This document shows, in pieces, positions 1 through 64,000 of a stretch of DNA of 64,000 bases; position 1 is the first letter of the stretch, and each line of letters begins with the position of its first letter. Location of the stretch: contig CAMBFI010000013.1 of assembly GCA_945865935.1 (NCBI GenBank), forward strand, positions 1-64,000. Reading direction: 5' to 3'. Made by a program: the position numbers and the translations under genes. The notes under the pieces were generated by a model. It made no database searches and was not told the DNA's origin. It saw only the letters and a program-made list of their open reading frames with translations. The stretch comes from Bordetella parapertussis. GTDB lineage: Bacteria; Pseudomonadota; Gammaproteobacteria; Burkholderiales; Burkholderiaceae_B.

Positions 1-663
<663 letters not shown>

Positions 664-730
664 TTAAGTTTTTGAACGAACGTTCTCACCGAGCATCACC
701 GCAAAGCGGATTGAACGTTGAGCTCGGGGC

Positions 731-1894
731 CTATAAAACCTGCTGTACAACCCACTGACCGTCGCGCAAAACGAGCGCGCGATCAAAGGTAAATTCGTCG
801 TGCGTGGCTACTTCACCAGGAAACACCTGAACGACGATGTTGCCAGTCTGACGCAAACCATGAATGGCCTGACGTAGTGCGGCATCTTGACCAGACGGTG
901 CACGAATCGCTGGCGCCGCACACGCGGGCACCAAGCCATCGACAAGTTTGCGTAAGTCAAGACTAAAACCAGTCGCAGGACGCGCTCGGCCAAACGCACG
1001 GCTCACGTCGTCATAGCGCCCACCCTGCACGATTGCATCGTGCCAACCTTGGGCATATACGGAAAACGTAACACCCGAGTGATAACCATAGGTGCCCACA
1101 TCGGCAAGGTCAATGCCAACAGACACATCGTCAAGCGCGCCCAAGAGGTGCTCGAGTGTGTCGAGCGCCGTCACGACACCCGGGAGCCTCGGGAGTTCTT
1201 TACGTGCGCGTTCAAGAACGGTCACGTCGCCATACAACTGGGGCAAACGCACCAACGCGCTCACCGTTGCAGGCAACAAGGCATCCTTGCCCGTTCCTAG
1301 CTGCGTCAACCCTGGAAGATCCTTATCACGCAACAAGGCCATGATCTCGTCTGCGCGGGCCAACGCCAAGGCGTCGGTTTCAATCAAGCTTCGTACCAGG
1401 CCTGCGTGACAGAGATCGAGACGCAAGGCTTGAACACCAGCCAGGCGCACGCTATCCAAAGCCAAATGAATGATTTCAAGATCAGCCTCAAACCCGGCAT
1501 GGCCGAAGATTTCGGCACCGATCTGCAGAAGCTCGCGACTCGCAAGCAAGCCCGCAGGGCGCGCGTGGAGCACGGGGCCGCAGTAACACAAGCGGGTCAC
1601 GCCAGGTCGATTGAGCAAGTGCGCATCAATGCGCGTAACTTGAGGTGTCATGTCTGCGCGAATGCCGAGCGTGCGACCAGACAACTGATCCACCAACTTG
1701 CTGGTGCGCAGATTTAGATCGCTGCCCGTACCGGAGAGCAGCGACTCGATGTATTCGACCAAGGGCGGCGCTACCAACTCAAAGCCGTAAGTACGGAACG
1801 AGTCGAGCAGTATGCGTCGCAGGTCTTCGATGCGTCGTGCCTCGGCTGGCAACATATCAGCCAGACTTTCAGGCAGCAACCAATTGCCTTTCAT
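731..1894 (-). CDS. hisZ: ATP phosphoribosyltransferase regulatory subunit HisZ
   Basis: HisZ is a catalytically inactive paralogue of histidyl-tRNA synthetase that assembles with the short form of HisG to carry out and regulate the first step of histidine synthesis. The 387-residue protein has the class II synthetase fold, including the '[10 protein letters not shown]' motif-2 region and the 'GGRYDDV' segment, but lacks the HisRS anticodon-binding domain. I start at the ATG at 1894, giving an N-terminus MKGNWLLPE like other HisZ proteins. An upstream in-frame ATG at 1909 is possible; neither has a strong Shine-Dalgarno sequence. A true hisS lies about 9 kb away in the same block. HisZ implies a short HisG elsewhere in the genome. 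Confidence 0.93.
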
Positions 1895-2008
1895 AAAACG
1901 AATACCCATACAAAAAGCGGCTTGGGGCGTAAGCCCGGCAAGCCGCCAGAACAATCGATAAAGCTTACAGCGCATTATACCTATTATGCGCTGCCTGTTC
2001 CGTCAAAC

Positions 2009-2037
2009 AGAAAGGAGGCCGAAGCCTCCTTTTTTTA
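2009..2037 (-). terminator. Intrinsic terminator with UUCG loop after hflC
   Basis: On the minus strand the hflC stop codon runs into the stem GGAGGC / GCCTCC closed by a TTCG loop, followed by TTTCTGTTT. The A-run before the stem can extend pairing with this T-tract. On the plus strand the same hairpin is followed by seven T's, so it could also stop antisense transcription. It separates hflX-hflK-hflC from hisZ-purA. Confidence 0.7.
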
Positions 2038-2907
2038 CTTCCCAGACGATGATTTCAGATATCTAAAAAAATCGGAGCTTGGGTCAACGACCAGGACGTC
2101 ACCTGGCTTGCCAAACGAGGCGCGATACCCCTCTAAACTCTTGTAAAAGCTATAGAAAGAAAGGTCCTCGCCATAGGCTTTTGCATAAATGCCCGCAGCT
2201 TGCGCATCGCCTTCACCCATAATGGCTTGAGCACGCCCGTAGGCTTCAGCAACAATTTGCTCGCGCTGACGGTCGGCTTCAGCGCGAATTTTTTCACCTT
2301 CTGCTGCCCCGATTGAGCGCTGCTCGTTTGCCACGCGAATACGTTCGGATTCCATACGACGGAATACGGATTCAGCAATCTCTGGTGCAAACTCAATACG
2401 TTTCAGACGTACGTCTACGACTTGAACCCCAAGGGCCTCAGCACGTTTTGCCACATTCGTGAGCACTTCGGTCATGATGACGTCACGCTCAAGAGAGACC
2501 ACATCTTTCACCGTGCGCACGTTAACCGAGGCGTTGAGTGCATCACGGATCTGCGCCTGCAGGCGCTCGCGCGCTGCGCGCTCATTGCCGCCAAAGGTCA
2601 CGTAATACAACCTCGGATCAACGATGCGCCATTTCACAAACGAATCAATGAGAAGGTTCTTCTTCTCAGACGTTTGGATACGCTCGGCTTCTTGCAAGTC
2701 AATTGTCAACAACCGCTTATCGAGTGTCACGACGTTTTGCAGTGGGGGCGGCAATTTGAAATACAGCCCAGGCTCAGAAATGACTTTCTTAACCTCGCCG
2801 AGTGCAAACACCAAAGCGTAATCACGCTCCCGCACAACAAAAACTGATGAAGAAAAAGCGACAACCGCGATAACTACGGCGATCAACAGGGGAAGTAATC
2901 TATTCAT
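2035..2907 (-). CDS. hflC: HflC, SPFH-domain subunit of the HflKC complex
   Basis: HflC and HflK form a large SPFH (band 7) assembly at the inner membrane that encloses and modulates the FtsH protease. The 290-residue protein has one N-terminal membrane segment at about residues 5-26, then the SPFH domain, then an alanine/glutamate-rich helical region ('GAAEGEKIRAEADR') typical of the family. It lies 14 bp downstream of hflK and ends inside a terminator hairpin. The order hfq-hflX-hflK-hflC is the same as in many proteobacteria. No unusual feature is seen. Confidence 0.96.
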   Translation of the reverse strand: MNRLLPLLIAVVIAVVAFSSSVFVVRERDYALVFALGEVKKVISEPGLYFKLPPPLQNVVTLDKRLLTIDLQEAERIQTSEKKNLLIDSFVKWRIVDPRLYYVTFGGNERAARERLQAQIRDALNASVNVRTVKDVVSLERDVIMTEVLTNVAKRAEALGVQVVDVRLKRIEFAPEIAESVFRRMESERIRVANEQRSIGAAEGEKIRAEADRQREQIVAEAYGRAQAIMGEGDAQAAGIYAKAYGEDLSFYSFYKSLEGYRASFGKPGDVLVVDPSSDFFRYLKSSSGK

Positions 2908-2921
2908 GATTGATCCTCTGC

Positions 2922-4229
2922 TTAGCGACTGCCGCGATCACGCGTCAGTGAATTGTTGGTAGGGCCTTGCGCTGCCGGGCGTTGGCTAGGAGCTGGCGGC
3001 ACGAAAGGTGGTGGTGTAACCGGAACGGAAGACGGCATCGAGGGGGCAGTCACCGGACGCCCCGCGCCCTGAGCTGCCTGCTGAGCCAGCTTATCGAGCG
3101 GCAAATAAAGCATATTGGTCGAGCCTTTGGTGTCTACCATTATCTTGCTCGCGCTAGAGTACATCTGTTGCATAGTCTCTAGATACATGCGCTCACGAAT
3201 AACCAAGGGAGATTTTTTGTACTCTGCGAAAACGCTTGTGAAACGTGCGGCATCACCCACAGCGTTCCCTACCACACGAGCGCGGTAGCCTTCGGCTTGT
3301 TCAAGCATGCGCGAAGACTGACCGGCCGCCATGGGAACGATCTGATTTCGATAGGCCTGGCCTTCATTAATCTGACGTTCACGATCCTGGCCTGCTTTCA
3401 CAGCGTCATCAAACGCGGCTTGCACTTGTTCAGGGGGCTGCACGTTTTGAATGGCGACCGTGCTCACCTGAATACCCGTTTCGTAGCGATCCAGAATCTG
3501 TTGCATCAGCTTTTGCACGTCAACAGCGACAGCGGTACGGCCCTCGTAGAGCACGACGTCCATCGGACGCTTACCTACAACCTCTCGCATCGCAGTCTGC
3601 GCGGCTTGACGCACGGACTCATCTGGATCTTTTGTCTTAAACAGATAAGCGGGGGCACCATCTGCACGCAAACGATACTGAACGACAAACTGCACATCGA
3701 CGATGTTCTCATCGTCGGTCAGCATCAACGATTCGGGCAACACGCGGTTGCGTGCCATGGTACGAAAGCCGACTTCAAACGTACGCAGTTGCGACAGGTT
3801 GACGATTTCGTGGGACTGAATCGGGAATGGAATGCGCCATTGAAAACCAGCCAACGCAGTTGACTTGTACTTACCGAACTGCGTCAAGACGGCGACCTGC
3901 CCTTCCTGAACGATAAAAAAGCCGCTCGCCAACCAGAGCGCCAAGCCGGCTGCCACGATCACACCCAAACCAATTTTTGACTGGCGCGCAGTCGGACCAC
4001 CTGGGCCCTGAGAAGGCGGCCGATTACCACCACCTTGCTTGCGACCAAACAGCCCGCCTAACCGATCACTAAAATCGCGCCAAACCTGATCTAAATCAGG
4101 AGGGCCATTTTGCTGAGGCGGACGACGGGGCGGCTGATTGCCGTCTTTAGGAGGCTCATTGCCACCGCCGTTCTGACCCCGACCCCAGCCGGGATCATTC
4201 AGGTTGAATATTCTGGTTAGAAATCGCAT
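2922..4229 (-). CDS. hflK: HflK, SPFH-domain partner of HflC
   Basis: Membrane partner of HflC in the FtsH-modulating complex. The 435-residue protein has a Gly/Pro/Gln-rich cytoplasmic N-terminus (residues 16-80, starting FNLNDPGWGRG), a membrane segment near residues 86-106, an SPFH domain, and a proline-rich C-terminal tail with many PP and PAPS runs. The ATG at 4229 gives the usual HflK start. This start lies inside the 3' end of hflX, a 35-bp overlap that suggests translational coupling. Low-complexity tails are common in beta-proteobacterial HflK. Confidence 0.95.
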   Translation of the reverse strand: MRFLTRIFNLNDPGWGRGQNGGGNEPPKDGNQPPRRPPQQNGPPDLDQVWRDFSDRLGGLFGRKQGGGNRPPSQGPGGPTARQSKIGLGVIVAAGLALWLASGFFIVQEGQVAVLTQFGKYKSTALAGFQWRIPFPIQSHEIVNLSQLRTFEVGFRTMARNRVLPESLMLTDDENIVDVQFVVQYRLRADGAPAYLFKTKDPDESVRQAAQTAMREVVGKRPMDVVLYEGRTAVAVDVQKLMQQILDRYETGIQVSTVAIQNVQPPEQVQAAFDDAVKAGQDRERQINEGQAYRNQIVPMAAGQSSRMLEQAEGYRARVVGNAVGDAARFTSVFAEYKKSPLVIRERMYLETMQQMYSSASKIMVDTKGSTNMLYLPLDKLAQQAAQGAGRPVTAPSMPSSVPVTPPPFVPPAPSQRPAAQGPTNNSLTRDRGSR

Positions 4230-5301
4230 TGTTATCCGAAAGTAAAGCGAATTGACTGATTGCGTCACGCACGCCACCAAGGCCGGCGCGCTGCTGAGCA
4301 CTTAAAAACACACGGCAAATCGTACCATGCTCATCTTGTTCTACCCGCGGATCTAACCCAACCAGGTCAATCTTGTTGTAGACCAAAATACAAGGGATAT
4401 CTGCCGCACCAATATCACTTAGCACTTTGTTCACTTCGTGAATCTGTTCATCACGCTGAGGGCTCGCCGCATCAACAACATGCAATAACAGATCGGCGTG
4501 AATCGCTTCCTCGAGTGTGGCTCTAAACGATGCGATGAGTGTAGTGGGTAAATCGCGAATAAAGCCCACAGTATCCGAGAGGGTAATTTGCCCTGCCCCT
4601 TCGATCCATACGCGTCGCGTTGTCGTATCAAGCGTCGCAAACAACTGATCGGCGGCGTAGGCCCCCGCGCGAGTAAGGGCATTAAAGAGCGTTGACTTAC
4701 CCGCATTGGTATACCCCACCAAAGACACCGAGAGCGTCGCGCCGCGGGCACGGGAGCGGCGCTGGGTGGTGCGCTGCCGCTGCACACGCTCAAGCCGTTC
4801 GCGCAGCACACGCACCTTCGCGCCGATCATGCGGCGATCCATCTCAAGCTGGGATTCGCCAGGGCCCCGCATACCGATACCACCACGCTGCCGTTCAAGG
4901 TGGGACCATAAGCGCGTTAAACGTGTGGACAGGTGTTGCAGCTGGGCGAGTTCTACTTGAAGCTTGCCCTCGTGGCTCTTGGCGCGCAGTGCGAAAATAT
5001 CGAGAATGAGCGCAACGCGATCAACGACGCGCAAATTGAACTGACGCTCTAGATTGCGTTGCTGCGCCGGGGACAGCGGCTGATCAAACAAAACGACCTC
5101 AGCCTGACCCTGCTCGGCCAGCAGTACCCCTTCTTGCACCTTACCTGAACCAATAAAGTAGGCCGCATCGGGACGTTGCCGACGCGCCTTGAGCGTACCG
5201 ACGAGCTCGGCCCCGGCGCCCGTCGCCAACATCTCGAACTCTTGGGCGTGCGCCTGATAATCAGGCGAGCCGAGATCGACGCTAACAATCAACGCACGCA
5301 T
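4195..5301 (-). CDS. hflX: Ribosome-associated GTPase HflX
   Basis: HflX is a GTPase that splits stalled 70S ribosomes, notably during heat stress. The 368-residue protein has the N-terminal HflX-type domain, the conserved linker GGIGMRGPGE at residues 140-149, a helical hairpin, then the G domain with P-loop GYTNAGKS (196-203) and the G3 motif DTVGF. It starts 18 bp after hfq and its tail overlaps hflK. Length and domain order match the family. Confidence 0.96.
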   Translation of the reverse strand: MRALIVSVDLGSPDYQAHAQEFEMLATGAGAELVGTLKARRQRPDAAYFIGSGKVQEGVLLAEQGQAEVVLFDQPLSPAQQRNLERQFNLRVVDRVALILDIFALRAKSHEGKLQVELAQLQHLSTRLTRLWSHLERQRGGIGMRGPGESQLEMDRRMIGAKVRVLRERLERVQRQRTTQRRSRARGATLSVSLVGYTNAGKSTLFNALTRAGAYAADQLFATLDTTTRRVWIEGAGQITLSDTVGFIRDLPTTLIASFRATLEEAIHADLLLHVVDAASPQRDEQIHEVNKVLSDIGAADIPCILVYNKIDLVGLDPRVEQDEHGTICRVFLSAQQRAGLGGVRDAISQFALLSDNNAISNQNIQPE

Positions 5302-5319
5302 GCGTTGACCCCGGAGATA

Positions 5320-5568
5320 TTATTCGGCAGCAGTTTCGCCAGCGCCTTCAATCGGTAGGCTCACAGCGCGCGCAGGCACCACGGTCGAAATTGCGTGCTT
5401 GTACACCATTTGGGTAACAGTGTTACGCAGCAAGACGACATACTGGTCGAAGGATTCAACCTGGCCTTGAAGTTTGATCCCATTAACCAGATAAATAGAC
5501 ACTGGAATGTGCTCTTTACGCAAAGCGTTTAAGAAGGGATCTTGCAAAGTTTGCCCTTTGTTACTCAT
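5320..5568 (-). CDS. hfq: RNA chaperone Hfq
   Basis: Hexameric Sm-like chaperone that pairs small RNAs with mRNAs. The 82-residue protein begins [13 protein letters not shown], has the Sm1 strand region at about 24-47 and the Sm2 signature YKHAIS at 56-61, and ends in a short acidic tail of only about 15 residues, as in other betaproteobacteria. A strong Shine-Dalgarno AAGGAG precedes the ATG. The AT-rich spacer upstream probably carries its own promoter(s). Confidence 0.98.
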
Positions 5569-5774
5569 GGCAGGCTCCTTGTATTGTTGTTAGCGACCAC
5601 GCCTCACCTAAGCTGCGTTGTGCGACGAAATCATAAGTCACACTCTACAGGGTTTTCCCTTGGAATACCAGTAGCAAAAACAGTTTGTTACTATTTTTTT
5701 TCAATCCAAAACGATTACATAACATTTATAATATTATTATCAATATCAATAGTTTAAGCGATAATTATTACTAT
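5569..5774. promoter_or_regulatory. AT-rich spacer with probable hfq promoter(s)
   Basis: This 206-bp gap between the end of hisC and hfq is far richer in A/T than its surroundings, most of all between about 5690 and 5774. On the minus strand it holds several weak sigma-70-like boxes, for example TTGATA followed 16 bp later by TATGTA. It also has a dyad AGGG-AAAA-CCCT nearer hfq. I cannot single out one promoter. No small gene with a credible start is seen in it. Confidence 0.45.
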
Positions 5775-6845
5775 TTACTTTAGAATTTCACGGCAAGCGA
5801 TGACCAACTGTTTACATTGCTCATCGGTGCCAATTGTGATTCGAAGATGGTTTGAGATCCGCTCGAGCTTGAAATGCCGCACGAGAATATTGCGTGCACG
5901 CAAGGCGCTTGCTAAGGCCTCTCCGCTGTGAGCCGGATGACGGGCAAAGACAAAGTTCGCTGCCGATGGCAACACCTCAAACCCCATACTTCGTAAATCA
6001 CCTGTCAGCGCGTCGCGACTGCGCACGACCGCGTCGCGAGCCTGCTCAAAATAAGTCTGATCCAGAACAGCAGCCTGCGCTCCGGCGAGAGCCAGACGAT
6101 CCAAGGGATAGGAATTAAAGCTATTCTTAACTCGATCAAGGCCCTGAATCAGATCGGGATGACCGAGCGCAAAGCCCACACGCAAGCCCGCGAGCGAATA
6201 GGCTTTGGACATTGTGTGCACCACGAGCAAGTTAGGGTAGCGGGCGATCAACCCTGCAGCGGTCTGAGCACCAAAATCAACGTATGCCTCGTCGACCACC
6301 ACCACAATATCTGGATTGCCTGCGATCACACGTTCAATCTGGTCGAGCGGCTGGGCAATTCCGGTTGGTGCATTGGGGTTAGGGAAAATAATCCCACCTG
6401 CCTTCGCCTGACCTGCGGGAAGATAATCTTGCACTCGAATTTTAAAATTTTCATCCAGAGGAACTGCTTTATAGGCAATCTCGTAGAGCCCGCAATACAC
6501 AGGATAAAAGCTATAGGTGATGTCCGGAAACAAAATCGGAGCATCGTGTTTAAGCAAGGCATGAAAGGCGTGCCCCAGCACTTCGTCCGAACCATTTCCG
6601 ACGAACACCTGTTCAGCGGTCAAACCAAAGCGGCCTGCGATCGCCTCACGCAACTCGAGCGCTAAAGGATCCGGATACAAGCGAAGACTGTCATTCGTCT
6701 GTGCAGCGATGGCTGCTAACACCTTAGGCGAAGGGCCGTAAGGATGCTCATTCGTATTGAGCTTGATCAGATTCTGAATGCGCGGCTGTTCGCCGGGTAC
6801 GTAAGGTTCCAACTTAGAAACGAGGCTATTCCAGTAACGACTCAT
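5775..6845 (-). CDS. hisC: Histidinol-phosphate aminotransferase
   Basis: PLP-dependent class I/II aminotransferase that converts imidazole acetol phosphate to histidinol phosphate in histidine synthesis. The 356-residue protein has the [12 protein letters not shown] entry motif (29-40), the NPNAPTG segment (157-162) and the PLP lysine K214 in the context [12 protein letters not shown]. Length is normal. It follows der by 27 bp. Burkholderiales often carry two hisC copies, so this one may also act on aromatic substrates; that cannot be judged from sequence alone. Confidence 0.94.
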
Positions 6846-6872
6846 AAGGGCTCGCGGTCAACGCCTTAACGA

Positions 6873-8273
6873 TTAATTATCGGCGTAAGGATTAAATGAT
6901 GACTTAAACTCAATTCGCAAAGGGGTACCGGCAAGTTCGAACTCATCACGAAAACGCCCTTCAAGATATCGACGGTACGTATCGGGAATCGCATCCAGTG
7001 CATTGCCATGAATGATGATCAGGGGTGGGTTCTGTCCACCCTGATGAGCGTAGCGCATTTTTGGACGGAAAATCCCTTTACGTGGCGGCGGTTGTTGCTC
7101 AATCGCCGCTTGTAACTCGCGCGTCAGACGAGGCGTCGACAGCTTGGTAAACGCGGCCGCATGCGCTGCGTTGACAGAACGCAACACCGTATTAATGCCC
7201 TGCCCACGCAATGCCGAAATCGTATGCACACGAGCAAACGACAAGAACCTGAGTTTGCGATCAAACTCTCGTTGGATGCGCTCACGGTGTTCAGGATCGA
7301 GGCCATCCCACTTATTGATCGCAACAACTAACGCACGGCCCGTCTCGAGAATGAAGCCCGCGATATGCGCATCCTGCTCGGACACTTCGTGCTGCGCGTC
7401 AATCATTAAGAGCACCACGTTACTGGCTTCAATCGCTTGCAATGTTTTGATCACAGAAAACTTTTCAATCGCCTCGAAGACCTTGCCGCGTTTGCGCAGA
7501 CCCGCCGTATCAATCAGCGTGTACTGCTTACCGCCGCGATCAAACTCAATTTCAATCGCGTCACGCGTGGTTCCTGGCAAATCAAAGGCGATGACACGCT
7601 CCTCGCCGAGCAGCGTATTAATTAAGGTAGATTTCCCAACATTGGGTCTGCCCACAATTGCCAACTTGATCCGGTGATGAATGACAGGCTCAACCGGCTC
7701 AGGCGAGTCACTTGCCAAAGCATCCGGACTCGGCTCAGCCTCATCCGCATCAAACACCTCATCTTCAGCCTTCTCACCCAGTCCTTCAAGAGCGTGCTCG
7801 ATTAAATCTGCTATGCCATCTCCGTGCGCAGCTGAAATGGGACAAGGCAGCCCAAGAGCGAGCTCATGAAACTCCGCCACAGCACTGGTGTGTTGCATGC
7901 CTTCGGCCTTGTTCACGCACAGAACAACTTTTTGTCCGAGCTTACGTAACAAGCGAGCGATGTCATGGTCATGTGCATTTAAACCGGCACGCGCATCCAC
8001 CAAAAACACAACAACATCGGCTTCGGCAATCGCCTGTTTGGTCTGGCGTGCCATTTGGTGCAGGATACCCGTCTTAGCAACAGGCTCGAAACCACCGGTA
8101 TCCACGACGATGAAGGGCGTATCGCCCACACGTCCTTCACCGTAATGACGATCTCTGGTCAGGCCAGAGAAGTCGGCGACTAGGGCCGATCGCGAACGCG
8201 TCAGCCGATTAAAAAGGGTCGACTTTCCAACGTTCGGACGTCCTACAAGGGCAACAACAGGCTTTACCGACAC
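6873..8273 (-). CDS. der: Ribosome assembly GTPase Der (EngA)
   Basis: Essential GTPase with two G domains, needed for 50S subunit assembly. The 466-residue protein shows two identical P-loops GRPNVGKST, the first at residues 11-19 and the second near residue 207, two DTAG/DTGG motifs, an acidic linker between the domains ([15 protein letters not shown] region), and the C-terminal KH-like domain. It lies 5 bp downstream of bamB, the usual neighbour in proteobacteria. Confidence 0.97.
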
Positions 8274-8278
8274 AATAT

Positions 8279-9436
8279 TTATTTCAACACAATCAAAGCA
8301 AGAGAGCCGTCGCCGGTCTTAACGAGCACACCCTGAGGTGTCGCAATCAAAGGAGCATGAATCTTGCCTCCTCCAACGGCTATGCGGGCGAGTAAACGTC
8401 CATCATCCGCAGCCATGAAATGTACATACCCATCGTAATCGCCTACAGCCACTGCACTACCAATGACGGCAGGGCTTGTGAGCTGACGGTAACGCAACGC
8501 ATCCTGTGTCCAGTTCAACTTACCGTCTTTCAGAGCAAATGCTGACACTACATCGGACTGATTAGGACTGTAGGCTTGATTGCTGTCAATGGTCAGGCCT
8601 GCTGCGCTAGAAAAATCCTTAGCCCAAACGGGACGACCGCCCGCGGACAAGTCAAAGCACAGAATGCGCCCCTGGAAAGCCACTGCACATAACAGTGGTG
8701 GGGCCAACACCGGCAAACCGACCACATCGTTCACACGCTCGAGATCAGTCGACCCCTTTGGCGCCGCAACAATACCTTCCCATTGCACATCACCCGACAC
8801 TGCGTTGATCGCGATAAGCTTTCCGCCAGGTATGCCCGTGATGATTAATCCGTCGAACAATGCGATACGTGCCGGCGCACGAAGGGCCAATGCTGGTCCA
8901 GGACGCTGCACATTCCAGATTCGGTCGCCAGTCTCGGCATTGAACGCCTGGATACGGTAGTCGCCGCTTCTCACCACCACGACTCCGTAACCGACAACCG
9001 GCGGCACCGAGACATCACTCGTTGCCTTGGAGCGCCATTTCACCGCACCGGTCTCGTCTAATGCAATAACGGTTCCATCTCGTGCAACAACGGCTGTCGT
9101 TTTTCCATCACTTCCCACCCCTGCGGCTAGACGCAGCTCAAGTTTGGCTGCCCAAAGTGCATTGCCTGTGCTGAGGTCATATTTGCTGACCGTACCATTA
9201 ACGGCCGCCCCGTAGACAGCATCGCCCACCACGGCTGGAGCAAAACCAATGCCAGAGCCGCTACCAATCGGCACCTTCCAACCCATCTGAACAGACAGAC
9301 CCGCAGGGTAGGTCGTAAGTGCAGTGGGCTTATATCGTCCATCATCGCCAGTAATAAGCGCACACCCAGTCAATGCTGAAAAAAAGCATGCTGCCGCACC
9401 CAAACAAAGCAAACGAGAGAGAGACGAAAAATTCAT
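8279..9436 (-). CDS. bamB: Outer-membrane assembly lipoprotein BamB
   Basis: Lipoprotein subunit of the BAM complex that inserts beta-barrel proteins in the outer membrane. The 385-residue protein has a lipoprotein signal ending in the lipobox LTGC (Cys25 from the ATG at 9436) followed by an eight-bladed PQQ/WD-like propeller with repeats such as 'NALWAAKLE', 'GAVKWRSKA' and 'GKLNWTQDA'. It starts 1 bp after the yfgM stop and precedes der. An in-frame GTG/ATG extension upstream would bury the signal peptide and is unlikely. Confidence 0.95.
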
Positions 9437-9437
9437 A

Positions 9438-10070
9438 TTAGGCTCCGAGCGCATCTAACTTAAGTTTGACCACCGGTGTCAAAGGATTGATCGCACCGAG
9501 TAGCTCAATGGCTTGTGTCCAGGCGCTGCGTGCCTCGGCACTCTTGCCTTGCGCGGCAAGAATATCGCCACGCCGATCTGCGTAAAGGCCTGCAAAGGAA
9601 GCCGAAGGATCCTTCAGTTGCGAGAGCGCTGCATCAAATTCTTTCTGCTCAAACAGTAATCCCGCCAAACGCAGCTTCGCGACGGGCACCAAGGCTGGAT
9701 GCTTGGACTTCACCAACCACTCAAGTTGCGCGCGCGCCGCGACCAAATCATTGCGCTCGGCAAGCGCTGAAGCAGCCACGAGTGCGCCACGCGCAGCGTA
9801 ATCTGTCGCTGAATAATCTGCGCGAAGCGTTTGCATCGCTGCATTAATGCGAGCAACCGACTCATCACCCTTTTGACGGCCCGCTTCTTCAAGCGCCTCA
9901 AAATAGCCGCGCGCCTGCACCGCCTGGTTGCCTTCGTACCATTGCCATCCACGCCAACTTCCGGCAACAGCCGTCGCAATCACCAGTAACGTCACGACCA
10001 AGGTGCCGTATTTATGCCACCAGGCCTTGAGTTGGTCTAGTTGTTCTTGTTCGTCAAGATCGTAAGCCAT
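9438..10070 (-). CDS. yfgM: YfgM-family membrane-anchored TPR protein
   Basis: YfgM-type proteins are inner-membrane proteins with a periplasmic tetratricopeptide domain that associate with the PpiD chaperone at the Sec translocon. This one has 210 residues: a cytoplasmic start MAYDLDEQEQLDQLKAWW, one membrane segment near residues 24-43, and alanine-rich TPR-like helices to the end. Its place between hisS and bamB is the same as in E. coli, which supports the assignment. It abuts hisS with 2 bp between. Confidence 0.92.
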   Translation of the reverse strand: MAYDLDEQEQLDQLKAWWHKYGTLVVTLLVIATAVAGSWRGWQWYEGNQAVQARGYFEALEEAGRQKGDESVARINAAMQTLRADYSATDYAARGALVAASALAERNDLVAARAQLEWLVKSKHPALVPVAKLRLAGLLFEQKEFDAALSQLKDPSASFAGLYADRRGDILAAQGKSAEARSAWTQAIELLGAINPLTPVVKLKLDALGA

Positions 10071-10072
10071 AC

Positions 10073-11365
10073 TTATTTAACCTTCTCTTTCAAAAAAGCC
10101 ACTAAATTATCCAGTGACACTTGTTGCTGCCCTGCGGGCTCGCTCGTACTTTGGCTGCGCAACATCTTGACTGACGCTGCGCCTGCCGCCAACTCGTCAT
10201 CCCCAAGGATAACCGCAATCGCCGCACCACTTGTATCTGCTCGCTTGAACTGCGCTTTAAAACTGCCTGCGCCAGCATGGACAATTGTCGAAATCCCGGC
10301 ATCGCGCAAAGACTCAGCCAGTACGGCCGCCCGGCGCTGCGCAGATTCCCCTTGATGTACAAAATACACGTCACATTCTGTTTGAGGCGTTTCGGGTTGA
10401 TATTGCCCCCATAAATCCAGCAAACGCTCCATCCCAATCGCAAAACCTACCGCTGGCGCGGGCTTACCCCCAACAAGTTCAATCAACCCGTCATAACGCC
10501 CACCGCCACAAACTGTCGCTTGAGCGCCCAACTTATCGGTCACCCATTCAAAGACAGTCAAATTGTAGTAATCCAGTCCTCGAACCATCCGTGGATTAAT
10601 GCGGTAGGCAATGCCAGCATCCTGCAGCCTTGCACACACGCCATCGAAATGCGCGCGCGACTCTTCACCCAAGTAGTCAAACAACTTCGGTGCAGCATCT
10701 GCCATTGCCTGCATCACAGGATTCTTTGTATCAAGTACTCGCAACGGGTTGGTATACATCCGGCGCAAGCCGTCTTCATCCAACACCTCTTTGTGCGCCT
10801 CTAAATGCTGAATGAGTGCCGCGCGGTGTGCTGCGCGCTCTTCGGACTGACCTAAAGAATTCAACTCGAGCCGCACGTCTTTAATACCCAGTAAGGACCA
10901 GAGGCGAGCGACCATAATAATCATCTCGGCATCAATATCTGGACCCGCCAAGCCGAGCGCTTCCACATCAATCTGATGAAACTGCCGATAGCGACCTCTT
11001 TGAGGACGCTCGTGTCTGAACACAGCGCCCATTGCATAGACACGCTGAGGGCGGTCATAAATAAGGTTGTGTTCGATGGTCGCGCGCACCATTCCAGCAG
11101 TGAACTCAGGACGCATGGTCAGTGACTCGCCATTGAGCGCATCCGTAAAGCTGTACATCTCTTTCTCGACAATATCAGTCACTTCACCGATGCCCCGAGT
11201 GAACAAGCGCGTATGTTCAAGAATAGGCGTACGCATGTTGCGATAGCCATACGCGCGCATCCAGGCACGCACATTGTCTTCGAGCAATTCCCAGCGCACA
11301 CCCGCCCCAGGCAGTGCGTCATTCATGCCACGTATGGCGGTAACTTTTGCAAACGCTTGAGTCAT
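10073..11365 (-). CDS. hisS: Histidyl-tRNA synthetase
   Basis: Class II aminoacyl-tRNA synthetase that charges tRNA-His. The 430-residue protein has motif 2 ([16 protein letters not shown]), the histidine-binding segments (RGLDYYN and GGGRYDGL), motif 3 (GFAIGMERL), and the C-terminal anticodon-binding domain that HisZ lacks. It follows ispG by 8 bp. Length and motifs are standard. Confidence 0.98.
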
Positions 11366-11373
11366 AAATACAG

Positions 11374-12654
11374 TCAGTGAGTACTTGTCGCTACGCGCGC
11401 TGCACCGTAGCGGCGCGTCACATATTCTTGAACAATCACTTGGAACTCCTCAGCAATGTGATCCCCTTTCAGGGTCACGGTGCGCTCACCATCCACAAAA
11501 ACTGGCGCAGCAGGCACCTCGCCGGTTCCAGGCAAACTAATACCAATATCCGCATGACGGCTCTCGCCTGGTCCATTGACCACACAGCCCATTACTGCGA
11601 CATTCATGGATTCGACCCCTGGATACTTGTTCTTCCAGATCGGCATTTGCTCACGCAGGTAAGTTTGGATGCGATCAGCGAGTTCCTGAAACACAGTGCT
11701 ACTTGTACGACCACATCCCGGACAAGCCACAACCATCGGGGTAAAGGCTCTGAGCCCCATGGTCTGCAAAATTTCTTGTGCCACCACGACTTCGCGTGTG
11801 CGGTCGCCACCTGGCTCGGGCGTCAGAGAAATACGAATCGTGTCACCAATACCCTCTTGCAACAGTACGCTCAACGCGGCCGTGGACGCCACGATGCCTT
11901 TGCTACCCATCCCTGCCTCGGTCAAACCTAAGTGCAAAGGATAGTCGCAACGCGACGCAAGATCTCGGTACACCGCGATGAGGTCTTGCACACGACTCAC
12001 TTTGCAGGACAAAATGATTGCATCACCAGGCAGCCCAAGCTCTTGCGCACGCTCTGCATTACTGATGGCGGACACCACCAAAGCGTCACGCATCACCGCT
12101 TGCGCCTCGCGCGGCTGAGCAAGTTTGCTGTTGGCATCCATCATGCGTGCGAGCAACTCGTGATCAAGACTCCCCCAGTTCACGCCGATACGAACAGGCT
12201 TCTGATGACGACAGGCCACTTCAATCATCTGCGCAAAGTTATCATCGCGGCGCTTGCCCCCTCCCATGTTGCCGGGGTTAATCCGATACTTCGACAGCGC
12301 CTGCGCGCAATCTGGAAATTGCGTCAGCAGCTTATGGCCGTTGTAATGAAAATCACCGCACAAGGGAACCGATATGCCCATACGATCAAGTTGCTCGCGT
12401 ATGGCGGGCACCTCTTTCGCGGCTTCCGGCGTGTTGACGGTAATCCGAACAATTTCCGATCCAGCGAGCGCAAGCTCCTTGACCTGAATGGCCGTCGCGA
12501 TCGCATCGGCCGTATCGGTGTTGGTCATGGATTGAACCAACACAGGGGCAGAGCCACCGATCAGCGTGCGGGTATCACCCCAAGAAACAGCCACAGTGCG
12601 GGTGGCGTGGCGCACAATGACGGCAGGACGGGTATCCGAGTCAGACGCGCTCAT
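11374..12654 (-). CDS. ispG: 4-hydroxy-3-methylbut-2-enyl diphosphate synthase
   Basis: Iron-sulfur enzyme of the MEP isoprenoid pathway that converts MEcPP to HMBPP. The 426-residue protein has the TIM-barrel N-terminal part (NTDTAD start of the barrel), and the C-terminal iron-sulfur cysteines in CPGCGRTS and [10 protein letters not shown]. The central region is longer than in E. coli IspG, as is usual in betaproteobacteria. The ATG at 12654 overlaps the rodZ stop by 4 bp (ATGA), which argues against the longer in-frame start upstream. Confidence 0.97.
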
Positions 12655-13142
12655 TTGAACCACCTCTCTAGCCCGGCTGGCAACCATGCCGTCGGCAAAA
12701 TATCATGGCTAAGTGCCACCGCAGCGGCGACCGCCACGACGGCAGCAATCAATACCCACCAAAACCAAGCAACCACGGGGCGAAGCGGCGTGACCGCGTG
12801 GCTGTCAAGCGTGCGCGTCGAGTTGTGATTGCCGATCCCACCCTCAACGTGCCCCACGAAATGACTCAAACTATCCTCTAGCGGCTTGGAATCGATACCC
12901 AAAAGCTTTGCATAGTTTTTTATGAGGATCTTTAACCCCAGTCCTTTGGGAAGATCCTCAAAACGCTCAGACTCCAATGCTTCGATGTGGCGCGCAGGAA
13001 ACTTTAATCTTCCAGAAACATCCTCGAGCGATAACCCTTTAGACACACGCAACGCTCGCAGTGCACCTGCTGCGGTGACGTGCTCTACAGACGAAGGGGG
13101 TGATCCAACACGGGCTGGACTTGCGAAATCATCTGCGCTCAT
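12651..13142 (-). CDS. rodZ: Short RodZ-like HTH membrane protein
   Basis: RodZ links the MreB cytoskeleton to the cell-wall elongation machinery. This protein has only 163 residues: a low-complexity start, a RodZ-type helix-turn-helix (about 27-90, with [18 protein letters not shown]), a basic stretch and one membrane segment (about 123-146). It ends shortly after the membrane segment ([15 protein letters not shown]), so the large periplasmic domain of typical RodZ (300 residues or more) is missing. The frame is intact, and the stop overlaps ispG by 4 bp, so it does not look like a frameshifted pseudogene. Position between rlmN and ispG is the usual rodZ position. Confidence 0.8.
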
Positions 13143-14287
13143 GCGCGGGTCTCCTTGATGGCAATCATCTTCTTTTGCGCCATTCTTTCACTTAATTTTG
13201 TACGGTCTTTGACTTCCCCCGCCAACTGCCCGCAGGCGGCATCAATATCGTCTCCGCGTGTCTTGCGCACTGTCGTCACGATCCCGGCGTCTATAAGTTG
13301 CTGGGCGAACTCGCGAATTCGGATGGCAGATGAACGCTGGAGCCCAGAGCCGGGAAAAGGATTAAAGGGAATCAAATTAAATTTGCAATGAATCCGTCGC
13401 GCAATCTGTATGAGTCCCTGGGCGTGCTGATCAAGGTCATTCACACCGTCCAACATCACGTATTCGAAGGTAATGAAATCACGCGGCGCGAACTCTAGAT
13501 AACGCTCGCAGGCGGCCAGCAGTTGATCGAGTGGATATTTTTTATTGAGCGGCACGAGCGTATCACGCAAGGCGTCGTTCGGCGCATGCAATGACACGGC
13601 CAGCGCTACCGGGCAATCCTGTGACAAGCGATCCATCATTGGCACAACGCCCGAGGTCGATACCGTGACACGTCGGCGCGACAGGCCGTAGGCGTTGTCA
13701 TCAAGCATCATGCGTAACGCTGCGAGCACAGGTTCATAGTTCAGGAGCGGCTCGCCCATGCCCATCATCACGACGTTGCTGATTAAGCGTGCATCTGCAG
13801 AGCCCTCTTGCGACCCGATCCGTGCGGAGGCGGTATCTTGCATGAGCTCGTGTCTGGCCCACCAAAGCTGACCAATGATTTCGGCAGCGGTTAGGTTACG
13901 GTTAAAGCCTTGATGCCCCGTGGAACAAAACGTGCAGGCAACATTGCATCCAGCCTGACTCGAAATACACAAGGTGCCTCGGTCATCTTCGGGGATAAAG
14001 ACGGATTCAATCGCATTGCCTTGCCCGACATCAAAGAGCCACTTACGCGTACCGTCCGCAGAACGATGTTGAGTAAGCACCTTGGGGGCTTGGATCACAC
14101 ATGCGTCAGATAGCTGGGCACGAAAATCACGCGCCAGATCAGTCATCAGATCAAAATTGCTCGCACCCCGCTGGTGCACCCACTTTTGCAGCTGGCGAGC
14201 ACGAAACGGCTTCCCCCCCCACTGCCCAACCAGTTGGGTCAGTGCCGAAGCGTCGAGCCCAAGCAGATTGATCGGTTCAGGGTGCAT
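13139..14287 (-). CDS. rlmN: Dual-specificity rRNA/tRNA adenine-C2 methyltransferase RlmN
   Basis: Radical-SAM enzyme that methylates C2 of A2503 in 23S rRNA and A37 in some tRNAs. The 382-residue protein carries the radical-SAM cluster motif CNVACTFC (CxxxCxxC), the GEPL segment ([12 protein letters not shown]) and the C-terminal segment [16 protein letters not shown] with its catalytic cysteine. Its stop overlaps rodZ by 4 bp. Start chosen at the ATG giving [12 protein letters not shown]; a start 7 codons upstream is less likely. Confidence 0.97.
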
Positions 14288-14317
14288 GCAGGGTAAGCCA
14301 CGAGCCAAGCAGCCGGA

Positions 14318-14743
14318 TTAACGGCTGTGGATATTAATTTCAGGGAAGAAAAACGCGATTTCAACGCGCGCGGTCTCAGGCGCATCGGAACCGTGCACAG
14401 CATTGGCGTCAATGCTGTCCGCGAAGTCAGCACGAATCGTGCCCTTCTCGGCCTTCTTGGGATCGGTTGCGCCCATCAAGTCACGATTCTTCTGGATCGC
14501 GCTCTCGCCTTCCAACGCCTGGACAAACACTGGGCCGGAAATCATGAAGTCGACCAAGTCTTTGAAAAATGGACGAGCGCTGTGGACCGAGTAAAAACGC
14601 TCTGCGTCGGCGCGCGACAACTGAAGCATGCGCGCAGCAATCACTTTGAGTCCTGCGCCCTCGAAACGGGCAACAATTTGACCAACAACGTTCTTTGCGA
14701 CTGCGTCGGGCTTAATAATCGATAGGGTACGTTCAACAGACAT
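14318..14743 (-). CDS. ndk: Nucleoside diphosphate kinase
   Basis: Transfers the gamma-phosphate between nucleoside triphosphates and diphosphates through a phosphohistidine. The 141-residue protein starts [15 protein letters not shown] and has the active-site segment NAVHGSDA with the catalytic histidine. Length is normal. It is the first gene of the long minus-strand block and has a good promoter just upstream. Confidence 0.98.
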
Positions 14744-14797
14744 GTAAAACTCCAATAATTCTCAATAAAAACAGGGACTTTGCTTATGCCCACCGTA

Positions 14798-14834
14798 GCC
14801 CTTGATTCTAGCACGCCACTAAGTCTCACAACAC
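14798..14834 (-). promoter_or_regulatory. Probable ndk promoter (extended -10)
   Basis: On the minus strand the sequence TGC-TAGAAT (TAGAAT at 14805-14810) is an extended -10 element, with TTGTGA/GTTGTG as a weak -35 15-16 bp upstream. Transcription would start near 14798, about 55 nt before the ndk ATG. It is the most upstream promoter of the ndk-to-hflC block. Confidence 0.55.
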
Positions 14835-14931
14835 CCTAAAATAGCAGGGTTTTGCCAGTTTATGGCTAGGCGAAAAGCGGCCTTGTTTCCCTTATCGCCC
14901 CTGCGTCACCCTATTTTTTGTGGATAACTTG

Positions 14932-17802
14932 ATGAATCAGCCCAGCACCCTCCCCGACGGAGAACTATCCAAAAGCTTTGAGCCGGCGGATCTAGAGGCC
15001 CGTTGGTATACAGAATGGGAAAAACGAGGCTACTTTGCCGCCGGCCAGCATGCAAAGGGCGATGCCAATGGTGCGCCCTACGCGATTCAATTCCCGCCGC
15101 CTAACGTCACGGGCACCTTGCACATGGGGCATGCCTTTAATCAAACGATTATGGATGGCCTGATCCGGTACCACCGCATGAGAGGGCACGACACCGTGTT
15201 TGTGCCAGGCACCGATCATGCAGGAATCGCCACGCAGATTGTGGTCGAGCGCCAACTTGACGCACAAAAGACCTCACGCCATGACCTGGGTCGCGAGAAA
15301 TTCATCGAAAAAGTCTGGGAGTGGAAAGAACTCTCAGGCAACACCATCACGACCCAAGTGCGACGTTTAGGCGCTTCGGCAGACTGGCCCCGTGAATACT
15401 TCACGATGGACAACCAGATGTCTGCTGGCGTCGTCGAGACCTTTGTCCGTCTGTACAAGCAAGGTCTTATTTACCGAGGCAAACGCCTCGTTAATTGGGA
15501 TCCAAAGCTGCTCACAGCGGTATCAGACCTGGAAGTGCAGTCGGTCGAAACCGATGGACATCTTTGGCATATCCGCTACCCGTTTGTTGACGGGCCCCAA
15601 ACTATTACCCACGAGGACGGCACGTCAGAATCCATCACCGGAATGACCATCGCCACCACGCGCCCTGAAACCATGCTCGCAGACGGCGCGCTCTGTGTAC
15701 ACCCTGAAGATACGCGTTACCAGCATCTCGTCGGAAAAATGGTAGAGCTGCCTTTGTGCGACCGCCAGATTCCCATCATTGCCGATGATTTTGTAGACCC
15801 AAAGTTTGGAACGGGCTGCGTAAAAATTACCGGCGCACACGACTTCAACGATTACGCCTGCGCGCAACGCCATCACCTTCCGCTCATCGTGATTTTTACT
15901 CTGGATGCACGCATTAATGACCAGGGGCCCGCACAGTTCAAAGGCATGGATCGATTCGACGCGCGCAAAGCTGTCGTTCAGGAACTGGAGCAAAAAGGCT
16001 TTCTGGTCAAAGTTGACGCGCACAAAATGATGCAGCCACGTGGCGATAGAACCGGTGCCGTGCTCGAACCTATGCTGACGGACCAGTGGTTTGTCGCCAT
16101 GAGCAAGCCTGCGCCTGCCGATACACTTCACCCCGGAAAGAGCATCACCGACTTTGCACTGGAAGTAGTCGCCAAAGGCGATATCCAGTTTTATCCACAA
16201 AACTGGACCACCACTTACAACCAATGGCTTGAAAACATTCAGGACTGGTGCATTTCGCGTCAATTGTGGTGGGGGCATCAGATTCCTGCCTGGTACGCAC
16301 CCGACGGGCAAGTCTTCGTGGCGCATACTGAAAAAGATGCGAACGATCAAGCGCGCGCGGCAGGCGTGACGGCTGCGCTGACTCGCGACCCCGATGTACT
16401 GGACACCTGGTTCTCGTCGGCCTTGGTGCCCTTCACTACCCTGGGATGGCCACAAGAAACCCCCGATTACAAACGCTATTTACCCTCGAGTGTCTTGGTC
16501 ACCGGTTTTGACATCATTTTCTTTTGGGTCGCGCGCATGGTCATGATGACCACGCATTTGACGGGACAAGTGCCCTTCAAGCATGTTTATGTGCACGGAC
16601 TCATCCGAGATGCCGAAGGGCAAAAGATGAGTAAATCAAAGGGAAACACCTTAGATCCCGTCGACCTCATCGATGGTGTTGACCTAGAAAATCTCGTCAC
16701 CAAGCGAACGTTTGGTCTCATGAATCCTAAGCAAGCGGGCTCGATCGAAAAGGCTACGCGTAAGCAATTCCCTGAGGGCATTCCAGCGTTTGGGGCTGAT
16801 GCGCTGCGCTTCACCATGGCAGCATATGCTACGCTCGGGCGCAATATCAACTTTGACCTCAAGCGTTGCGAAGGATATCGAAACTTTTGCAATAAGCTCT
16901 GGAACGCAACGCGGTTTGTGCTGATGAACACCGAGGGCCAGGATATGTCGGCTGCGCCCTCAAGCGCGCAGAGCTTTGTCGATAAGTGGATTCTTGGGCA
17001 GCTGCAACAACTTGAGCTCGATGTCGCGAAAGGTTTTTCAGATTATCGCTTCGATAATATTGCGAATGCGCTCTATCACTTCGTCTGGGATGAGTACTGC
17101 GATTGGTATCTGGAGCTTGCGAAGGTTCAGATTCAAACGGGTCACGCAGACCAACAGCGCGCGACGCGACGCACACTAATTGAGGTGCTCGAGACAGTGT
17201 TACGACTGCTACATCCCATCATGCCCTTCATCACGGAAGAGCTGTGGCAAAAAGTATCGGTGGTCGCAGGGTGTCGCGACGTCAACGAAATCTCAAGCGT
17301 ATCGGTTCAATCTTTTCCTGTTGGGGATGCGAGCACCATCGATGAAGCAGCAACTCTGCAACTTAACGCGCTAAAAGCACAAATTGAAGCTGTTCGTGCC
17401 TTGCGCGGAGAAATGAACCTCTCGCCGGCAGCACGAGTACCTTTAATCGCCGAAGGCCCCAAAGATCAGTTAGAGCTGCATGCACCCTACCTGGCTGCGT
17501 TGGCCAAGCTATCGGAGGTCCAGGTTGTGGCGACCCTCCCTGACGACGGTGCGCCGGTGCAGGTCGTCAGCAACACCCGTCTGATGCTAAAAGTCGAGAT
17601 CGACGTGGCAGCGGAAAAAATCCGTTTGGATAAAGAAATCGCTCGCCTCGAGGGTGAAATCGCCAAAGCTCAAGGCAAACTCACCAACGAATCCTTCGTC
17701 GCGCGCGCACCTGTTGCTGTCGTTGAGCAAGAGAAGCAGCGCGTAGCGCAATTTGGCGAAACGCTGGCACAAGTTAAAAGCCAGCGAGCTCGACTGGGCT
17801 AG
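14932..17802 (+). CDS. valS: Valyl-tRNA synthetase
   Basis: Class I aminoacyl-tRNA synthetase that charges tRNA-Val and edits Thr-tRNA-Val. The 956-residue protein has the HIGH motif as HMGH (64-67) in [13 protein letters not shown], a CP1 editing insertion, the KMSKS motif at 565-569, an anticodon-binding domain, and a C-terminal coiled coil ([17 protein letters not shown]). I start at the ATG at 14932; a GTG 12 bp upstream is in frame. It is divergent from ndk and converges on trmD. Confidence 0.98.
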
Positions 17803-17806
17803 CCCC

Positions 17807-17822
17807 AGCGCCTCCCGGCGCT
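17807..17822. terminator. Small hairpin between convergent valS and trmD
   Basis: AGCGCC-TCCC-GGCGCT forms a perfect 6-bp stem in the 18-bp gap between the two stop codons and overlaps the trmD stop. There is no T-tract on either side, so it may be only part of a bidirectional or Rho-dependent stop. Confidence 0.35.
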
Positions 17823-18591
17823 ACGATCCGCTCAGTGTGGCCAGAAATTTTTCATCGGCCGCGCTGAGCAATCCACGCGCGCGTGCCTGAGCGATCAAAT
17901 CTGGTCGTTTTGCAAGTGTCAGCCTCAAGGACTGCTCACGCCGCCAGCGCGCGATCAACGCGTGATTACCAGACATCAGTACCGCGGGAACTGACTCACC
18001 ATCAAATAGCTCTGGTCGCGTGTAGTGCGGGCTGTCCAGTAAACCCGACAATGCGTCCTGAAACGAGTCCTGAGCCGATGAGTCACCGTGGTTGAGTGCG
18101 CCGGGCAATAGGCGCACCGCCGCATCGATCATTGCGAGCGCCGCGATTTCTCCGCCGGACAATACGAAATCGCCGAGTGACCATTGCGCATCGACAGTAC
18201 GATTAATAAAACGCTGATCGACGCCCTCGTACCGTCCACAAACAAAAATAGCCCCTTTTGTTGCAGCTAAGGTCGCCGCATGGTGCTGGTTAAATGTTTC
18301 ACCGGCGGGAGAAAGCAGAATCACGGGCGCCTGCACGTCAGAGGCATCCTTCGCAAGACGATCTTGTTTGATGGCCTCCACGCTCTTGAGTAACGGTTCC
18401 ATCATCATCACCATCCCCGGACCACCCCCGTAGGGACGATCATCCACCGTATGATGAATGTCTTGCGCCTGATCGCGCGGGTTCCATGTCTGCAACGACC
18501 AAAGCCCTTGCTTGTGCGCGCGACCGGTGATCCCAGCATCTCGCACGACACTAAACGCTTCTGGAAACAAGGTAATAGCGTCAATTCGCAT
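17821..18591 (-). CDS. trmD: tRNA (guanine37-N1)-methyltransferase
   Basis: SPOUT-family enzyme that makes m1G37 in tRNAs and so prevents +1 frameshifting. The 256-residue protein starts [13 protein letters not shown], has the GGGPGM cofactor-side motif at 55-60, and the knot region ('[12 protein letters not shown]', '[10 protein letters not shown]'). The reading frame is open for 42 codons upstream, but those residues are not family-like. It is the last gene of rpsP-rimM-trmD here; the usual next gene rplS is absent. Confidence 0.97.
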
Positions 18592-18607
18592 ACACAGCGC
18601 TTTGAAA

Positions 18608-19264
18608 TTAAAGGTCAAACGGCCAATCGGTTTCAATACGGCGCTGCAGGATGTTGACGTTCTGCACATGGGCAGCGACAAAAGGCACCAGCACTTCTTG
18701 CGGGCGCCCTTTGGCATCGAGCATCGGAATAGGAGTTGCGTCGGAATCGGGCGGCAGGTCTAGTGACACGACAAAACGCTCAACACGCAAAATTGCATGG
18801 GCGCCGTTATCGAGTACTTCTTGCACAATACCCATTTTCTGTCCCTCGCTAAAGACCTGACAGCCAATGAGATCGACCCAGTAATACTCGTCAGACTTCG
18901 CTTGTGGGAAATACTCTCGAGAAACATAAACGGTATAGCCGCGCTTGGACTCGGCGGCGTCCCGATCCAATACGCCCTCAAGCTCAGCCACAACAGTCAG
19001 CCCCTGCGGACGACACTGTTTGACCGCATGCGGCGTGCAGCGAGACAACAAAAGTTTGGAAGGTTCAGTGCTTGCGGAAGAGTTTGACGCGTCACGCAAC
19101 GGCGACGCAGGCGGACAAAGCCACCACACCGGCGCTGCACGCAACACCGTGCTTTGCGCGGAATGCGGTTGGGCTTTAACCCAGCCGCGTATTCCATAAG
19201 CTGACACGATCCAACCTAGTTCGACTAGATCGTTTGGCGCTTTTGCTGCGCCAGTGTCAGCCAT
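18608..19264 (-). CDS. rimM: 16S rRNA processing protein RimM
   Basis: 30S maturation factor that binds ribosomal protein S19. The 218-residue protein has the N-terminal RimM barrel ([19 protein letters not shown]) and the C-terminal PRC-barrel ([12 protein letters not shown] to '[15 protein letters not shown]'). It carries an insert of about 40 residues rich in Ser, Pro and Cys after the first strands (about 43-82), which makes it longer than the usual 170-180. The ATG at 19264 is preferred to the GTG one codon upstream. Lies between rpsP and trmD. Confidence 0.95.
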
Positions 19265-19283
19265 CACGAGCAGGCCGAATCAA

Positions 19284-19544
19284 TTAAGCCGCTGTCGCGA
19301 CTTTGGCCGAAAAGTCCTTAACCAAACGAGCGACAGCAGGCGACAACTGCGCGCCAACGCCAGTCCAGTGCTGCACGCGATCAAGCGCGATGCGCAGACG
19401 CTCTTCGTTTGCATTAGCAACGGGGTTATAAAACCCTACGCGCTCGATGAAACGACCATCGCGGCGATCACGGGAATCGGTCGCAACGAGGTTGTAAAAA
19501 GGACGTTTCTTGGAGCCGCCACGGGCCAGGCGAATCACCACCAT
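19284..19544 (-). CDS. rpsP: 30S ribosomal protein S16
   Basis: Small-subunit assembly protein. The 86-residue protein starts [20 protein letters not shown] and contains the conserved [11 protein letters not shown] segment. The ATG at 19544 is preceded by AAGGGATTACGT. First gene of rpsP-rimM-trmD. Confidence 0.98.
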
Positions 19545-19570
19545 ACGTAATCCCTTGAAAATGTTCAATA

Positions 19571-19595
19571 AAAATGCTCAGCCACAATGCTGAGA
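19571..19595 (-). terminator. Hairpin with T-run between tusA and rpsP (terminator or leader attenuator)
   Basis: On the minus strand CTCAGC-ATTGTG-GCTGAG is followed by CATTTTTATT. It could end tusA transcripts. However, the likely rpsP start site lies upstream of it, so the hairpin would also sit at the very 5' end of the rpsP mRNA. Confidence 0.5.
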
Positions 19596-19598
19596 TAA

Positions 19599-19614
19599 GC
19601 CCACGAGTATAGCA
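19599..19614 (-). promoter_or_regulatory. Probable rpsP promoter (extended -10)
   Basis: Minus-strand TGC-TATACT (TATACT at 19606-19611) is a good extended -10 element; no clear -35 is seen. The start site would be near 19599, about 5 nt before the CTCAGC hairpin and 55 nt before the rpsP ATG. Confidence 0.5.
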
Positions 19615-19646
19615 TTAAAGAAGCAAAAATTTCAGGCGGCAGGCAT

Positions 19647-19910
19647 TTATTTGAACCGGCGCCGTATGTAATGCGTCACGCGCTCAGTCTCGTCTAGCTG
19701 CGCCAGTAATTCATTGCCAGTTTGACGACAAAATGCCTGGAAGTCGCGAACCGCGCCTCGGTCGGTCGAGATCACGCACAGCACCTCACCGCTCGTGAGG
19801 GTTGCGAGCGCTTTTTTTGCCCGCAAAATAGGAAGCGGACATGCCAAACCGGTGGCATCCACCGTTTGATGCACCTCGTTGGGAACTACGCCAGAAACCG
19901 GTTCGGTCAT
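19647..19910 (-). CDS. tusA: TusA/SirA-family sulfurtransferase
   Basis: Small sulfur carrier; E. coli TusA takes persulfide sulfur from IscS for 2-thiouridine formation, and relatives serve other sulfur routes. The 87-residue protein has the family signature GLACPLPIL with the acceptor cysteine C24, and a compact alpha/beta fold by resemblance. A second cysteine in 'FCRQTG' is also common in the family. It lies 15 bp downstream of alaS and probably shares its transcript. Which sulfur pathway it serves is not shown by the neighbours. Confidence 0.88.
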   Translation of the reverse strand: MTEPVSGVVPNEVHQTVDATGLACPLPILRAKKALATLTSGEVLCVISTDRGAVRDFQAFCRQTGNELLAQLDETERVTHYIRRRFK

Positions 19911-19925
19911 ATATAAAACCTTGGA

Positions 19926-22562
19926 TTAAAGCTTGGCCTCTACCCACGCTTTAACCCCGGCCAAGGCGCCGGGCAAAGCCTGAGTATCTGTACCGCCGCC
20001 CATGGCCATATCAGGTCGACCACCACCCTTACCACCAATCTGCCCGGCTACGAAGCCGACGAGATCCCCTGCCTTGACCTTTCCAGACCAGTCCGCTGTC
20101 ACGCCAGCCACCACACTGATCTTTCCATCGGCAGAGGTAGCGGCCAGGAGCACGACAGCCGACTTTAGTTTGTCTTTCAGTTGATCAACCATACTGCGCA
20201 AATCTTTGGGGTCTACGCCTTGGACTGCCGTCACAAGCAATTTAACGCCCGCCGACAGCGCAACCGCCTGATCGCTCAGCGCATTGCCAGCACTCGAAGC
20301 AAGCTTTGCACGCGCCTGCTCTAACTCTTTTTCAACTGACTTTAGCTGCTCTTGCAACAAGGCGATGCGCTCTGGCAAATCGGCGGGCTGAGTCTTCAGC
20401 GCTGCAGCAGCACGCTGAGCGGTGGCATTGAGCCCCTGCACCCAGACAAGCGCATTCGCACCAGTCACCGCTTCGATACGACGAACTCCGGCTGCAACAC
20501 CGCCTTCGGAGACGATTTTGAACAACCCAATATCGCCGGTACGGCTGACGTGGGTGCCTCCGCATAGCTCACGCGAAAACCCAATATCCAGCACCCGCAC
20601 CGTATCGCCGTATTTCTCACCAAACAAGGCCATTGCACCGCCCTTGACCGCATCGTCGTAACTCATGACCTGAGCATTTGCGGCCTGGTTTGCCAAGACT
20701 TCAGCGTTGACGATTTTCTCCACGCGTTCAATGTCCGCATCAGACATCGGCGCATCGTGTGCGAAGTCAAAACGTGTCTTATCGCCGTCCACAAGCGAGC
20801 CGCGCTGCTGCACATGCCCACCGAGCACCTCACGCAAGGCTTTGTGCATCAAGTGCGTTGCTGAGTGGTTACGAATCGTACGAGCGCGCTGTTCAGCGTC
20901 AACTGTCGCCAGCAAAGGCATCCCAGCGGTTAACTCACCACTTTGCAAGCGGCCGTGGTGGCCAAACACGTCAGGCTGAATTTTCTGAGTGTCGAGCACA
21001 GCAAATGTCGTCGCCTCAGCGGACAACACACCAACATCCCCAACCTGCCCACCCGACTCAGCATAGAACGGGGTGGAGTCGAGCACCACAATGGCATCCT
21101 GGCCTGCCGTCACGCGCGGCACCTGCGACCCCTCAACGTACAGCGCGAGCACTTTCGCGTGACGTTCGAGATGATCGTAACCTTCAAAAACTGTCTGAGC
21201 GCCTGAATACACCAAACCTTCAGCCATCTTAAATTTGCCCGCTGCGCGGGCTTGATCGCGCTGGCGCTCCATCGCAACATCAAAGCCGGCTTGATCAATA
21301 TCAACACCGCGCTCACGACAAATATCTGCGGTTAAGTCAACCGGAAATCCATAGGTGTCGTACAGCGTAAACAAGGTATTGCCGTCTAGCATCGCAGCCT
21401 GCCCTTTAACCGGCGCGGGCAAGGCGGCGAGTGCAGTATCTAGAATCTTCATGCCGTGTTCAAGCGTCTCGCCGAATCGTTCCTCTTCTTGACGCAAGAC
21501 TTGTTCAACACGTACGGCATTCTTCGCGAGTTCAGGATATGCCTCCCCCATTTGTTGGACCAGATCAGGGACCAAACGATGAAAAAAGGGCTTGGTCTGA
21601 CCAAGTTTGTAGCCATGTCGCAGCGCCCTGCGCACGATACGGCGCAAGACGTAACCCCGCCCTTCGTTGCTAGGGATCACACCGTCGACGATCAGAAAAC
21701 TGCAAGCACGGATGTGATCTGCGATAACTTTAAGCGAGTTATCTTTAATATCCTTACATCCAGTCTCACGCGCCGCGCCGGCGATCAGCGCCGCGAATAA
21801 ATCGATTTCATAGTTAGAGTGAACGTGTTGAAGCACGGCTGCAATGCGCTCAAGCCCCATTCCCGTATCGACACAGGGCTTAGGCAGCGGTGTCAGCGTA
21901 CCTGAAGCGTCTCGCTCGAACTGCATGAACACTAAATTCCAGATCTCAATGTAGCGATCGCCATCTTCTTCTGGTGAGCCGGGAGGCCCGCCCCAGATCT
22001 CGGCTCCGTGATCAAAGAAAATTTCAGTGCAAGGGCCGCAAGGCCCTGTATCGGCCATCTGCCAAAAGTTGTCCGACGCATACCGAGCACCTTTGTTGTC
22101 ACCGATACGCACGATGCGCTCACGGGGAACGCCGATTTCATTTTCCCAGATGCCGTAGGCCTCATCATCGTCTTGATAGACGGTGACCCACAGTTTCTCT
22201 GCTGGTAGGCCGTAGACCTTTGTCAGCATCTCCCACGCAAACGCAATCGCGTCACGTTTGAAGTAATCACCAAAACTAAAGTTACCCAACATCTCAAAAA
22301 AAGTATGGTGACGTGCGGTGTATCCCACGTTTTCAAGATCGTTATGCTTTCCACCTGCACGCACACTGCGCTGGGAGGACGTCGCGCGTGTGTAGCTACG
22401 CGTGTCCTTGCCAGTAAAGACATCTTTGAATTGCACCATACCCGAATTGGTAAACAATAAGGTTGGGTCATTACCAGGAACAAGCGACGACGATGGAACA
22501 ATCGTGTGCCCTTTAGACTGGAAGAATTGCAGAAATTTTTGACGGATTTCAGACGTTTTCAT
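19926..22562 (-). CDS. alaS: Alanyl-tRNA synthetase
   Basis: Class II synthetase that charges tRNA-Ala and clears mischarged Ser and Gly. The 878-residue protein starts [19 protein letters not shown], has the aminoacylation core ([40 protein letters not shown]), the editing-domain HxxxH (HSATHLMH, about 564), the [13 protein letters not shown] segment, and the C-terminal glycine-rich domain ([15 protein letters not shown]). I chose the ATG at 22562; the 30 residues further upstream are not family-like. Confidence 0.98.
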
Positions 22563-22611
22563 CGTGCGATTTTCAGCGTGCAGCAGCAAGGTTATAAGGG
22601 TCCGATGATCG

Positions 22612-22638
22612 TGTCCGGGAGCACCGCTCCAACGGACA
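22612..22638 (-). promoter_or_regulatory. Strong inverted repeat in the alaS leader
   Basis: TGTCCG-GGAGC-ACC-GCTCC-AA-CGGACA forms an 11-bp stem with one 2-nt bulge, about 10-36 nt after the probable alaS start site and about 50 nt before the ATG. It has no T-tract, so it is not an ordinary terminator. It could be an operator or an RNA structure controlling alaS, or it may help end pilV transcripts. Confidence 0.45.
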
Positions 22639-22654
22639 GGTAAACGGAGCATCG

Positions 22655-22660
22655 ATTATA
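22655..22660 (-). promoter_or_regulatory. alaS promoter -10 box
   Basis: A consensus TATAAT on the minus strand lies 50 bp downstream of the pilV stop, in the context CCCGTATAATCG. The best -35 match, TAGACA, is 20 bp away, which is longer than ideal. The start would be near 22648. Confidence 0.5.
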
Positions 22661-22709
22661 CGGGTATGGCCCGCCTTCGATGTCTAGACGGCTCAAGGGA
22701 TGGATAAGC

Positions 22710-23795
22710 TCAGATGCAAAGGAAAGCGCTGTACTCATGCGTAGCCATCACAGGATGCTTCCATACGGACATCAAAAAAGGTTCATAGCCAGGCGGGCAT
22801 GTGCAATCCCCGGTTTTGGGGTTGCGCTTGCGGACAATCCAGTCGTCATTTTCAAAGCATGGGTAGCCTGACAGCTCTAGGTAGCCGCCGCCATTGCCGC
22901 GATCAACCCGCTGCCAACGGCCTTGCTGGCAGACCAACAAGCCCAGATCGCTTGCCCGGGCAATGAGCCCCTCCGACTCGCACGCCCCACCCGCCACGGC
23001 CGAAGCACCCACTTGTAAATACTCTCCGGCGGAGACCCTTCCTTTGGTCTTGCTTGCCCCTCCTACTTGCAAGTCTTTTGCCACACTTAGATTTCCTTGA
23101 AGTGAGGCGTCACGTTGATCGTCTTGACGCAAAAACACCGCGTACTGTGTCGAATCGTAAAAACTGCGCATCAGTATCGAGCCTGGCGGCAAGGGAGCCA
23201 TATCTGGGTAGGGCGGATTTTCCACATCGATCGTCGCCCCTTTTACCCTTGCCCCCGACATGGCTGTCACGGACGCCGCATGGCCTCCAATCGTCGAAAG
23301 CAGAAGTCCCACTCGAGTCACTTGCTCGGCATCACGCCGTTCATTTGAAGCCGGCACAGCAAAAACCGAACCAATAATCTTGCACCCAAGCCGTAAACAA
23401 TCACCCTTGGGCGGGTCAATACGCAACCAAACAGAATAGGCAAGCGGAGCCCTCAAGGGAAAGGCACGAGGCAAATGACCCGCAGCGATCAACTCCTCAA
23501 GGGTAGGACGCCAGACATCCCGATATAGGGGACCACGCGCGTTAGGCTCGACGACCCCGACCAAGGCGTCTGATTGTCGATGCAACATCTGATCTAACGC
23601 TTGTTTGACACTCAACAGCCAAATGCCTGTTGCTCGGGTGGCCGTGTCCTCAGCATGTTGCATCCAGGTCGAGGCCGCCCAAGTCCCCATCAATGACGTG
23701 ATGGCAATCACCATAATCAACTCAATGAGGCTAAAGCCACGCTCGCCTGCGCGAAACACTAAGCCACGGTCAGACGTAACAACATTCTGAACCAC
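22710..23795 (-). CDS. pilV: PilV-type minor pilin / tip adhesin of a type IVb pilus
   Basis: In R64-type thin pili PilV is the tip adhesin whose C-terminus chooses the recipient surface. This 361-residue protein has a 20-residue leader ending in the prepilin site G|FSLIEL (Glu at +5), a hydrophobic helix, a long globular part, then PilV hallmarks: the repeat-like stretch GNLSVAKDLQVGG, the GEYLQVGASA segment, LLVCQQGRW, and a Cys-rich C-terminal segment (GDCTCPPGYEP). It starts at a GTG that shares its G with the pilS stop (TAGTG); no ATG fits before the prepilin site. No sfx-like repeats or recombinase are adjacent, so the tip looks fixed. Confidence 0.85.
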   Translation of the reverse strand: MVQNVVTSDRGLVFRAGERGFSLIELIMVIAITSLMGTWAASTWMQHAEDTATRATGIWLLSVKQALDQMLHRQSDALVGVVEPNARGPLYRDVWRPTLEELIAAGHLPRAFPLRAPLAYSVWLRIDPPKGDCLRLGCKIIGSVFAVPASNERRDAEQVTRVGLLLSTIGGHAASVTAMSGARVKGATIDVENPPYPDMAPLPPGSILMRSFYDSTQYAVFLRQDDQRDASLQGNLSVAKDLQVGGASKTKGRVSAGEYLQVGASAVAGGACESEGLIARASDLGLLVCQQGRWQRVDRGNGGGYLELSGYPCFENDDWIVRKRNPKTGDCTCPPGYEPFLMSVWKHPVMATHEYSAFLCI

Positions 23796-24430
23796 TAGCG
23801 CACCACAAATGTGAACACATTATTGTCACCGGCAGCACACTGCGCATCTGCGAGCAACGGGTTGTAGGACATGACAGGCTCCATCATCGCGTTTTTCACA
23901 ACGACTGGTCCACTGGTGCCGGCAATCGTTACCTGCTCAGCAATTCGCTGGAGAATCGCGGCAAGGCCAGGACACGCAGCCTGATTCACGTCTCGCAGCG
24001 TCAATGTGAATGCAGTCCCCGATTGACCGCCCGGCATGGCATAGGGCTCAAGTTGCACCCCTCCCTTCCCGGAAGAACTCGCGCCCAAACCATGTAAGAC
24101 ACGCGCACCGGACCCTACCCCACTGACGAGAACAACGCTGGACGCGCGCAACGCATTCGCAAGCACACCTGTATCGATCCCCGCATAGGGCGCAACACCA
24201 AAGCCTTGCGTCGTGGCCTTCATTCTTGCCACAAAACGCTGCAACTCTTCGGCAACGCGCGGCACCTTGCTCTCAATCACGTAAGACTGAATCGCAGGGA
24301 TTCCTAATATCGCAATGAGCATGATGATCGTCGTCACAATTGAGATCTCGATTAATGAAAACCCCCGCTGCACAACTTTCGGCGGCGCGTACGCTGACCA
24401 ACGCTTATAACTTTCTGACATCAGAACCAT
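23795..24430 (-). CDS. pilS: PilS-type major pilin of a type IVb pilus
   Basis: Probable major pilin. The 211-residue protein has a 23-residue leader, longer than in type IVa pilins, with the prepilin site QRG|FSLIEI and Glu at +5, then a hydrophobic N-terminal helix (VTTIIMLIAILGIPAIQSYV) for filament packing. Two cysteines (in NQAACPGL and DAQCAAGD) bracket the C-terminal region as the disulfide of type IVb pilins does. The ATG at 24430 is chosen because AAGGTGATGGA precedes it; ATGs at 24469 and 24421 are alternatives. Lies between pilR and pilV as in R64. Confidence 0.85.
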   Translation of the reverse strand: MVLMSESYKRWSAYAPPKVVQRGFSLIEISIVTTIIMLIAILGIPAIQSYVIESKVPRVAEELQRFVARMKATTQGFGVAPYAGIDTGVLANALRASSVVLVSGVGSGARVLHGLGASSSGKGGVQLEPYAMPGGQSGTAFTLTLRDVNQAACPGLAAILQRIAEQVTIAGTSGPVVVKNAMMEPVMSYNPLLADAQCAAGDNNVFTFVVR

Positions 24431-24458
24431 TCCATCACCTTTAAAAAAATAACTCTTA

Positions 24459-25613
24459 TCAATACGCATATTGAATACTCAACGCGTGCCTCAGTTCATC
24501 AAAGACTCGGAAGTGCCAGAATAAAATACCAAGCACGATAGACAAGGCACCGAGCAACAGACTCCAGCGCAAAAATATGGCTTGGCGATGAATGACCGCT
24601 AAGCTACTTGAGCCAAGCCGCTCGCAGGTACGCTCAAGAGCAGCATCGAGACCTAATGTGCATACCATGTCAACGAAGTACCACCAAATATCCGAGTCAA
24701 TCAGCCCCGAATCTAAGGCATCGATGACGGAAGCACCGTGATCGAGTCGTTGAATCATGCTTTGCAAATGCGATCCTAACCAGGGGCTCATATGCCGTGA
24801 CTGCAATACAAGAGCATGCCTCAGCCGAGTTCCCGCATGACCGTGTCGATTAAGGATGACCCCAAGGAGCGACAAAAATCGAAGGCTGTGCACACGTCGA
24901 TAAAATAACCACAGCCCAACGTTGTCGAGCCGGCGGCGCCAAGCGCCAACCCAATTCGGCAAGGACCAGAGCGCCGCAGTAACAATCAGCGTAACCATCA
25001 ATGCGATCAATAGGCCCGTCTCTCGCAAGACCGTCGCGAAGGACTGCAATGCTTTCGTCCAAGCACCAAACAACTCCACAGGCACCGCAGAAAACACCCG
25101 AGCCAGATGATCTGCCGTGTACATTGGAATCGACATCACAGCACCGATGGCCACAAGAACCGCAACAAATCCGACTAAAGCCGTTTGCGCGAAGGTCACC
25201 TTGGCGCTATCCAGAAGCGTTGCCATGCTCGCAAGCTTTCTAAACGTTGCGACGAGCGCATCGGCACCCATACTTTGGGCATTCTGTATAGCGATCAAAT
25301 CTTCAAGTGGGAAGGCACCGAACCAGGTCGCAAATAAATCACCTCCGGAGAGCGGGTAACGCTGTAGCCAAATTTCACTCAATGCGCCTCGACAGTTTCG
25401 ACCACGCATACGCTGTACATCGTCCTGAAAAATACTAAACAGGTTTTTTGTCCCACCGGTTGCGTCAATTAAGTCGGCCAGGTAGAGGTAATAGTCCCCT
25501 CGCTGCAATCGAAAACGCCAAGCTAAACATCGCAGACAAAACGCTTGAAAGGTATCGTCTAAGTAGCGACGAAGATCTGTCACGCTAGAGCGCTCACGCA
25601 TGGCTGTACCCAT
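24459..25613 (-). CDS. pilR: PilR-type inner-membrane platform protein (GspF family)
   Basis: Polytopic platform protein on which the assembly ATPase acts. The 384-residue protein has a cytoplasmic N-terminal domain, a first membrane segment (FVAVLVAIGAVMSIPM), a second (LLIALMVTLIVTAALWSLP), a further cytoplasmic domain that repeats the first, and a C-terminal membrane segment (LLLGALSIVLGILFW), the T2SSF/GspF layout. It overlaps the pilQ stop by 20 bp. GspF sequences diverge strongly, so naming rests on topology plus position. Confidence 0.83.
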   Translation of the reverse strand: MGTAMRERSSVTDLRRYLDDTFQAFCLRCLAWRFRLQRGDYYLYLADLIDATGGTKNLFSIFQDDVQRMRGRNCRGALSEIWLQRYPLSGGDLFATWFGAFPLEDLIAIQNAQSMGADALVATFRKLASMATLLDSAKVTFAQTALVGFVAVLVAIGAVMSIPMYTADHLARVFSAVPVELFGAWTKALQSFATVLRETGLLIALMVTLIVTAALWSLPNWVGAWRRRLDNVGLWLFYRRVHSLRFLSLLGVILNRHGHAGTRLRHALVLQSRHMSPWLGSHLQSMIQRLDHGASVIDALDSGLIDSDIWWYFVDMVCTLGLDAALERTCERLGSSSLAVIHRQAIFLRWSLLLGALSIVLGILFWHFRVFDELRHALSIQYAY

Positions 25614-27309
25614 CACTAGATTGTTCCGTCAATGCACCGAAGGTTGATTCAACTTCCCTCGGATCAATCTGACCTATGCTCATTTTGTAGAGTGCGCATT
25701 CGCGAGCGGATTTACCTCGCATATCCGGATCGGCATGTAGCGTCTTGTCGCGGCTCGACGCCCATCGATGCATCGCAACTTGATTTGCTTGGCCGAACAA
25801 AGAAAATAGCTCTGCATCCCGAACCATCGAAAGCATCTCTGCAACAGCCGTTCGCCCCTTGACTCCGGTCATCAGCGGCACTTCACTCTCACACTGACTG
25901 CACCCCGCTGCATTGCAAAATCGAAGTGATGCGTCCGGGATGCCAAACACCCGTTCAATGCCAGATGACCAGTTTCGCCACCACTTCACGCTCCGGTTGA
26001 TATGGCGTGCGCACGGCAAAGAGCTTGAATTCAAAAATTCTTTAAAGTCGAGCGCACAATATGGGCAGAGTTCACGCAAGAGCACTTGATACACGAGAAG
26101 TTTAAGCACGCCAGGAGCCGCCAAAAAATCCCTCGGGATACCAATAAAACTTGAGCAGAGGCGTTCGGGGATCAACAAAGCCGACCCGGCATGTACCGTT
26201 GTGTAGAGGCTCACCCCTGAAGCCGCTAAATCCACAAACGCTCGACCCCCAGCTTGATCTCGAATTTCGCCGATTAGTAAATCATTCATGGCCGAACGCT
26301 TAATCGACTTAAGCTTTCGATCAAACACGACGAGGTCATCGCCCTGAACACTGCGAGCAACCGAATTTTGTAACGCATTAGGAATGGCGTACTCAGCGGG
26401 GTCCTCCAGCGTAATCACTTTTCGATAGGGGGGTATTGCTCGCAACAGCGATGCGATAGTTGTGGATTTTCCAGAGCCGACAGTCCCAGCAAGAATGATC
26501 GCGCCGCCTTGGGACAGGCGCGCATCCTCAAGGAGTTCTACCTGTGATGGCAAGTACCCGAGCTCTGCCAACGTAGGCGCCACCGACTCCGTGTCAAGGC
26601 GTAACAGACGCATACACACCGATGGACCTGCATCCGTGGCCAGCGATGCCCAGCGGATGACATGACGTCGTCCATGAGACACGCGAACAAACCTACCCTC
26701 TTGTTCTATAGATGGGTCAAATACTGCACCGTTTCCTCCCTGAACCTCCATCCAGGTCACGGCCAACATGTCGAGCATCGTTGCTGTTGGAATATGTGCG
26801 TATCTCGGGGGGCAAACGTAACGACCCGCAATCGTGAACCAAATACTAGACTCCGCTAGCAGCCTTTGGACATTGAAATGAATATCGCTCGCTTTCCTAG
26901 AGACTGCCCACTCGATTACCTCGGTCATCACTCCGCTAAGTGCACTTCCCAGTATTTCACGGGCGCCCGGTTCTTTAACTGCCCGAGGCAACAACCCATC
27001 GCCTTGCGCGACCGCCAAAAATAGCGCGGGTGGCAATACATATAAGCCAGGATCGGCCATCGGTCGGCCCTGGGCCTCCAACAAATCAAGGAGCGCCTGC
27101 GTTTGATCTTCATTTCGAAATGCCTCCAATACAAAAACACCAACGCTGTTGTCATCGAAACAAACCGGGAACATCCTGCCCTGGAGCGCGACGACATCGA
27201 GCTCATGCATAAGCGTCTTGACAAAGGCTGGCTTAAGAGACTTCAGGGCGCTGCGCGTACTGAGCTCGATATAGGGGCGTTGCGCCCAAGCTGAACGTGT
27301 CACCTTCAT
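25594..27309 (-). CDS. pilQ: PilQ-type pilus assembly ATPase (GspE/PilB family)
   Basis: Cytoplasmic hexameric ATPase that drives pilus extension. The 571-residue protein has the Walker A motif GTVGSGKS (275-282), the Asp-box region TLEDPAEY, the Walker B region DLLIGEIRD, the His-box segment TTVHAGSA, and a zinc-type Cys set (CPYC, then CNAAGCSQC) as in GspE. The name follows R64 usage and is not the secretin PilQ of type IVa systems. No second, PilT-like retraction ATPase is present in the cluster. Confidence 0.88.
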   Translation of the reverse strand: MKVTRSAWAQRPYIELSTRSALKSLKPAFVKTLMHELDVVALQGRMFPVCFDDNSVGVFVLEAFRNEDQTQALLDLLEAQGRPMADPGLYVLPPALFLAVAQGDGLLPRAVKEPGAREILGSALSGVMTEVIEWAVSRKASDIHFNVQRLLAESSIWFTIAGRYVCPPRYAHIPTATMLDMLAVTWMEVQGGNGAVFDPSIEQEGRFVRVSHGRRHVIRWASLATDAGPSVCMRLLRLDTESVAPTLAELGYLPSQVELLEDARLSQGGAIILAGTVGSGKSTTIASLLRAIPPYRKVITLEDPAEYAIPNALQNSVARSVQGDDLVVFDRKLKSIKRSAMNDLLIGEIRDQAGGRAFVDLAASGVSLYTTVHAGSALLIPERLCSSFIGIPRDFLAAPGVLKLLVYQVLLRELCPYCALDFKEFLNSSSLPCARHINRSVKWWRNWSSGIERVFGIPDASLRFCNAAGCSQCESEVPLMTGVKGRTAVAEMLSMVRDAELFSLFGQANQVAMHRWASSRDKTLHADPDMRGKSARECALYKMSIGQIDPREVESTFGALTEQSSDGYSHA

Positions 27310-27704
27310 GGACGTCGGACTCCCAGGCAAAGCACCTCAGGATTTCCCGAATTCTGCAAATGCACGCAAGGTGGCGCGATACGTTCTAGTGTGTAGGTGC
27401 GTGAGCGTCCCAGCACCGGTTGCGCGCGTGCCGCACGAAAAACATGCGGCTCTGCATCAATCAGGATTTCGGCTGTGAGTGACTTCCCTACGCCGTAGAT
27501 AGCCAATAGCAACGTTTCGCTATCGTTGATAACAGCCGGTCCTGGACGTTCAAGCGTGCCAACGACGCTGCGACGTGCTGCGATAAGCGCTGCTTGTGTG
27601 TCCAGTCGGAGTAATTCATCGATGGTGACCACTTGCGTGGGACTATCGGCCTGAACGACGGTCGTCGCGCACACCATCGCACTTCCCATTAACCGAGCCC
27701 TCAT
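27306..27704 (-). CDS. pilP: PilP-type pilus biogenesis protein (R64 family)
   Basis: Small exported protein of the type IVb assembly complex. From the ATG at 27704 it has 132 residues, with a signal peptide (MRARLMGSAMVCATTVVQA) and a periplasmic domain containing TIDELLRLDTQAAL, matching R64-type PilP in order and pattern (GKSLTAEIL, CVHLQNSG). A TTG 13 codons upstream would overlap pilO. Its stop overlaps the pilQ start by 4 bp. Function is inferred from position and family; the exact role of PilP in R64 is little known. Confidence 0.75.
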   Translation of the reverse strand: MRARLMGSAMVCATTVVQADSPTQVVTIDELLRLDTQAALIAARRSVVGTLERPGPAVINDSETLLLAIYGVGKSLTAEILIDAEPHVFRAARAQPVLGRSRTYTLERIAPPCVHLQNSGNPEVLCLGVRRP

Positions 27705-27726
27705 GATGTTCCATTTCGATAACCGT

Positions 27727-29034
27727 CTACTGAATCGTTTCAAATAAGTCTCCTATTAATTGCACGACTAACTGACTTCTGGCGATACCGACTCCGGACA
27801 TCGCGTCAACACTGAGGCTTAGCGTGCGCCAGTGCAAAGGGGTCTGTAGACCACTGAGTGCGGCAATCGAACGCATGGGGCCCTTTATCGCAACGCTTCG
27901 CTTTTGCCACGATGCAAGCGCGTCGGGTCGCGCCAAAGGAACGCCCTGCCCATCGATTGGCGCCGTGATGGCTAAGCGTGCGGCAGCCCCGACTTGAATC
28001 GATTCAAATACTGGGCTCACCTCTTGCAAATAGCTCATCCAATCCTCGCGCGCGTGTCGGCCAGTCAAGTCAAGCAACTGAGCTGCCTGCTGGATAGTCC
28101 AGCTGAGCACTGCATGATCCAAATCAAAGGAACGAAAACTCCAACCCTGTGGGGTAATCCCTTCAAGGCTTTTATTCAAGGCCAAACGATGCTCGCGCTG
28201 GTAACGCGCCATACAACGCCATTCCAGCCCCTTCGACTCACATTGAATTTGCTTAAGCTTCCAGCCCGCTACATATAGAGGTGTCTGGCGCCAATCATCG
28301 ATCACTCGAGCAATATGCAGAGGGGTATGAATCGGATACAGCTCTGCGAGACGCTGTATTACCTCATTCCAGCGCATCGTCACGCTTGGCGTTGCTTCAG
28401 TCTCGACACGTACCGGATCGAACGCTCTTATAAATAAGCTCGCAACCACTGCTGCAAACAAGATCACAGCAAGCATTATTTTTGGCGCTCTGCGCTTACC
28501 GAGTCTCGTCAAGCGACTCAGACCATCTGGTTGGGGCGCAAGCCAATCTGGTGGTGTTGATATATCAAACGACGACAACCAGCAAACATCTAGCTCTGGG
28601 AATCGCACAGCGAGCAACGCGAGCAGTTCTTCTGCCTGTTCCGAACTAACAAACCACTTATCTGATTGCACGAGCACTTGCCCTTCGTGCGCCGCCACCA
28701 CCCAATAGCCGTACTTAGCATGCGGCAATACGCAGGCAACCGTACCGCTGGCATGTGTGCGTGCGTATTGCATGGCAGCGGAATGCAAAAAATCGCCGCG
28801 CTGCTCTTTTGCAGACTTCAAATTGCCGTAACCAAGTACTGCACCAGGCTCAGGGCTAACGAGGTAGTGCGTTGCATGCAGTAGGCGTGCCCGCTCTCGT
28901 CCCATTTGTAGCGGCCGACCGCCTAGCAATGGGGTCCATTGCAACCCGAATAAGAAGTGTGCACCCGTTTCTAGAGTGAGGATCCGCAGAGGGTCTTGCG
29001 CAGCGACCTCATGCGTTGAGTCTGCCACCAACAC
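27727..29034 (-). CDS. pilO: PilO-type pilus assembly protein (R64 PilO2 family)
   Basis: Bitopic assembly protein of the inner-membrane alignment complex. The 435-residue protein has a cytoplasmic N-terminal domain of about 175 residues (ETGAHFLFGLQW region), one membrane segment (IMLAVILFAAVVASLFIRAF), and a periplasmic part, the layout of PilO2 proteins that combine PilM/PilN/PilO-like roles of type IVa systems. It starts at a GTG 1 bp after the pilN stop; a second GTG two codons later is possible. Confidence 0.8.
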   Translation of the reverse strand: MLVADSTHEVAAQDPLRILTLETGAHFLFGLQWTPLLGGRPLQMGRERARLLHATHYLVSPEPGAVLGYGNLKSAKEQRGDFLHSAAMQYARTHASGTVACVLPHAKYGYWVVAAHEGQVLVQSDKWFVSSEQAEELLALLAVRFPELDVCWLSSFDISTPPDWLAPQPDGLSRLTRLGKRRAPKIMLAVILFAAVVASLFIRAFDPVRVETEATPSVTMRWNEVIQRLAELYPIHTPLHIARVIDDWRQTPLYVAGWKLKQIQCESKGLEWRCMARYQREHRLALNKSLEGITPQGWSFRSFDLDHAVLSWTIQQAAQLLDLTGRHAREDWMSYLQEVSPVFESIQVGAAARLAITAPIDGQGVPLARPDALASWQKRSVAIKGPMRSIAALSGLQTPLHWRTLSLSVDAMSGVGIARSQLVVQLIGDLFETIQ

Positions 29035-29035
29035 G

Positions 29036-30637
29036 TCAAAAGCCCTCTTCTACTTGCGCAGTCAACATAATCAGCGTCGCGGTCCGCCCTCGTTTAAGCC
29101 GATCGGCTCCGCCTAGAGCAAGGGGTGCCTCCGCAGTAACGCGAGAGCGATCAGTCGCGTCATTCTGTGCATCAAACCCTGAGATCAACATCGGCTGCCC
29201 AGGTTTAAGAGCAATTTGCTGCACGGTGCCGTGGCCATCGATCGTGATTTGCTGGATTTGAAGTCGATTGCTTTCCTGACCGACAACGACAGACTTAAGC
29301 GGTTGCGCCACGGTATTGTCATAAGCAATCGACAACAAGATTTGGCCGTCCTCTTGTACATCGGGCAATAGCGTTAGAAATGCCCCGACCGTCTCCTCTT
29401 TTTGCGTCACCGACACTGAAGTACTGGTAGTGCTATTCGTGATGTGTCCAACAGGAGCGTTGGCTGACGATTTCACTTGATCGATATACGTAAACGTTGT
29501 GCGTACCGCATGGGTGACTGGCCTGCGATTAAGCGTGAGCACAGGGATCGTCACATGGCGCTGAATCGTTCCATACTTTGACAACGCACTTAATACCGCT
29601 TGGGTTCGCGTTGCACTTGTACTCGCCGCTAGGCGTGCCTGCGTGCTTGCGACCGAGGTCGCCGTGGGGGAACCGACAAGACCTGCTGCAAGCTTGCCAT
29701 GTGCAAATACAGTTTCCCAATCAAGGCCCAACTCTGTATCTTCGTTCGTAGCGATCGTAATTTCTTCAAAAATCAGTCGAATACGCTTGGTCAAGATTCG
29801 ATTTTCTCGCTCGAGATAGGTTGATATCTCGGCCAAGGCCTCTGGAATATCTGTAATGACTACCGAACTAGATGCGCCAGGCTGCGCCGCGATCACCGCA
29901 GCACGACTCAGAAACGGCTCTAAACGACTCTTTACGGCTTCCATCACGTGTTGGGTCGAGCCAGTCAGAGAGGTGCCGGAAGAATGATCAAACCCACCTC
30001 CTTTGGCACTGACACTCCTGCCCAAACGCGCATCGGCCTGTGCGGACAGGCTGAGTACACGCAAATCAAATACCCGTGTTTGTGTACGAAAAAACTCGAT
30101 GGCGCGATCGTGATAACGCCAATGGACAGACAAACGACGCGACGCCGTATCCAGCACATCACTGAGAGGATAGGAGCCCTGCAGCAACGAGATAGTGTGC
30201 GGCATCGCAACACCCCCGCTCGCCTGCGTGATTGTTAAGCGTGGTAAGAAGTTTTCAGCGGGTAATAAGGCCTCAGGTTTGATGCGTACTGCAATACCCG
30301 TGGCGCGCATGACGCGCTCAGCAAGCGTTGGCAAATCAATGTGCCCCTCGCGATACATCAGCGTTGTGTCGATCCGCGCCCGTAACGCTGCTGGTAAAGT
30401 GAACTCCCGTGCGAGTGGCACAGCTCGGCCCACTAACCAAGGACGATTAACTTGCTGGGAACGCTGTTTCTCATCCTTTTGTGTAGCGATGCGCTGAAAC
30501 TTCTGATGTTGACGCACGATCTCGGACTGTGCTTTGGTCGCCACACTGATTTGCTCAGCGATGCGTTTATGTAAGGCGCAGCCCGATAGCAATGCAACGG
30601 ACATTATTCCCATCATAAGCAAGGGGCGCGTCTTCAT
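29036..30637 (-). CDS. pilN: PilN-type lipoprotein secretin of a type IVb pilus
   Basis: Outer-membrane channel through which the pilus leaves the cell. The 533-residue protein has a lipoprotein signal with lipobox LLSGC, an N-domain region, and a C-terminal secretin domain with the end motif resembling 'AQVEEGF'. Ser/Thr-rich stretches (TSVASTQARLAASTSATRTQ) sit in the secretin core. It resembles PilN of R64 and BfpB/TcpC, the self-piloting lipoprotein secretins. ATGA overlap with the gene upstream. Confidence 0.86.
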   Translation of the reverse strand: MKTRPLLMMGIMSVALLSGCALHKRIAEQISVATKAQSEIVRQHQKFQRIATQKDEKQRSQQVNRPWLVGRAVPLAREFTLPAALRARIDTTLMYREGHIDLPTLAERVMRATGIAVRIKPEALLPAENFLPRLTITQASGGVAMPHTISLLQGSYPLSDVLDTASRRLSVHWRYHDRAIEFFRTQTRVFDLRVLSLSAQADARLGRSVSAKGGGFDHSSGTSLTGSTQHVMEAVKSRLEPFLSRAAVIAAQPGASSSVVITDIPEALAEISTYLERENRILTKRIRLIFEEITIATNEDTELGLDWETVFAHGKLAAGLVGSPTATSVASTQARLAASTSATRTQAVLSALSKYGTIQRHVTIPVLTLNRRPVTHAVRTTFTYIDQVKSSANAPVGHITNSTTSTSVSVTQKEETVGAFLTLLPDVQEDGQILLSIAYDNTVAQPLKSVVVGQESNRLQIQQITIDGHGTVQQIALKPGQPMLISGFDAQNDATDRSRVTAEAPLALGGADRLKRGRTATLIMLTAQVEEGF

Positions 30638-31344
30638 ATTGGTGCCCCCTGCTCACTCGTACGATCGCAATGTTCAGACAGCGGTACGACACGCAGCACG
30701 CGATTCGAGTAGAAGCATGGCTGCAAAGGGCGGTCTGATAACTCGGTTGCGCTAACGAGTGCGCGTACGGAATCAACAAAGTCGTCGGTGAACGCAGCCC
30801 CTGCAGTGAGCGGAATATCAACGTCTACCACCCAGTGTTCTGGTTGAAACCTCCATCCTCCGATGGATGCCCACCGCCCCAAGGCTTGACGCAGATGTAG
30901 GTCTTTCGGCGTGACAGCATAGATGACTGACGAAGCCACAGGTGTGGGGTCTTGAGGTGTTGGAGGGGTCAGTGCGGCCACACGACGAGCGCGCGCCTGA
31001 AGGGATCCAGCGCGAAACTGCAGCTGCGACCAATGTCCATCAATGACGGTATAGGGTCCTTGCACGCGATAGGGCAATACGCGCTCTGCGTGCGCCTCCA
31101 AACCAATGAGCGCAGGCACTGCTTGCTGAGAGCCCCATTGAAGCCAGATGCGGGACGCATCAGAGAAAATTTGCAACGGCGCGACCGAACGATCACCAGA
31201 AAGACGCCAACCAAAGTCTAGCTTGCCGACTGGCGACTCGACGATGGAGTCAGCGTAAGGTCTACTGTCGGTTGCAACCTTTGTGCATCCAAACACGCAA
31301 AGGAACAATACCAAGAACAGCGTTCGGGCAAAAATCTTCGACAT
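30634..31344 (-). CDS. pilL: PilL/TcpQ-like pilus lipoprotein
   Basis: First gene of the pilus cluster. The 236-residue protein starts with a signal ending in VFGC, a fair lipobox. The middle (about 55-115, with PLQIFSDASRIWLQW and YTVIDG) resembles the beta-domain of VirB9/TrbG-type proteins. The C-terminal part (LRQALGRWASIGGWRF to CFYSNRVLRVVP) resembles the TcpQ/PilL domain that helps the secretin in TCP and R64 pili. Two cysteines flank the end. R64 PilL is longer (about 350 residues), so the name is by analogy. Confidence 0.68.
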   Translation of the reverse strand: MSKIFARTLFLVLFLCVFGCTKVATDSRPYADSIVESPVGKLDFGWRLSGDRSVAPLQIFSDASRIWLQWGSQQAVPALIGLEAHAERVLPYRVQGPYTVIDGHWSQLQFRAGSLQARARRVAALTPPTPQDPTPVASSVIYAVTPKDLHLRQALGRWASIGGWRFQPEHWVVDVDIPLTAGAAFTDDFVDSVRALVSATELSDRPLQPCFYSNRVLRVVPLSEHCDRTSEQGAPI

Positions 31345-31433
31345 AGCTTGTCACGAAAAAGAAACAAGCCTTATGTTGTCGCGGAGCGCCCTGGGTGGCA
31401 ATTGTGAAGGACACGCATGGATCAAATTGCCAT

Positions 31434-31462
31434 AAAAAAAGGGAGCAGGTTATGCTCCCTTT
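31434..31462 (-). terminator. Intrinsic terminator after the orphan binding protein
   Basis: On the minus strand AAAGGGAGCA-TAACC-TGCTCCC is followed by seven T's. It lies 21 bp after the stop of the solute-binding protein and about 90 bp before pilL, so it isolates the pilus operon from the genes upstream. Confidence 0.85.
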
Positions 31463-31482
31463 CGCTATCCAAACCTACGGTC

Positions 31483-32817
31483 TTAACGACGTGCTGGGGC
31501 AGCTGGTTTTCCTGTCGGCAATCCTTCATTTGAAATACGCACGGATTGTTCCTGTGCCATCATCAGCGCAGCAACCGGCGGTGTTTTGCCAGACAATGCG
31601 GCATCGAGCTCACCACTTAGGATAGGCTCGATGCGCGGATAGTTGCGCAACCGAAAGCCTCGACTATTTTTGTCGTTCACTTGTCGCATGCTGTCTACAA
31701 CTTGCTTCGCACCAGGAATGCGGTCGTAGAATCCCCCTTCGCTCGAGCGAAATGCCGCATCGGTCAACGGTAGAAAGCCAGTGCGTTGATGCCAGGCTGT
31801 TGCAATCACTGGCTCAGAGAGAAACGCCAAAAATGCCATCGTGGCCTTATTGTTCTCTTTAGTTTGGCCAGCAACCGCCCACAGTGCAGACCCGCTCACG
31901 AAGGGGCTACCCGCTTTAGGTGTCACTTGGTCATAAAAAGGCATGGGTGCCACGCCAAAACTGAGTCCGCGGGTGTTTTGCATTTGCGCCAAGGCACCAG
32001 ACGTTGTCGTGATCACCGCACAACGATTGTCAGCAAACATACGGTCGGCCTCGTTACCGTTTCCGTTATGCATCAGCAGTTCAGAACGTTTCCAGCTGAC
32101 CATAATCGAAATATGTCGCATAAATACGGCATCGGAAAGATTGAGCTGTGGTGCGCGTGCGTTATCCAAACCGTTGGTCGGGGTCACGTAGAGCGAGCCA
32201 TTGATGGGAGCGAGGTTCTCAAGGTGAGTATTGACTTGATAGCTGATGGCAAAGGGGCACTCATAATGGGCTTTATCGCGTAAAGCCAGTAGATGCTCCT
32301 GCAGCGCAGGCCACGTTTTAGCAGGCTGTGCAGGATTCAAACCAGCCTTTTTATAGCCATCTACGTTGTAAAACATCACTGGGATCTCAGCCATAAACGG
32401 GAAGGCTGTCAGTTGACCTTTCGGGTCACGCATAAACCCGGTCGTTTGATTTAAAAACCAGGCGGCATCTTTAATCGGATACCTTTTGAGCAACTGATGC
32501 AAAGGAACAATATCTTTGTGTTGCGCAATGATTTCTGGCGAACGGTTGTCGTCGAGTTGAATTAATGCCGGCTTCTTCTTTGCAAACGCCGCGCGCGTTT
32601 CTTCACTGCGCAAAGCGGCTTGATCCGGGAAAGCCTTCAAAACAACCACAACCTCACGTTGGCCGCCATTGAATTGCTTTGCTAATTTTTCAAACTCACT
32701 TTTGTGCGTTGCACGCAGAGTGTGCCAGACTTCCACTTCGACGGGGTTCGCAACGACCGCGCCGCTTAACAAACAGCTAACGCCGAGGACTGCAGCAATA
32801 CGAGTAAGAAACGTCAC
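31483..32817 (-). CDS. Extracellular solute-binding protein, UgpB-like, without permease genes
   Basis: Periplasmic binding protein of an ABC importer, family 1 (sugar or glycerol-3-phosphate type). The 444-residue protein has a signal peptide ending near residue 23 (VVANPVEVEVWHTL), the VEVEVWHTL opening typical of UgpB, and the lobes with 'AEIPVMFYNVDGYKKAGL' and 'SGSALWAV'. It resembles UgpB, but no permease or ATPase gene is adjacent: pilus genes lie downstream and a reductase gene upstream. The substrate is not known. A terminator follows at once. Confidence 0.8.
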   Translation of the reverse strand: MTFLTRIAAVLGVSCLLSGAVVANPVEVEVWHTLRATHKSEFEKLAKQFNGGQREVVVVLKAFPDQAALRSEETRAAFAKKKPALIQLDDNRSPEIIAQHKDIVPLHQLLKRYPIKDAAWFLNQTTGFMRDPKGQLTAFPFMAEIPVMFYNVDGYKKAGLNPAQPAKTWPALQEHLLALRDKAHYECPFAISYQVNTHLENLAPINGSLYVTPTNGLDNARAPQLNLSDAVFMRHISIMVSWKRSELLMHNGNGNEADRMFADNRCAVITTTSGALAQMQNTRGLSFGVAPMPFYDQVTPKAGSPFVSGSALWAVAGQTKENNKATMAFLAFLSEPVIATAWHQRTGFLPLTDAAFRSSEGGFYDRIPGAKQVVDSMRQVNDKNSRGFRLRNYPRIEPILSGELDAALSGKTPPVAALMMAQEQSVRISNEGLPTGKPAAPARR

Positions 32818-32860
32818 GCTAGACTTCCTATTGAAAAAGGCTGAATTGCAAAATATCGAA

Positions 32861-33904
32861 CTATTTTAATGCGGCTAGATCGGCTTCTGAGGTAAACGAA
32901 TCAGCAAAAAAAGCGTCCTCAGGTAAACGGCACTGCGCCACGAACTCTCGACGCGCGGAATCCACTACGATGGGCGCTCCGCAGGCGTACACCTGATGAC
33001 CAGCCAAATCAGGGAAATCCTGCATAACCGCTTTGTGCACGAACCCAGTGCGGCCAGTCCAAGCGTCTTCCGGCAATGCGTCTGATACCACCGGGACATA
33101 GCTGAAATTTGGAATCGTCGCTGCCCAGTTTTCCGCGAGCGCGTGCATGTAGAGGTCGCACGGACGTCGCCCCCCCCAATACAGCATGACCGGTCGCTTA
33201 ATATCCTGATGCACCATATGTTCAATGATTGCTTTAATCGGCGCAAAACCAGTGCCGCTCGCGACCATCACAATCGGCAAGTCGCTATCTTCACGTAAAA
33301 AGAATGAGCCCAGCGGCCCCTCAATACGCAGGATCTCGCGCTCTTTCATTTGAGTCGCACCCACACCAAATACATGATCCGTAAATAACCCGCCGGGTAA
33401 GTGACGAATATGCAACTCGAGTGCAGCGGCCGCGTGGGGCGGATTGGCCATCGAATAGCTCCGACGCTTTCCGTCCTTCAGAATTAATTCCACATATTGA
33501 CCCGCGTAGAACTTGAAGGTCTCCGTTGCAGGCAGTTGTAGTTGCAAGACAGCCACGTCTGCTGCGGGACGGGAAATAGACGTCACACGCGACGGTAATT
33601 TGCGCACTTGAATATCAGAGGCCAAGCGAATCTCGCGGGACTCGACAACCAGATCGCTGGTGGCACGCGCCTGACACAACAGGGTATATCCTGCCTCGCG
33701 CTCTTCAGGGGTGAGCACCACCTCTGCGCTGGGCACGGGCTGTATGGTGCCGGACACAATCTTGGCTTTGCAGGTGGAGCACGCACCGCTGCGACAACTG
33801 TAAGGCAAGAGAATGCCTGCGGCTAAGGCCGCATCCAAAACGGTTTGCTCAGCCGTCACTGTGAATTGGTGTTGGCTTGGTGCGATAGTGACTTGAAACG
33901 TCAT
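32861..33904 (-). CDS. 2Fe-2S ferredoxin/FAD/NAD(P)H reductase (AscD-like)
   Basis: Electron-transfer flavoprotein. The 347-residue protein has an N-terminal plant-type 2Fe-2S ferredoxin domain with CRSGACSTC plus a later cysteine (LLCQA), then an FAD-binding barrel (RRSYSMANPP) and a nucleotide-binding domain (VASGTGFAPIKAI; YACGAP). This matches reductases named CDP-6-deoxy-delta-3,4-glucoseen reductase (AscD/RfbI) and also reductase components of oxygenases. No oxygenase or deoxysugar genes are nearby, so the partner is unknown. It lies 51 bp after parC. Confidence 0.78.
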   Translation of the reverse strand: MTFQVTIAPSQHQFTVTAEQTVLDAALAAGILLPYSCRSGACSTCKAKIVSGTIQPVPSAEVVLTPEEREAGYTLLCQARATSDLVVESREIRLASDIQVRKLPSRVTSISRPAADVAVLQLQLPATETFKFYAGQYVELILKDGKRRSYSMANPPHAAAALELHIRHLPGGLFTDHVFGVGATQMKEREILRIEGPLGSFFLREDSDLPIVMVASGTGFAPIKAIIEHMVHQDIKRPVMLYWGGRRPCDLYMHALAENWAATIPNFSYVPVVSDALPEDAWTGRTGFVHKAVMQDFPDLAGHQVYACGAPIVVDSARREFVAQCRLPEDAFFADSFTSEADLAALK

Positions 33905-33955
33905 GAGACTTGCTGCCCTATAAGATTCAGATATAACTTGCTGTGCATTTTACTT

Positions 33956-36265
33956 TCAAAGCACGGGCGAAAGAATCGGATTTTTCGAACGAATATCAAG
34001 CAATTTTCCCTTACGGGCCCGCTTCGAGAGATATTCCCCTAACTGAGAGCCTGAAACAACGTCTTCGACCTGCTTGTTTCTGTAGAGACCGACCACGCGC
34101 ATGCCCGCCTTGGAGAGCGGAACGCACTGCGCCAACTTATCCGGGGCATCGATACCCATCAAAATGGTTCCGCGTCCACCCGACGCAAGTGTCTTGACTT
34201 CGTCGAGCGGAATCACCAAGAGGCGTTGGCGGGTCGACATCAACGCTAAGTTGATCGCCCCCTCAAAAACGGGAACCGGACGAATCAACGCATCCTGATC
34301 TTCAAGCGTGATGAATTGCTTACCAGCCCGTTGTCGAGACGCCATATCCGAGACTTTCGCAATAAAACCAAAGCCCATTGCCGTCGAGAACAGAAACCGC
34401 GACTCTATGCTAGCGGCAAGCATGTGCTCAATCTGGGTGCCTGGTGCCAAATCAATCATTGATGTGACCGGTGCGCCATCACCCCGCGCCGAAGGTAAGC
34501 TAGATACGGCCACGGAATAGGCTCTGCCATTACTTCCCACGGCGACAAGTGTGTCAGTACTTCGGCACTCGAAGACACCGTAACAATCGTCACCGGCCTT
34601 GAAGTTAAATTGAGAGGCATCATGCCCATGCCCCTGGCGCGCACGTAACCACCCCTTTTGCGACACAATCACAGTGATCGGTTCATCAAGCAGACGGACC
34701 TCCATCACTGCACGCTCAGCGACTTTAATCAGTGTGCGGCGATCATCCCCATACTGCTTCGCATCTGCTTCGATTTCTTTGATAATCAGACGCTTCAATG
34801 TGGTCGGCTGGTCAATCAACTCTTTAAGTTTCTCTTGTTCAGCGCGTTTTTCAGACAGTTCTTGTTCGATCTTGATGCCCTCAAGACGCGCAAGCTGCCG
34901 CAGACGCATATCGAGGATGTCATCGGCCTGTCTCTCGGTCAGCTTAAAGCGCTTCATCAGCGCCGTTCGTGGCTCGTCCGATTCGCGAATCGTTTGAATC
35001 ACTTCGTCAACATTCAGATACACCAGCATCCGGCCTTCGAGTACATGGATACGGTCGCTGACTTTGTCGTAGCGATATTGCGTACGGCGAAGAACCGTAT
35101 CGGTGCGAAAACCAATCCACTCGAGCAGCGCCTGACGCAAGCCTTTTTGTCGCGGTCTATGGTCTGTGCCAATGCAAACCAAATTGATCGAAACACTCGT
35201 CTCCATGCTGGTTTGCGCCAGCAGTGTATTGACAAATTCGTCACGATCAATCTTGGAGGTCTTAGGCTCAAACACTAAGCGTACGGCGGCATCTTTGCCA
35301 GACTCATCACGCACGGCGTCAAGCAGTGCAAGCATTTGTGTCTTTGTCTGCTGTTGTTCTGGACTCAGACTCTTTTTCCCGGCCTTGACTTTAGGATTGG
35401 TGAGGTCTTCGATTTCTTCAAGGACACGTTGGCATGATGCGCCAGGCGGCAATTCGTGCACGACTAATTGCCATTGACCACGCGCCATTTCCTCGAACTG
35501 CCAGCGTGCCCTCGCCTTGATTGAGCCACGCCCCGACTGATAGATTTGAGCAATCTCGGCCGCAGGGGTAATGATCTGCCCGCCCCCAGCAAAGTCTGGG
35601 CCTGGAACCATGTCAAACAACGCTTCGTCTGACGTGTTTGGCTGCTTGAGCAACGCCACGCAGGCCTGCGCGATTTCTCGAAGGTTGTGCGCAGGGATTT
35701 CTGTGGCCATTCCGACCGCGATACCAGAGGCGCCGTTAAGCAACATGACCGGCAAGCGGGCCGGCAACATCTGAGGCTCTTGATGGCTCCCGTCGTAATT
35801 AGGGATGAAATCAACCGTGCCCTCGTCAAGCTCCTCAAGCAACAATCGCGCGAAGGGCGTCAGGCGCGCTTCTGTATAACGCATGGCAGCTGCGTTATCA
35901 CCATCACGTGAACCAAAGTTACCTTGCCCATCGATCAAGGGGTAACGCAAGGAAAATCGCTGTGCCATGCGAACCAGCGCATCGTAGGCGGCCTGATCGC
36001 CATGCGGGTGATACTTACCCAGCACATCACCCACGACTCTGGCCGATTTAACGGGCTTCGCACCCGATTGCAAGCCCATCGCTTGCATCGCGTAAAGGAT
36101 GCGCCGCTGCACAGGCTTCTGGCCATCGCCCACATCAGGCAACGCACGCCCGCGAACAACCGACACTGCATAGTCTAGATATGCCTGCTCGGCATACAGT
36201 CCTAGCGTCAGGGACGCATCGGACGACGAAGGGTCAAACAACCCGGGTTGAGAACCATCATTCAT
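33956..36265 (-). CDS. parC: DNA topoisomerase IV subunit A
   Basis: Breaks and rejoins DNA strands to unlink daughter chromosomes. The 769-residue protein has the winged-helix region with quinolone-determining segment ([18 protein letters not shown]), the catalytic tyrosine in [10 protein letters not shown], a coiled coil with [17 protein letters not shown], and a C-terminal beta-pinwheel domain. It starts directly after the parE stop with no gap, which points to co-translation of the two subunits. Confidence 0.97.
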
Positions 36266-38260
36266 TTAAATATCAACCTCTGCAAGATTACCCTTATCCT
36301 CAAGCCACGTTCGGCGCGCACCCGACTCCCCCTTTCCCATCAACATGTCAAACATGCGTGTGGTGGCAGTGGGGTCGAGTGAGCCATAGCTGACGGGCAA
36401 CATACGTCGCGTATCTGGGTTCATGGTGGTTTCCCAAAGCTGTTCCGGGCTCATCTCGCCCAGGCCTTTGAAACGACTGATGTCCCAAGAGCCCTCGCGC
36501 ACCCCTTCTTTGCGTAACTTGTCCTGAACCACCTCAAGCTCGCCGCCATCCAAGCAATAAATTTTGCGTGCGGGGCGCTTGCCTAACGATGGCACATCGA
36601 CGCGGAACAAGGGAGGCCGCGCGACATGCACATGCCCAAGCTCAACCAAGCGCGGGAAATGGCGATAGAACAGTGTCAATAAAAGCACTTGGATATGCGA
36701 GCCATCCACGTCCGCGTCTGACAAGATACAAACACGACCATAACGCAAACCGGAAAGATCCGGAGTGTCTGTTGGGCCATGAGGATCCACACCGATCGCC
36801 ACAGAAATGTCGTGAATTTCATTATTAGCAAACAAACGATCTCGATCGACTTCCCAGGAGTTCAGCACTTTGCCTCGCAGGGGCAAGATGGCCTGAAATT
36901 CCTTGTCACGTCCCATTTTGGCCGAGCCCCCTGCAGAGTCACCCTCAACCAGAAAGACTTCAGTACGAGAGACATCCGAGGATTCGCAATCCGTTAGTTT
37001 GCCTGGCAACACGGCCACACCAGAGCTTTTGCGTTTCTCTACTTTTTGAGCGGAACGCGCCCGAGCCTGCGCCTGCCGAATGGCGAGCTCTGCGAGCTTT
37101 TTCCCGTACTCCACGTGTGTGTTGAGCCAGAGGTCCAACGACGTCCGCACGAAACCGCCGACTAAACGCACGGCATCGCGGCTGTTGAGCCGCTCTTTGA
37201 TCTGCCCCTGAAACTGGGGATCCAACACTTTGGCGGATAACACAAAACTGGTCCGGGCAAACACGTCCTCCGGAAGTAGTTTGACTCCCTTGGGCAACAG
37301 TCCGTGCAGCTCAGAAAAAGATTTCACCGATGCAAATAATCCTTCGCGCAGGCCGGACTCGTGGGTACCGCCAGCCGGGGTTGGAATCAAGTTGACGTAG
37401 GACTCACGCACCACATTGCCCTCGTCGGCCCAAGCGACCACCCACTGTGCGCCCTCTCCGTCGGCAAAGCTTTCGTGGTCGGCGTCGGCAAATTGCTCAC
37501 CACCGAAAAGCGGCACGCGCAACTCGGTGCCATCTAGTGCCTCAGTCAAATAGCCGGCCAAGCCATTTTCATATTGCCAGGTCTTTGTATCCCCGGTCTT
37601 TTCATTAATTAAGCTGACCTTCACGCCAGCCATCAATACAGCCTTACTACGTAACAAATGAGTGAGGTCATTCAGAGGGATTGCCGCGGCATCAAAAAAA
37701 CCTGGGTCCGGCCAGACGCGCACGCGCGTACCGGACTTCTTGCGCAACAGCTCCGGAGCCAGCTTGAGTGCTTCAACCACCGCACCATCCCCGAATACCA
37801 TCCGATGCGCCCCTCCCTCCCTCCAGATGACGAGTTCCAGTCGTTTGGACAACGCATTCGTCACCGATACACCCACACCGTGCAAACCGCCTGAAAACGC
37901 GTAAGCACCACCCCCCTTCTTGTCGAACTTACCGCCGGCATGCAGTCGCGTAAAAACAAGCTCCGCAACCGGGGCCTTCTCTTCCGGGTGTAAGCCAACC
38001 GGTATACCGCGACCGTCGTCCTCAACGGTGACGCTTCCATCAGTATGTAGGGTCACCAGAATCTGTTTGCCGAAGCCAGCGAGCGCCTCGTCAGCGGCGT
38101 TATCTATCACTTCCTGGATGATATGTAGGGGGTTTTCGGTACGGGTATACATGCCGGGGCGCTGGCGCACAGGCTCAAGTCCCTTTAATACCCGAATGGA
38201 TGATTCGTTATACGACTGATTACTCAAGTTATCCCCAACGGCGGTAGAAAAGATGGTCAT
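36266..38260 (-). CDS. parE: DNA topoisomerase IV subunit B
   Basis: ATPase subunit of topoisomerase IV. The 664-residue protein has the GHKL ATPase domain (EVIDNAADEALAGF, GRGIPVG, GGLHGVGVSVTNALS), the transducer domain, and the TOPRIM domain with EGDSAGGSAKMGRD and DADVDGSHI. The shorter length and strong match to ParE motifs separate it from GyrB. It is divergent from trxA across about 100 bp. Confidence 0.97.
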   Translation of the reverse strand: MTIFSTAVGDNLSNQSYNESSIRVLKGLEPVRQRPGMYTRTENPLHIIQEVIDNAADEALAGFGKQILVTLHTDGSVTVEDDGRGIPVGLHPEEKAPVAELVFTRLHAGGKFDKKGGGAYAFSGGLHGVGVSVTNALSKRLELVIWREGGAHRMVFGDGAVVEALKLAPELLRKKSGTRVRVWPDPGFFDAAAIPLNDLTHLLRSKAVLMAGVKVSLINEKTGDTKTWQYENGLAGYLTEALDGTELRVPLFGGEQFADADHESFADGEGAQWVVAWADEGNVVRESYVNLIPTPAGGTHESGLREGLFASVKSFSELHGLLPKGVKLLPEDVFARTSFVLSAKVLDPQFQGQIKERLNSRDAVRLVGGFVRTSLDLWLNTHVEYGKKLAELAIRQAQARARSAQKVEKRKSSGVAVLPGKLTDCESSDVSRTEVFLVEGDSAGGSAKMGRDKEFQAILPLRGKVLNSWEVDRDRLFANNEIHDISVAIGVDPHGPTDTPDLSGLRYGRVCILSDADVDGSHIQVLLLTLFYRHFPRLVELGHVHVARPPLFRVDVPSLGKRPARKIYCLDGGELEVVQDKLRKEGVREGSWDISRFKGLGEMSPEQLWETTMNPDTRRMLPVSYGSLDPTATTRMFDMLMGKGESGARRTWLEDKGNLAEVDI

Positions 38261-38359
38261 TTTACGGAAAATGCCAAAACGAAGGCGTGATGTTATGCTT
38301 TAATGACAAAACGATGTCTTGGCCTGTGCGCCGGATGCGACCAAATTCAAGAGAAAACC

Positions 38360-38686
38360 ATGAGTGAACACATCAAAAACGTAAGCGATGTCAGCTTTGA
38401 TGCGGACGTGCTTAAGTCATCCCAACCTGTGTTGGTGGATTACTGGGCGGCGTGGTGCGGTCCTTGCAAGATGATTGCCCCGATGCTCGAAGAAGTGTCG
38501 GCAGAATACGCTGGCAAAGTCACAATCGCCAAACTTAACGTTGACGAAAATCCTGAAACGGCTGCCAAATTTGGTATTCGCGGCATTCCGACCCTGATGT
38601 TATTCAAAGACGGCCAAGTCGCAGCAACCAAAGTCGGTGCCCTATCGAAATCACAACTAACCGCATTCTTGAACGACTCGATCTAA
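38360..38686 (+). CDS. trxA: Thioredoxin 1
   Basis: Cytoplasmic thiol-disulfide reductant. The 108-residue protein has the active site WCGPC with cysteines C33 and C36, and the cis-proline in [11 protein letters not shown]. The ATG at 38360 gives the normal length; an upstream ATG in the same frame adds 19 non-conserved residues. It lies upstream of rho, the same order as in E. coli. Confidence 0.97.
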
Positions 38687-38699
38687 ATCGCTTCCACGC

Positions 38700-38720
38700 G
38701 CGGGCCCCTTCGAGGCCCGC
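38700..38720 (+). terminator. GC-rich hairpin after trxA
   Basis: GCGGGCC-CCTTCGA-GGCCCGC is a perfect 7-bp stem 14 bp after the trxA stop. No T-tract follows, so it may protect the trxA 3' end or act with Rho. It lies in the rho leader, about 100 bp before the rho start. Confidence 0.4.
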
Positions 38721-38818
38721 CACTGACTCTGCTTAGCGCGAGCCGTTCTGTTTCAACTACCCTTGGTTTATTTCATATCCCGCTTCTTCACTGAAGTCTC
38801 TTTTCTATAAGCACATCA

Positions 38819-40075
38819 ATGCACCTTAACGAATTGAAGGCGCAGCATGTTTCGCAGCTGCTCGAAATGGCCGCAGGCCTCGAAATCGAAAATGCCAACC
38901 GGCTCCGCAAACAAGAACTGATGTTTGCCATCATGAAGCGTCGGGCTAAGCAAGGCGAACAAATCTTCGGCGACGGCGTTCTGGAAGTTCTGCCAGACGG
39001 CTTTGGTTTCTTGCGCTCACCCGACACCTCTTACTTAGCGAGCACCGACGATATTTACATATCGCCGTCCCAAATACGTCGGTTTAATTTACATACCGGC
39101 GACTCGATTGAAGGTGAGGTGCGCACGCCTAAAGACGGCGAGCGTTACTTTGCACTGGTTAAAGTCGATAAGGTAAATGGCTTTGCCCCCGAGGCAATCA
39201 AACATCGCATTATGTTTGAAAACTTGACGCCTCTTCACCCTGACAAAGTCATGCCGCTCGAGCGCGAGATTAAAAGTGAAGAGAATCTGACTGGCCGTAT
39301 CCTGGACATATTTGCTCCGATTGGTAAAGGTCAGCGCGGACTGATCGTAGCGAGTCCAAAATCCGGCAAGACCGTGATGATGCAACATATCGCGCACGCC
39401 ATCACAACCAACTTCCCCGATGCGGTCATGATCGTGATGTTGGTCGACGAGCGCCCTGAAGAGGTCACAGAAATGCAGCGCACCGTGCGCGGCGAAGTGG
39501 TCGCCTCAACGTTTGACGAACCTGCAACGCGTCACGTGCAGGTAGCCGAAATGGTGATTGAACGGGCAAAACGCCTTGTTGAAATGAAGAAAGATGTCGT
39601 GATTCTGCTTGACTCGATCACGCGCTTGGCACGTGCTTACAACACCGTTGTCCCTGCATCGGGCAAAGTCCTGACAGGTGGTGTCGATGCGAACGCACTG
39701 CAGCGCCCGAAGCGCTTCTTCGGTGCGGCCCGAAATCTTGAGGAAGGTGGCTCACTCACCATTATTGGCACGGCCCTCATTGAGACGGGTAGCCGTATGG
39801 ATGAGGTGATCTACGAAGAATTCAAAGGAACCGGCAACTCTGAGGTTCACCTAGAGCGCCGCCTTGCTGAGAAACGCGTCTACCCAGCCATCAACTTGAA
39901 TAAATCAGGGACGCGCCGCGAGGAATTGCTCATCAAACCAGATCTGCTGCAAAAAATCTGGGTGCTTCGCAAGTTCATTCACGATATGGATGAGGTGGAG
40001 TCCATGGAGTTCATCTTGGACAAAATGCGCTCAACCAAGAACAACGCAGAATTCTTCGACATGATGAAGAAGTAA
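38819..40075 (+). CDS. rho: Transcription termination factor Rho
   Basis: Hexameric RNA-dependent helicase that ends transcription. The 418-residue protein has the N-terminal Rho domain, the RNA-binding cold-shock-like domain ([13 protein letters not shown]), the Walker A region [10 protein letters not shown], Walker B ([16 protein letters not shown]), and the Q and R loops ([10 protein letters not shown]). Start [18 protein letters not shown] is the family start. Its stop codon touches the last base of the convergent yhdP-like gene. Confidence 0.98.
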
Positions 40076-43000
40076 TCAACCGCCTGGGTTGGGAGGCGCG
40101 GGTGGCTTTGCCGGTGCCTCCATGGGTTCGAGGATCGGGTCGTCCCAGGGGCCTTTCACCCGATACTGCACGCTCATGGCTTTCTCAAGTGGATTGCGCA
40201 GCACATATTGCCCCAACAAGGCGCTGAGCCCTGCCAGCGGATTGACCACAAAGGCGGTAGCGACCGCCGTGCCGCTCAAATCCAAGCGTGGCTTGACGTC
40301 CGCTTGCATATCCCAAAGCTTCTTGTCTAAGTCAGAACCGCCCGTTAGCCCGACAGAAGCAACAGGGCTGCGTACTGTCAAATCTTGTGACGTCACGACC
40401 CCTGCTGCGATCGTAAAGTTTCCATCAATCGTGTTCCACGGGAAGCCATCTTTGAACTCGTCGCCCACACGGAAATTCAAACTCAAAATGCGCTGTAGAG
40501 ACTGAAGAGAAAGCAGTTCAAGCAGTCGTGCGCTGCGCGAGGTTACGTGTGCAAATACTCCGTCTTTGAGCGCAATACTTGCCTGCCCGTGCAAACCACT
40601 ATAGCGATACACCCAAGGGAAATCACCCCAGTCGATTCGCCCCGTGAGCCTGCCCTGCCCGCCCCTTACCCGGTCTGGATATCCCATCATGTCAGAAAGT
40701 TTGCCGAGATCCTGGATATCGACCTTGGCATCGAGGCTCACACCACGGGCGGGACCGCTCAAACGCCAATCACCCGTGGCAATCAAGCTTGCGTAGGGAT
40801 TCTTAATTTCTAAGTTTTCAATTTTCCAATCTTCGCCGCGACGCACGGTCGCACCCAGGAGTCGCAAGCTTCCCAACCGGCTCCCAAACAGCGTGAAATC
40901 GTCAATCGTCAAGTCCACGGCCGGCATCTCCGACCACTGCTTCTCATCGATCATGTCGGTTTTGGGTGGCTCGCCTTGTCCCGTGCTAGCCGAGCCAAGC
41001 GAGAGCTTCGAAAACCGCGCATAGACCCTCCCAGAGAGTGCGCCCTGCGCCTCTTGCCAAGAGGCAAACCCCTCAGTTTCCTTAGAGCTTAACTTCGCAC
41101 TCCATTTGCTCTGGCCCTGTCGGTTTGCCGCCAGCTTCAAGGCTGATAATTTCATTTCGCCCCAAATCAACTGAGTCGCACTCACGTTGAACTGCTGAAA
41201 CGTTGGAACAATATTGGCGCTCCCTTTGGCGCCACTTGATTCGCTTAAGTTCGCCGAAAACGCCTTCCAGTCATCCCAGTCAATTCGATCTAATTTAAGA
41301 TCCACGGTAAACCCCGAAGCGGGGAGCGTGGCCTGCCCCCCCATCGCTAAGGCGGCACGACTGAAGAAGGTAGCGCTCCGGGAGGCTGTCTGGCGCTCGA
41401 ACCTACTATTCAAAACATCTGCAAACGAGACAGTCAAGGCGTGCTCAACACCCTTCTGGGCTGGCGTGTGTATCCAACGCGCTGACAACGGCATACGGCG
41501 TGCGGCGGCCTTTCCAAGCGGCGCGGGCAATTTAATTGTGATGCCCTCAAGGGAGGATGTCAGCTGTGCATCGAAACCTGCTCTCGGTAACGGTTTAATC
41601 GAACCCGCGTATTTTGTCTTACCCGTAAAAACTGTCAGAGTTTTAGCCGTGCTAAGTTTGCGCACGCCGTCAGCCGACAAGTCACCCTCAAAACTGAGGC
41701 CTGGTTGTCCCTGCCCCCAACCTCCCGTCACACGCAAGGCGCCACCAAGAAACTGCGCCGTGAGGGAATCAGCACGAACACTTGCCTCTGTAAAAGAAAC
41801 GACGCCTTGGACGCCGTCCAAACGAAGGTCATCCACGTAGCGAATGACGTTATCACTGAGTTCAATCGTGCCTTTAACCAGAGGTTGCTCAGGGTGATCC
41901 AAATCGACAGTGAGCAAAAGCGGAACGCCAATCGATCCGCTCACGTTTACATCGTTCAGTAGGTGAAGCATGTCTTTAGCAAGTGGCGTAGCACGCAAAA
42001 TCCGGAGATAATCTTCAGCCAAATTCTTGGTTTGCGCTTGAACCGTCAAGACAGGCTTGGTGCCTAGATCTGGAATAGACGCAACAAGACTTTGAATCGC
42101 GAGCCGCCCCCCATGCGTATCGAACACGGCAGCACGGTTACTGCGCACATCCAACGCAAGCTTATTTAAGGTGACCGTACCCTGCTCGAGAATAAGATCC
42201 GGCCAACCAAGCTCGAGTGATGTCGCAAGATCGTAGTCAATCACCAAATCCTGCACGGCGCTGTCTATTTTGAAGACACCGGGTTGACCTGGCGTGTTGA
42301 ATGGGAAATGCGTCAAATCCCCCTTAACGTTGATCGTGGCGTGGGTGACGACTCCGAGCTTGAAGGCATCGCGCAGCCATCGCCGGGTGATATCGTCCAC
42401 AGCAGGCGTCACATATTGATACAGATTGGCGATAGGTAGATTGGTGAGCGTTCCGTTTAAATCAAGCAACCCGGCCTTAGAATCCCCGCCAGGCGTCCAA
42501 GCGCCCGATAGCAACACATCGGCGCCTGCGGTTTTAATCCCGAGCTGCTTGGCTGAAATGGAAAAAACGCCATCCCCTTTGCGAATAAGTTGTCCTTGGA
42601 ATGCGATATCCGCAAGCTCTACACGCTCCGGACCAAACCAAGGGCCTTGGACGTGCAGATTTTGTCCTGAAGCAGAAAGCATCAAGCCTGCGCGATCGGG
42701 AGAACGAGAAAAAATAGGCCAGTCATCCCCCCTAAATAAATCGCCCGGACGCCCGGAGATGCGTAAGGTCATCTGCTCGATATCAACACTTTCCTGCCCC
42801 TCTTCCGGAATACGCAACCCAATTGACGAACCGGTCAGCTCTAGCTTGGCGTCAGTCAAATGACCTGCACTCAAATCGCTCCAGAATCTCGCGTGGACGC
42901 GCCCGTCGACTCGGGGCAGATCTACCCAAGGCAACCACGCGCTAGGTTGAAAATCATCCAACTCAAAGAAAATAGTCGCCTGGCCGTTTTCGTGGGAGGC

Positions 43001-43678
43001 GAGCGGATTCAGTTTATTTTGTGTCTTGGCGACAAATTCGATTCGCTGACCGAGGGCTTTAGGCAGCGAGGCGCTCACGCGAAGCTGGTGCGAAAACAGA
43101 CTATTGACCAAGTCTACGTCGATCCCCTCTAACACGAGGGGCGGAGCGCCACGCAGACGATCATGCCAAGCAATGCGTGCCTCGCGCAACTGTAGGTGCC
43201 CCTGATCAAGTAGCCATCGCACCGCCAGCGCCTCTGCATCGACACGAAGGTGTTGTGAGGGCGTATCGCTTAAGACTTGACCCGCAATCACGATAGAGCC
43301 ATCCGTGCGACGCTCAGCGGAAAGCTCAAACCCATTGACTTCCAGCTCTTTAAACTGCAAATCCAAGGTCATCAAGCTGCGCCAGCCTATGACGGCAAAA
43401 GCGTCCGGTACGCTTAAAAACTCTTGTCCCTGAGGGCTCAGCAGTCGAAAATTCTGAATGGCTAAAGTAGGATTTAGTCCGGACCATCCTCCCGCAATCG
43501 CACCGATCGTGACCTGGGCATCTAGCGCTTTAGACAAACGCTGCTCAATCTGCGGGCGCCACTCGTTGACATGGGGCACCACCCAAAAACGAACAATCAA
43601 CATACCCAGCGCCGCAACGCCGTACGCGAGCAGCAAGCCAATCACTAGGATTCGAAGAGTATTTTTGATAATTCGCAA
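40076..43678 (-). CDS. yhdP: YhdP-family AsmA-like envelope protein
   Basis: Giant envelope protein of the AsmA-like group; E. coli YhdP helps carry phospholipids to the outer membrane. The 1200-residue protein has one N-terminal membrane segment (about 10-33), then a very long beta-rich periplasmic part with an AsmA-like C-terminal region ([34 protein letters not shown]), and a proline-rich tail. Length is close to E. coli YhdP (about 1270). It is divergent from glnE and converges on rho. The family is secure; the lipid-transport role is inferred from E. coli. Confidence 0.88.
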
Positions 43679-43776
43679 AACTATTTAGAGCTCAAAATTT
43701 CGTGCGCAGCGTTCTGTGCGGTATTGTGCAAACTTATAACCCAAACTGCAGAAGCTGTCTTAGCGATAAACCAAGA

Positions 43777-46569
43777 ATGAATCAATCTCTGATTTCTCAC
43801 GCCCTACCCTGGTCCGGGGTGTTACGCCGCCTTACCCAGGCAAAACCTGAGTTTGCGGACTGGCTAGATCAGTCTTGTCATGAGCCCATCACCGCAGTGC
43901 GCATCGAAACTTGGTTCAACGAACTGGCGGGGCCTCGTTCCCAGAACTTGGCCCTTGACCCGACGACGTGCCGCAAGGTGCTCAGACAGTTGCGTCAACG
44001 CACTTTTTATCTGAGCATGATCAGAGATCTGGGCGGTGTCGCTCCGCTCGAGGAAGTCGTTGGCGCAATGACAAAACTGGCGGATTGGTCCGTCGAGCAA
44101 GCATACCGAAGCGTCATCTCAGATATGGCGTCTACGCATGGCATCCCCCGAGACTCGGCCACTGGACGTCCTCAGGAAATGCTGATCATCGGCATGGGAA
44201 AACTTGGGGGTTGTGAACTGAACGTATCGTCCGATATAGACCTCGTGATGTTGTACGGAGAGGAAGGCGAGACCGATGGCCCACGGGCGATTAGCCATCA
44301 CGAGTTCTATGGTCGACTGACCCAGCGAATGATGCCACTCCTTTCCGAGTTGGATGCGGATGGCCAAGTGTTTCGCACCGATCTGCGGCTGCGACCCGAT
44401 GGCGACTCCGGCCCCTTAGCGTGGAGTCTGGATGCCTTTGAGCAATATCTGTTTACGCAAGGTCGTGAGTGGGAGCGCTATGCTTGGCTCAAAGCACGCT
44501 CCATGCCCGCCCAAGCTTTTAAGGATAGTGATTCGAGACTAAATCTGCAGCATCTGGAAAGCATGCGCGTTCCCTTTGTCTATCGAAAGTATTTTGACTT
44601 TGATGCGCTGGCAGCGCTTCGGTCGCTGCGAGAAAGAATCCGCCAGGATTGGCAGCGCAAAGCTTTAGCCCGCCCAGGTGTCGATTCACGCCTGAATATC
44701 AAGCTTGGAGAAGGTGGTATTCGTGAGATCGAGTTCGTGGTTCAGCTATCCCAGTTGATCCGTGGCGGCCGAATGCCGGCTCTGCAGCAGCGAGGTCTGC
44801 TCGAGGCCTTGCAAGCGCAGCGCCGGGCGGGGATTCTGCCCGCGCTCACAGCAAGCAGGCTAGCCGAAGCATATGTTTTTCTTCGACGCACGGAGCACGC
44901 GCTGCAGTATGCCGAAGACGCCCAAACCCATCTTCTGCCCAATGACGCGTCCCGCATGGCAGAGCTCGCACATGCCATGCGCATGTCTGTTGCTGAATTC
45001 ACGCAGACTCTTGAGCAAAACCGAGAGTTCGTTGCGTACACCTTTAGAGATGCATTCCGACTCGCAGGACTCGGCGAGGACCCCGCGCAACCTAAAACCA
45101 CATCCGAAACACCTCGCACACCTGAAAGCGACACCACTCAAGCGCTCTCCAAACTGGAAATAAGCCTAGCGGCTTTCGCAGAGGATGCGGGTGCCCTCAC
45201 AAAACGCGTCGAATCCTTTCTTGACGGCAACAGGATTCGATCGGCGTCTGCATCTAGCAAAGCGCGAATCGACACACTATTACCCATCGCTCTGGATGCA
45301 GCGAAGCAAACAGGGCAACCCATGACGGCAGCCTTGCGTATGCTCGACTTGATCGAACAAGTCACGCAACGTAGCGCCTATCTAGCCTTACTGGCTGAAT
45401 ACCCCGAAACCCTTGCACGCATCGCACGCATGATGGCCGCCAGCCCTTGGGCTGCACAATACCTGATCCAAAACCCTGTTGTTCTTGATAGCTTGATCAC
45501 TTGGCATACTTTGATGACGCCTATCAATTACGAGCAAGCGAGCGCTTCAATGCGGGCCGATCTTGACGCGTGCGTGTTACCAGATGGCACCTCCGATGTT
45601 GAGCAGCAGATGAATCTGATGCGGGATACGCAACGGCAACTAAGTTTTCAGCTACTCGCACAGGATTTAGAAGGTGCACTGTCGGTAGAGAGCCTTGCAG
45701 ATCAGCTATCTGCCTTAGCTGATCTGTTTCTGAATGAGACGCTGGCGCGCGTTTGGCCATTAGTATGTAAACCTGACGAGGGGCAGCCCTGCCCGACCTT
45801 GCGCTTAGCCATCATTGCGTACGGTCGGCTCGGGGGTAAGGAACTCGGCTATTCCTCGGACTTAGACCTTGTCTATCTGTATGATGACCCGCGCGAAGAC
45901 GCCGCAGAAATCTATGCCAAGCTCGCACGACGCATGACGTCCTGGTTATCGACCATGACGTCATCGGGACGACTGTATGACATCGATCTGCGCTTACGAC
46001 CAGACGGGGACGCGGGACTACTTGCGGTATCGGTCGAAGCCTTTCGAAACTATCAGCGAGAACACGCTTGGCCTTGGGAACACCAAGCCCTTACCCGTGC
46101 GCGTTATGCCGCAGGTGATCTCGCAGTCGGGGCGGCGTTCGAGTCTATCCGACGCGAGGTTATGACCGCCACGCGGGATTCTGTCGCCTTGATCTCAGAA
46201 GTGAGAAAAATGCGTGAAAAAATGACCGCAGGCCATCCCAATCAAAGTACAGATTTTGACTTGAAACACGATGCAGGCGGTATGGTCGATCTAGAGTTTG
46301 TGACGCAGTACTTGGTCTTGACGCATAGCAAAGATCATCCAGAACTCATCGGTAACCTTGGCAATATCGCATTGCTCAAGCTCGCTGGCGACGCTGGTCT
46401 GATCAATCCAGCGCTTGCTGGGCGGGCCGCCGACGCTTACCGCGAGCTTCGCAGAAGACAGCATGAGGTGAGACTGCAAGGAGCGGACCGCCCGCGTGTA
46501 CCTCCAACAGAGCTGCGAGAGGCTCGATCTGCGGTGCGAGCCCTTTGGCAGGAGGTTTTGGGGGAATAG
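43777..46569 (+). CDS. glnE: Glutamine synthetase adenylyltransferase/deadenylyltransferase
   Basis: Adds and removes AMP on glutamine synthetase under control of PII proteins. The 930-residue protein has two nucleotidyltransferase domains: the N-terminal deadenylylase with [18 protein letters not shown] and the C-terminal adenylylase with [18 protein letters not shown], each followed by LRLRPDGD. The ATG at 43777 is chosen over an upstream in-frame start with no family match. Its presence fits nitrogen control by the Ntr system. Confidence 0.97.
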
Positions 46570-46577
46570 CGTTTAAA

Positions 46578-47342
46578 ATGGGTACGCTTAGCGCGCCTGA
46601 TTCGGATGCGACACACCTCAGACACTCTACCCTACAGCCGGCTCCTATCGTGAAAGAACCCTTACGTCCCACCCTAGCCCTCCCAGAAGGCAAAACCAAG
46701 GTTCTCCTGCACTCCTGCTGCGCACCCTGTTCAGGTGAAGTGATGGAAGCCATGCTTGTCGCGGGTATTGACTACGACATTTTCTTTTACAACCCCAATA
46801 TTCACCCTGTTAAAGAATACGAAATTCGAAAAAACGAAAATATTCGTTTTGCTGAAAAACATGGCATTGGCTTTATCGATGCAGACTACGACGTCGACAA
46901 CTGGTTTGAGCGCATAAAGGGTTTAGAGAATGCGCCAGAACGCGGCGAACGCTGTACACAATGCTTTGATATGCGCTTCGAACGTACCGCGTTGTACGCG
47001 CATGAACATGGTTACGACACGATCACCAGTTCTTTAGGAATTTCTCGCTGGAAAGACATGCAGCAAATCAATGGCTGCGGTGAACGCGCAGCTGCTCGTT
47101 ACGACAATCTGAGCTATTGGACCTATAACTGGCGCAAACACGGCGGCTCAGCACGCATGATTGAGCTCAGTAAACGCGAAGAGTTTTATCAGCAGGAATA
47201 CTGTGGCTGTGTGTATTCGCTACGCGATACGAACCGCCATCGTCGGTCGCAAGGACGCGAACGCATTGCAATGGGTGTGAAGTTCTATGGCCGAGAAGAT
47301 ATCCAAGCGCTCGCAGAACCTAAGACTGAGCAGTCCGAGTAG
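46578..47342 (+). CDS. queH: Epoxyqueuosine reductase QueH
   Basis: Last step of queuosine tRNA modification; QueH is a non-homologous replacement of QueG. The 254-residue protein has the N-terminal cluster SCCAPCSG (C47, C48, C51), then CTQC in the middle and YCGC near the end, the cysteine pattern that binds its iron-sulfur cluster and metal. It also has [10 protein letters not shown] and YWTYNWR segments typical of DUF208/QueH. It starts 8 bp after glnE and its 3' end overlaps the convergent deacetylase gene by 23 bp. Confidence 0.9.
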
Positions 47343-48150
47343 ACAAGCGCGTAATCCGTAGGTTGTAGCGAGCGAGTAAGGCTAGGAAATCGTCGCTATC
47401 AAGCACTTGGAATTCCCGCATGCGATCTTGACCGAAAGCCAGAGCCGCACTTGCGCTCTTGGCAGGGTGCGTCATCAACACCGTCCAGGCGCATGCCTGA
47501 TGCAACCACTGATCTAACATCCAGGCGTAATCAGGATGCGGCCGTGAAAAATCGTAGGCACCTGCAAAACCATTGTTTTGCGCAGCGCCGATGCGTTGTG
47601 CCAAGGCGGAAAAGGCACGTGCACCCAACGCCCCGATGACATGCGCCTTGATACGTTGCATCCATGGCAAAGAGGAGGACAAGTGCGTCGGGCGCGTGTC
47701 ACGTAACCAAGGTAAGCGGCCTGGGTAACGTTTACGCAACGCCTCGACGAGTTGCTCACGAATCACAGGCAGCTGATGAACATGGAGATGCCCGTCAACA
47801 AAGTCTGGCGCGCGGTTTAAATGTGCATGAAACAAATCAAGCTGCTGGTCTATCTGTGCCCGTACCGCGTGAGCAGACAGGCGTCCGGTATATGCAGAAG
47901 CGACAAGCGCTCCGAGGGATCGATAGGTGCCTGGCGGGCCGAGGTTTTCGGTAAAGTTCAGGTGCAAGCCCACATCGATAGGCAAAGCCTTGAGCGCTGA
48001 GGCAGATTGCACAAAGCCCGGAGCTGTTACAAGACACCCGGTCGCACTGAGGCGCCCTTTGCTCGCGAGCTCCACGATCGCAGCATCTACCCCAGACTCT
48101 AGACCGTAATCGTCTGCGCACACCACAATCGGTGTCGTCGCACTGCTCAT
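47320..48150 (-). CDS. YdjC/ChbG-fold carbohydrate deacetylase (NaxD/HpnK-like)
   Basis: Metal-dependent deacetylase of the YdjC superfamily, which includes ChbG, the hopanoid protein HpnK, and NaxD, which deacetylates undecaprenyl-phosphate-N-acetylhexosamine. The 276-residue protein has the metal motif ADDYG (12-16), GLHLNFTE with H63, and GHLHVHQ with H121, H123 and H125. Its ATG overlaps the stop of the glycosyltransferase gene (ATGA), so the two are translated together. With an ArnC/GtrB-like partner rather than an HpnI-like one, a lipid-linked aminosugar product is more likely than a hopanoid. Confidence 0.8.
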
Positions 48151-49187
48151 TCGTGTGGTGGGACGCGGCTAGGTTGCGCGCCCTGCAGATAAGGTCGCCC
48201 CTGCGTTTGCCGCACAAGATATAACGGACGTCCCTTGACCTCATCAAAGATCCCAGCGATGTACTCTCCAACGATACCGAGAGAGATCAGATTGATACCG
48301 GAAAAAAACAAAAGAATCGTGACGATCGTCGGCCAACCATCGACGGGATTGGCAAATAATAAATACTCAATGACGATATATAGCCCATAGGCAAACGAAC
48401 AAATCGACACGAGAAAGCCGAACAAGCTGACTGCCCGCAGTGGCCACGTTGTAAACGCAGTTAAACCCGTGAGGGCCAAGCGTAATAGCTTAAAAGTGCT
48501 GAATCGAGATTCTCCGTGTTGACGAGCGTCTGGCACGTACTCGATTGGCTCAGCCTCAAATCCAACCCAGGCATACAACCCTTTCATGAAACGGTTTCGC
48601 TCTGGCAAGCGCAACAGCGCATCAACGACGCGGCGATCCATCAAACGAAAATCCCCCGCGTGCGGCGGCACGCGAACGCCGCGGGCACCGGTTAGCAGGG
48701 AATAAAACACCCGCGTACCGAAACGCTTGGTGAAACTTTCATCATCACGATTTGCACGCACGGCGTACACCATGTCGACACCGACCGCCCATCGCTCGAT
48801 CATCTTGGTCAAGAGCTCAGGTGGATGTTGCAGATCCGCATCAAGGATCACAACGACGTCACCGATGGCCGCTTCGATACCGGCAGTGATCGCGGGCTCT
48901 TTCCCGAAATTACGCGATAACTGCACATAGCGAAAACCTGGGTTTGCAGCCCACGCACTCATCAGTGCAGCCGTATTGTCTCGACTACCGTCGTCGACCA
49001 CGACGATCTCCCAGCTCGCGCCCGTTTGTGCCAAAACCGCCTGCAGCCTTGGTAACAAAACGCCCAAGTTTGCAGCTTCGTTGTAGGCGGGCACAACACA
49101 ACTGATGGTGGCGGACGCGACCTCACGCGCCGACTGCACTCGGGGCACAGCAGACGAGGAAGAAACAGACTGATCGGTTGGATTCAT
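48147..49187 (-). CDS. ArnC/GtrB-type polyprenyl-phosphate glycosyltransferase
   Basis: GT2-family enzyme that links a sugar to undecaprenyl phosphate at the inner membrane. The 346-residue protein has the GT-A start (ISCVVPAYNEAANL), the nucleotide-binding VVDDGSRDNT, the metal motif DADLQHPPE, the RFMKGLYAW and QHGESRFSTFK segments of ArnC/GtrB/DPM1 proteins, and two C-terminal membrane segments (VSLFGFLVSICSFAYGLYIVI and TIVTILLFFSGINLISLG). It overlaps the deacetylase gene by 4 bp, a pair like Francisella FlmF2-NaxD. The sugar itself cannot be read from sequence. Confidence 0.85.
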   Translation of the reverse strand: MNPTDQSVSSSSAVPRVQSAREVASATISCVVPAYNEAANLGVLLPRLQAVLAQTGASWEIVVVDDGSRDNTAALMSAWAANPGFRYVQLSRNFGKEPAITAGIEAAIGDVVVILDADLQHPPELLTKMIERWAVGVDMVYAVRANRDDESFTKRFGTRVFYSLLTGARGVRVPPHAGDFRLMDRRVVDALLRLPERNRFMKGLYAWVGFEAEPIEYVPDARQHGESRFSTFKLLRLALTGLTAFTTWPLRAVSLFGFLVSICSFAYGLYIVIEYLLFANPVDGWPTIVTILLFFSGINLISLGIVGEYIAGIFDEVKGRPLYLVRQTQGRPYLQGAQPSRVPPHE

Positions 49188-49193
49188 AGTGAT

Positions 49194-50063
49194 CTAGTGT
49201 TTTGCGCGATGAACCGCCAGACTGGCGCTAAAGATTGCACCTATCATCATAACCGCTCCGACCAAGGTTCGCGGACTAGGCACCTCGGCAAACAACATCC
49301 ACGCGAAAGCAATGGCGTACAGAGGCTCAGAAGCCACAACCAGTCCTGCGGTGCGCGCATGCAAAACGCGTAGGCTCGAAACAAACAGTAAGTGCGCGAT
49401 GCCGGTACAAACAATGCCGAGCGCCGCAATCAGGTACCACGCTGTCAGCGAAACATCTCGCAGCTCGAACAAAACCCACGGAGTTAACAATAGACACACC
49501 ACAGCATTCTGTAAGCCCGCGACGTGAAAAGCATTGACGCCGGACAGTGCGCGACGATTCATCACCGCCAGCACACCGAAGGAGGCTCCTGAGAGCAACC
49601 CCCACAACAATCCTTCGGTGCCGACGTTGCTCAGATCAAACGAAGGCGTAATCAACAGCAAACCTAAAGACACAACAAGCAGTCGTAACCACTCTGCCCT
49701 TTGAATACGCTCGCGCAAGACGGCCCATTCAATCAAGGTAATAAACGCTGGAAAACTCGCAAAACCCAGCGTCGCCACCGCGACCCCACCAAGCTTGACC
49801 GAAACAAAAAAACTCACCCAATGCAACGCGAGCATGCCCCCTGACCCAAGCAACGCCCAGCCACGCGTCTGCACAAAAGCTTGCTTAAATCCGCGCTCGC
49901 CCAGTGCGGCGCCCAGCACCGTTAACGTCAGCACCGCGAAGGCTGCACGACCCCAGGTAATGACTGCCGCGTTTGCATCAATGACCGCACCAAAAATTCC
50001 GGTCGCGCCAAATAGCACCGCGACAAGATGAATCGAAAACAGAGCCTGGCGCCGAGTGAGCAA
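49194..50063 (-). CDS. EamA/DMT-family transporter
   Basis: Probable metabolite exporter of the drug/metabolite transporter superfamily. The 289-residue protein has about ten membrane segments in two EamA repeats (first from LFSIHLVAVLFGATGIFGAVI, second from LLWGLLSGASFGVLAVMNRR). It starts with TTG; no nearby in-frame ATG was found. It begins 16 bp after the racemase stop and ends 6 bp before the glycosyltransferase, so it may share a transcript with either. Substrate unknown. Confidence 0.8.
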   Translation of the reverse strand: MLTRRQALFSIHLVAVLFGATGIFGAVIDANAAVITWGRAAFAVLTLTVLGAALGERGFKQAFVQTRGWALLGSGGMLALHWVSFFVSVKLGGVAVATLGFASFPAFITLIEWAVLRERIQRAEWLRLLVVSLGLLLITPSFDLSNVGTEGLLWGLLSGASFGVLAVMNRRALSGVNAFHVAGLQNAVVCLLLTPWVLFELRDVSLTAWYLIAALGIVCTGIAHLLFVSSLRVLHARTAGLVVASEPLYAIAFAWMLFAEVPSPRTLVGAVMMIGAIFSASLAVHRAKH

Positions 50064-50079
50064 GAGGTCGTCTCTGCTC

Positions 50080-50832
50080 TCAGCGCTTGGGCCAGCCGAA
50101 CGGCGCTGCCCAGCCGGTATAGACTTTGGGCAATGGTGTCGCGTAGTCTCCGTGCTTGCTGGTGCCGAGCCTGAGCATCGCCAACGCCTCGGCGAACTTC
50201 ACCGCGACGGCTACCCCGTCAATGACAGGCACGCCTAGGCGTTCGGTTAAGGTCTGGCATAAGGTCGTCATGCCCGCACAACCCAGAACAATCGCACCGC
50301 TGCGATCACGGCTGAGCGCTTCGCGCGCTGTTTGTTCGATTTGATCAATGACGCCGCCACCCGCGTCCTCTAGGTCCAACACGGCAATATCCGTGCCGTG
50401 AACACCCCGGCAATGATGCTCAAAGCCATAACGCTGCACCAGCCTTTCGGCAATGATGCAGGTGCGGGTCATGGTCGTGACGACCGAGAAGCCGGTAGCG
50501 AGCATACTGGCAGCGTGAAACCCTGCCTCCGCGATACCTAGAACAGGTGCGCCCGTGATTTCCCGCGCGGCTTCTAGACCGGGGTCACCAAAACAGGCAA
50601 TGACCACGGCATCTGGTCTGGAATCGGCACCTGAATCTTGAGCCAGTCGAAGTTGCTCGGCCACCCCTGCGGCGGCGAAGGCCTCGTCATAGTGGCCTTC
50701 GATCGAAAGCGGTCCAAAACTTGGTTGCACCGCAACAATTTGCGTGCCTGGTGCAGCCACTGCCTGCGCACCCTGGGCGATAGCATGCGTCATCGGTGAA
50801 GAGGTATTAGGGTTTATGAGAAGTAGTTTCAT
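50080..50832 (-). CDS. Asp/Glu/hydantoin-type racemase
   Basis: Cofactor-independent racemase of the Asp/Glu family, nearest in pattern to hydantoin and allantoin racemases. The 250-residue protein starts MKLLLINPNTSSPMT, has the first catalytic cysteine in ACFGDPGL (about 82) and the second in LGCAGM (about 187). The ATG at 50832 is right for the family; the frame stays open upstream. It is divergent from the peptide-type ABC importer and its promoter region overlaps the NtrC-like sites. The substrate (hydantoin, allantoin or an amino acid) is not decided. Confidence 0.82.
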   Translation of the reverse strand: MKLLLINPNTSSPMTHAIAQGAQAVAAPGTQIVAVQPSFGPLSIEGHYDEAFAAAGVAEQLRLAQDSGADSRPDAVVIACFGDPGLEAAREITGAPVLGIAEAGFHAASMLATGFSVVTTMTRTCIIAERLVQRYGFEHHCRGVHGTDIAVLDLEDAGGGVIDQIEQTAREALSRDRSGAIVLGCAGMTTLCQTLTERLGVPVIDGVAVAVKFAEALAMLRLGTSKHGDYATPLPKVYTGWAAPFGWPKR

Positions 50833-50863
50833 ATGGATGGAATGGTTTACCTTACGCGTTGAG

Positions 50864-50869
50864 ATTGTA
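50864..50869 (-). promoter_or_regulatory. Possible racemase -10 box
   Basis: TACAAT on the minus strand, 32 bp before the racemase ATG; only a weak -35 (GCATTT/CATTTT) lies 16-17 bp upstream. The NtrC-like sites overlap or lie just upstream of this promoter. Confidence 0.35.
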
Positions 50870-50925
50870 TGCACTAGGTTGGATAAAAATGCATCAAAAT
50901 GGATCGCCTGCACCAAAGTAGTTCA
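50870..50925 (+). promoter_or_regulatory. Tandem NtrC-like enhancer sites
   Basis: Three copies resembling the NtrC site TGCACCAAAATGGTGCA lie 19-20 bp apart. By eye, 50909-50925 (TGCACCAAAGTAGTTCA) matches 14 of 17 positions, 50890-50906 (TGCATCAAAATGGATCG) 13 of 17, and 50870-50886 about 10 of 17. Their centres are about 120-160 bp upstream of the predicted start of the sigma-54 promoter, the usual distance for NtrC enhancers. The match was made by eye and not scored against a matrix. Confidence 0.6.
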
Positions 50926-50969
50926 AGCGTATCCCGTCAGACGGAACCTTGCACGCAATTCCCTTGGTA

Positions 50970-50988
50970 TCATATTTAGTACGTATGA
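50970..50988. promoter_or_regulatory. Inverted repeat TCATA-N9-TATGA
   Basis: TCATA and TATGA are separated by 9 bp, containing ATA-N9-TAT, the form of LysR-type sites such as that of Nac. It lies between the NtrC-like sites and the sigma-54 promoter. Arms are short, so chance is a real possibility. Confidence 0.25.
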
Positions 50989-51012
50989 CATCCGAGCCGC
51001 CTAAGTTCGGTT

Positions 51013-51028
51013 TGGCACGATTTTTGCT
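51013..51028 (+). promoter_or_regulatory. Sigma-54 promoter of the peptide importer operon
   Basis: TGGCAC-GATTT-TTGCT matches the sigma-54 consensus (TGGCAC-N5-TTGCW) at every defined base, with the GG and GC dinucleotides 10 bp apart. Transcription would start near 51039, leaving a leader of about 150 nt before the binding-protein gene. In the rest of this 355-bp gap (50833-51187) I see no gene. Confidence 0.85.
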
Positions 51029-51187
51029 TAGCATCTCAGGCCAGGCTGCTTGGGCTGATATCACTTGGACAATACAAGAAATCAGACCCCGTCAGCATAA
51101 AAGTATCAGATTTGGCTTTTTAAAGTTTGTTTTTTGTTGCACAACCTATTTATATCTAACCGCGTCAACCGTACTTCTGGAGAACTC

Positions 51188-52864
51188 ATGAAACAACCGG
51201 CATTGATATCCCGTTTAATGGGCAAGCCTTTGGGGCTTACCGTGCTCACCGCGGCACTTGCGATCGCCTCTGCGATGCCCGCCTCGGCGCAAGAAAAAGT
51301 CTTGCGTATCGGCATGACCGCAGCAGACATTCCACGCACGCTCGGTCAGCCTGACCAAGGCTTCGAGGGTAACCGGTTTACCGGCATCCCAATGTACGAT
51401 GCCCTGACACAATGGGACCTCTCCAAGTCGGACGTGCCCAGTACCGTGATTCCTGGCCTGGCCACTTCTTGGGCCGTCGACGCCAACGACAAGAAAAAAT
51501 GGGTTTTCAAGCTGCGCCCAGGCGTTAAGTTTCATGACGGCTCGGCCGTCAATGCCGATGCCATCGTCTGGAACGTACAAAAAGTTCTTGATAAAGATGC
51601 CCCACACTTTGACGCCTCACAAGTCGGTGTCACTGCCTCGCGTATGCCTACGCTGCGCAGCGCAAAGAAAATCGACGACCTGACAGTAGAGCTCACCACT
51701 AGCGAGCCAGATGCCTTCTTGCCGATTAACCTGACCAACTTGTTTATTGCATCGCCAGCGCACTGGAATGCAAAGCTCAAGGCGGTTCCTGCTTCGGTTG
51801 CAGCGCCTGCTGAACGCGCCAAGCAAGCCTGGGCGGCCTTCGCCGCCGACGCCTCGGGTAGCGGCCCATTCAAGATGGCTCGCTTCGTTCCACGCGAGCG
51901 CATGGAGATGGTGGCGAATAAAGACTATTGGGATGACAAACGCAAGCCTAAAATAGACCGCGTGGTGTTGTTGCCCATTCCTGAAGCGAACGCCCGTACG
52001 GCAGCACTGCTGTCTGGTCAAGTGGACTGGATCGAAGCGCCTGCACCGGATGCCTTACCCCAGATCAAACAACGTGGCTTCAATATCTACAGCAACCCAC
52101 AGCCACACGTCTGGCCCTGGCAGTTGTCTTTTGCTGACGGCTCACCATGGGTTGACAAGCGCGTGCGTCAAGCGGCGAACCTTTGCGTCGATCGCGAAGG
52201 TCTGAAGACACTACTCGGCGGTTTGATGGGTATTCCAAAGGGCACCATGGCACCAGGACATCCTTGGTTTGGTTCGCCTTCGTTTGACATCAAGTACGAC
52301 GTAGCCGCTTCACAGAAGCTGATGACTGAAGCAGGCTTCTCTGCTGCCAAGCCCTTGAAAGTCAAGATTCAGATCTCGGCTTCCGGTTCAGGCCAGATGC
52401 AGCCTCTGCCCATGAACGAATTCGTTCAACAGTCGCTCAAGAAGTGCTTCTTTGATGTTGCGTTTGACGTGATCGAGTGGAACACACTCTTCACAAACTG
52501 GCGCAAGGGAGCAAAAGATCCTTCTGCAAACGGTGCAACGGCAACGAACGTCAGCTTCTCGGCGATGGATCCATTCTTTGGCATGGTTCGTTTCAGCAGC
52601 CAGGGTACCTTCCCACCTGTGTCAAACAACTGGGGCTACTATGCCAGCCCAGAAGTTGAGGCTTTAGTGGTGGCAGCCCGTACGACGTTTGACGACAAGC
52701 AACGTGACGCAGCGCTCGCTAAACTGCACACGCGTATTGTTGACGACGCACCGTTCGTCTGGATTGCGCATGACGTCGGTCCACGCGCCATGAGTAAGAA
52801 AGTGACAGGTGTCGTACAGCCACAAAACTGGTTTATCGATATTGCCACGATGAACTTGCAGTAA
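51188..52864 (+). CDS. Peptide-type ABC importer, substrate-binding protein (family 5)
   Basis: Periplasmic binding protein of the DppA/OppA group. The 558-residue protein has a signal peptide cut near residue 34 (MPASA|QE), then the family-5 fold with WVFKLRPGVKFHDGS, a hallmark of the group, and 'SGPFKMARFVPRERMEMVAN'. A good Shine-Dalgarno (TGGAGAA) precedes the ATG at 51188. The family takes up peptides but also nickel, heme precursors and other small compounds. The Ntr-type promoter suggests a nitrogen source. A hairpin follows the stop, which should raise its level above that of the permeases. Confidence 0.88.
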   Translation: MKQPALISRLMGKPLGLTVLTAALAIASAMPASAQEKVLRIGMTAADIPRTLGQPDQGFEGNRFTGIPMYDALTQWDLSKSDVPSTVIPGLATSWAVDANDKKKWVFKLRPGVKFHDGSAVNADAIVWNVQKVLDKDAPHFDASQVGVTASRMPTLRSAKKIDDLTVELTTSEPDAFLPINLTNLFIASPAHWNAKLKAVPASVAAPAERAKQAWAAFAADASGSGPFKMARFVPRERMEMVANKDYWDDKRKPKIDRVVLLPIPEANARTAALLSGQVDWIEAPAPDALPQIKQRGFNIYSNPQPHVWPWQLSFADGSPWVDKRVRQAANLCVDREGLKTLLGGLMGIPKGTMAPGHPWFGSPSFDIKYDVAASQKLMTEAGFSAAKPLKVKIQISASGSGQMQPLPMNEFVQQSLKKCFFDVAFDVIEWNTLFTNWRKGAKDPSANGATATNVSFSAMDPFFGMVRFSSQGTFPPVSNNWGYYASPEVEALVVAARTTFDDKQRDAALAKLHTRIVDDAPFVWIAHDVGPRAMSKKVTGVVQPQNWFIDIATMNLQ

Positions 52865-52872
52865 GTTATACG

Positions 52873-52908
52873 AAGCACGCCGTGCCTGTCGGTGCGGCGT
52901 GCTTTTTG
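52873..52908 (+). terminator. Hairpin/attenuator between binding protein and permease genes
   Basis: AAGCACGCCG and CGGCGTGCTT form a 10-bp stem with a 12-nt loop, followed by a short T-run (TTTTTG). It sits 9 bp after the binding-protein stop, inside the operon. Such structures commonly stop part of the transcription or protect the upstream mRNA, so the binding protein is made in excess. Confidence 0.75.
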
Positions 52909-52960
52909 TTGTTCAGATTCAATATCTATTCCGATTCAATTCTATTGAGACACACCTCTA

Positions 52961-53914
52961 ATGCTGAGCTTTTTACTGAGGCGTCTGATTTACACCATGC
53001 CGATCATGCTTGGTGTCGCGCTTGTTTGTTTTTCTTTGGTGCACCTGGCACCCGGCGACCCGTTGATGGCGATTCTTCCACCTGATGCTTCGCAAGACTT
53101 GCGCGATAGGCTGATGGAGCTTTACGGGTTTAACCGCTCCTATCCAGAACAATTTTTTTCCTGGGTCGTGCGTGCACTGCAAGGCGATTTAGGGACCTCG
53201 ATCGCCTCGAATCGACCCGTCACCGACGAAGTGTTTAAAGCCGTCAAAAACACCTTACGTCTCGCTGTATTTGCGACACTGATTGGGTTTATATTTGGTT
53301 CCCTCTTCGGCTTTGTCGCGGGCTACTTTCAAAACTCTTGGATCGACAAGGCTGCCTCCTTGACGTCGGTCTTGGGCGTGAGCGTGCCCCACTACTGGCT
53401 AGGCATGGTCTTTGTGATCATCTTCAGTTCGACGCTAATGTGGTTACCCCCAAGCGGTGCGGGTCCCGGTGGCTCAGCAGACTGGGTCTGGAACCTTGAG
53501 CACATGAAGCATCTCATCCTGCCAGCGGTCACCATGAGCGTCATTCCCATGGGGATTATTGCGCGTACGGTTCGTGCGCTGGTGGCCGATATCCTTGCGC
53601 AAGAGTTCATCGTCGGTTTGCGCGCTAAAGGCTTAACCAACTTCGGCATCTTCGTTCACGTCGTCAAGAACGCAGCACCGACGGCTCTGGCCGTAATGGG
53701 TTTGCAACTCGGTTATTTACTTGGCGGATCGATCCTCATCGAAACCGTATTCTCTTGGCCTGGCACTGGATTTCTGTTGAACTCGGCAATTTTTCAACGT
53801 GATCTACCGCTACTACAGGGAACCATTCTTGTCCTTGCCATGTTTTTTGTTGTACTGAATATGATCGTCGACATCATTCAAACCCTGCTCGATCCTCGGA
53901 TCGCGCGTAGCTAA
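52961..53914 (+). CDS. Peptide-type ABC importer, DppB-like permease
   Basis: First inner-membrane permease. The 317-residue protein starts with the family opening LRRLIYTMPIMLGVALVCFSLVHLAPGDP, has about six membrane segments, and the EAA-type loop that contacts the ATPase (EFIVGLRAKGLTNFGIFVHVVKNA). Length and opening match DppB/OppB. It lies 96 bp after the binding protein because of the hairpin, and 18 bp before the next permease. Confidence 0.9.
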   Translation: MLSFLLRRLIYTMPIMLGVALVCFSLVHLAPGDPLMAILPPDASQDLRDRLMELYGFNRSYPEQFFSWVVRALQGDLGTSIASNRPVTDEVFKAVKNTLRLAVFATLIGFIFGSLFGFVAGYFQNSWIDKAASLTSVLGVSVPHYWLGMVFVIIFSSTLMWLPPSGAGPGGSADWVWNLEHMKHLILPAVTMSVIPMGIIARTVRALVADILAQEFIVGLRAKGLTNFGIFVHVVKNAAPTALAVMGLQLGYLLGGSILIETVFSWPGTGFLLNSAIFQRDLPLLQGTILVLAMFFVVLNMIVDIIQTLLDPRIARS

Positions 53915-53932
53915 TAGAACAGGGAATCTGAA

Positions 53933-54826
53933 ATGTTGAACATCACTGTCGACCCGACCAAAGTACCAGCCGTCATAACGGAGAAATCCACTGGCTACTG
54001 GCGTAATGTCGGACAACGTTTTATGCGGGACAAGCTAGCGATGTTCGCTGGTTTCATTATCTTGCTTTTGCTGATTATGGCGATCTTCGGGCCTTGGATT
54101 TCGCCCTATGACCCGTTTGCCTCATCGATCATGAAGCGACTCAAACCAATCGGTTTCCCAGGTCATTTACTGGGTACCGATGAACTCGGTCGCGACATGT
54201 TGACGAGACTCATTGTGGGCACCAAGCTGTCTCTGTTTATGGGGATTACGCCGGTGATCTTAGCCTTCTGTATCGGCTCAGTCATTGGGCTGATTGCGGG
54301 CTACGCAGGCGGCAAGCTCAACACGGTCATTATGCGGACGATTGACGTGTTTTATGCCTTCCCGTCTGTTCTACTGGCGATCGCCTTATCTGGAGTATTG
54401 GGTGCGGGCATTACCAATTCACTGATCTCCTTAACCATTGTGTTTATCCCGCCGATCGCTCGCGTTGCCGAGAGCGTCACGACCCAAATTCGAGGTCGTG
54501 ATTTTGTGGATGCGGCGCGCGCCTCTGGAGCAAACGCCTTCACGATTGTGCGCGTGCACGTCTTGGGTAACGTGCTTGGGCCCATCTTTGTTTACGCAAC
54601 AAGTTTAATTGCGGTCTCAATGATTTTGGCGTCGGGCTTAAGCTTCCTCGGGCTAGGTGTAAAGCCGCCAGAGCCAGAATGGGGCCTCATGCTTAATACT
54701 TTAAGGACGGCGATTTATGTCCAACCGTGGATCGCCGCGCTACCGGGCGTCATGATCTTCATCACGTCAATCGCTTTCAATCTGGTCTCTGATGGGTTGC
54801 GTACGGCCATGGAGATCAAAAACTGA
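53933..54826 (+). CDS. Peptide-type ABC importer, DppC-like permease
   Basis: Second permease. The 297-residue protein has the N-terminal cytoplasmic stretch and first membrane segment typical of DppC (DKLAMFAGFIILLLLIMAIFGPWISPYDPF), then HLLGTDELGRDMLTRLIVG, and the EAA loop (DFVDAARASGANAFTIVRVHVLGN). Its stop overlaps the start of the next gene (TGATG). Confidence 0.9.
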   Translation: MLNITVDPTKVPAVITEKSTGYWRNVGQRFMRDKLAMFAGFIILLLLIMAIFGPWISPYDPFASSIMKRLKPIGFPGHLLGTDELGRDMLTRLIVGTKLSLFMGITPVILAFCIGSVIGLIAGYAGGKLNTVIMRTIDVFYAFPSVLLAIALSGVLGAGITNSLISLTIVFIPPIARVAESVTTQIRGRDFVDAARASGANAFTIVRVHVLGNVLGPIFVYATSLIAVSMILASGLSFLGLGVKPPEPEWGLMLNTLRTAIYVQPWIAALPGVMIFITSIAFNLVSDGLRTAMEIKN

Positions 54827-55875
54827 TGGATACGACAGTGAAGAAGGAACCCGCTCCTGGTTCGGCACAACCTCTTTTAATGGTCAAGAATTTGATCAAA
54901 CACTTTGCCTTGAAAAAGGACGTGTTTGGCCGAGGCGGTGGTGTGGTGCGCGCCGTGGACGATATCGACTTTCTCGTGCGGCAAGGTGAAACACTGGGCG
55001 TGGTCGGTGAGTCAGGCTGTGGGAAATCGACAACCGCCAGGCTCTTGATGAATTTAACCCCCCCCGATCATGGCGACATCATCTTTGACGGTCACTCCGT
55101 TGGCGGCCGCGACTTGTCGCTCAAAGAGTTTCGGCGACAAGCGCAAATGGTGTTTCAGGATAGTTATGCGTCCTTGAACCCGCGCCTCACGATCGAGGAC
55201 TCGGTTGCTTTCGCGCCACAAGTGCACGGCGTGTCCAAAGACGATGCGGTCGAGCGCGCGCGCGACCTCTTAAGACGCGTCGGCTTAGATCCTAATCGCT
55301 TCGCGGAGCGCTATCCCCATGAATTGTCTGGCGGCCAACGGCAACGCGTCAACATCGCACGCGCCCTGGCGCTACAACCACGCCTCATCATCCTCGATGA
55401 GGCGGTATCGGCACTGGACAAGTCCGTCGAAGCGCAAGTACTTAATTTGCTCCTGGACTTGAAAGAAGATTTTGGCCTGACTTACGTCTTCATCAGTCAC
55501 GACCTGAACGTTGTGCGCTATATCTCCGATCGCGTGATGGTGATGTATCTCGGTCAAATTGTTGAAATCGGCGATTGCGAAACTCTATTCAAGCAACCCA
55601 AGCACCCCTACACGCGCGCCCTGCTCTCGTCGGTTCCGTCAATGGACCCCGACAACCGAACGGAAGAACCGCCGCTGTCGGGGGATCCGCCCAATCCCAT
55701 CAATCCCCCTTCGGGCTGTCGCTTTCACACTCGCTGCGTGCACGCACAAGCGATCTGTTCGCAGACGATGCCGGCCCTCGTCTCCGATACGGCCGGACAT
55801 GGTGTGGCCTGCCTCATGCATGTGGCGGGTAGTGGACACACCGATGCGCCGCGCGCTGCGCAGGAGGTCGCATGA
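54826..55875 (+). CDS. Peptide-type ABC importer, DppF-like ATPase
   Basis: One of two ATPases. The 349-residue protein has Walker A GESGCGKS (61-68), the signature LSGGQRQR, and the C-terminal oligopeptide-transporter segment with cysteines (CRFHTRCVHAQAICSQ), which in related proteins binds an iron-sulfur cluster. Walker B reads LIILDEAVSALDKS; most relatives have DEP and D-V-S, so the Pro to Ala and Val to Lys changes are unusual, but the catalytic Glu is kept. Overlaps the next gene by 4 bp. Confidence 0.9.
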   Translation: MDTTVKKEPAPGSAQPLLMVKNLIKHFALKKDVFGRGGGVVRAVDDIDFLVRQGETLGVVGESGCGKSTTARLLMNLTPPDHGDIIFDGHSVGGRDLSLKEFRRQAQMVFQDSYASLNPRLTIEDSVAFAPQVHGVSKDDAVERARDLLRRVGLDPNRFAERYPHELSGGQRQRVNIARALALQPRLIILDEAVSALDKSVEAQVLNLLLDLKEDFGLTYVFISHDLNVVRYISDRVMVMYLGQIVEIGDCETLFKQPKHPYTRALLSSVPSMDPDNRTEEPPLSGDPPNPINPPSGCRFHTRCVHAQAICSQTMPALVSDTAGHGVACLMHVAGSGHTDAPRAAQEVA

Positions 55876-56864
55876 ACGACGAAAAAACATTCTTGGATAT
55901 TCGTGATCTCACGGTGACATTCACAGGAGGTCGCAAGCCTGTGCGTGCGGTATCCGGCGTTAATTTAAAAGTGAAGCGCGGCGAAGTGGTCGCGCTGATT
56001 GGCGAATCCGGCTCAGGAAAAAGCGTCACGCTGCGTTCTATTCTGCGACTGCACAATCCGTCTCGCTCAGTATTGGAAGGACAAATCTTGGTGGGCGACC
56101 AAGACGTCGTGAAGCTCTCGGATTCCGAGTTGTCGGCATTTCGTGGCAAAGTGGCCTCGATGATTTTCCAAGAGCCGCTTCTCGCGCTTGATCCAGTTTA
56201 TACAGTCGGTGAGCAGATCACCGAAGCCATCCTGCGGCACGAGAACATCAGTAAGGAACAGGCACGTGCGCGTGCGCTATCGCTTTTTGAGCGCGTACGC
56301 ATTCCGAGCCCTGAACGTCGTCTTGATGCTTACCCTCATGAAATGTCAGGGGGCATGCGTCAACGCGCCATGATTTCACTAGCGCTGGCAAGCGAACCGC
56401 AACTGCTCCTCGCAGACGAACCCACTACGGCGCTCGATGCCACGGTGCAGATTCAAATTCTGCTCTTGTTGCGTGAATTGCAGCGTGAACTTGGTCTGTC
56501 GGTTGTATTTGTGACGCATGATATCGGCGCAGCCGTTGAGGTCGCTGACCGCATTGCCGTCATGTATGCAGGACGCATCGTCGAGCAAGGGACGACACGA
56601 ACGCTCATGCGCTCACCTCGTCACCCCTACACACGCGCCTTGCTTAAAAGTTTGGCCCATGGCTCAGTCAAGAAGGGAACGCGCTTGGAAACCATTTCAG
56701 GCTCTCCTCCGGACCTGAGCAATCTGCCGCCAGGATGTGTGTTTGCAGAACGCTGCGGCTTGGCGACTGACGACTGCAGAAAAGCGCTGCCTGAAACAAT
56801 CTGGCTCACTGAAGATCACAGCGCCAGATGTTTCAGGGTAGACCAGACGCTGCAGCCTGTGTAA
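55872..56864 (+). CDS. Peptide-type ABC importer, DppD-like ATPase
   Basis: Second ATPase. The 330-residue protein has Walker A GESGSGKS (44-51), signature MSGGMRQR, Walker B LLLADEPTTALD, and the C-terminal Cys segment (GCVFAERCGLATDDCRKALPE). Unlike in many dpp operons the DppF-like gene comes first and the DppD-like gene last. It is the last gene of the operon and ends 33 bp before the convergent clpB stop; no clear terminator is seen there. Confidence 0.9.
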   Translation: MNDEKTFLDIRDLTVTFTGGRKPVRAVSGVNLKVKRGEVVALIGESGSGKSVTLRSILRLHNPSRSVLEGQILVGDQDVVKLSDSELSAFRGKVASMIFQEPLLALDPVYTVGEQITEAILRHENISKEQARARALSLFERVRIPSPERRLDAYPHEMSGGMRQRAMISLALASEPQLLLADEPTTALDATVQIQILLLLRELQRELGLSVVFVTHDIGAAVEVADRIAVMYAGRIVEQGTTRTLMRSPRHPYTRALLKSLAHGSVKKGTRLETISGSPPDLSNLPPGCVFAERCGLATDDCRKALPETIWLTEDHSARCFRVDQTLQPV

Positions 56865-56897
56865 GCGCTGCTGCTCGACGCTGGTTATTGGCCTTAG

Positions 56898-59492
56898 TTA
56901 CTGGAGAGTTCGTTCAAACACGAACTTTCCGTCTCGCCAATCTACGGGCACGACATCACGCGGCCCAAACTTGCCTTGCAGGATCAACTTCGCAATCGGA
57001 TTTTCCAGTTGCTGTTGGATAGCCCGTTTCAGCGGTCTTGCGCCAAAGACTGGATCAAAGCCTGAGCGCGCGAGTTCGGCTTGCGCCGCAGGCGAGACCT
57101 CTAAAATCATCTCCTGCTGCAACATCCGTTTGGCCAAGCGTTGAATCTGCACACCAGCGATCTTCTCAATATGGGCACTATCCAAAGCATGGAACACCAC
57201 AACCTCATCAATGCGGTTCAAGAACTCTGGCCGGAAATGATTTTTCAAGTCATCCCATACAACCGCTTTGATCGCTTCGTAAGGCTGACCCACCATCGCT
57301 TGAATATGATGCGAGCCAAGGTTAGAGGTCATCACAATCACCGTATTACGAAAATCGACCGTACGTCCTTGTCCATCCGTGAGACGTCCATCGTCAAGCA
57401 CCTGCAACAGCACATTAAAGACATCGGGATGCGCTTTCTCGACCTCATCAAGCAATATCACGCTATAAGGTTTGCGACGCACTGCCTCGGTGAGATATCC
57501 ACCCTCTTCGTAGCCCACATAGCCCGGAGGAGCACCAATCAAGCGTGCAACCGAATGCTTTTCCATGAATTCGCTCATGTCGATTCGGATCAGCTGCTCA
57601 TCCGAATCAAACAAAAAGTCTGCCAAGGCTCGGGTCAGTTCGGTTTTACCCACACCTGTAGGGCCTAGAAATAAAAATGATCCATACGGGCGCGACGCAT
57701 CAGACAGCCCAGCACGTGAGCGCCTGATGGCATCAGCAACCAGACCAACCGCTTCATCTTGCCCAATGACACGCTGATGCAGACGATCTTCCATTTGCAA
57801 TAACTTATCGCGCTCACCCTGCATCATTTTCGACACTGGGATACCCGTCGCACGTGAGACGACCTCCGCAATCTCTTCCGCACCCACCTGTGTACGCAAC
57901 AAACGTGGCTTATCGCTCGCGTCAGCCGCTGCGCCAGCTCCTTCCGCCGCTTTCAGACGCGTCTCAAGCTCGGGCAACTTACCGTATTGAATTTCCGCGA
58001 GCTTGTCGAACTGACCTTTACGTTGCAATTCAGCCATCTCAGCGCGGGCACGCTCGATCTCTTCTTTAATCGACTGCGTCCCTTGTACGGCCGCTTTCTC
58101 GCTCTTCCAGATCACTTCAAAGTCGTTGTACTCGCGTTGTAATTTTTCAAGCTCTTCTTCGATAATTTGAAAACGACGCATCGAGCCCTCGTCGGTCTCT
58201 TTCTTGACGGCCTCACGCTCAATTTTTAATTGGATGATACGGCGATCAAGCCGATCCATCACTTCGGGTTTAGAGTCGATTTCCATACGAATACGGGCTG
58301 CTGCCTCATCGATCAAATCGATGGCCTTATCCGGCAAGAAGCGATCTGTGATGTAGCGATGCGAAAGCTCAGCGGCCGCAACAATCGCCGGATCGGTGAT
58401 CTCAACACCATGGTGCAACTCATAGCGTTCCTGCAAGCCACGTAAGATCGCAATGGTTGACTCCACATTGGGTTCATCGACAATGACCTTTTGGAAACGA
58501 CGCTCCAGCGCAGCATCTTTTTCAATGTATTTGCGGTATTCATCCAGTGTGGTCGCACCAATGCAATGCAACTCCCCACGTGCCAAGGCGGGTTTCAGCA
58601 TATTGCCTGCATCCATTGCGCCTTCGGCTTTGCCTGCGCCGACCATGGTGTGGATTTCGTCGATAAAGAGAATGCTGCTGCCGTCATCCTGGGATAGCTC
58701 TTTGAGCACAGCCTTTAAGCGCTCTTCAAACTCACCACGGAATTTAGCGCCAGCAAGCAAGCTCGCCAAATCGAGCGAAAGCACTCGCTTGCCGCGCAAG
58801 CTCTCAGGCACTTCATCATTCACAATGCGCTGGGCTAAGCCTTCCACAATCGCGGTCTTGCCCACTCCGGGTTCACCGATCAACACGGGATTGTTTTTTG
58901 TACGACGTTGCAGAATCTGTATTGCACGTCGAATCTCATCGTCACGTCCGATTACTGGATCGAGCTTTCCCTGACGGGCACGCTCGGTCAAGTCCATCGT
59001 GTATTTCGATAAGGCTTCACGATTAGACTCGCCCTCTTGATCTTTGACAGCTTCGCCACCACGTACGGCATCGATGGCTGCTTCAAGCGCTTTGCGCTGC
59101 AAACCGGCTTCTTTCAGCGCACGTCCCACGTCGCCTTTGTCATCGGCTAAGGCCAACAAAAAGAGTTCACTGGGGATGTAGGTGTCGCCGCGTTTTGAGG
59201 CTTCCTTATCCACACGTGTGAAAACAGCCTGCAGGTCGCGACTGACTTGAATGTTGCCATCACCGCCTTTGACTTGCGGCAAGGCCTTCAGGGTCGAGGC
59301 CAGACTCGTTTGCAATTTGTTGATCGCCACGCCCGCGCGTGCGAGCAGACTTGCCGCGCCGGTCTCACTGTCGGCGAGTAACGCAGACAGGACATGGGCC
59401 GGTTCGATGTAGGGGTGGTCCTGACGCGCGGCAACACTTTGCGCATCGGCGAGCGCCTGCTGAAATTTGGTCGTAAGTTTGTCAAAACGCAT
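56898..59492 (-). CDS. clpB: ClpB disaggregase
   Basis: Hsp100 chaperone that pulls proteins out of aggregates with DnaK. The 864-residue protein starts [19 protein letters not shown], with an N-domain, a first AAA+ domain (Walker A GEPGVGKT), a long coiled-coil middle domain (about 405-525), and a second AAA+ domain (Walker A GPTGVGKT, with [13 protein letters not shown]). The ATG at 59492 is chosen; the preceding open frame has no family match. A sigma-32-like promoter lies upstream. Confidence 0.98.
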
Positions 59493-59544
59493 GGTGGTGC
59501 TCCTAACGAGGTGCGGCTTGTGGCCAAGATTTGATGCATAGAAG

Positions 59545-59570
59545 ATGCGGGCAAAACGCCACTTTTCAAT
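59545..59570 (-). promoter_or_regulatory. Sigma-32-like heat-shock promoter of clpB
   Basis: On the minus strand ATTGAAA is followed 12 bp later by CCCGCAT, close to the heat-shock consensus CTTGAAA and CCCCAT. The start would be near 59538, leaving a leader of about 46 nt before clpB. ClpB is a classical heat-shock gene, which supports the call. Confidence 0.65.
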
Positions 59571-59631
59571 GGGTGTTTGTTCAAATTCCATGCAACTCAC
59601 AAAAGCTTAGCCTTTTGGGCGCATAATACGC

Positions 59632-59645
59632 TTGATCCAAATCAA
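59632..59645 (+). promoter_or_regulatory. Perfect FNR box upstream of fnr
   Basis: TTGAT-CCAA-ATCAA is an exact FNR consensus palindrome, 60 bp before the fnr ATG. A -10-like TACAAT lies at 59652-59657, which would put the box centre near -25, overlapping the -35 region, a position that suits autorepression. If another start is used, activation cannot be excluded. Confidence 0.8.
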
Positions 59646-59704
59646 CGGGACTACAATAAGTCTTTGAGTGGTTAAACCGTCTCACCACACGAAGTGTCAA
59701 AGAC

Positions 59705-60430
59705 ATGCTTAAACATATTGCAGTGACAGAGGAAGCGACACACTGCTCCACCTGCATGATGGGCAGTGTTTGTTTGCCTGTGGGAATGCCCGCCACCGAG
59801 ATCGCCAAGCTAGACGATCTCGTCAAAGATCGCATTCGACTCGAAAAAGGCCAAGCGCTTTATCAGCACGGCGAGAAGCTGGACGCCCTGTTTGGCTTAC
59901 GCACGGGCTCTCTCAAGACGCAACTCGATGAAGCCAATGGCACGCACCAAATCACGGGGTTTTTCTTACCCGGCGAGATCGTAGGACTCGATGGAATGAT
60001 CGAGAGTAAGCACAGCTCGACGGCCATCGCCATGGAAGACTCGGAAGTCTGCGTCGTCAAGCTTCAAGACATCGACGAAATCTCGCGTTTTGTCCCGTCG
60101 CTTCAGCAGCAAGTTCGGCGTCTCATGAGTCGGGAGATCGCACGTTCGCATCAAGTGCTCTTAGCGCTAGGGTCCATGCGCTCGGAACAGCGGCTGGCGG
60201 CTTTTCTGTTGAACCTGTCGCAGCGCATGACTGCACTGGGATACTCTTCCAGTGAATTCATCATGCGCATGAGCCGTGAAGAACTTGGCAACTATCTTGG
60301 ACTCACCCTCGAGACGGTCAGCCGACTGTTCTCACGCTTCGCACGTGAGGGCGTGATCATCGTGAATCAACGCGACATTAAGATTATCGACATGGCTGCG
60401 CTTAACGAGTTACTCGGTAAGCCCTGTTAG
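59705..60430 (+). CDS. fnr: FNR-type oxygen-sensing transcription regulator
   Basis: CRP/FNR-family regulator that switches to anaerobic or microaerobic metabolism. The 241-residue protein has the cluster cysteines C14, C17 and C23 (CSTCMMGSVC) and C116 (SEVC), the four that bind the 4Fe-4S cluster in FNR, a cyclic-nucleotide-like domain, and a helix-turn-helix whose recognition helix reads ETVSRLFSRF, as in FNR proteins that read TTGAT-N4-ATCAA. A perfect such site lies upstream. The cco gene cluster at the right end is a typical FNR target. Its stop overlaps the convergent gene by 4 bp. Confidence 0.95.
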   Translation: MLKHIAVTEEATHCSTCMMGSVCLPVGMPATEIAKLDDLVKDRIRLEKGQALYQHGEKLDALFGLRTGSLKTQLDEANGTHQITGFFLPGEIVGLDGMIESKHSSTAIAMEDSEVCVVKLQDIDEISRFVPSLQQQVRRLMSREIARSHQVLLALGSMRSEQRLAAFLLNLSQRMTALGYSSSEFIMRMSREELGNYLGLTLETVSRLFSRFAREGVIIVNQRDIKIIDMAALNELLGKPC

Positions 60431-61458
60431 GCCGTATCCTGTTCCTGAAACAACTCAGTCCGGCAAAAATCCAGCGTCGTTTGCTGCGAAACCAAAATAG
60501 CACGGCCTAATTGCGCAGACCAGTGCGCGGCTCCCCCACCGGCCCGCGACCACTCGTTCAAACGGCGGGTATAAAGTTGCAAATCGTATTCATGCGTCAC
60601 GCCAATGGCCCCATGGACGGCATGCGATACCGACACAATCTTACTGACTGCTTGGCTCGTGTGTGCTTTGGCTAATGCGGCAAGCATCGGTAGAGGCTCC
60701 CACGATTGACTACGACAGGCCATTTCTGCCGCCATGCGCGCACCAAACACTAATTCAGCCACTTCACTAATTTGTTGTTGCAAGGCCTGGAAGCGACCGA
60801 TTGGTTTACCGAACTGCTCGCGCTGATTGGCGTGCGTGAGTGTCATCTCGAAGACGCGGTCGGCAGCGCCGGCAATCAGCACAGACAGAGATAAGGCAAG
60901 TGCGTGCTCAAACTGCGGCGTGGACCGACTTCCTAGGTGCGCGTCTTTCAACACCTCAGCAGACCAGGTCAGATCCGCGTCCAGTGAGCCGTGACCACCA
61001 GAGCGCGCGACCTCAGCCTTTGCCACAGGACAGAGCCAAACATTGCTGTCATGCTGCACAAGCACCCAATCCGCAACATAGCCAAAACTCACTGCGTGGG
61101 CGGTCAGTCGTCCGGACGCGGATTGAACCTGATACGGAGCAAACGTAATCGTGCCCTCAGGTACAGGCTTGCCAGCTTGATTCAACCACGCACGCGCAAA
61201 CAATGTATGGGCGTAAGGCAGCGGGACGGCATGGCGGCCCATACAAAAAACGATCGGCCAGATATCGACCAAAGCGAGTCCGGCCCCCTCGGCGCTTTCA
61301 GGAACGAGCGCATCAGCAAAGCCTGCAGAAAGCAATGTTTCCCATAACGCGGCGCGATCTGCACTGCCCTGCTCGACACTGCGTATCACGCTTGCGCCGC
61401 ACTCTTGAGAAAAAAACCGATCTGCCGATTCGTAAAATGAATTTTGCATGACGATCAC
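60427..61458 (-). CDS. Acyl-CoA dehydrogenase family protein (short, partner-type subunit)
   Basis: Flavoprotein-like protein of the acyl-CoA dehydrogenase family. The 343-residue protein has the N-terminal helical domain, a degenerate middle domain, and the C-terminal helical domain with HANQREQFGKPIGRFQALQ, but lacks the usual GGTREI ending segment that its upstream neighbour has; instead it has HGAIGVTHEYDLQLYTRR. Such pairs form alpha2-beta2 enzymes in steroid and other side-chain degradation. I start at the GTG overlapping the neighbour's stop (GTGA), since AGG lies 6-7 nt before it; an ATG at 61449 is possible. Confidence 0.8.
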   Translation of the reverse strand: MIVMQNSFYESADRFFSQECGASVIRSVEQGSADRAALWETLLSAGFADALVPESAEGAGLALVDIWPIVFCMGRHAVPLPYAHTLFARAWLNQAGKPVPEGTITFAPYQVQSASGRLTAHAVSFGYVADWVLVQHDSNVWLCPVAKAEVARSGGHGSLDADLTWSAEVLKDAHLGSRSTPQFEHALALSLSVLIAGAADRVFEMTLTHANQREQFGKPIGRFQALQQQISEVAELVFGARMAAEMACRSQSWEPLPMLAALAKAHTSQAVSKIVSVSHAVHGAIGVTHEYDLQLYTRRLNEWSRAGGGAAHWSAQLGRAILVSQQTTLDFCRTELFQEQDTA

Positions 61459-62606
61459 CGTAAGCCTAAGCCACGGGCGATGATCCCCCGCAGAATTTCG
61501 CGCGTACCACCGCGCAACGAGAAGGTCGCACCCATCTGCTCTAGATACCCTAGGGTGCGCAACAAATCACTTGAGGCAACAAAGTCAGGACGCGCACCCA
61601 GCCAGTCTGCGATTTGGCGAATCAAGCGTTGTTCAAAATCTGTACCGTAGTCTTTCACGACAGACGCGTCGATCGCTGGGCTTTCACCCTCCACGAGCTT
61701 TTGCGTTACCGCTAGGGATAGCGCTCGCAGCACAGACATTTCCGCAGCGAGCGCGCCAACGAGTGCTTGGGTCTCTGCATCCGCTATTTTTTGTGCACGG
61801 ACCTCGTCAAGCCAGCAGTCGAGCAAAGCGATGCTCGAGTAAATGCGCTCTGGACCGCTACGCTCAAACGCGAGCTCGGCATTGACTTGATCCCACCCTT
61901 GTCCGGGCGTGCCGACGAGCGCATCAGAGCCAAGTTTTACGTTATCGAAAAAAACTTCCGAAAAATGCGCATCACCGGCCATGTCAACGATAGGTCGAAT
62001 CGTGACGCCTGGCAGTTTGAGATCGATGATGACCTGAGACAATCCTTTTTGACGATCCGTGGTCTCACCGGACGTACGCACTAAGGCGATCATGTAATCA
62101 CAACCGTGGGCGTTCGTTGTCCAAATTTTGCTGCCATTAAGCCGCCAGCCATCCTCCGTGGGGGTCGCACGGGTTCTGATGCTGGCCAGATCAGAGCCTG
62201 AACTTGGCTCGCTCATCCCAATGCAAAAAAAGGCTTCGCCTCGACAGATTCGGGGAATATAAAACTCTTTTTGGACATCTGTGCCGTAGCGCAAAATCAG
62301 AGGACCGCTTTGTCGATCTGCAATCCAATGCGAAGCAACAGGTGCACCGGACGCTAACAACTCTTCAGACAGCACAAAACGCGAGAAAAACCCCTTGCCC
62401 GAACCACCGTAAGCGGCGGGAATCGTCAAGCCCAGCCAGCCTTTGGCTGCAAGACGTCGGCTAAAGCCATCGTCGGTTCCCATCCAGGAGCGCGACTTGA
62501 TGTGCGCAGGCACATCCCGCATTTCTTGCTTTAAGAAAGCACGAACCTCAGCGCGAAAGGCTCGCTCTTGTTCGGGCACCTGAGTGAACTCTAATGCGGT
62601 AAGCAT
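61455..62606 (-). CDS. Acyl-CoA dehydrogenase
   Basis: FAD enzyme that oxidises acyl-CoA thioesters to enoyl-CoA. The 383-residue protein has the substrate/flavin motifs of the middle domain (CIGMSEPSSGSDLAS and NGSKIWTTNAHG) and the C-terminal FAD segment SLRGGTREI. The ATG at 62606 gives the usual start. It is translationally coupled to the shorter dehydrogenase downstream and divergent from a MaoC-fold gene. Substrate unknown. Confidence 0.88.
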   Translation of the reverse strand: MLTALEFTQVPEQERAFRAEVRAFLKQEMRDVPAHIKSRSWMGTDDGFSRRLAAKGWLGLTIPAAYGGSGKGFFSRFVLSEELLASGAPVASHWIADRQSGPLILRYGTDVQKEFYIPRICRGEAFFCIGMSEPSSGSDLASIRTRATPTEDGWRLNGSKIWTTNAHGCDYMIALVRTSGETTDRQKGLSQVIIDLKLPGVTIRPIVDMAGDAHFSEVFFDNVKLGSDALVGTPGQGWDQVNAELAFERSGPERIYSSIALLDCWLDEVRAQKIADAETQALVGALAAEMSVLRALSLAVTQKLVEGESPAIDASVVKDYGTDFEQRLIRQIADWLGARPDFVASSDLLRTLGYLEQMGATFSLRGGTREILRGIIARGLGLR

Positions 62607-62643
62607 ATTCGTACGTATCCGGAAATTAAGAAAACTCAATCTA

Positions 62644-62660
62644 AGATGCCCGAGGCATCT
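62644..62660. promoter_or_regulatory. Perfect palindrome between acyl-CoA dehydrogenase and MaoC genes
   Basis: AGATGCC-CGA-GGCATCT has two perfect 7-bp arms, placed in the divergent spacer close to the dehydrogenase start. It could be an operator (for example of a TetR or GntR regulator) or an mRNA hairpin. No regulator gene is next to it. Confidence 0.4.
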
Positions 62661-62751
62661 GACCGCAATATACTAGGAATACAGCAACGTTGATTCAAGC
62701 CTCGATTGTAGGGGTTTGAAGAGTCCGGGGACAATCACTAAGGATAAAGAC

Positions 62752-63213
62752 ATGAGTGAAACTAAGCTATTAGGCGCGGGATATATCTGGCAGGAATTGG
62801 CCGTTGGACAACGATTTCGAACCTTCCGTCGCACCATTACCGAGACCGACATTGTCAATTTCATTAGCGTCACAGGGATGCTTGAGACTATTTTTATCGA
62901 CGCCACCTTCTCGCACGGAGCAATGAAGGGCCGCCCCGTACCTGGCGGACTCACCTACGGACTGATCGAGGGGCTGTTAATGCAGGGGATGGTACAGGGC
63001 ACGGGCTTGGCGTTGTTAGAGGTGCATAAAAAGATCTTGCAGCCCGTCATCGCAGGCGACACCGTTTGGGCTGAAGTCGAGGTCACGGCAATACGGCCGA
63101 CGTCTAAACACAACAGAGCGGTCGTGACGTCACGCGTGGATGTGAAAAATCAAAACAATGTGGATGTGATGACCTACACGGCCGTCAGAATGCTAGCGGG
63201 CGAGCACCACTAG
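62752..63213 (+). CDS. MaoC-like hot-dog-fold protein
   Basis: Member of the MaoC hydratase family. The 153-residue protein starts MSETKLLGAGYIWQELAVGQRF, with TITETDIVNFISVTG, then SHGAMKGRPVPGG. In active R-specific hydratases a motif like GDFNPLHVD supplies Asp and His; here the same place reads GMLETIFID, so the usual dyad is missing. A shared regulatory region with the acyl-CoA dehydrogenases suggests a role in the same acyl-CoA pathway. The ATG at 62752 has AAGGATA upstream. Confidence 0.75.
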   Translation: MSETKLLGAGYIWQELAVGQRFRTFRRTITETDIVNFISVTGMLETIFIDATFSHGAMKGRPVPGGLTYGLIEGLLMQGMVQGTGLALLEVHKKILQPVIAGDTVWAEVEVTAIRPTSKHNRAVVTSRVDVKNQNNVDVMTYTAVRMLAGEHH

Positions 63214-63221
63214 CCGTGCGT

Positions 63222-63449
63222 TTATTCCAAGTCTCTGACCGGAGCCATGAAAAACGTCAGCGCACTGGACGCGGCAGCGACTAGCCAAAAAAAGAAAAAA
63301 CCTGCCGCATATAGAACATCACGCTCTAGCCGGATATAGCCAAAAATGGCCACATCCAAAGGGTCAACGAGCGCAAAGACTACTGCACTCGCTGCGCCGG
63401 CTATCAAGAAAGATGGCCATAAAATCCACATCAGGGCTCGCCCTTTCAT
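63222..63449 (-). CDS. Small two-helix membrane protein near ccoG/fixH
   Basis: I do not recognise a named family. The 75-residue protein has two membrane segments (LMWILWPSFLIAGAASAVVFALV and VLYAAGFFFFWLVAAASSALTFFM). Similar small proteins follow ccoG and fixH in Burkholderiales cbb3-oxidase clusters, in my recollection. It starts 12 bp after the FixH-like gene on the same strand and is probably co-transcribed. A role in cbb3 oxidase assembly is inference from position only. Confidence 0.65.
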   Translation of the reverse strand: MKGRALMWILWPSFLIAGAASAVVFALVDPLDVAIFGYIRLERDVLYAAGFFFFWLVAAASSALTFFMAPVRDLE

Positions 63450-63461
63450 GGCAGTCTCCCG

Positions 63462-63701
63462 TCAACGTGCTTGCGTGACCGGCGGCGTACCGGACGTTTG
63501 CTCAACCACCAGGCCGCGCTTCATCCCGCCATCGACAATCGCCTGATCCCCAAAGCTCGTAAACGCTAAGGTAATGGTGATCACACACCCCACGATTGCG
63601 AGAGCCGGTCCAGCCATCAATAACCACGGCCAACGCTCGCGCCACCAAGGCGTCGCCACCAGCGGCTCATTCGAGAAAGTCAATCCATTGCTAGGCTGCA
63701 T
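63462..63701 (-). CDS. Short FixH-like protein
   Basis: FixH-type proteins help assemble the cbb3 oxidase. This one has 79 residues: the WWRERWPWLLMAGPALAIVGCVITITLAF opening with one membrane segment is FixH-like, but the usual periplasmic domain of 150-170-residue FixH is missing, and the usual DxYYKxGL motif reads DGGMKRGL. It lies 9 bp after ccoG. Short FixH forms occur in the group, so it may be normal here. Confidence 0.65.
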   Translation of the reverse strand: MQPSNGLTFSNEPLVATPWWRERWPWLLMAGPALAIVGCVITITLAFTSFGDQAIVDGGMKRGLVVEQTSGTPPVTQAR

Positions 63702-63710
63702 TGTGATTCC

Positions 63711-64000
63711 TTAATTAGGGACAATAAAACTCGATTTTTCACGAATTTCTGTCAAGAGTTTTCCTTCAGGAGTCGTAGACTTTGTGACGAAGGTGATGGG
63801 ATGGGGACCAGATGACATCGCCCCTAAAGGAGCACGCACCACGACGGCAACAATACGATTCGACGCACTAGGGATTTCAACCGTTGTGCTTGACGCAGTG
63901 CCATCAACGATTTTTAACGCAAGCCCTGGCGCACCCTCAACGCTGAGTGTTAAGTGCAAAGAATCCTCGGAAGCGTTTAGCATCTGCAAACGGTAAACGT
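63711..64000 (-). CDS. ccoG: CcoG (FixG) C-terminal part, cut by window edge
   Basis: CcoG is a membrane iron-sulfur protein that reduces copper for cbb3 oxidase assembly. Only the C-terminal immunoglobulin-like domain is in the window. The frame is open to base 64000 and reads VYRLQMLNASE at the edge, a typical CcoG segment (NxYRLQIMNxxE), then a beta-rich domain to the stop. The TTG at 63989 is not a true start. The membrane and 4Fe-4S parts lie outside. Confidence 0.88.
   Translation of the reverse strand, partial: VYRLQMLNASEDSLHLTLSVEGAPGLALKIVDGTASSTTVEIPSASNRIVAVVVRAPLGAMSSGPHPITFVTKSTTPEGKLLTEIREKSSFIVPN

Follow-up and report, generated by a model that had tools for sequence, protein, structure and literature searches.

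Background

Control of ABC importers of the type considered here by NtrC and sigma-54 is already established, for instance in the ddpXABCDF operon of Escherichia coli, where genes for a D-Ala-D-Ala dipeptidase and an importer lie behind an NtrC-dependent sigma-54 promoter with the NtrC box TGCACCAnnnTGGTGCA (PMC8743547). In beta-proteobacteria, NtrC regulons extend to nitrogen-scavenging genes (PMC5343134, PMC5491218); that of Burkholderia cenocepacia includes a dipeptide-binding ABC component, allantoicase, a urate oxidase cluster and beta-ureidopropionase (PMC5491218), and in Paraburkholderia phymatum there is a hydantoinase operon with an RpoN site (PMC5979394). A 2025 survey reports an enrichment of sigma-54 promoters, chiefly in alpha-, beta- and gamma-Proteobacteria, for the hydantoin racemase COG4126 and the Dpp-type importer COGs 0747, 0601, 1173, 0444 and 4608 (PMC12316311). 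That survey is statistical, and in the available portion of its text the importer and the racemase are not linked as a module, nor is NtrC named for them.

The locus described here lies in a window of 64,000 nucleotides, by which we mean the whole stretch of DNA that was analysed, and resembles ddpXABCDF in being an ABC importer operon behind what is likely an NtrC-dependent sigma-54 promoter. It differs in that there is no dipeptidase, a hydantoin-type racemase being found instead, and in that a peptide-binding residue of DppA is missing from its binding protein. Its likeness to the B. cenocepacia regulon is one of gene lists. In the titles of the open-access literature matches listed, a set to which subscription journals mostly do not belong, the importer is not named.

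Organization of the importer locus

The five genes of the operon code for a complete Dpp/Opp-type importer, comprising a family-5 binding protein (the family to which, we assume, DdpA of E. coli also belongs), two permeases and two ATPases (Table 1). The gene on the other side of the spacer is divergently transcribed, and its product matches the structures 3qvj_A (annotated as a "putative hydantoin racemase"; E 1e-75), which we take to be Klebsiella HpxA, an allantoin racemase, and 5lfd_A (allantoin racemase; E 3.7e-48). Both racemase cysteines are present and align with those of 3qvj, which are serine in 3qvk. Judged by these alignments, the product appears to resemble the HpxA-type allantoin/hydantoin racemases.

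Table 1. Features of the racemase-importer region, in window coordinates
Feature	Coordinates	Strand	Remarks
Divergent Asp/Glu/hydantoin racemase	50080..50832	-	PF01177, 183 bits; ATG at 50832
NtrC-like site A, TGCACTAGGTTGGATAA	50870..50886	+	10/14
NtrC-like site B, TGCATCAAAATGGATCG	50890..50906	+	10/14
NtrC-like site C, TGCACCAAAGTAGTTCA	50909..50925	+	12/14; strongest of the three
Sigma-54 -24/-12 promoter core, TGGCACGATTTTTGCT	51013..51028	+	exact TGGCAC-N5-TTGCT; GG at -24 and GC at -12 with the right spacing
Predicted 5' untranslated leader, expected start site to ATG	51039..51187	+	start site predicted from the core
Family-5 solute-binding protein	51188..52864	+	558 aa; PF00496, 245.8 bits
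ABC permease, DppB/OppB-type	52961..53914	+	PF00528, PF19300
ABC permease, DppC/OppC-type	53933..54826	+	PF00528, PF12911
ABC ATPase, DppF-type	54826..55875	+	PF00005, PF08352; best NCBIfam model NF008453, below cut-off
ABC ATPase, DppD-type	55872..56864	+	PF00005, PF08352; best NCBIfam model NF008246, below cut-off

The sigma-54 core and its conservation

The core upstream of the binding protein gene is the only exact match to TGGCAC-N5-TTGCT in the window, and together with its flanks (TTGGCACGATTTTTGCT) it attains a score of 16/16. When one mismatch is allowed the window contains three cores, against a chance mean of 1.99, and three or more were seen in 32 of 100 shuffles. As one-mismatch cores occur at chance level, the case for this core rests on its exact match and on its conservation. 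In the whole 3.25 Mb genome the pattern TGGCACGN4TTGCT is found four times, versus once for the reversed pattern.

To gauge conservation, importer homologues were collected from a named collection, from which the best 80 of 585 candidates were kept, and from genomes of the same family, where 39 of 200 were matched (own genome included) and 30 loci were fetched of 42 matches listed, the 12 weaker being left out. The resulting 110 loci were reduced to 98 by removing those with less than 300 bp upstream, or with the last 200 bp identical to an earlier locus, and then to 95 by removing the distant paralogues L137-L139. A core scoring at least 14/16 is found upstream of the importer in 90 of these 95 distinct loci, own included; these regions are mutually related and hence do not represent 95 independent events. 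The same threshold is reached on the opposite strand of the same regions in 5 of 95 cases, by 50 of 2960 control pieces of 450 bp taken from elsewhere in these loci, with each strand counted separately, and by 2.5% of 1900 shuffles. Upstream regions lacking such a core are those of L049, L061, L071, L095 and L107, and the counted match in L046, which lies 17 bp from the ATG, is probably due to chance. The three distant paralogues (48% identity) are without a core, their best scores being 11.5, 13.0 and 11.0.

The NtrC-like array

Upstream of the core lie three tandem NtrC-like sites, which were scored against the consensus TGCACCAnnnTGGTGCA with its 14 fixed positions, the same consensus as that given in PMC8743547. 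Site C is one of two sites in the window that score at least 12; in sites A and B the left half matches well and the right half poorly. The summed score of the array, 32/42, was reached in none of 5000 dinucleotide shuffles (shuffle maximum 28), and there is no second array scoring at least 28 elsewhere in the 64-kb window. The loose pattern TGCACN4TNGTGCA with up to three mismatches gives 240 matches in the window versus 228 expected. Because sites of the loose pattern are thus not enriched, single weak NtrC-like sites carry no meaning by themselves, whereas the array does.

The initial annotation had recognized both elements in the DNA, and its exact TGGCAC-N5-TTGCT core is indeed present. 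Likewise, the 19-20 bp intervals that it gave for the sites agree with the 20 bp (A to B) and 19 bp (B to C) measured here. Its estimate that the sites lie about 120-160 bp upstream of the predicted start is about right, as the end of the array is 88 bp from the core and the expected start site is 114-169 bp downstream of the array. It had further described two strong 17-mers and a third weaker one; the coordinates and the array itself stand, and the ranking has to be revised to one strong site (at 50909) and two partial ones.

In an alignment of the Zwartia clade, consisting of 14 rows (own included) picked by hand from the closest relatives, the DNA between array and core varies in sequence and length, and both elements persist. 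Site A is kept in most rows and lost in L037 and L038, and site B reads TGCCCCAAAATGG in several relatives; further shared stretches include the racemase start and the ribosome-binding region. As far as can be judged from the alignment, the conserved array and core have the look that would be expected of an enhancer and its promoter. In the broader set, from which one further region was dropped for this count, the best NtrC palindrome scores at least 9/10 in 14 of 94 regions versus 1.3% of shuffles, and at least 8/10 in 44 of 94 versus 13.7% of shuffles. In the remaining 50 regions it scores only 6 or 7, like most shuffles, so that beyond the Zwartia clade the role may fall to other activators, or to sites that escaped recognition.

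A fourth TGCAC half-site is present at window positions 50950-50954; it lies downstream of site C by 41 bp, roughly twice the spacing of the sites. It is also found in the closest relative, L030, and is absent from L031-L036.

The candidate activator and the predicted genome-wide sigma-54 regulon

The genome (3.25 Mb in 54 contigs, 97.4% complete) has one rpoN gene (PF04552, 196.8 bits; TIGR02395, 422.5 versus a cut-off of 277.35). The sigma-54 activator domain PF00158 has five matches, one of 235 bits and four of 22-33 bits, and one of the weak ones falls in a 900-aa ORF of the window itself that we read as ClpB-like. The strong match is NtrC according to the equivalog model TIGR01818 (684.3 versus a cut-off of 558.6), and its gene adjoins that of NtrB (NF008293, 310.2 versus a cut-off of 240). 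With a single strong activator in the genome, NtrC is the sole candidate found for opening the importer promoter; given the 97.4% completeness, a second activator could be missing from the assembly. Of the 21 genus genomes compared, 16, own included, contain a single strong PF00158 match. The exceptions are four genomes with two to six (six in G211, three in G205, and two each in G184 and G144) and one fragmented assembly, 89% complete, with none. With one strong sigma-54 activator in a genome, predicting and testing the regulon is straightforward.

The pattern TGGCAYN5TTGCW has 27 matches in the genome, versus 8 for the reversed control. Eighteen of these are inside ORFs of at least 120 aa, not all of which are necessarily genes, and nine are intergenic, including one on contig C44 that overlaps a reading frame solely when its own downstream gene is extended to an earlier start. 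The intergenic sites lie before a TorF-type porin gene (above cut-off), downstream of which are a P-II-like gene, scoring just under the cut-offs, and what we read as an ammonium transporter gene; before glnA and before a second P-II-like gene (both names being our reading); before three family-5 importers, including the importer of the window; and before a gene read as a Bug-type binding protein, which is followed by a relative, below cut-off, of the allantoinase PuuE. The last two face each other between a divergent Amdase-family gene and a dihydropyrimidinase gene. In the region 20-220 bp upstream of seven of the nine sites there is a palindrome of NtrC type scoring 8/10 or more, and the facing pair is without any. 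The glnA promoter of the same genome (G000:C5) has a layout similar to that of the importer, with the core TGGCACAAAACTTGCT and three NtrC-like sites at intervals of 19 and 22 bp; its sites differ in being nearer to the palindrome (10, 9 and 9 of 10) and nearer to their core (58-99 bp upstream) than those of the importer.

The two facing cores are 12 bp apart (G000:C6:138362-138405, about 8363-8406 of L182), such that transcripts from them would overlap at the start. A second family-5 importer, on C44 (G000:C44:1-9572, L183), has a sigma-54 core, an NtrC-like site at -124 and, as neighbours, genes for an amidohydrolase-family protein (below cut-off), M20-type hydrolases and a distant relative of N-carbamoylputrescine amidase.

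What the importer carries

The initial annotation took the operon for a peptide importer, which now appears doubtful in view of the binding protein, of the racemase neighbour and of the ureide-type enzymes encoded upstream. No listed NCBIfam model reaches its cut-off for any of the five subunits (for the two ATPases, among the best 25 listed), and the curated DppA model NF043070 failed with 84.5 bits versus a cut-off of 1005. In DppA the dipeptide is bound at its N-terminus by D436 and at its C-terminus by R383, both numbered on the precursor (PMC3295651, PMC12136057); in the mature chain these are Asp408 and Arg355. Asp408 aligns with Thr453 of the protein in phmmer, MAFFT and hhalign alike, and in the MAFFT alignment this column contains 52 Thr, 52 Ile, 3 Val and 2 Leu among 109 homologues, and no Asp. 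The set of 109 was drawn from the 110 loci, and contains the protein itself, same-genome duplicates from the two collections and the distant paralogues. Opposite Arg355 no Arg is aligned, the residue found there differing by aligner (Gly400 in phmmer, Val392 in MAFFT and Ile in hhalign). Over 31 members with 75-95% identity to the protein of the window, mean column identity is 85%, and this uniformity of the subfamily suggests that it has one type of ligand.

Gene neighbourhoods were surveyed with tblastn, using ten queries from this genome, at the 73 of 80 named-collection loci that have at least 900 bp upstream. A ureide-type enzyme is encoded upstream in 52 of the 73, and none is found with these queries in the other 21. 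It is a racemase in 45 of the 52, window-type (at least 55% identity) in 29 of these, and in the other seven an M20 carbamoylase/allantoate amidohydrolase, accompanied in two cases by a PuuE-type allantoinase; in L048 both PuuE and allantoate amidohydrolase are above curated cut-offs. Since the count is without a matched control, and since 21 of 73 loci are blank, we give the ureide/hydantoin reading moderate weight only. The structure model of the binding protein is mediocre (mean pLDDT 67), with values below 50 at 395-403 and 427-460, the spans that hold the residues discussed above, and its PDB matches, among the 50 listed, are to peptide, metal, opine, sialic acid and other binders, so that the structure does not fix the substrate.

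On balance, the residues and the neighbourhoods lead us to favour a ureide or hydantoin over a peptide as the substrate. We tentatively propose that this is a dedicated ureide/hydantoin ABC importer within a family usually labelled "peptide", forming one closely conserved Burkholderiales group that is wired to NtrC together with an adjoining hydantoin-type racemase or carbamoylase. If this is true, the Zwartia sigma-54 regulon would be a small, one-activator nitrogen regulon weighted towards the scavenging of ureides and hydantoins. As these compounds are nitrogen-rich, the transporter could matter for nitrogen cycling in freshwater. The novelty is modest, and consists of the probable ureide substrate and of the single-activator regulon. 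The analysis also cautions that the label "peptide importer" is probably wrong.

In L054, L057, L058, L060 and L100, which belong to Pseudorhodoferax, Variovorax and Hylemonella, an M20 hydantoinase/carbamoylase-type gene is found upstream in the place of the racemase.

Weighing of alternative explanations

One alternative keeps the NtrC/sigma-54 switch and takes the operon for a genuine importer of di- or oligopeptides. All five subunits do belong to the Dpp/Opp/Nik superfamily, the best sequence and fold relatives of the binding protein in the PDB include DppA and GbpA, and the NtrC-sigma-54 target ddpXABCDF is itself an importer of D-Ala-D-Ala (PMC8743547); against this stand the failure of every listed NCBIfam model (the DppA model included), the replacement of Asp408 by Thr, Ile, Val or Leu in 109 of 109 homologues, the lack of an Arg opposite Arg355 (in a column that varies between aligners) and the ureide-type neighbours of 52 of 73 loci, and we regard a peptide substrate as unlikely. 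A somewhat better chance, though still a clear minority one, is given to the array being a shared enhancer, from which NtrC would activate the importer via sigma-54 and control the divergent racemase gene too. Such shared control of both genes is possible because the array is 38-93 bp upstream of the racemase ATG; it stays near this ATG in the clade, and a window-type racemase lies upstream in 29 of 73 loci. On the other side, a second sigma-54 element facing the racemase was sought and rejected, the best minus-strand score in the spacer being 10.5/16, and a sigma-70 promoter was likewise rejected, as none was found when both strands of the spacer were scanned.

That a different activator drives the sigma-54 promoter, with the NtrC-like array being incidental, seems improbable. 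The incompleteness of the assembly, the more than one strong activator in 4 of 21 genus genomes and the 50 of 94 upstream regions with a palindrome no better than that of shuffles leave some room for it, but the sole strong activator found here is NtrC, exactly one strong match is the state of 16 of 21 genus genomes, and the clade largely retains the array, which no shuffle reproduced. That the elements match loose consensus sequences by chance might be suspected from the numbers of single weak NtrC-like sites and one-mismatch cores, neither of which departs from expectation, and from the location of 18 of the 27 genome-wide core matches inside ORFs of at least 120 aa; this explanation is contradicted by the core in 90 of 95 upstream regions and by the shuffle statistics of the array, and we consider its probability negligible. 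The reading offered by the initial annotation, namely an NtrC-activated sigma-54 promoter, is thus upheld by the exact core, by an array that is not random, and by conservation, which extends across the relatives for the core and across the Zwartia clade for the array; it is also backed by the single rpoN, by the single strong activator being NtrC, and by the nitrogen-type genes behind the other intergenic sites. This provides a well-supported regulatory annotation for an uncharacterised importer that is common to many Burkholderiales.

Proposed mechanism

Taken together, these observations make it likely that an NtrC-activated sigma-54 promoter drives the operon and that the importer probably serves a ureide- or hydantoin-type nitrogen compound. 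NtrC-driven induction of the importer under nitrogen limitation is the best reading of the analysis, the nitrogen dependence being predicted because it is established NtrC biology. Under nitrogen limitation NtrB would phosphorylate NtrC, and dimers of NtrC-P would occupy sites A to C (50870-50925), which are in phase, and form oligomers there. A DNA loop over about 90-140 bp would bring NtrC-P to the sigma-54 RNA polymerase parked at 51013-51028, which NtrC-P would open at the expense of ATP. Transcription would then proceed from near 51039, with a leader of about 150 nt, through the genes for the binding protein, the two permeases and the two ATPases. The imported compound, presumably of ureide or hydantoin type, might be degraded with the help of the divergent racemase and of other hydrolases linked to sigma-54.

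The leader and the rest of the spacer

The leader contains a ribosome-binding site, GGAG, at 51179-51182. The idea of a riboswitch or other RNA leader was rejected, as there was no Rfam match up to an E value of 1 and the predicted fold of the leader is unremarkable, being no better than that of shuffles (z 0.89). A terminator-like hit at 50992-51015, which overlaps the core, was taken as noise (one hit versus 0.5 expected), and a plasmid copy of the spacer was sought and gave no match.

Two further short stretches of the spacer recur among the closest relatives. The leader stretch TAAAAGTATCAGATTTG (window 51098-51114), which has no Rfam match, is present in seven of the eight closest rows of the clade alignment and is missing from L031. 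Between the racemase ATG and the NtrC array, at window 50844-50853, there is a conserved block, GGTTTACCTT, which takes the form GGTTTA-CTT in the eight closest rows and may be part of the promoter or of the ribosome-binding region of the racemase gene.
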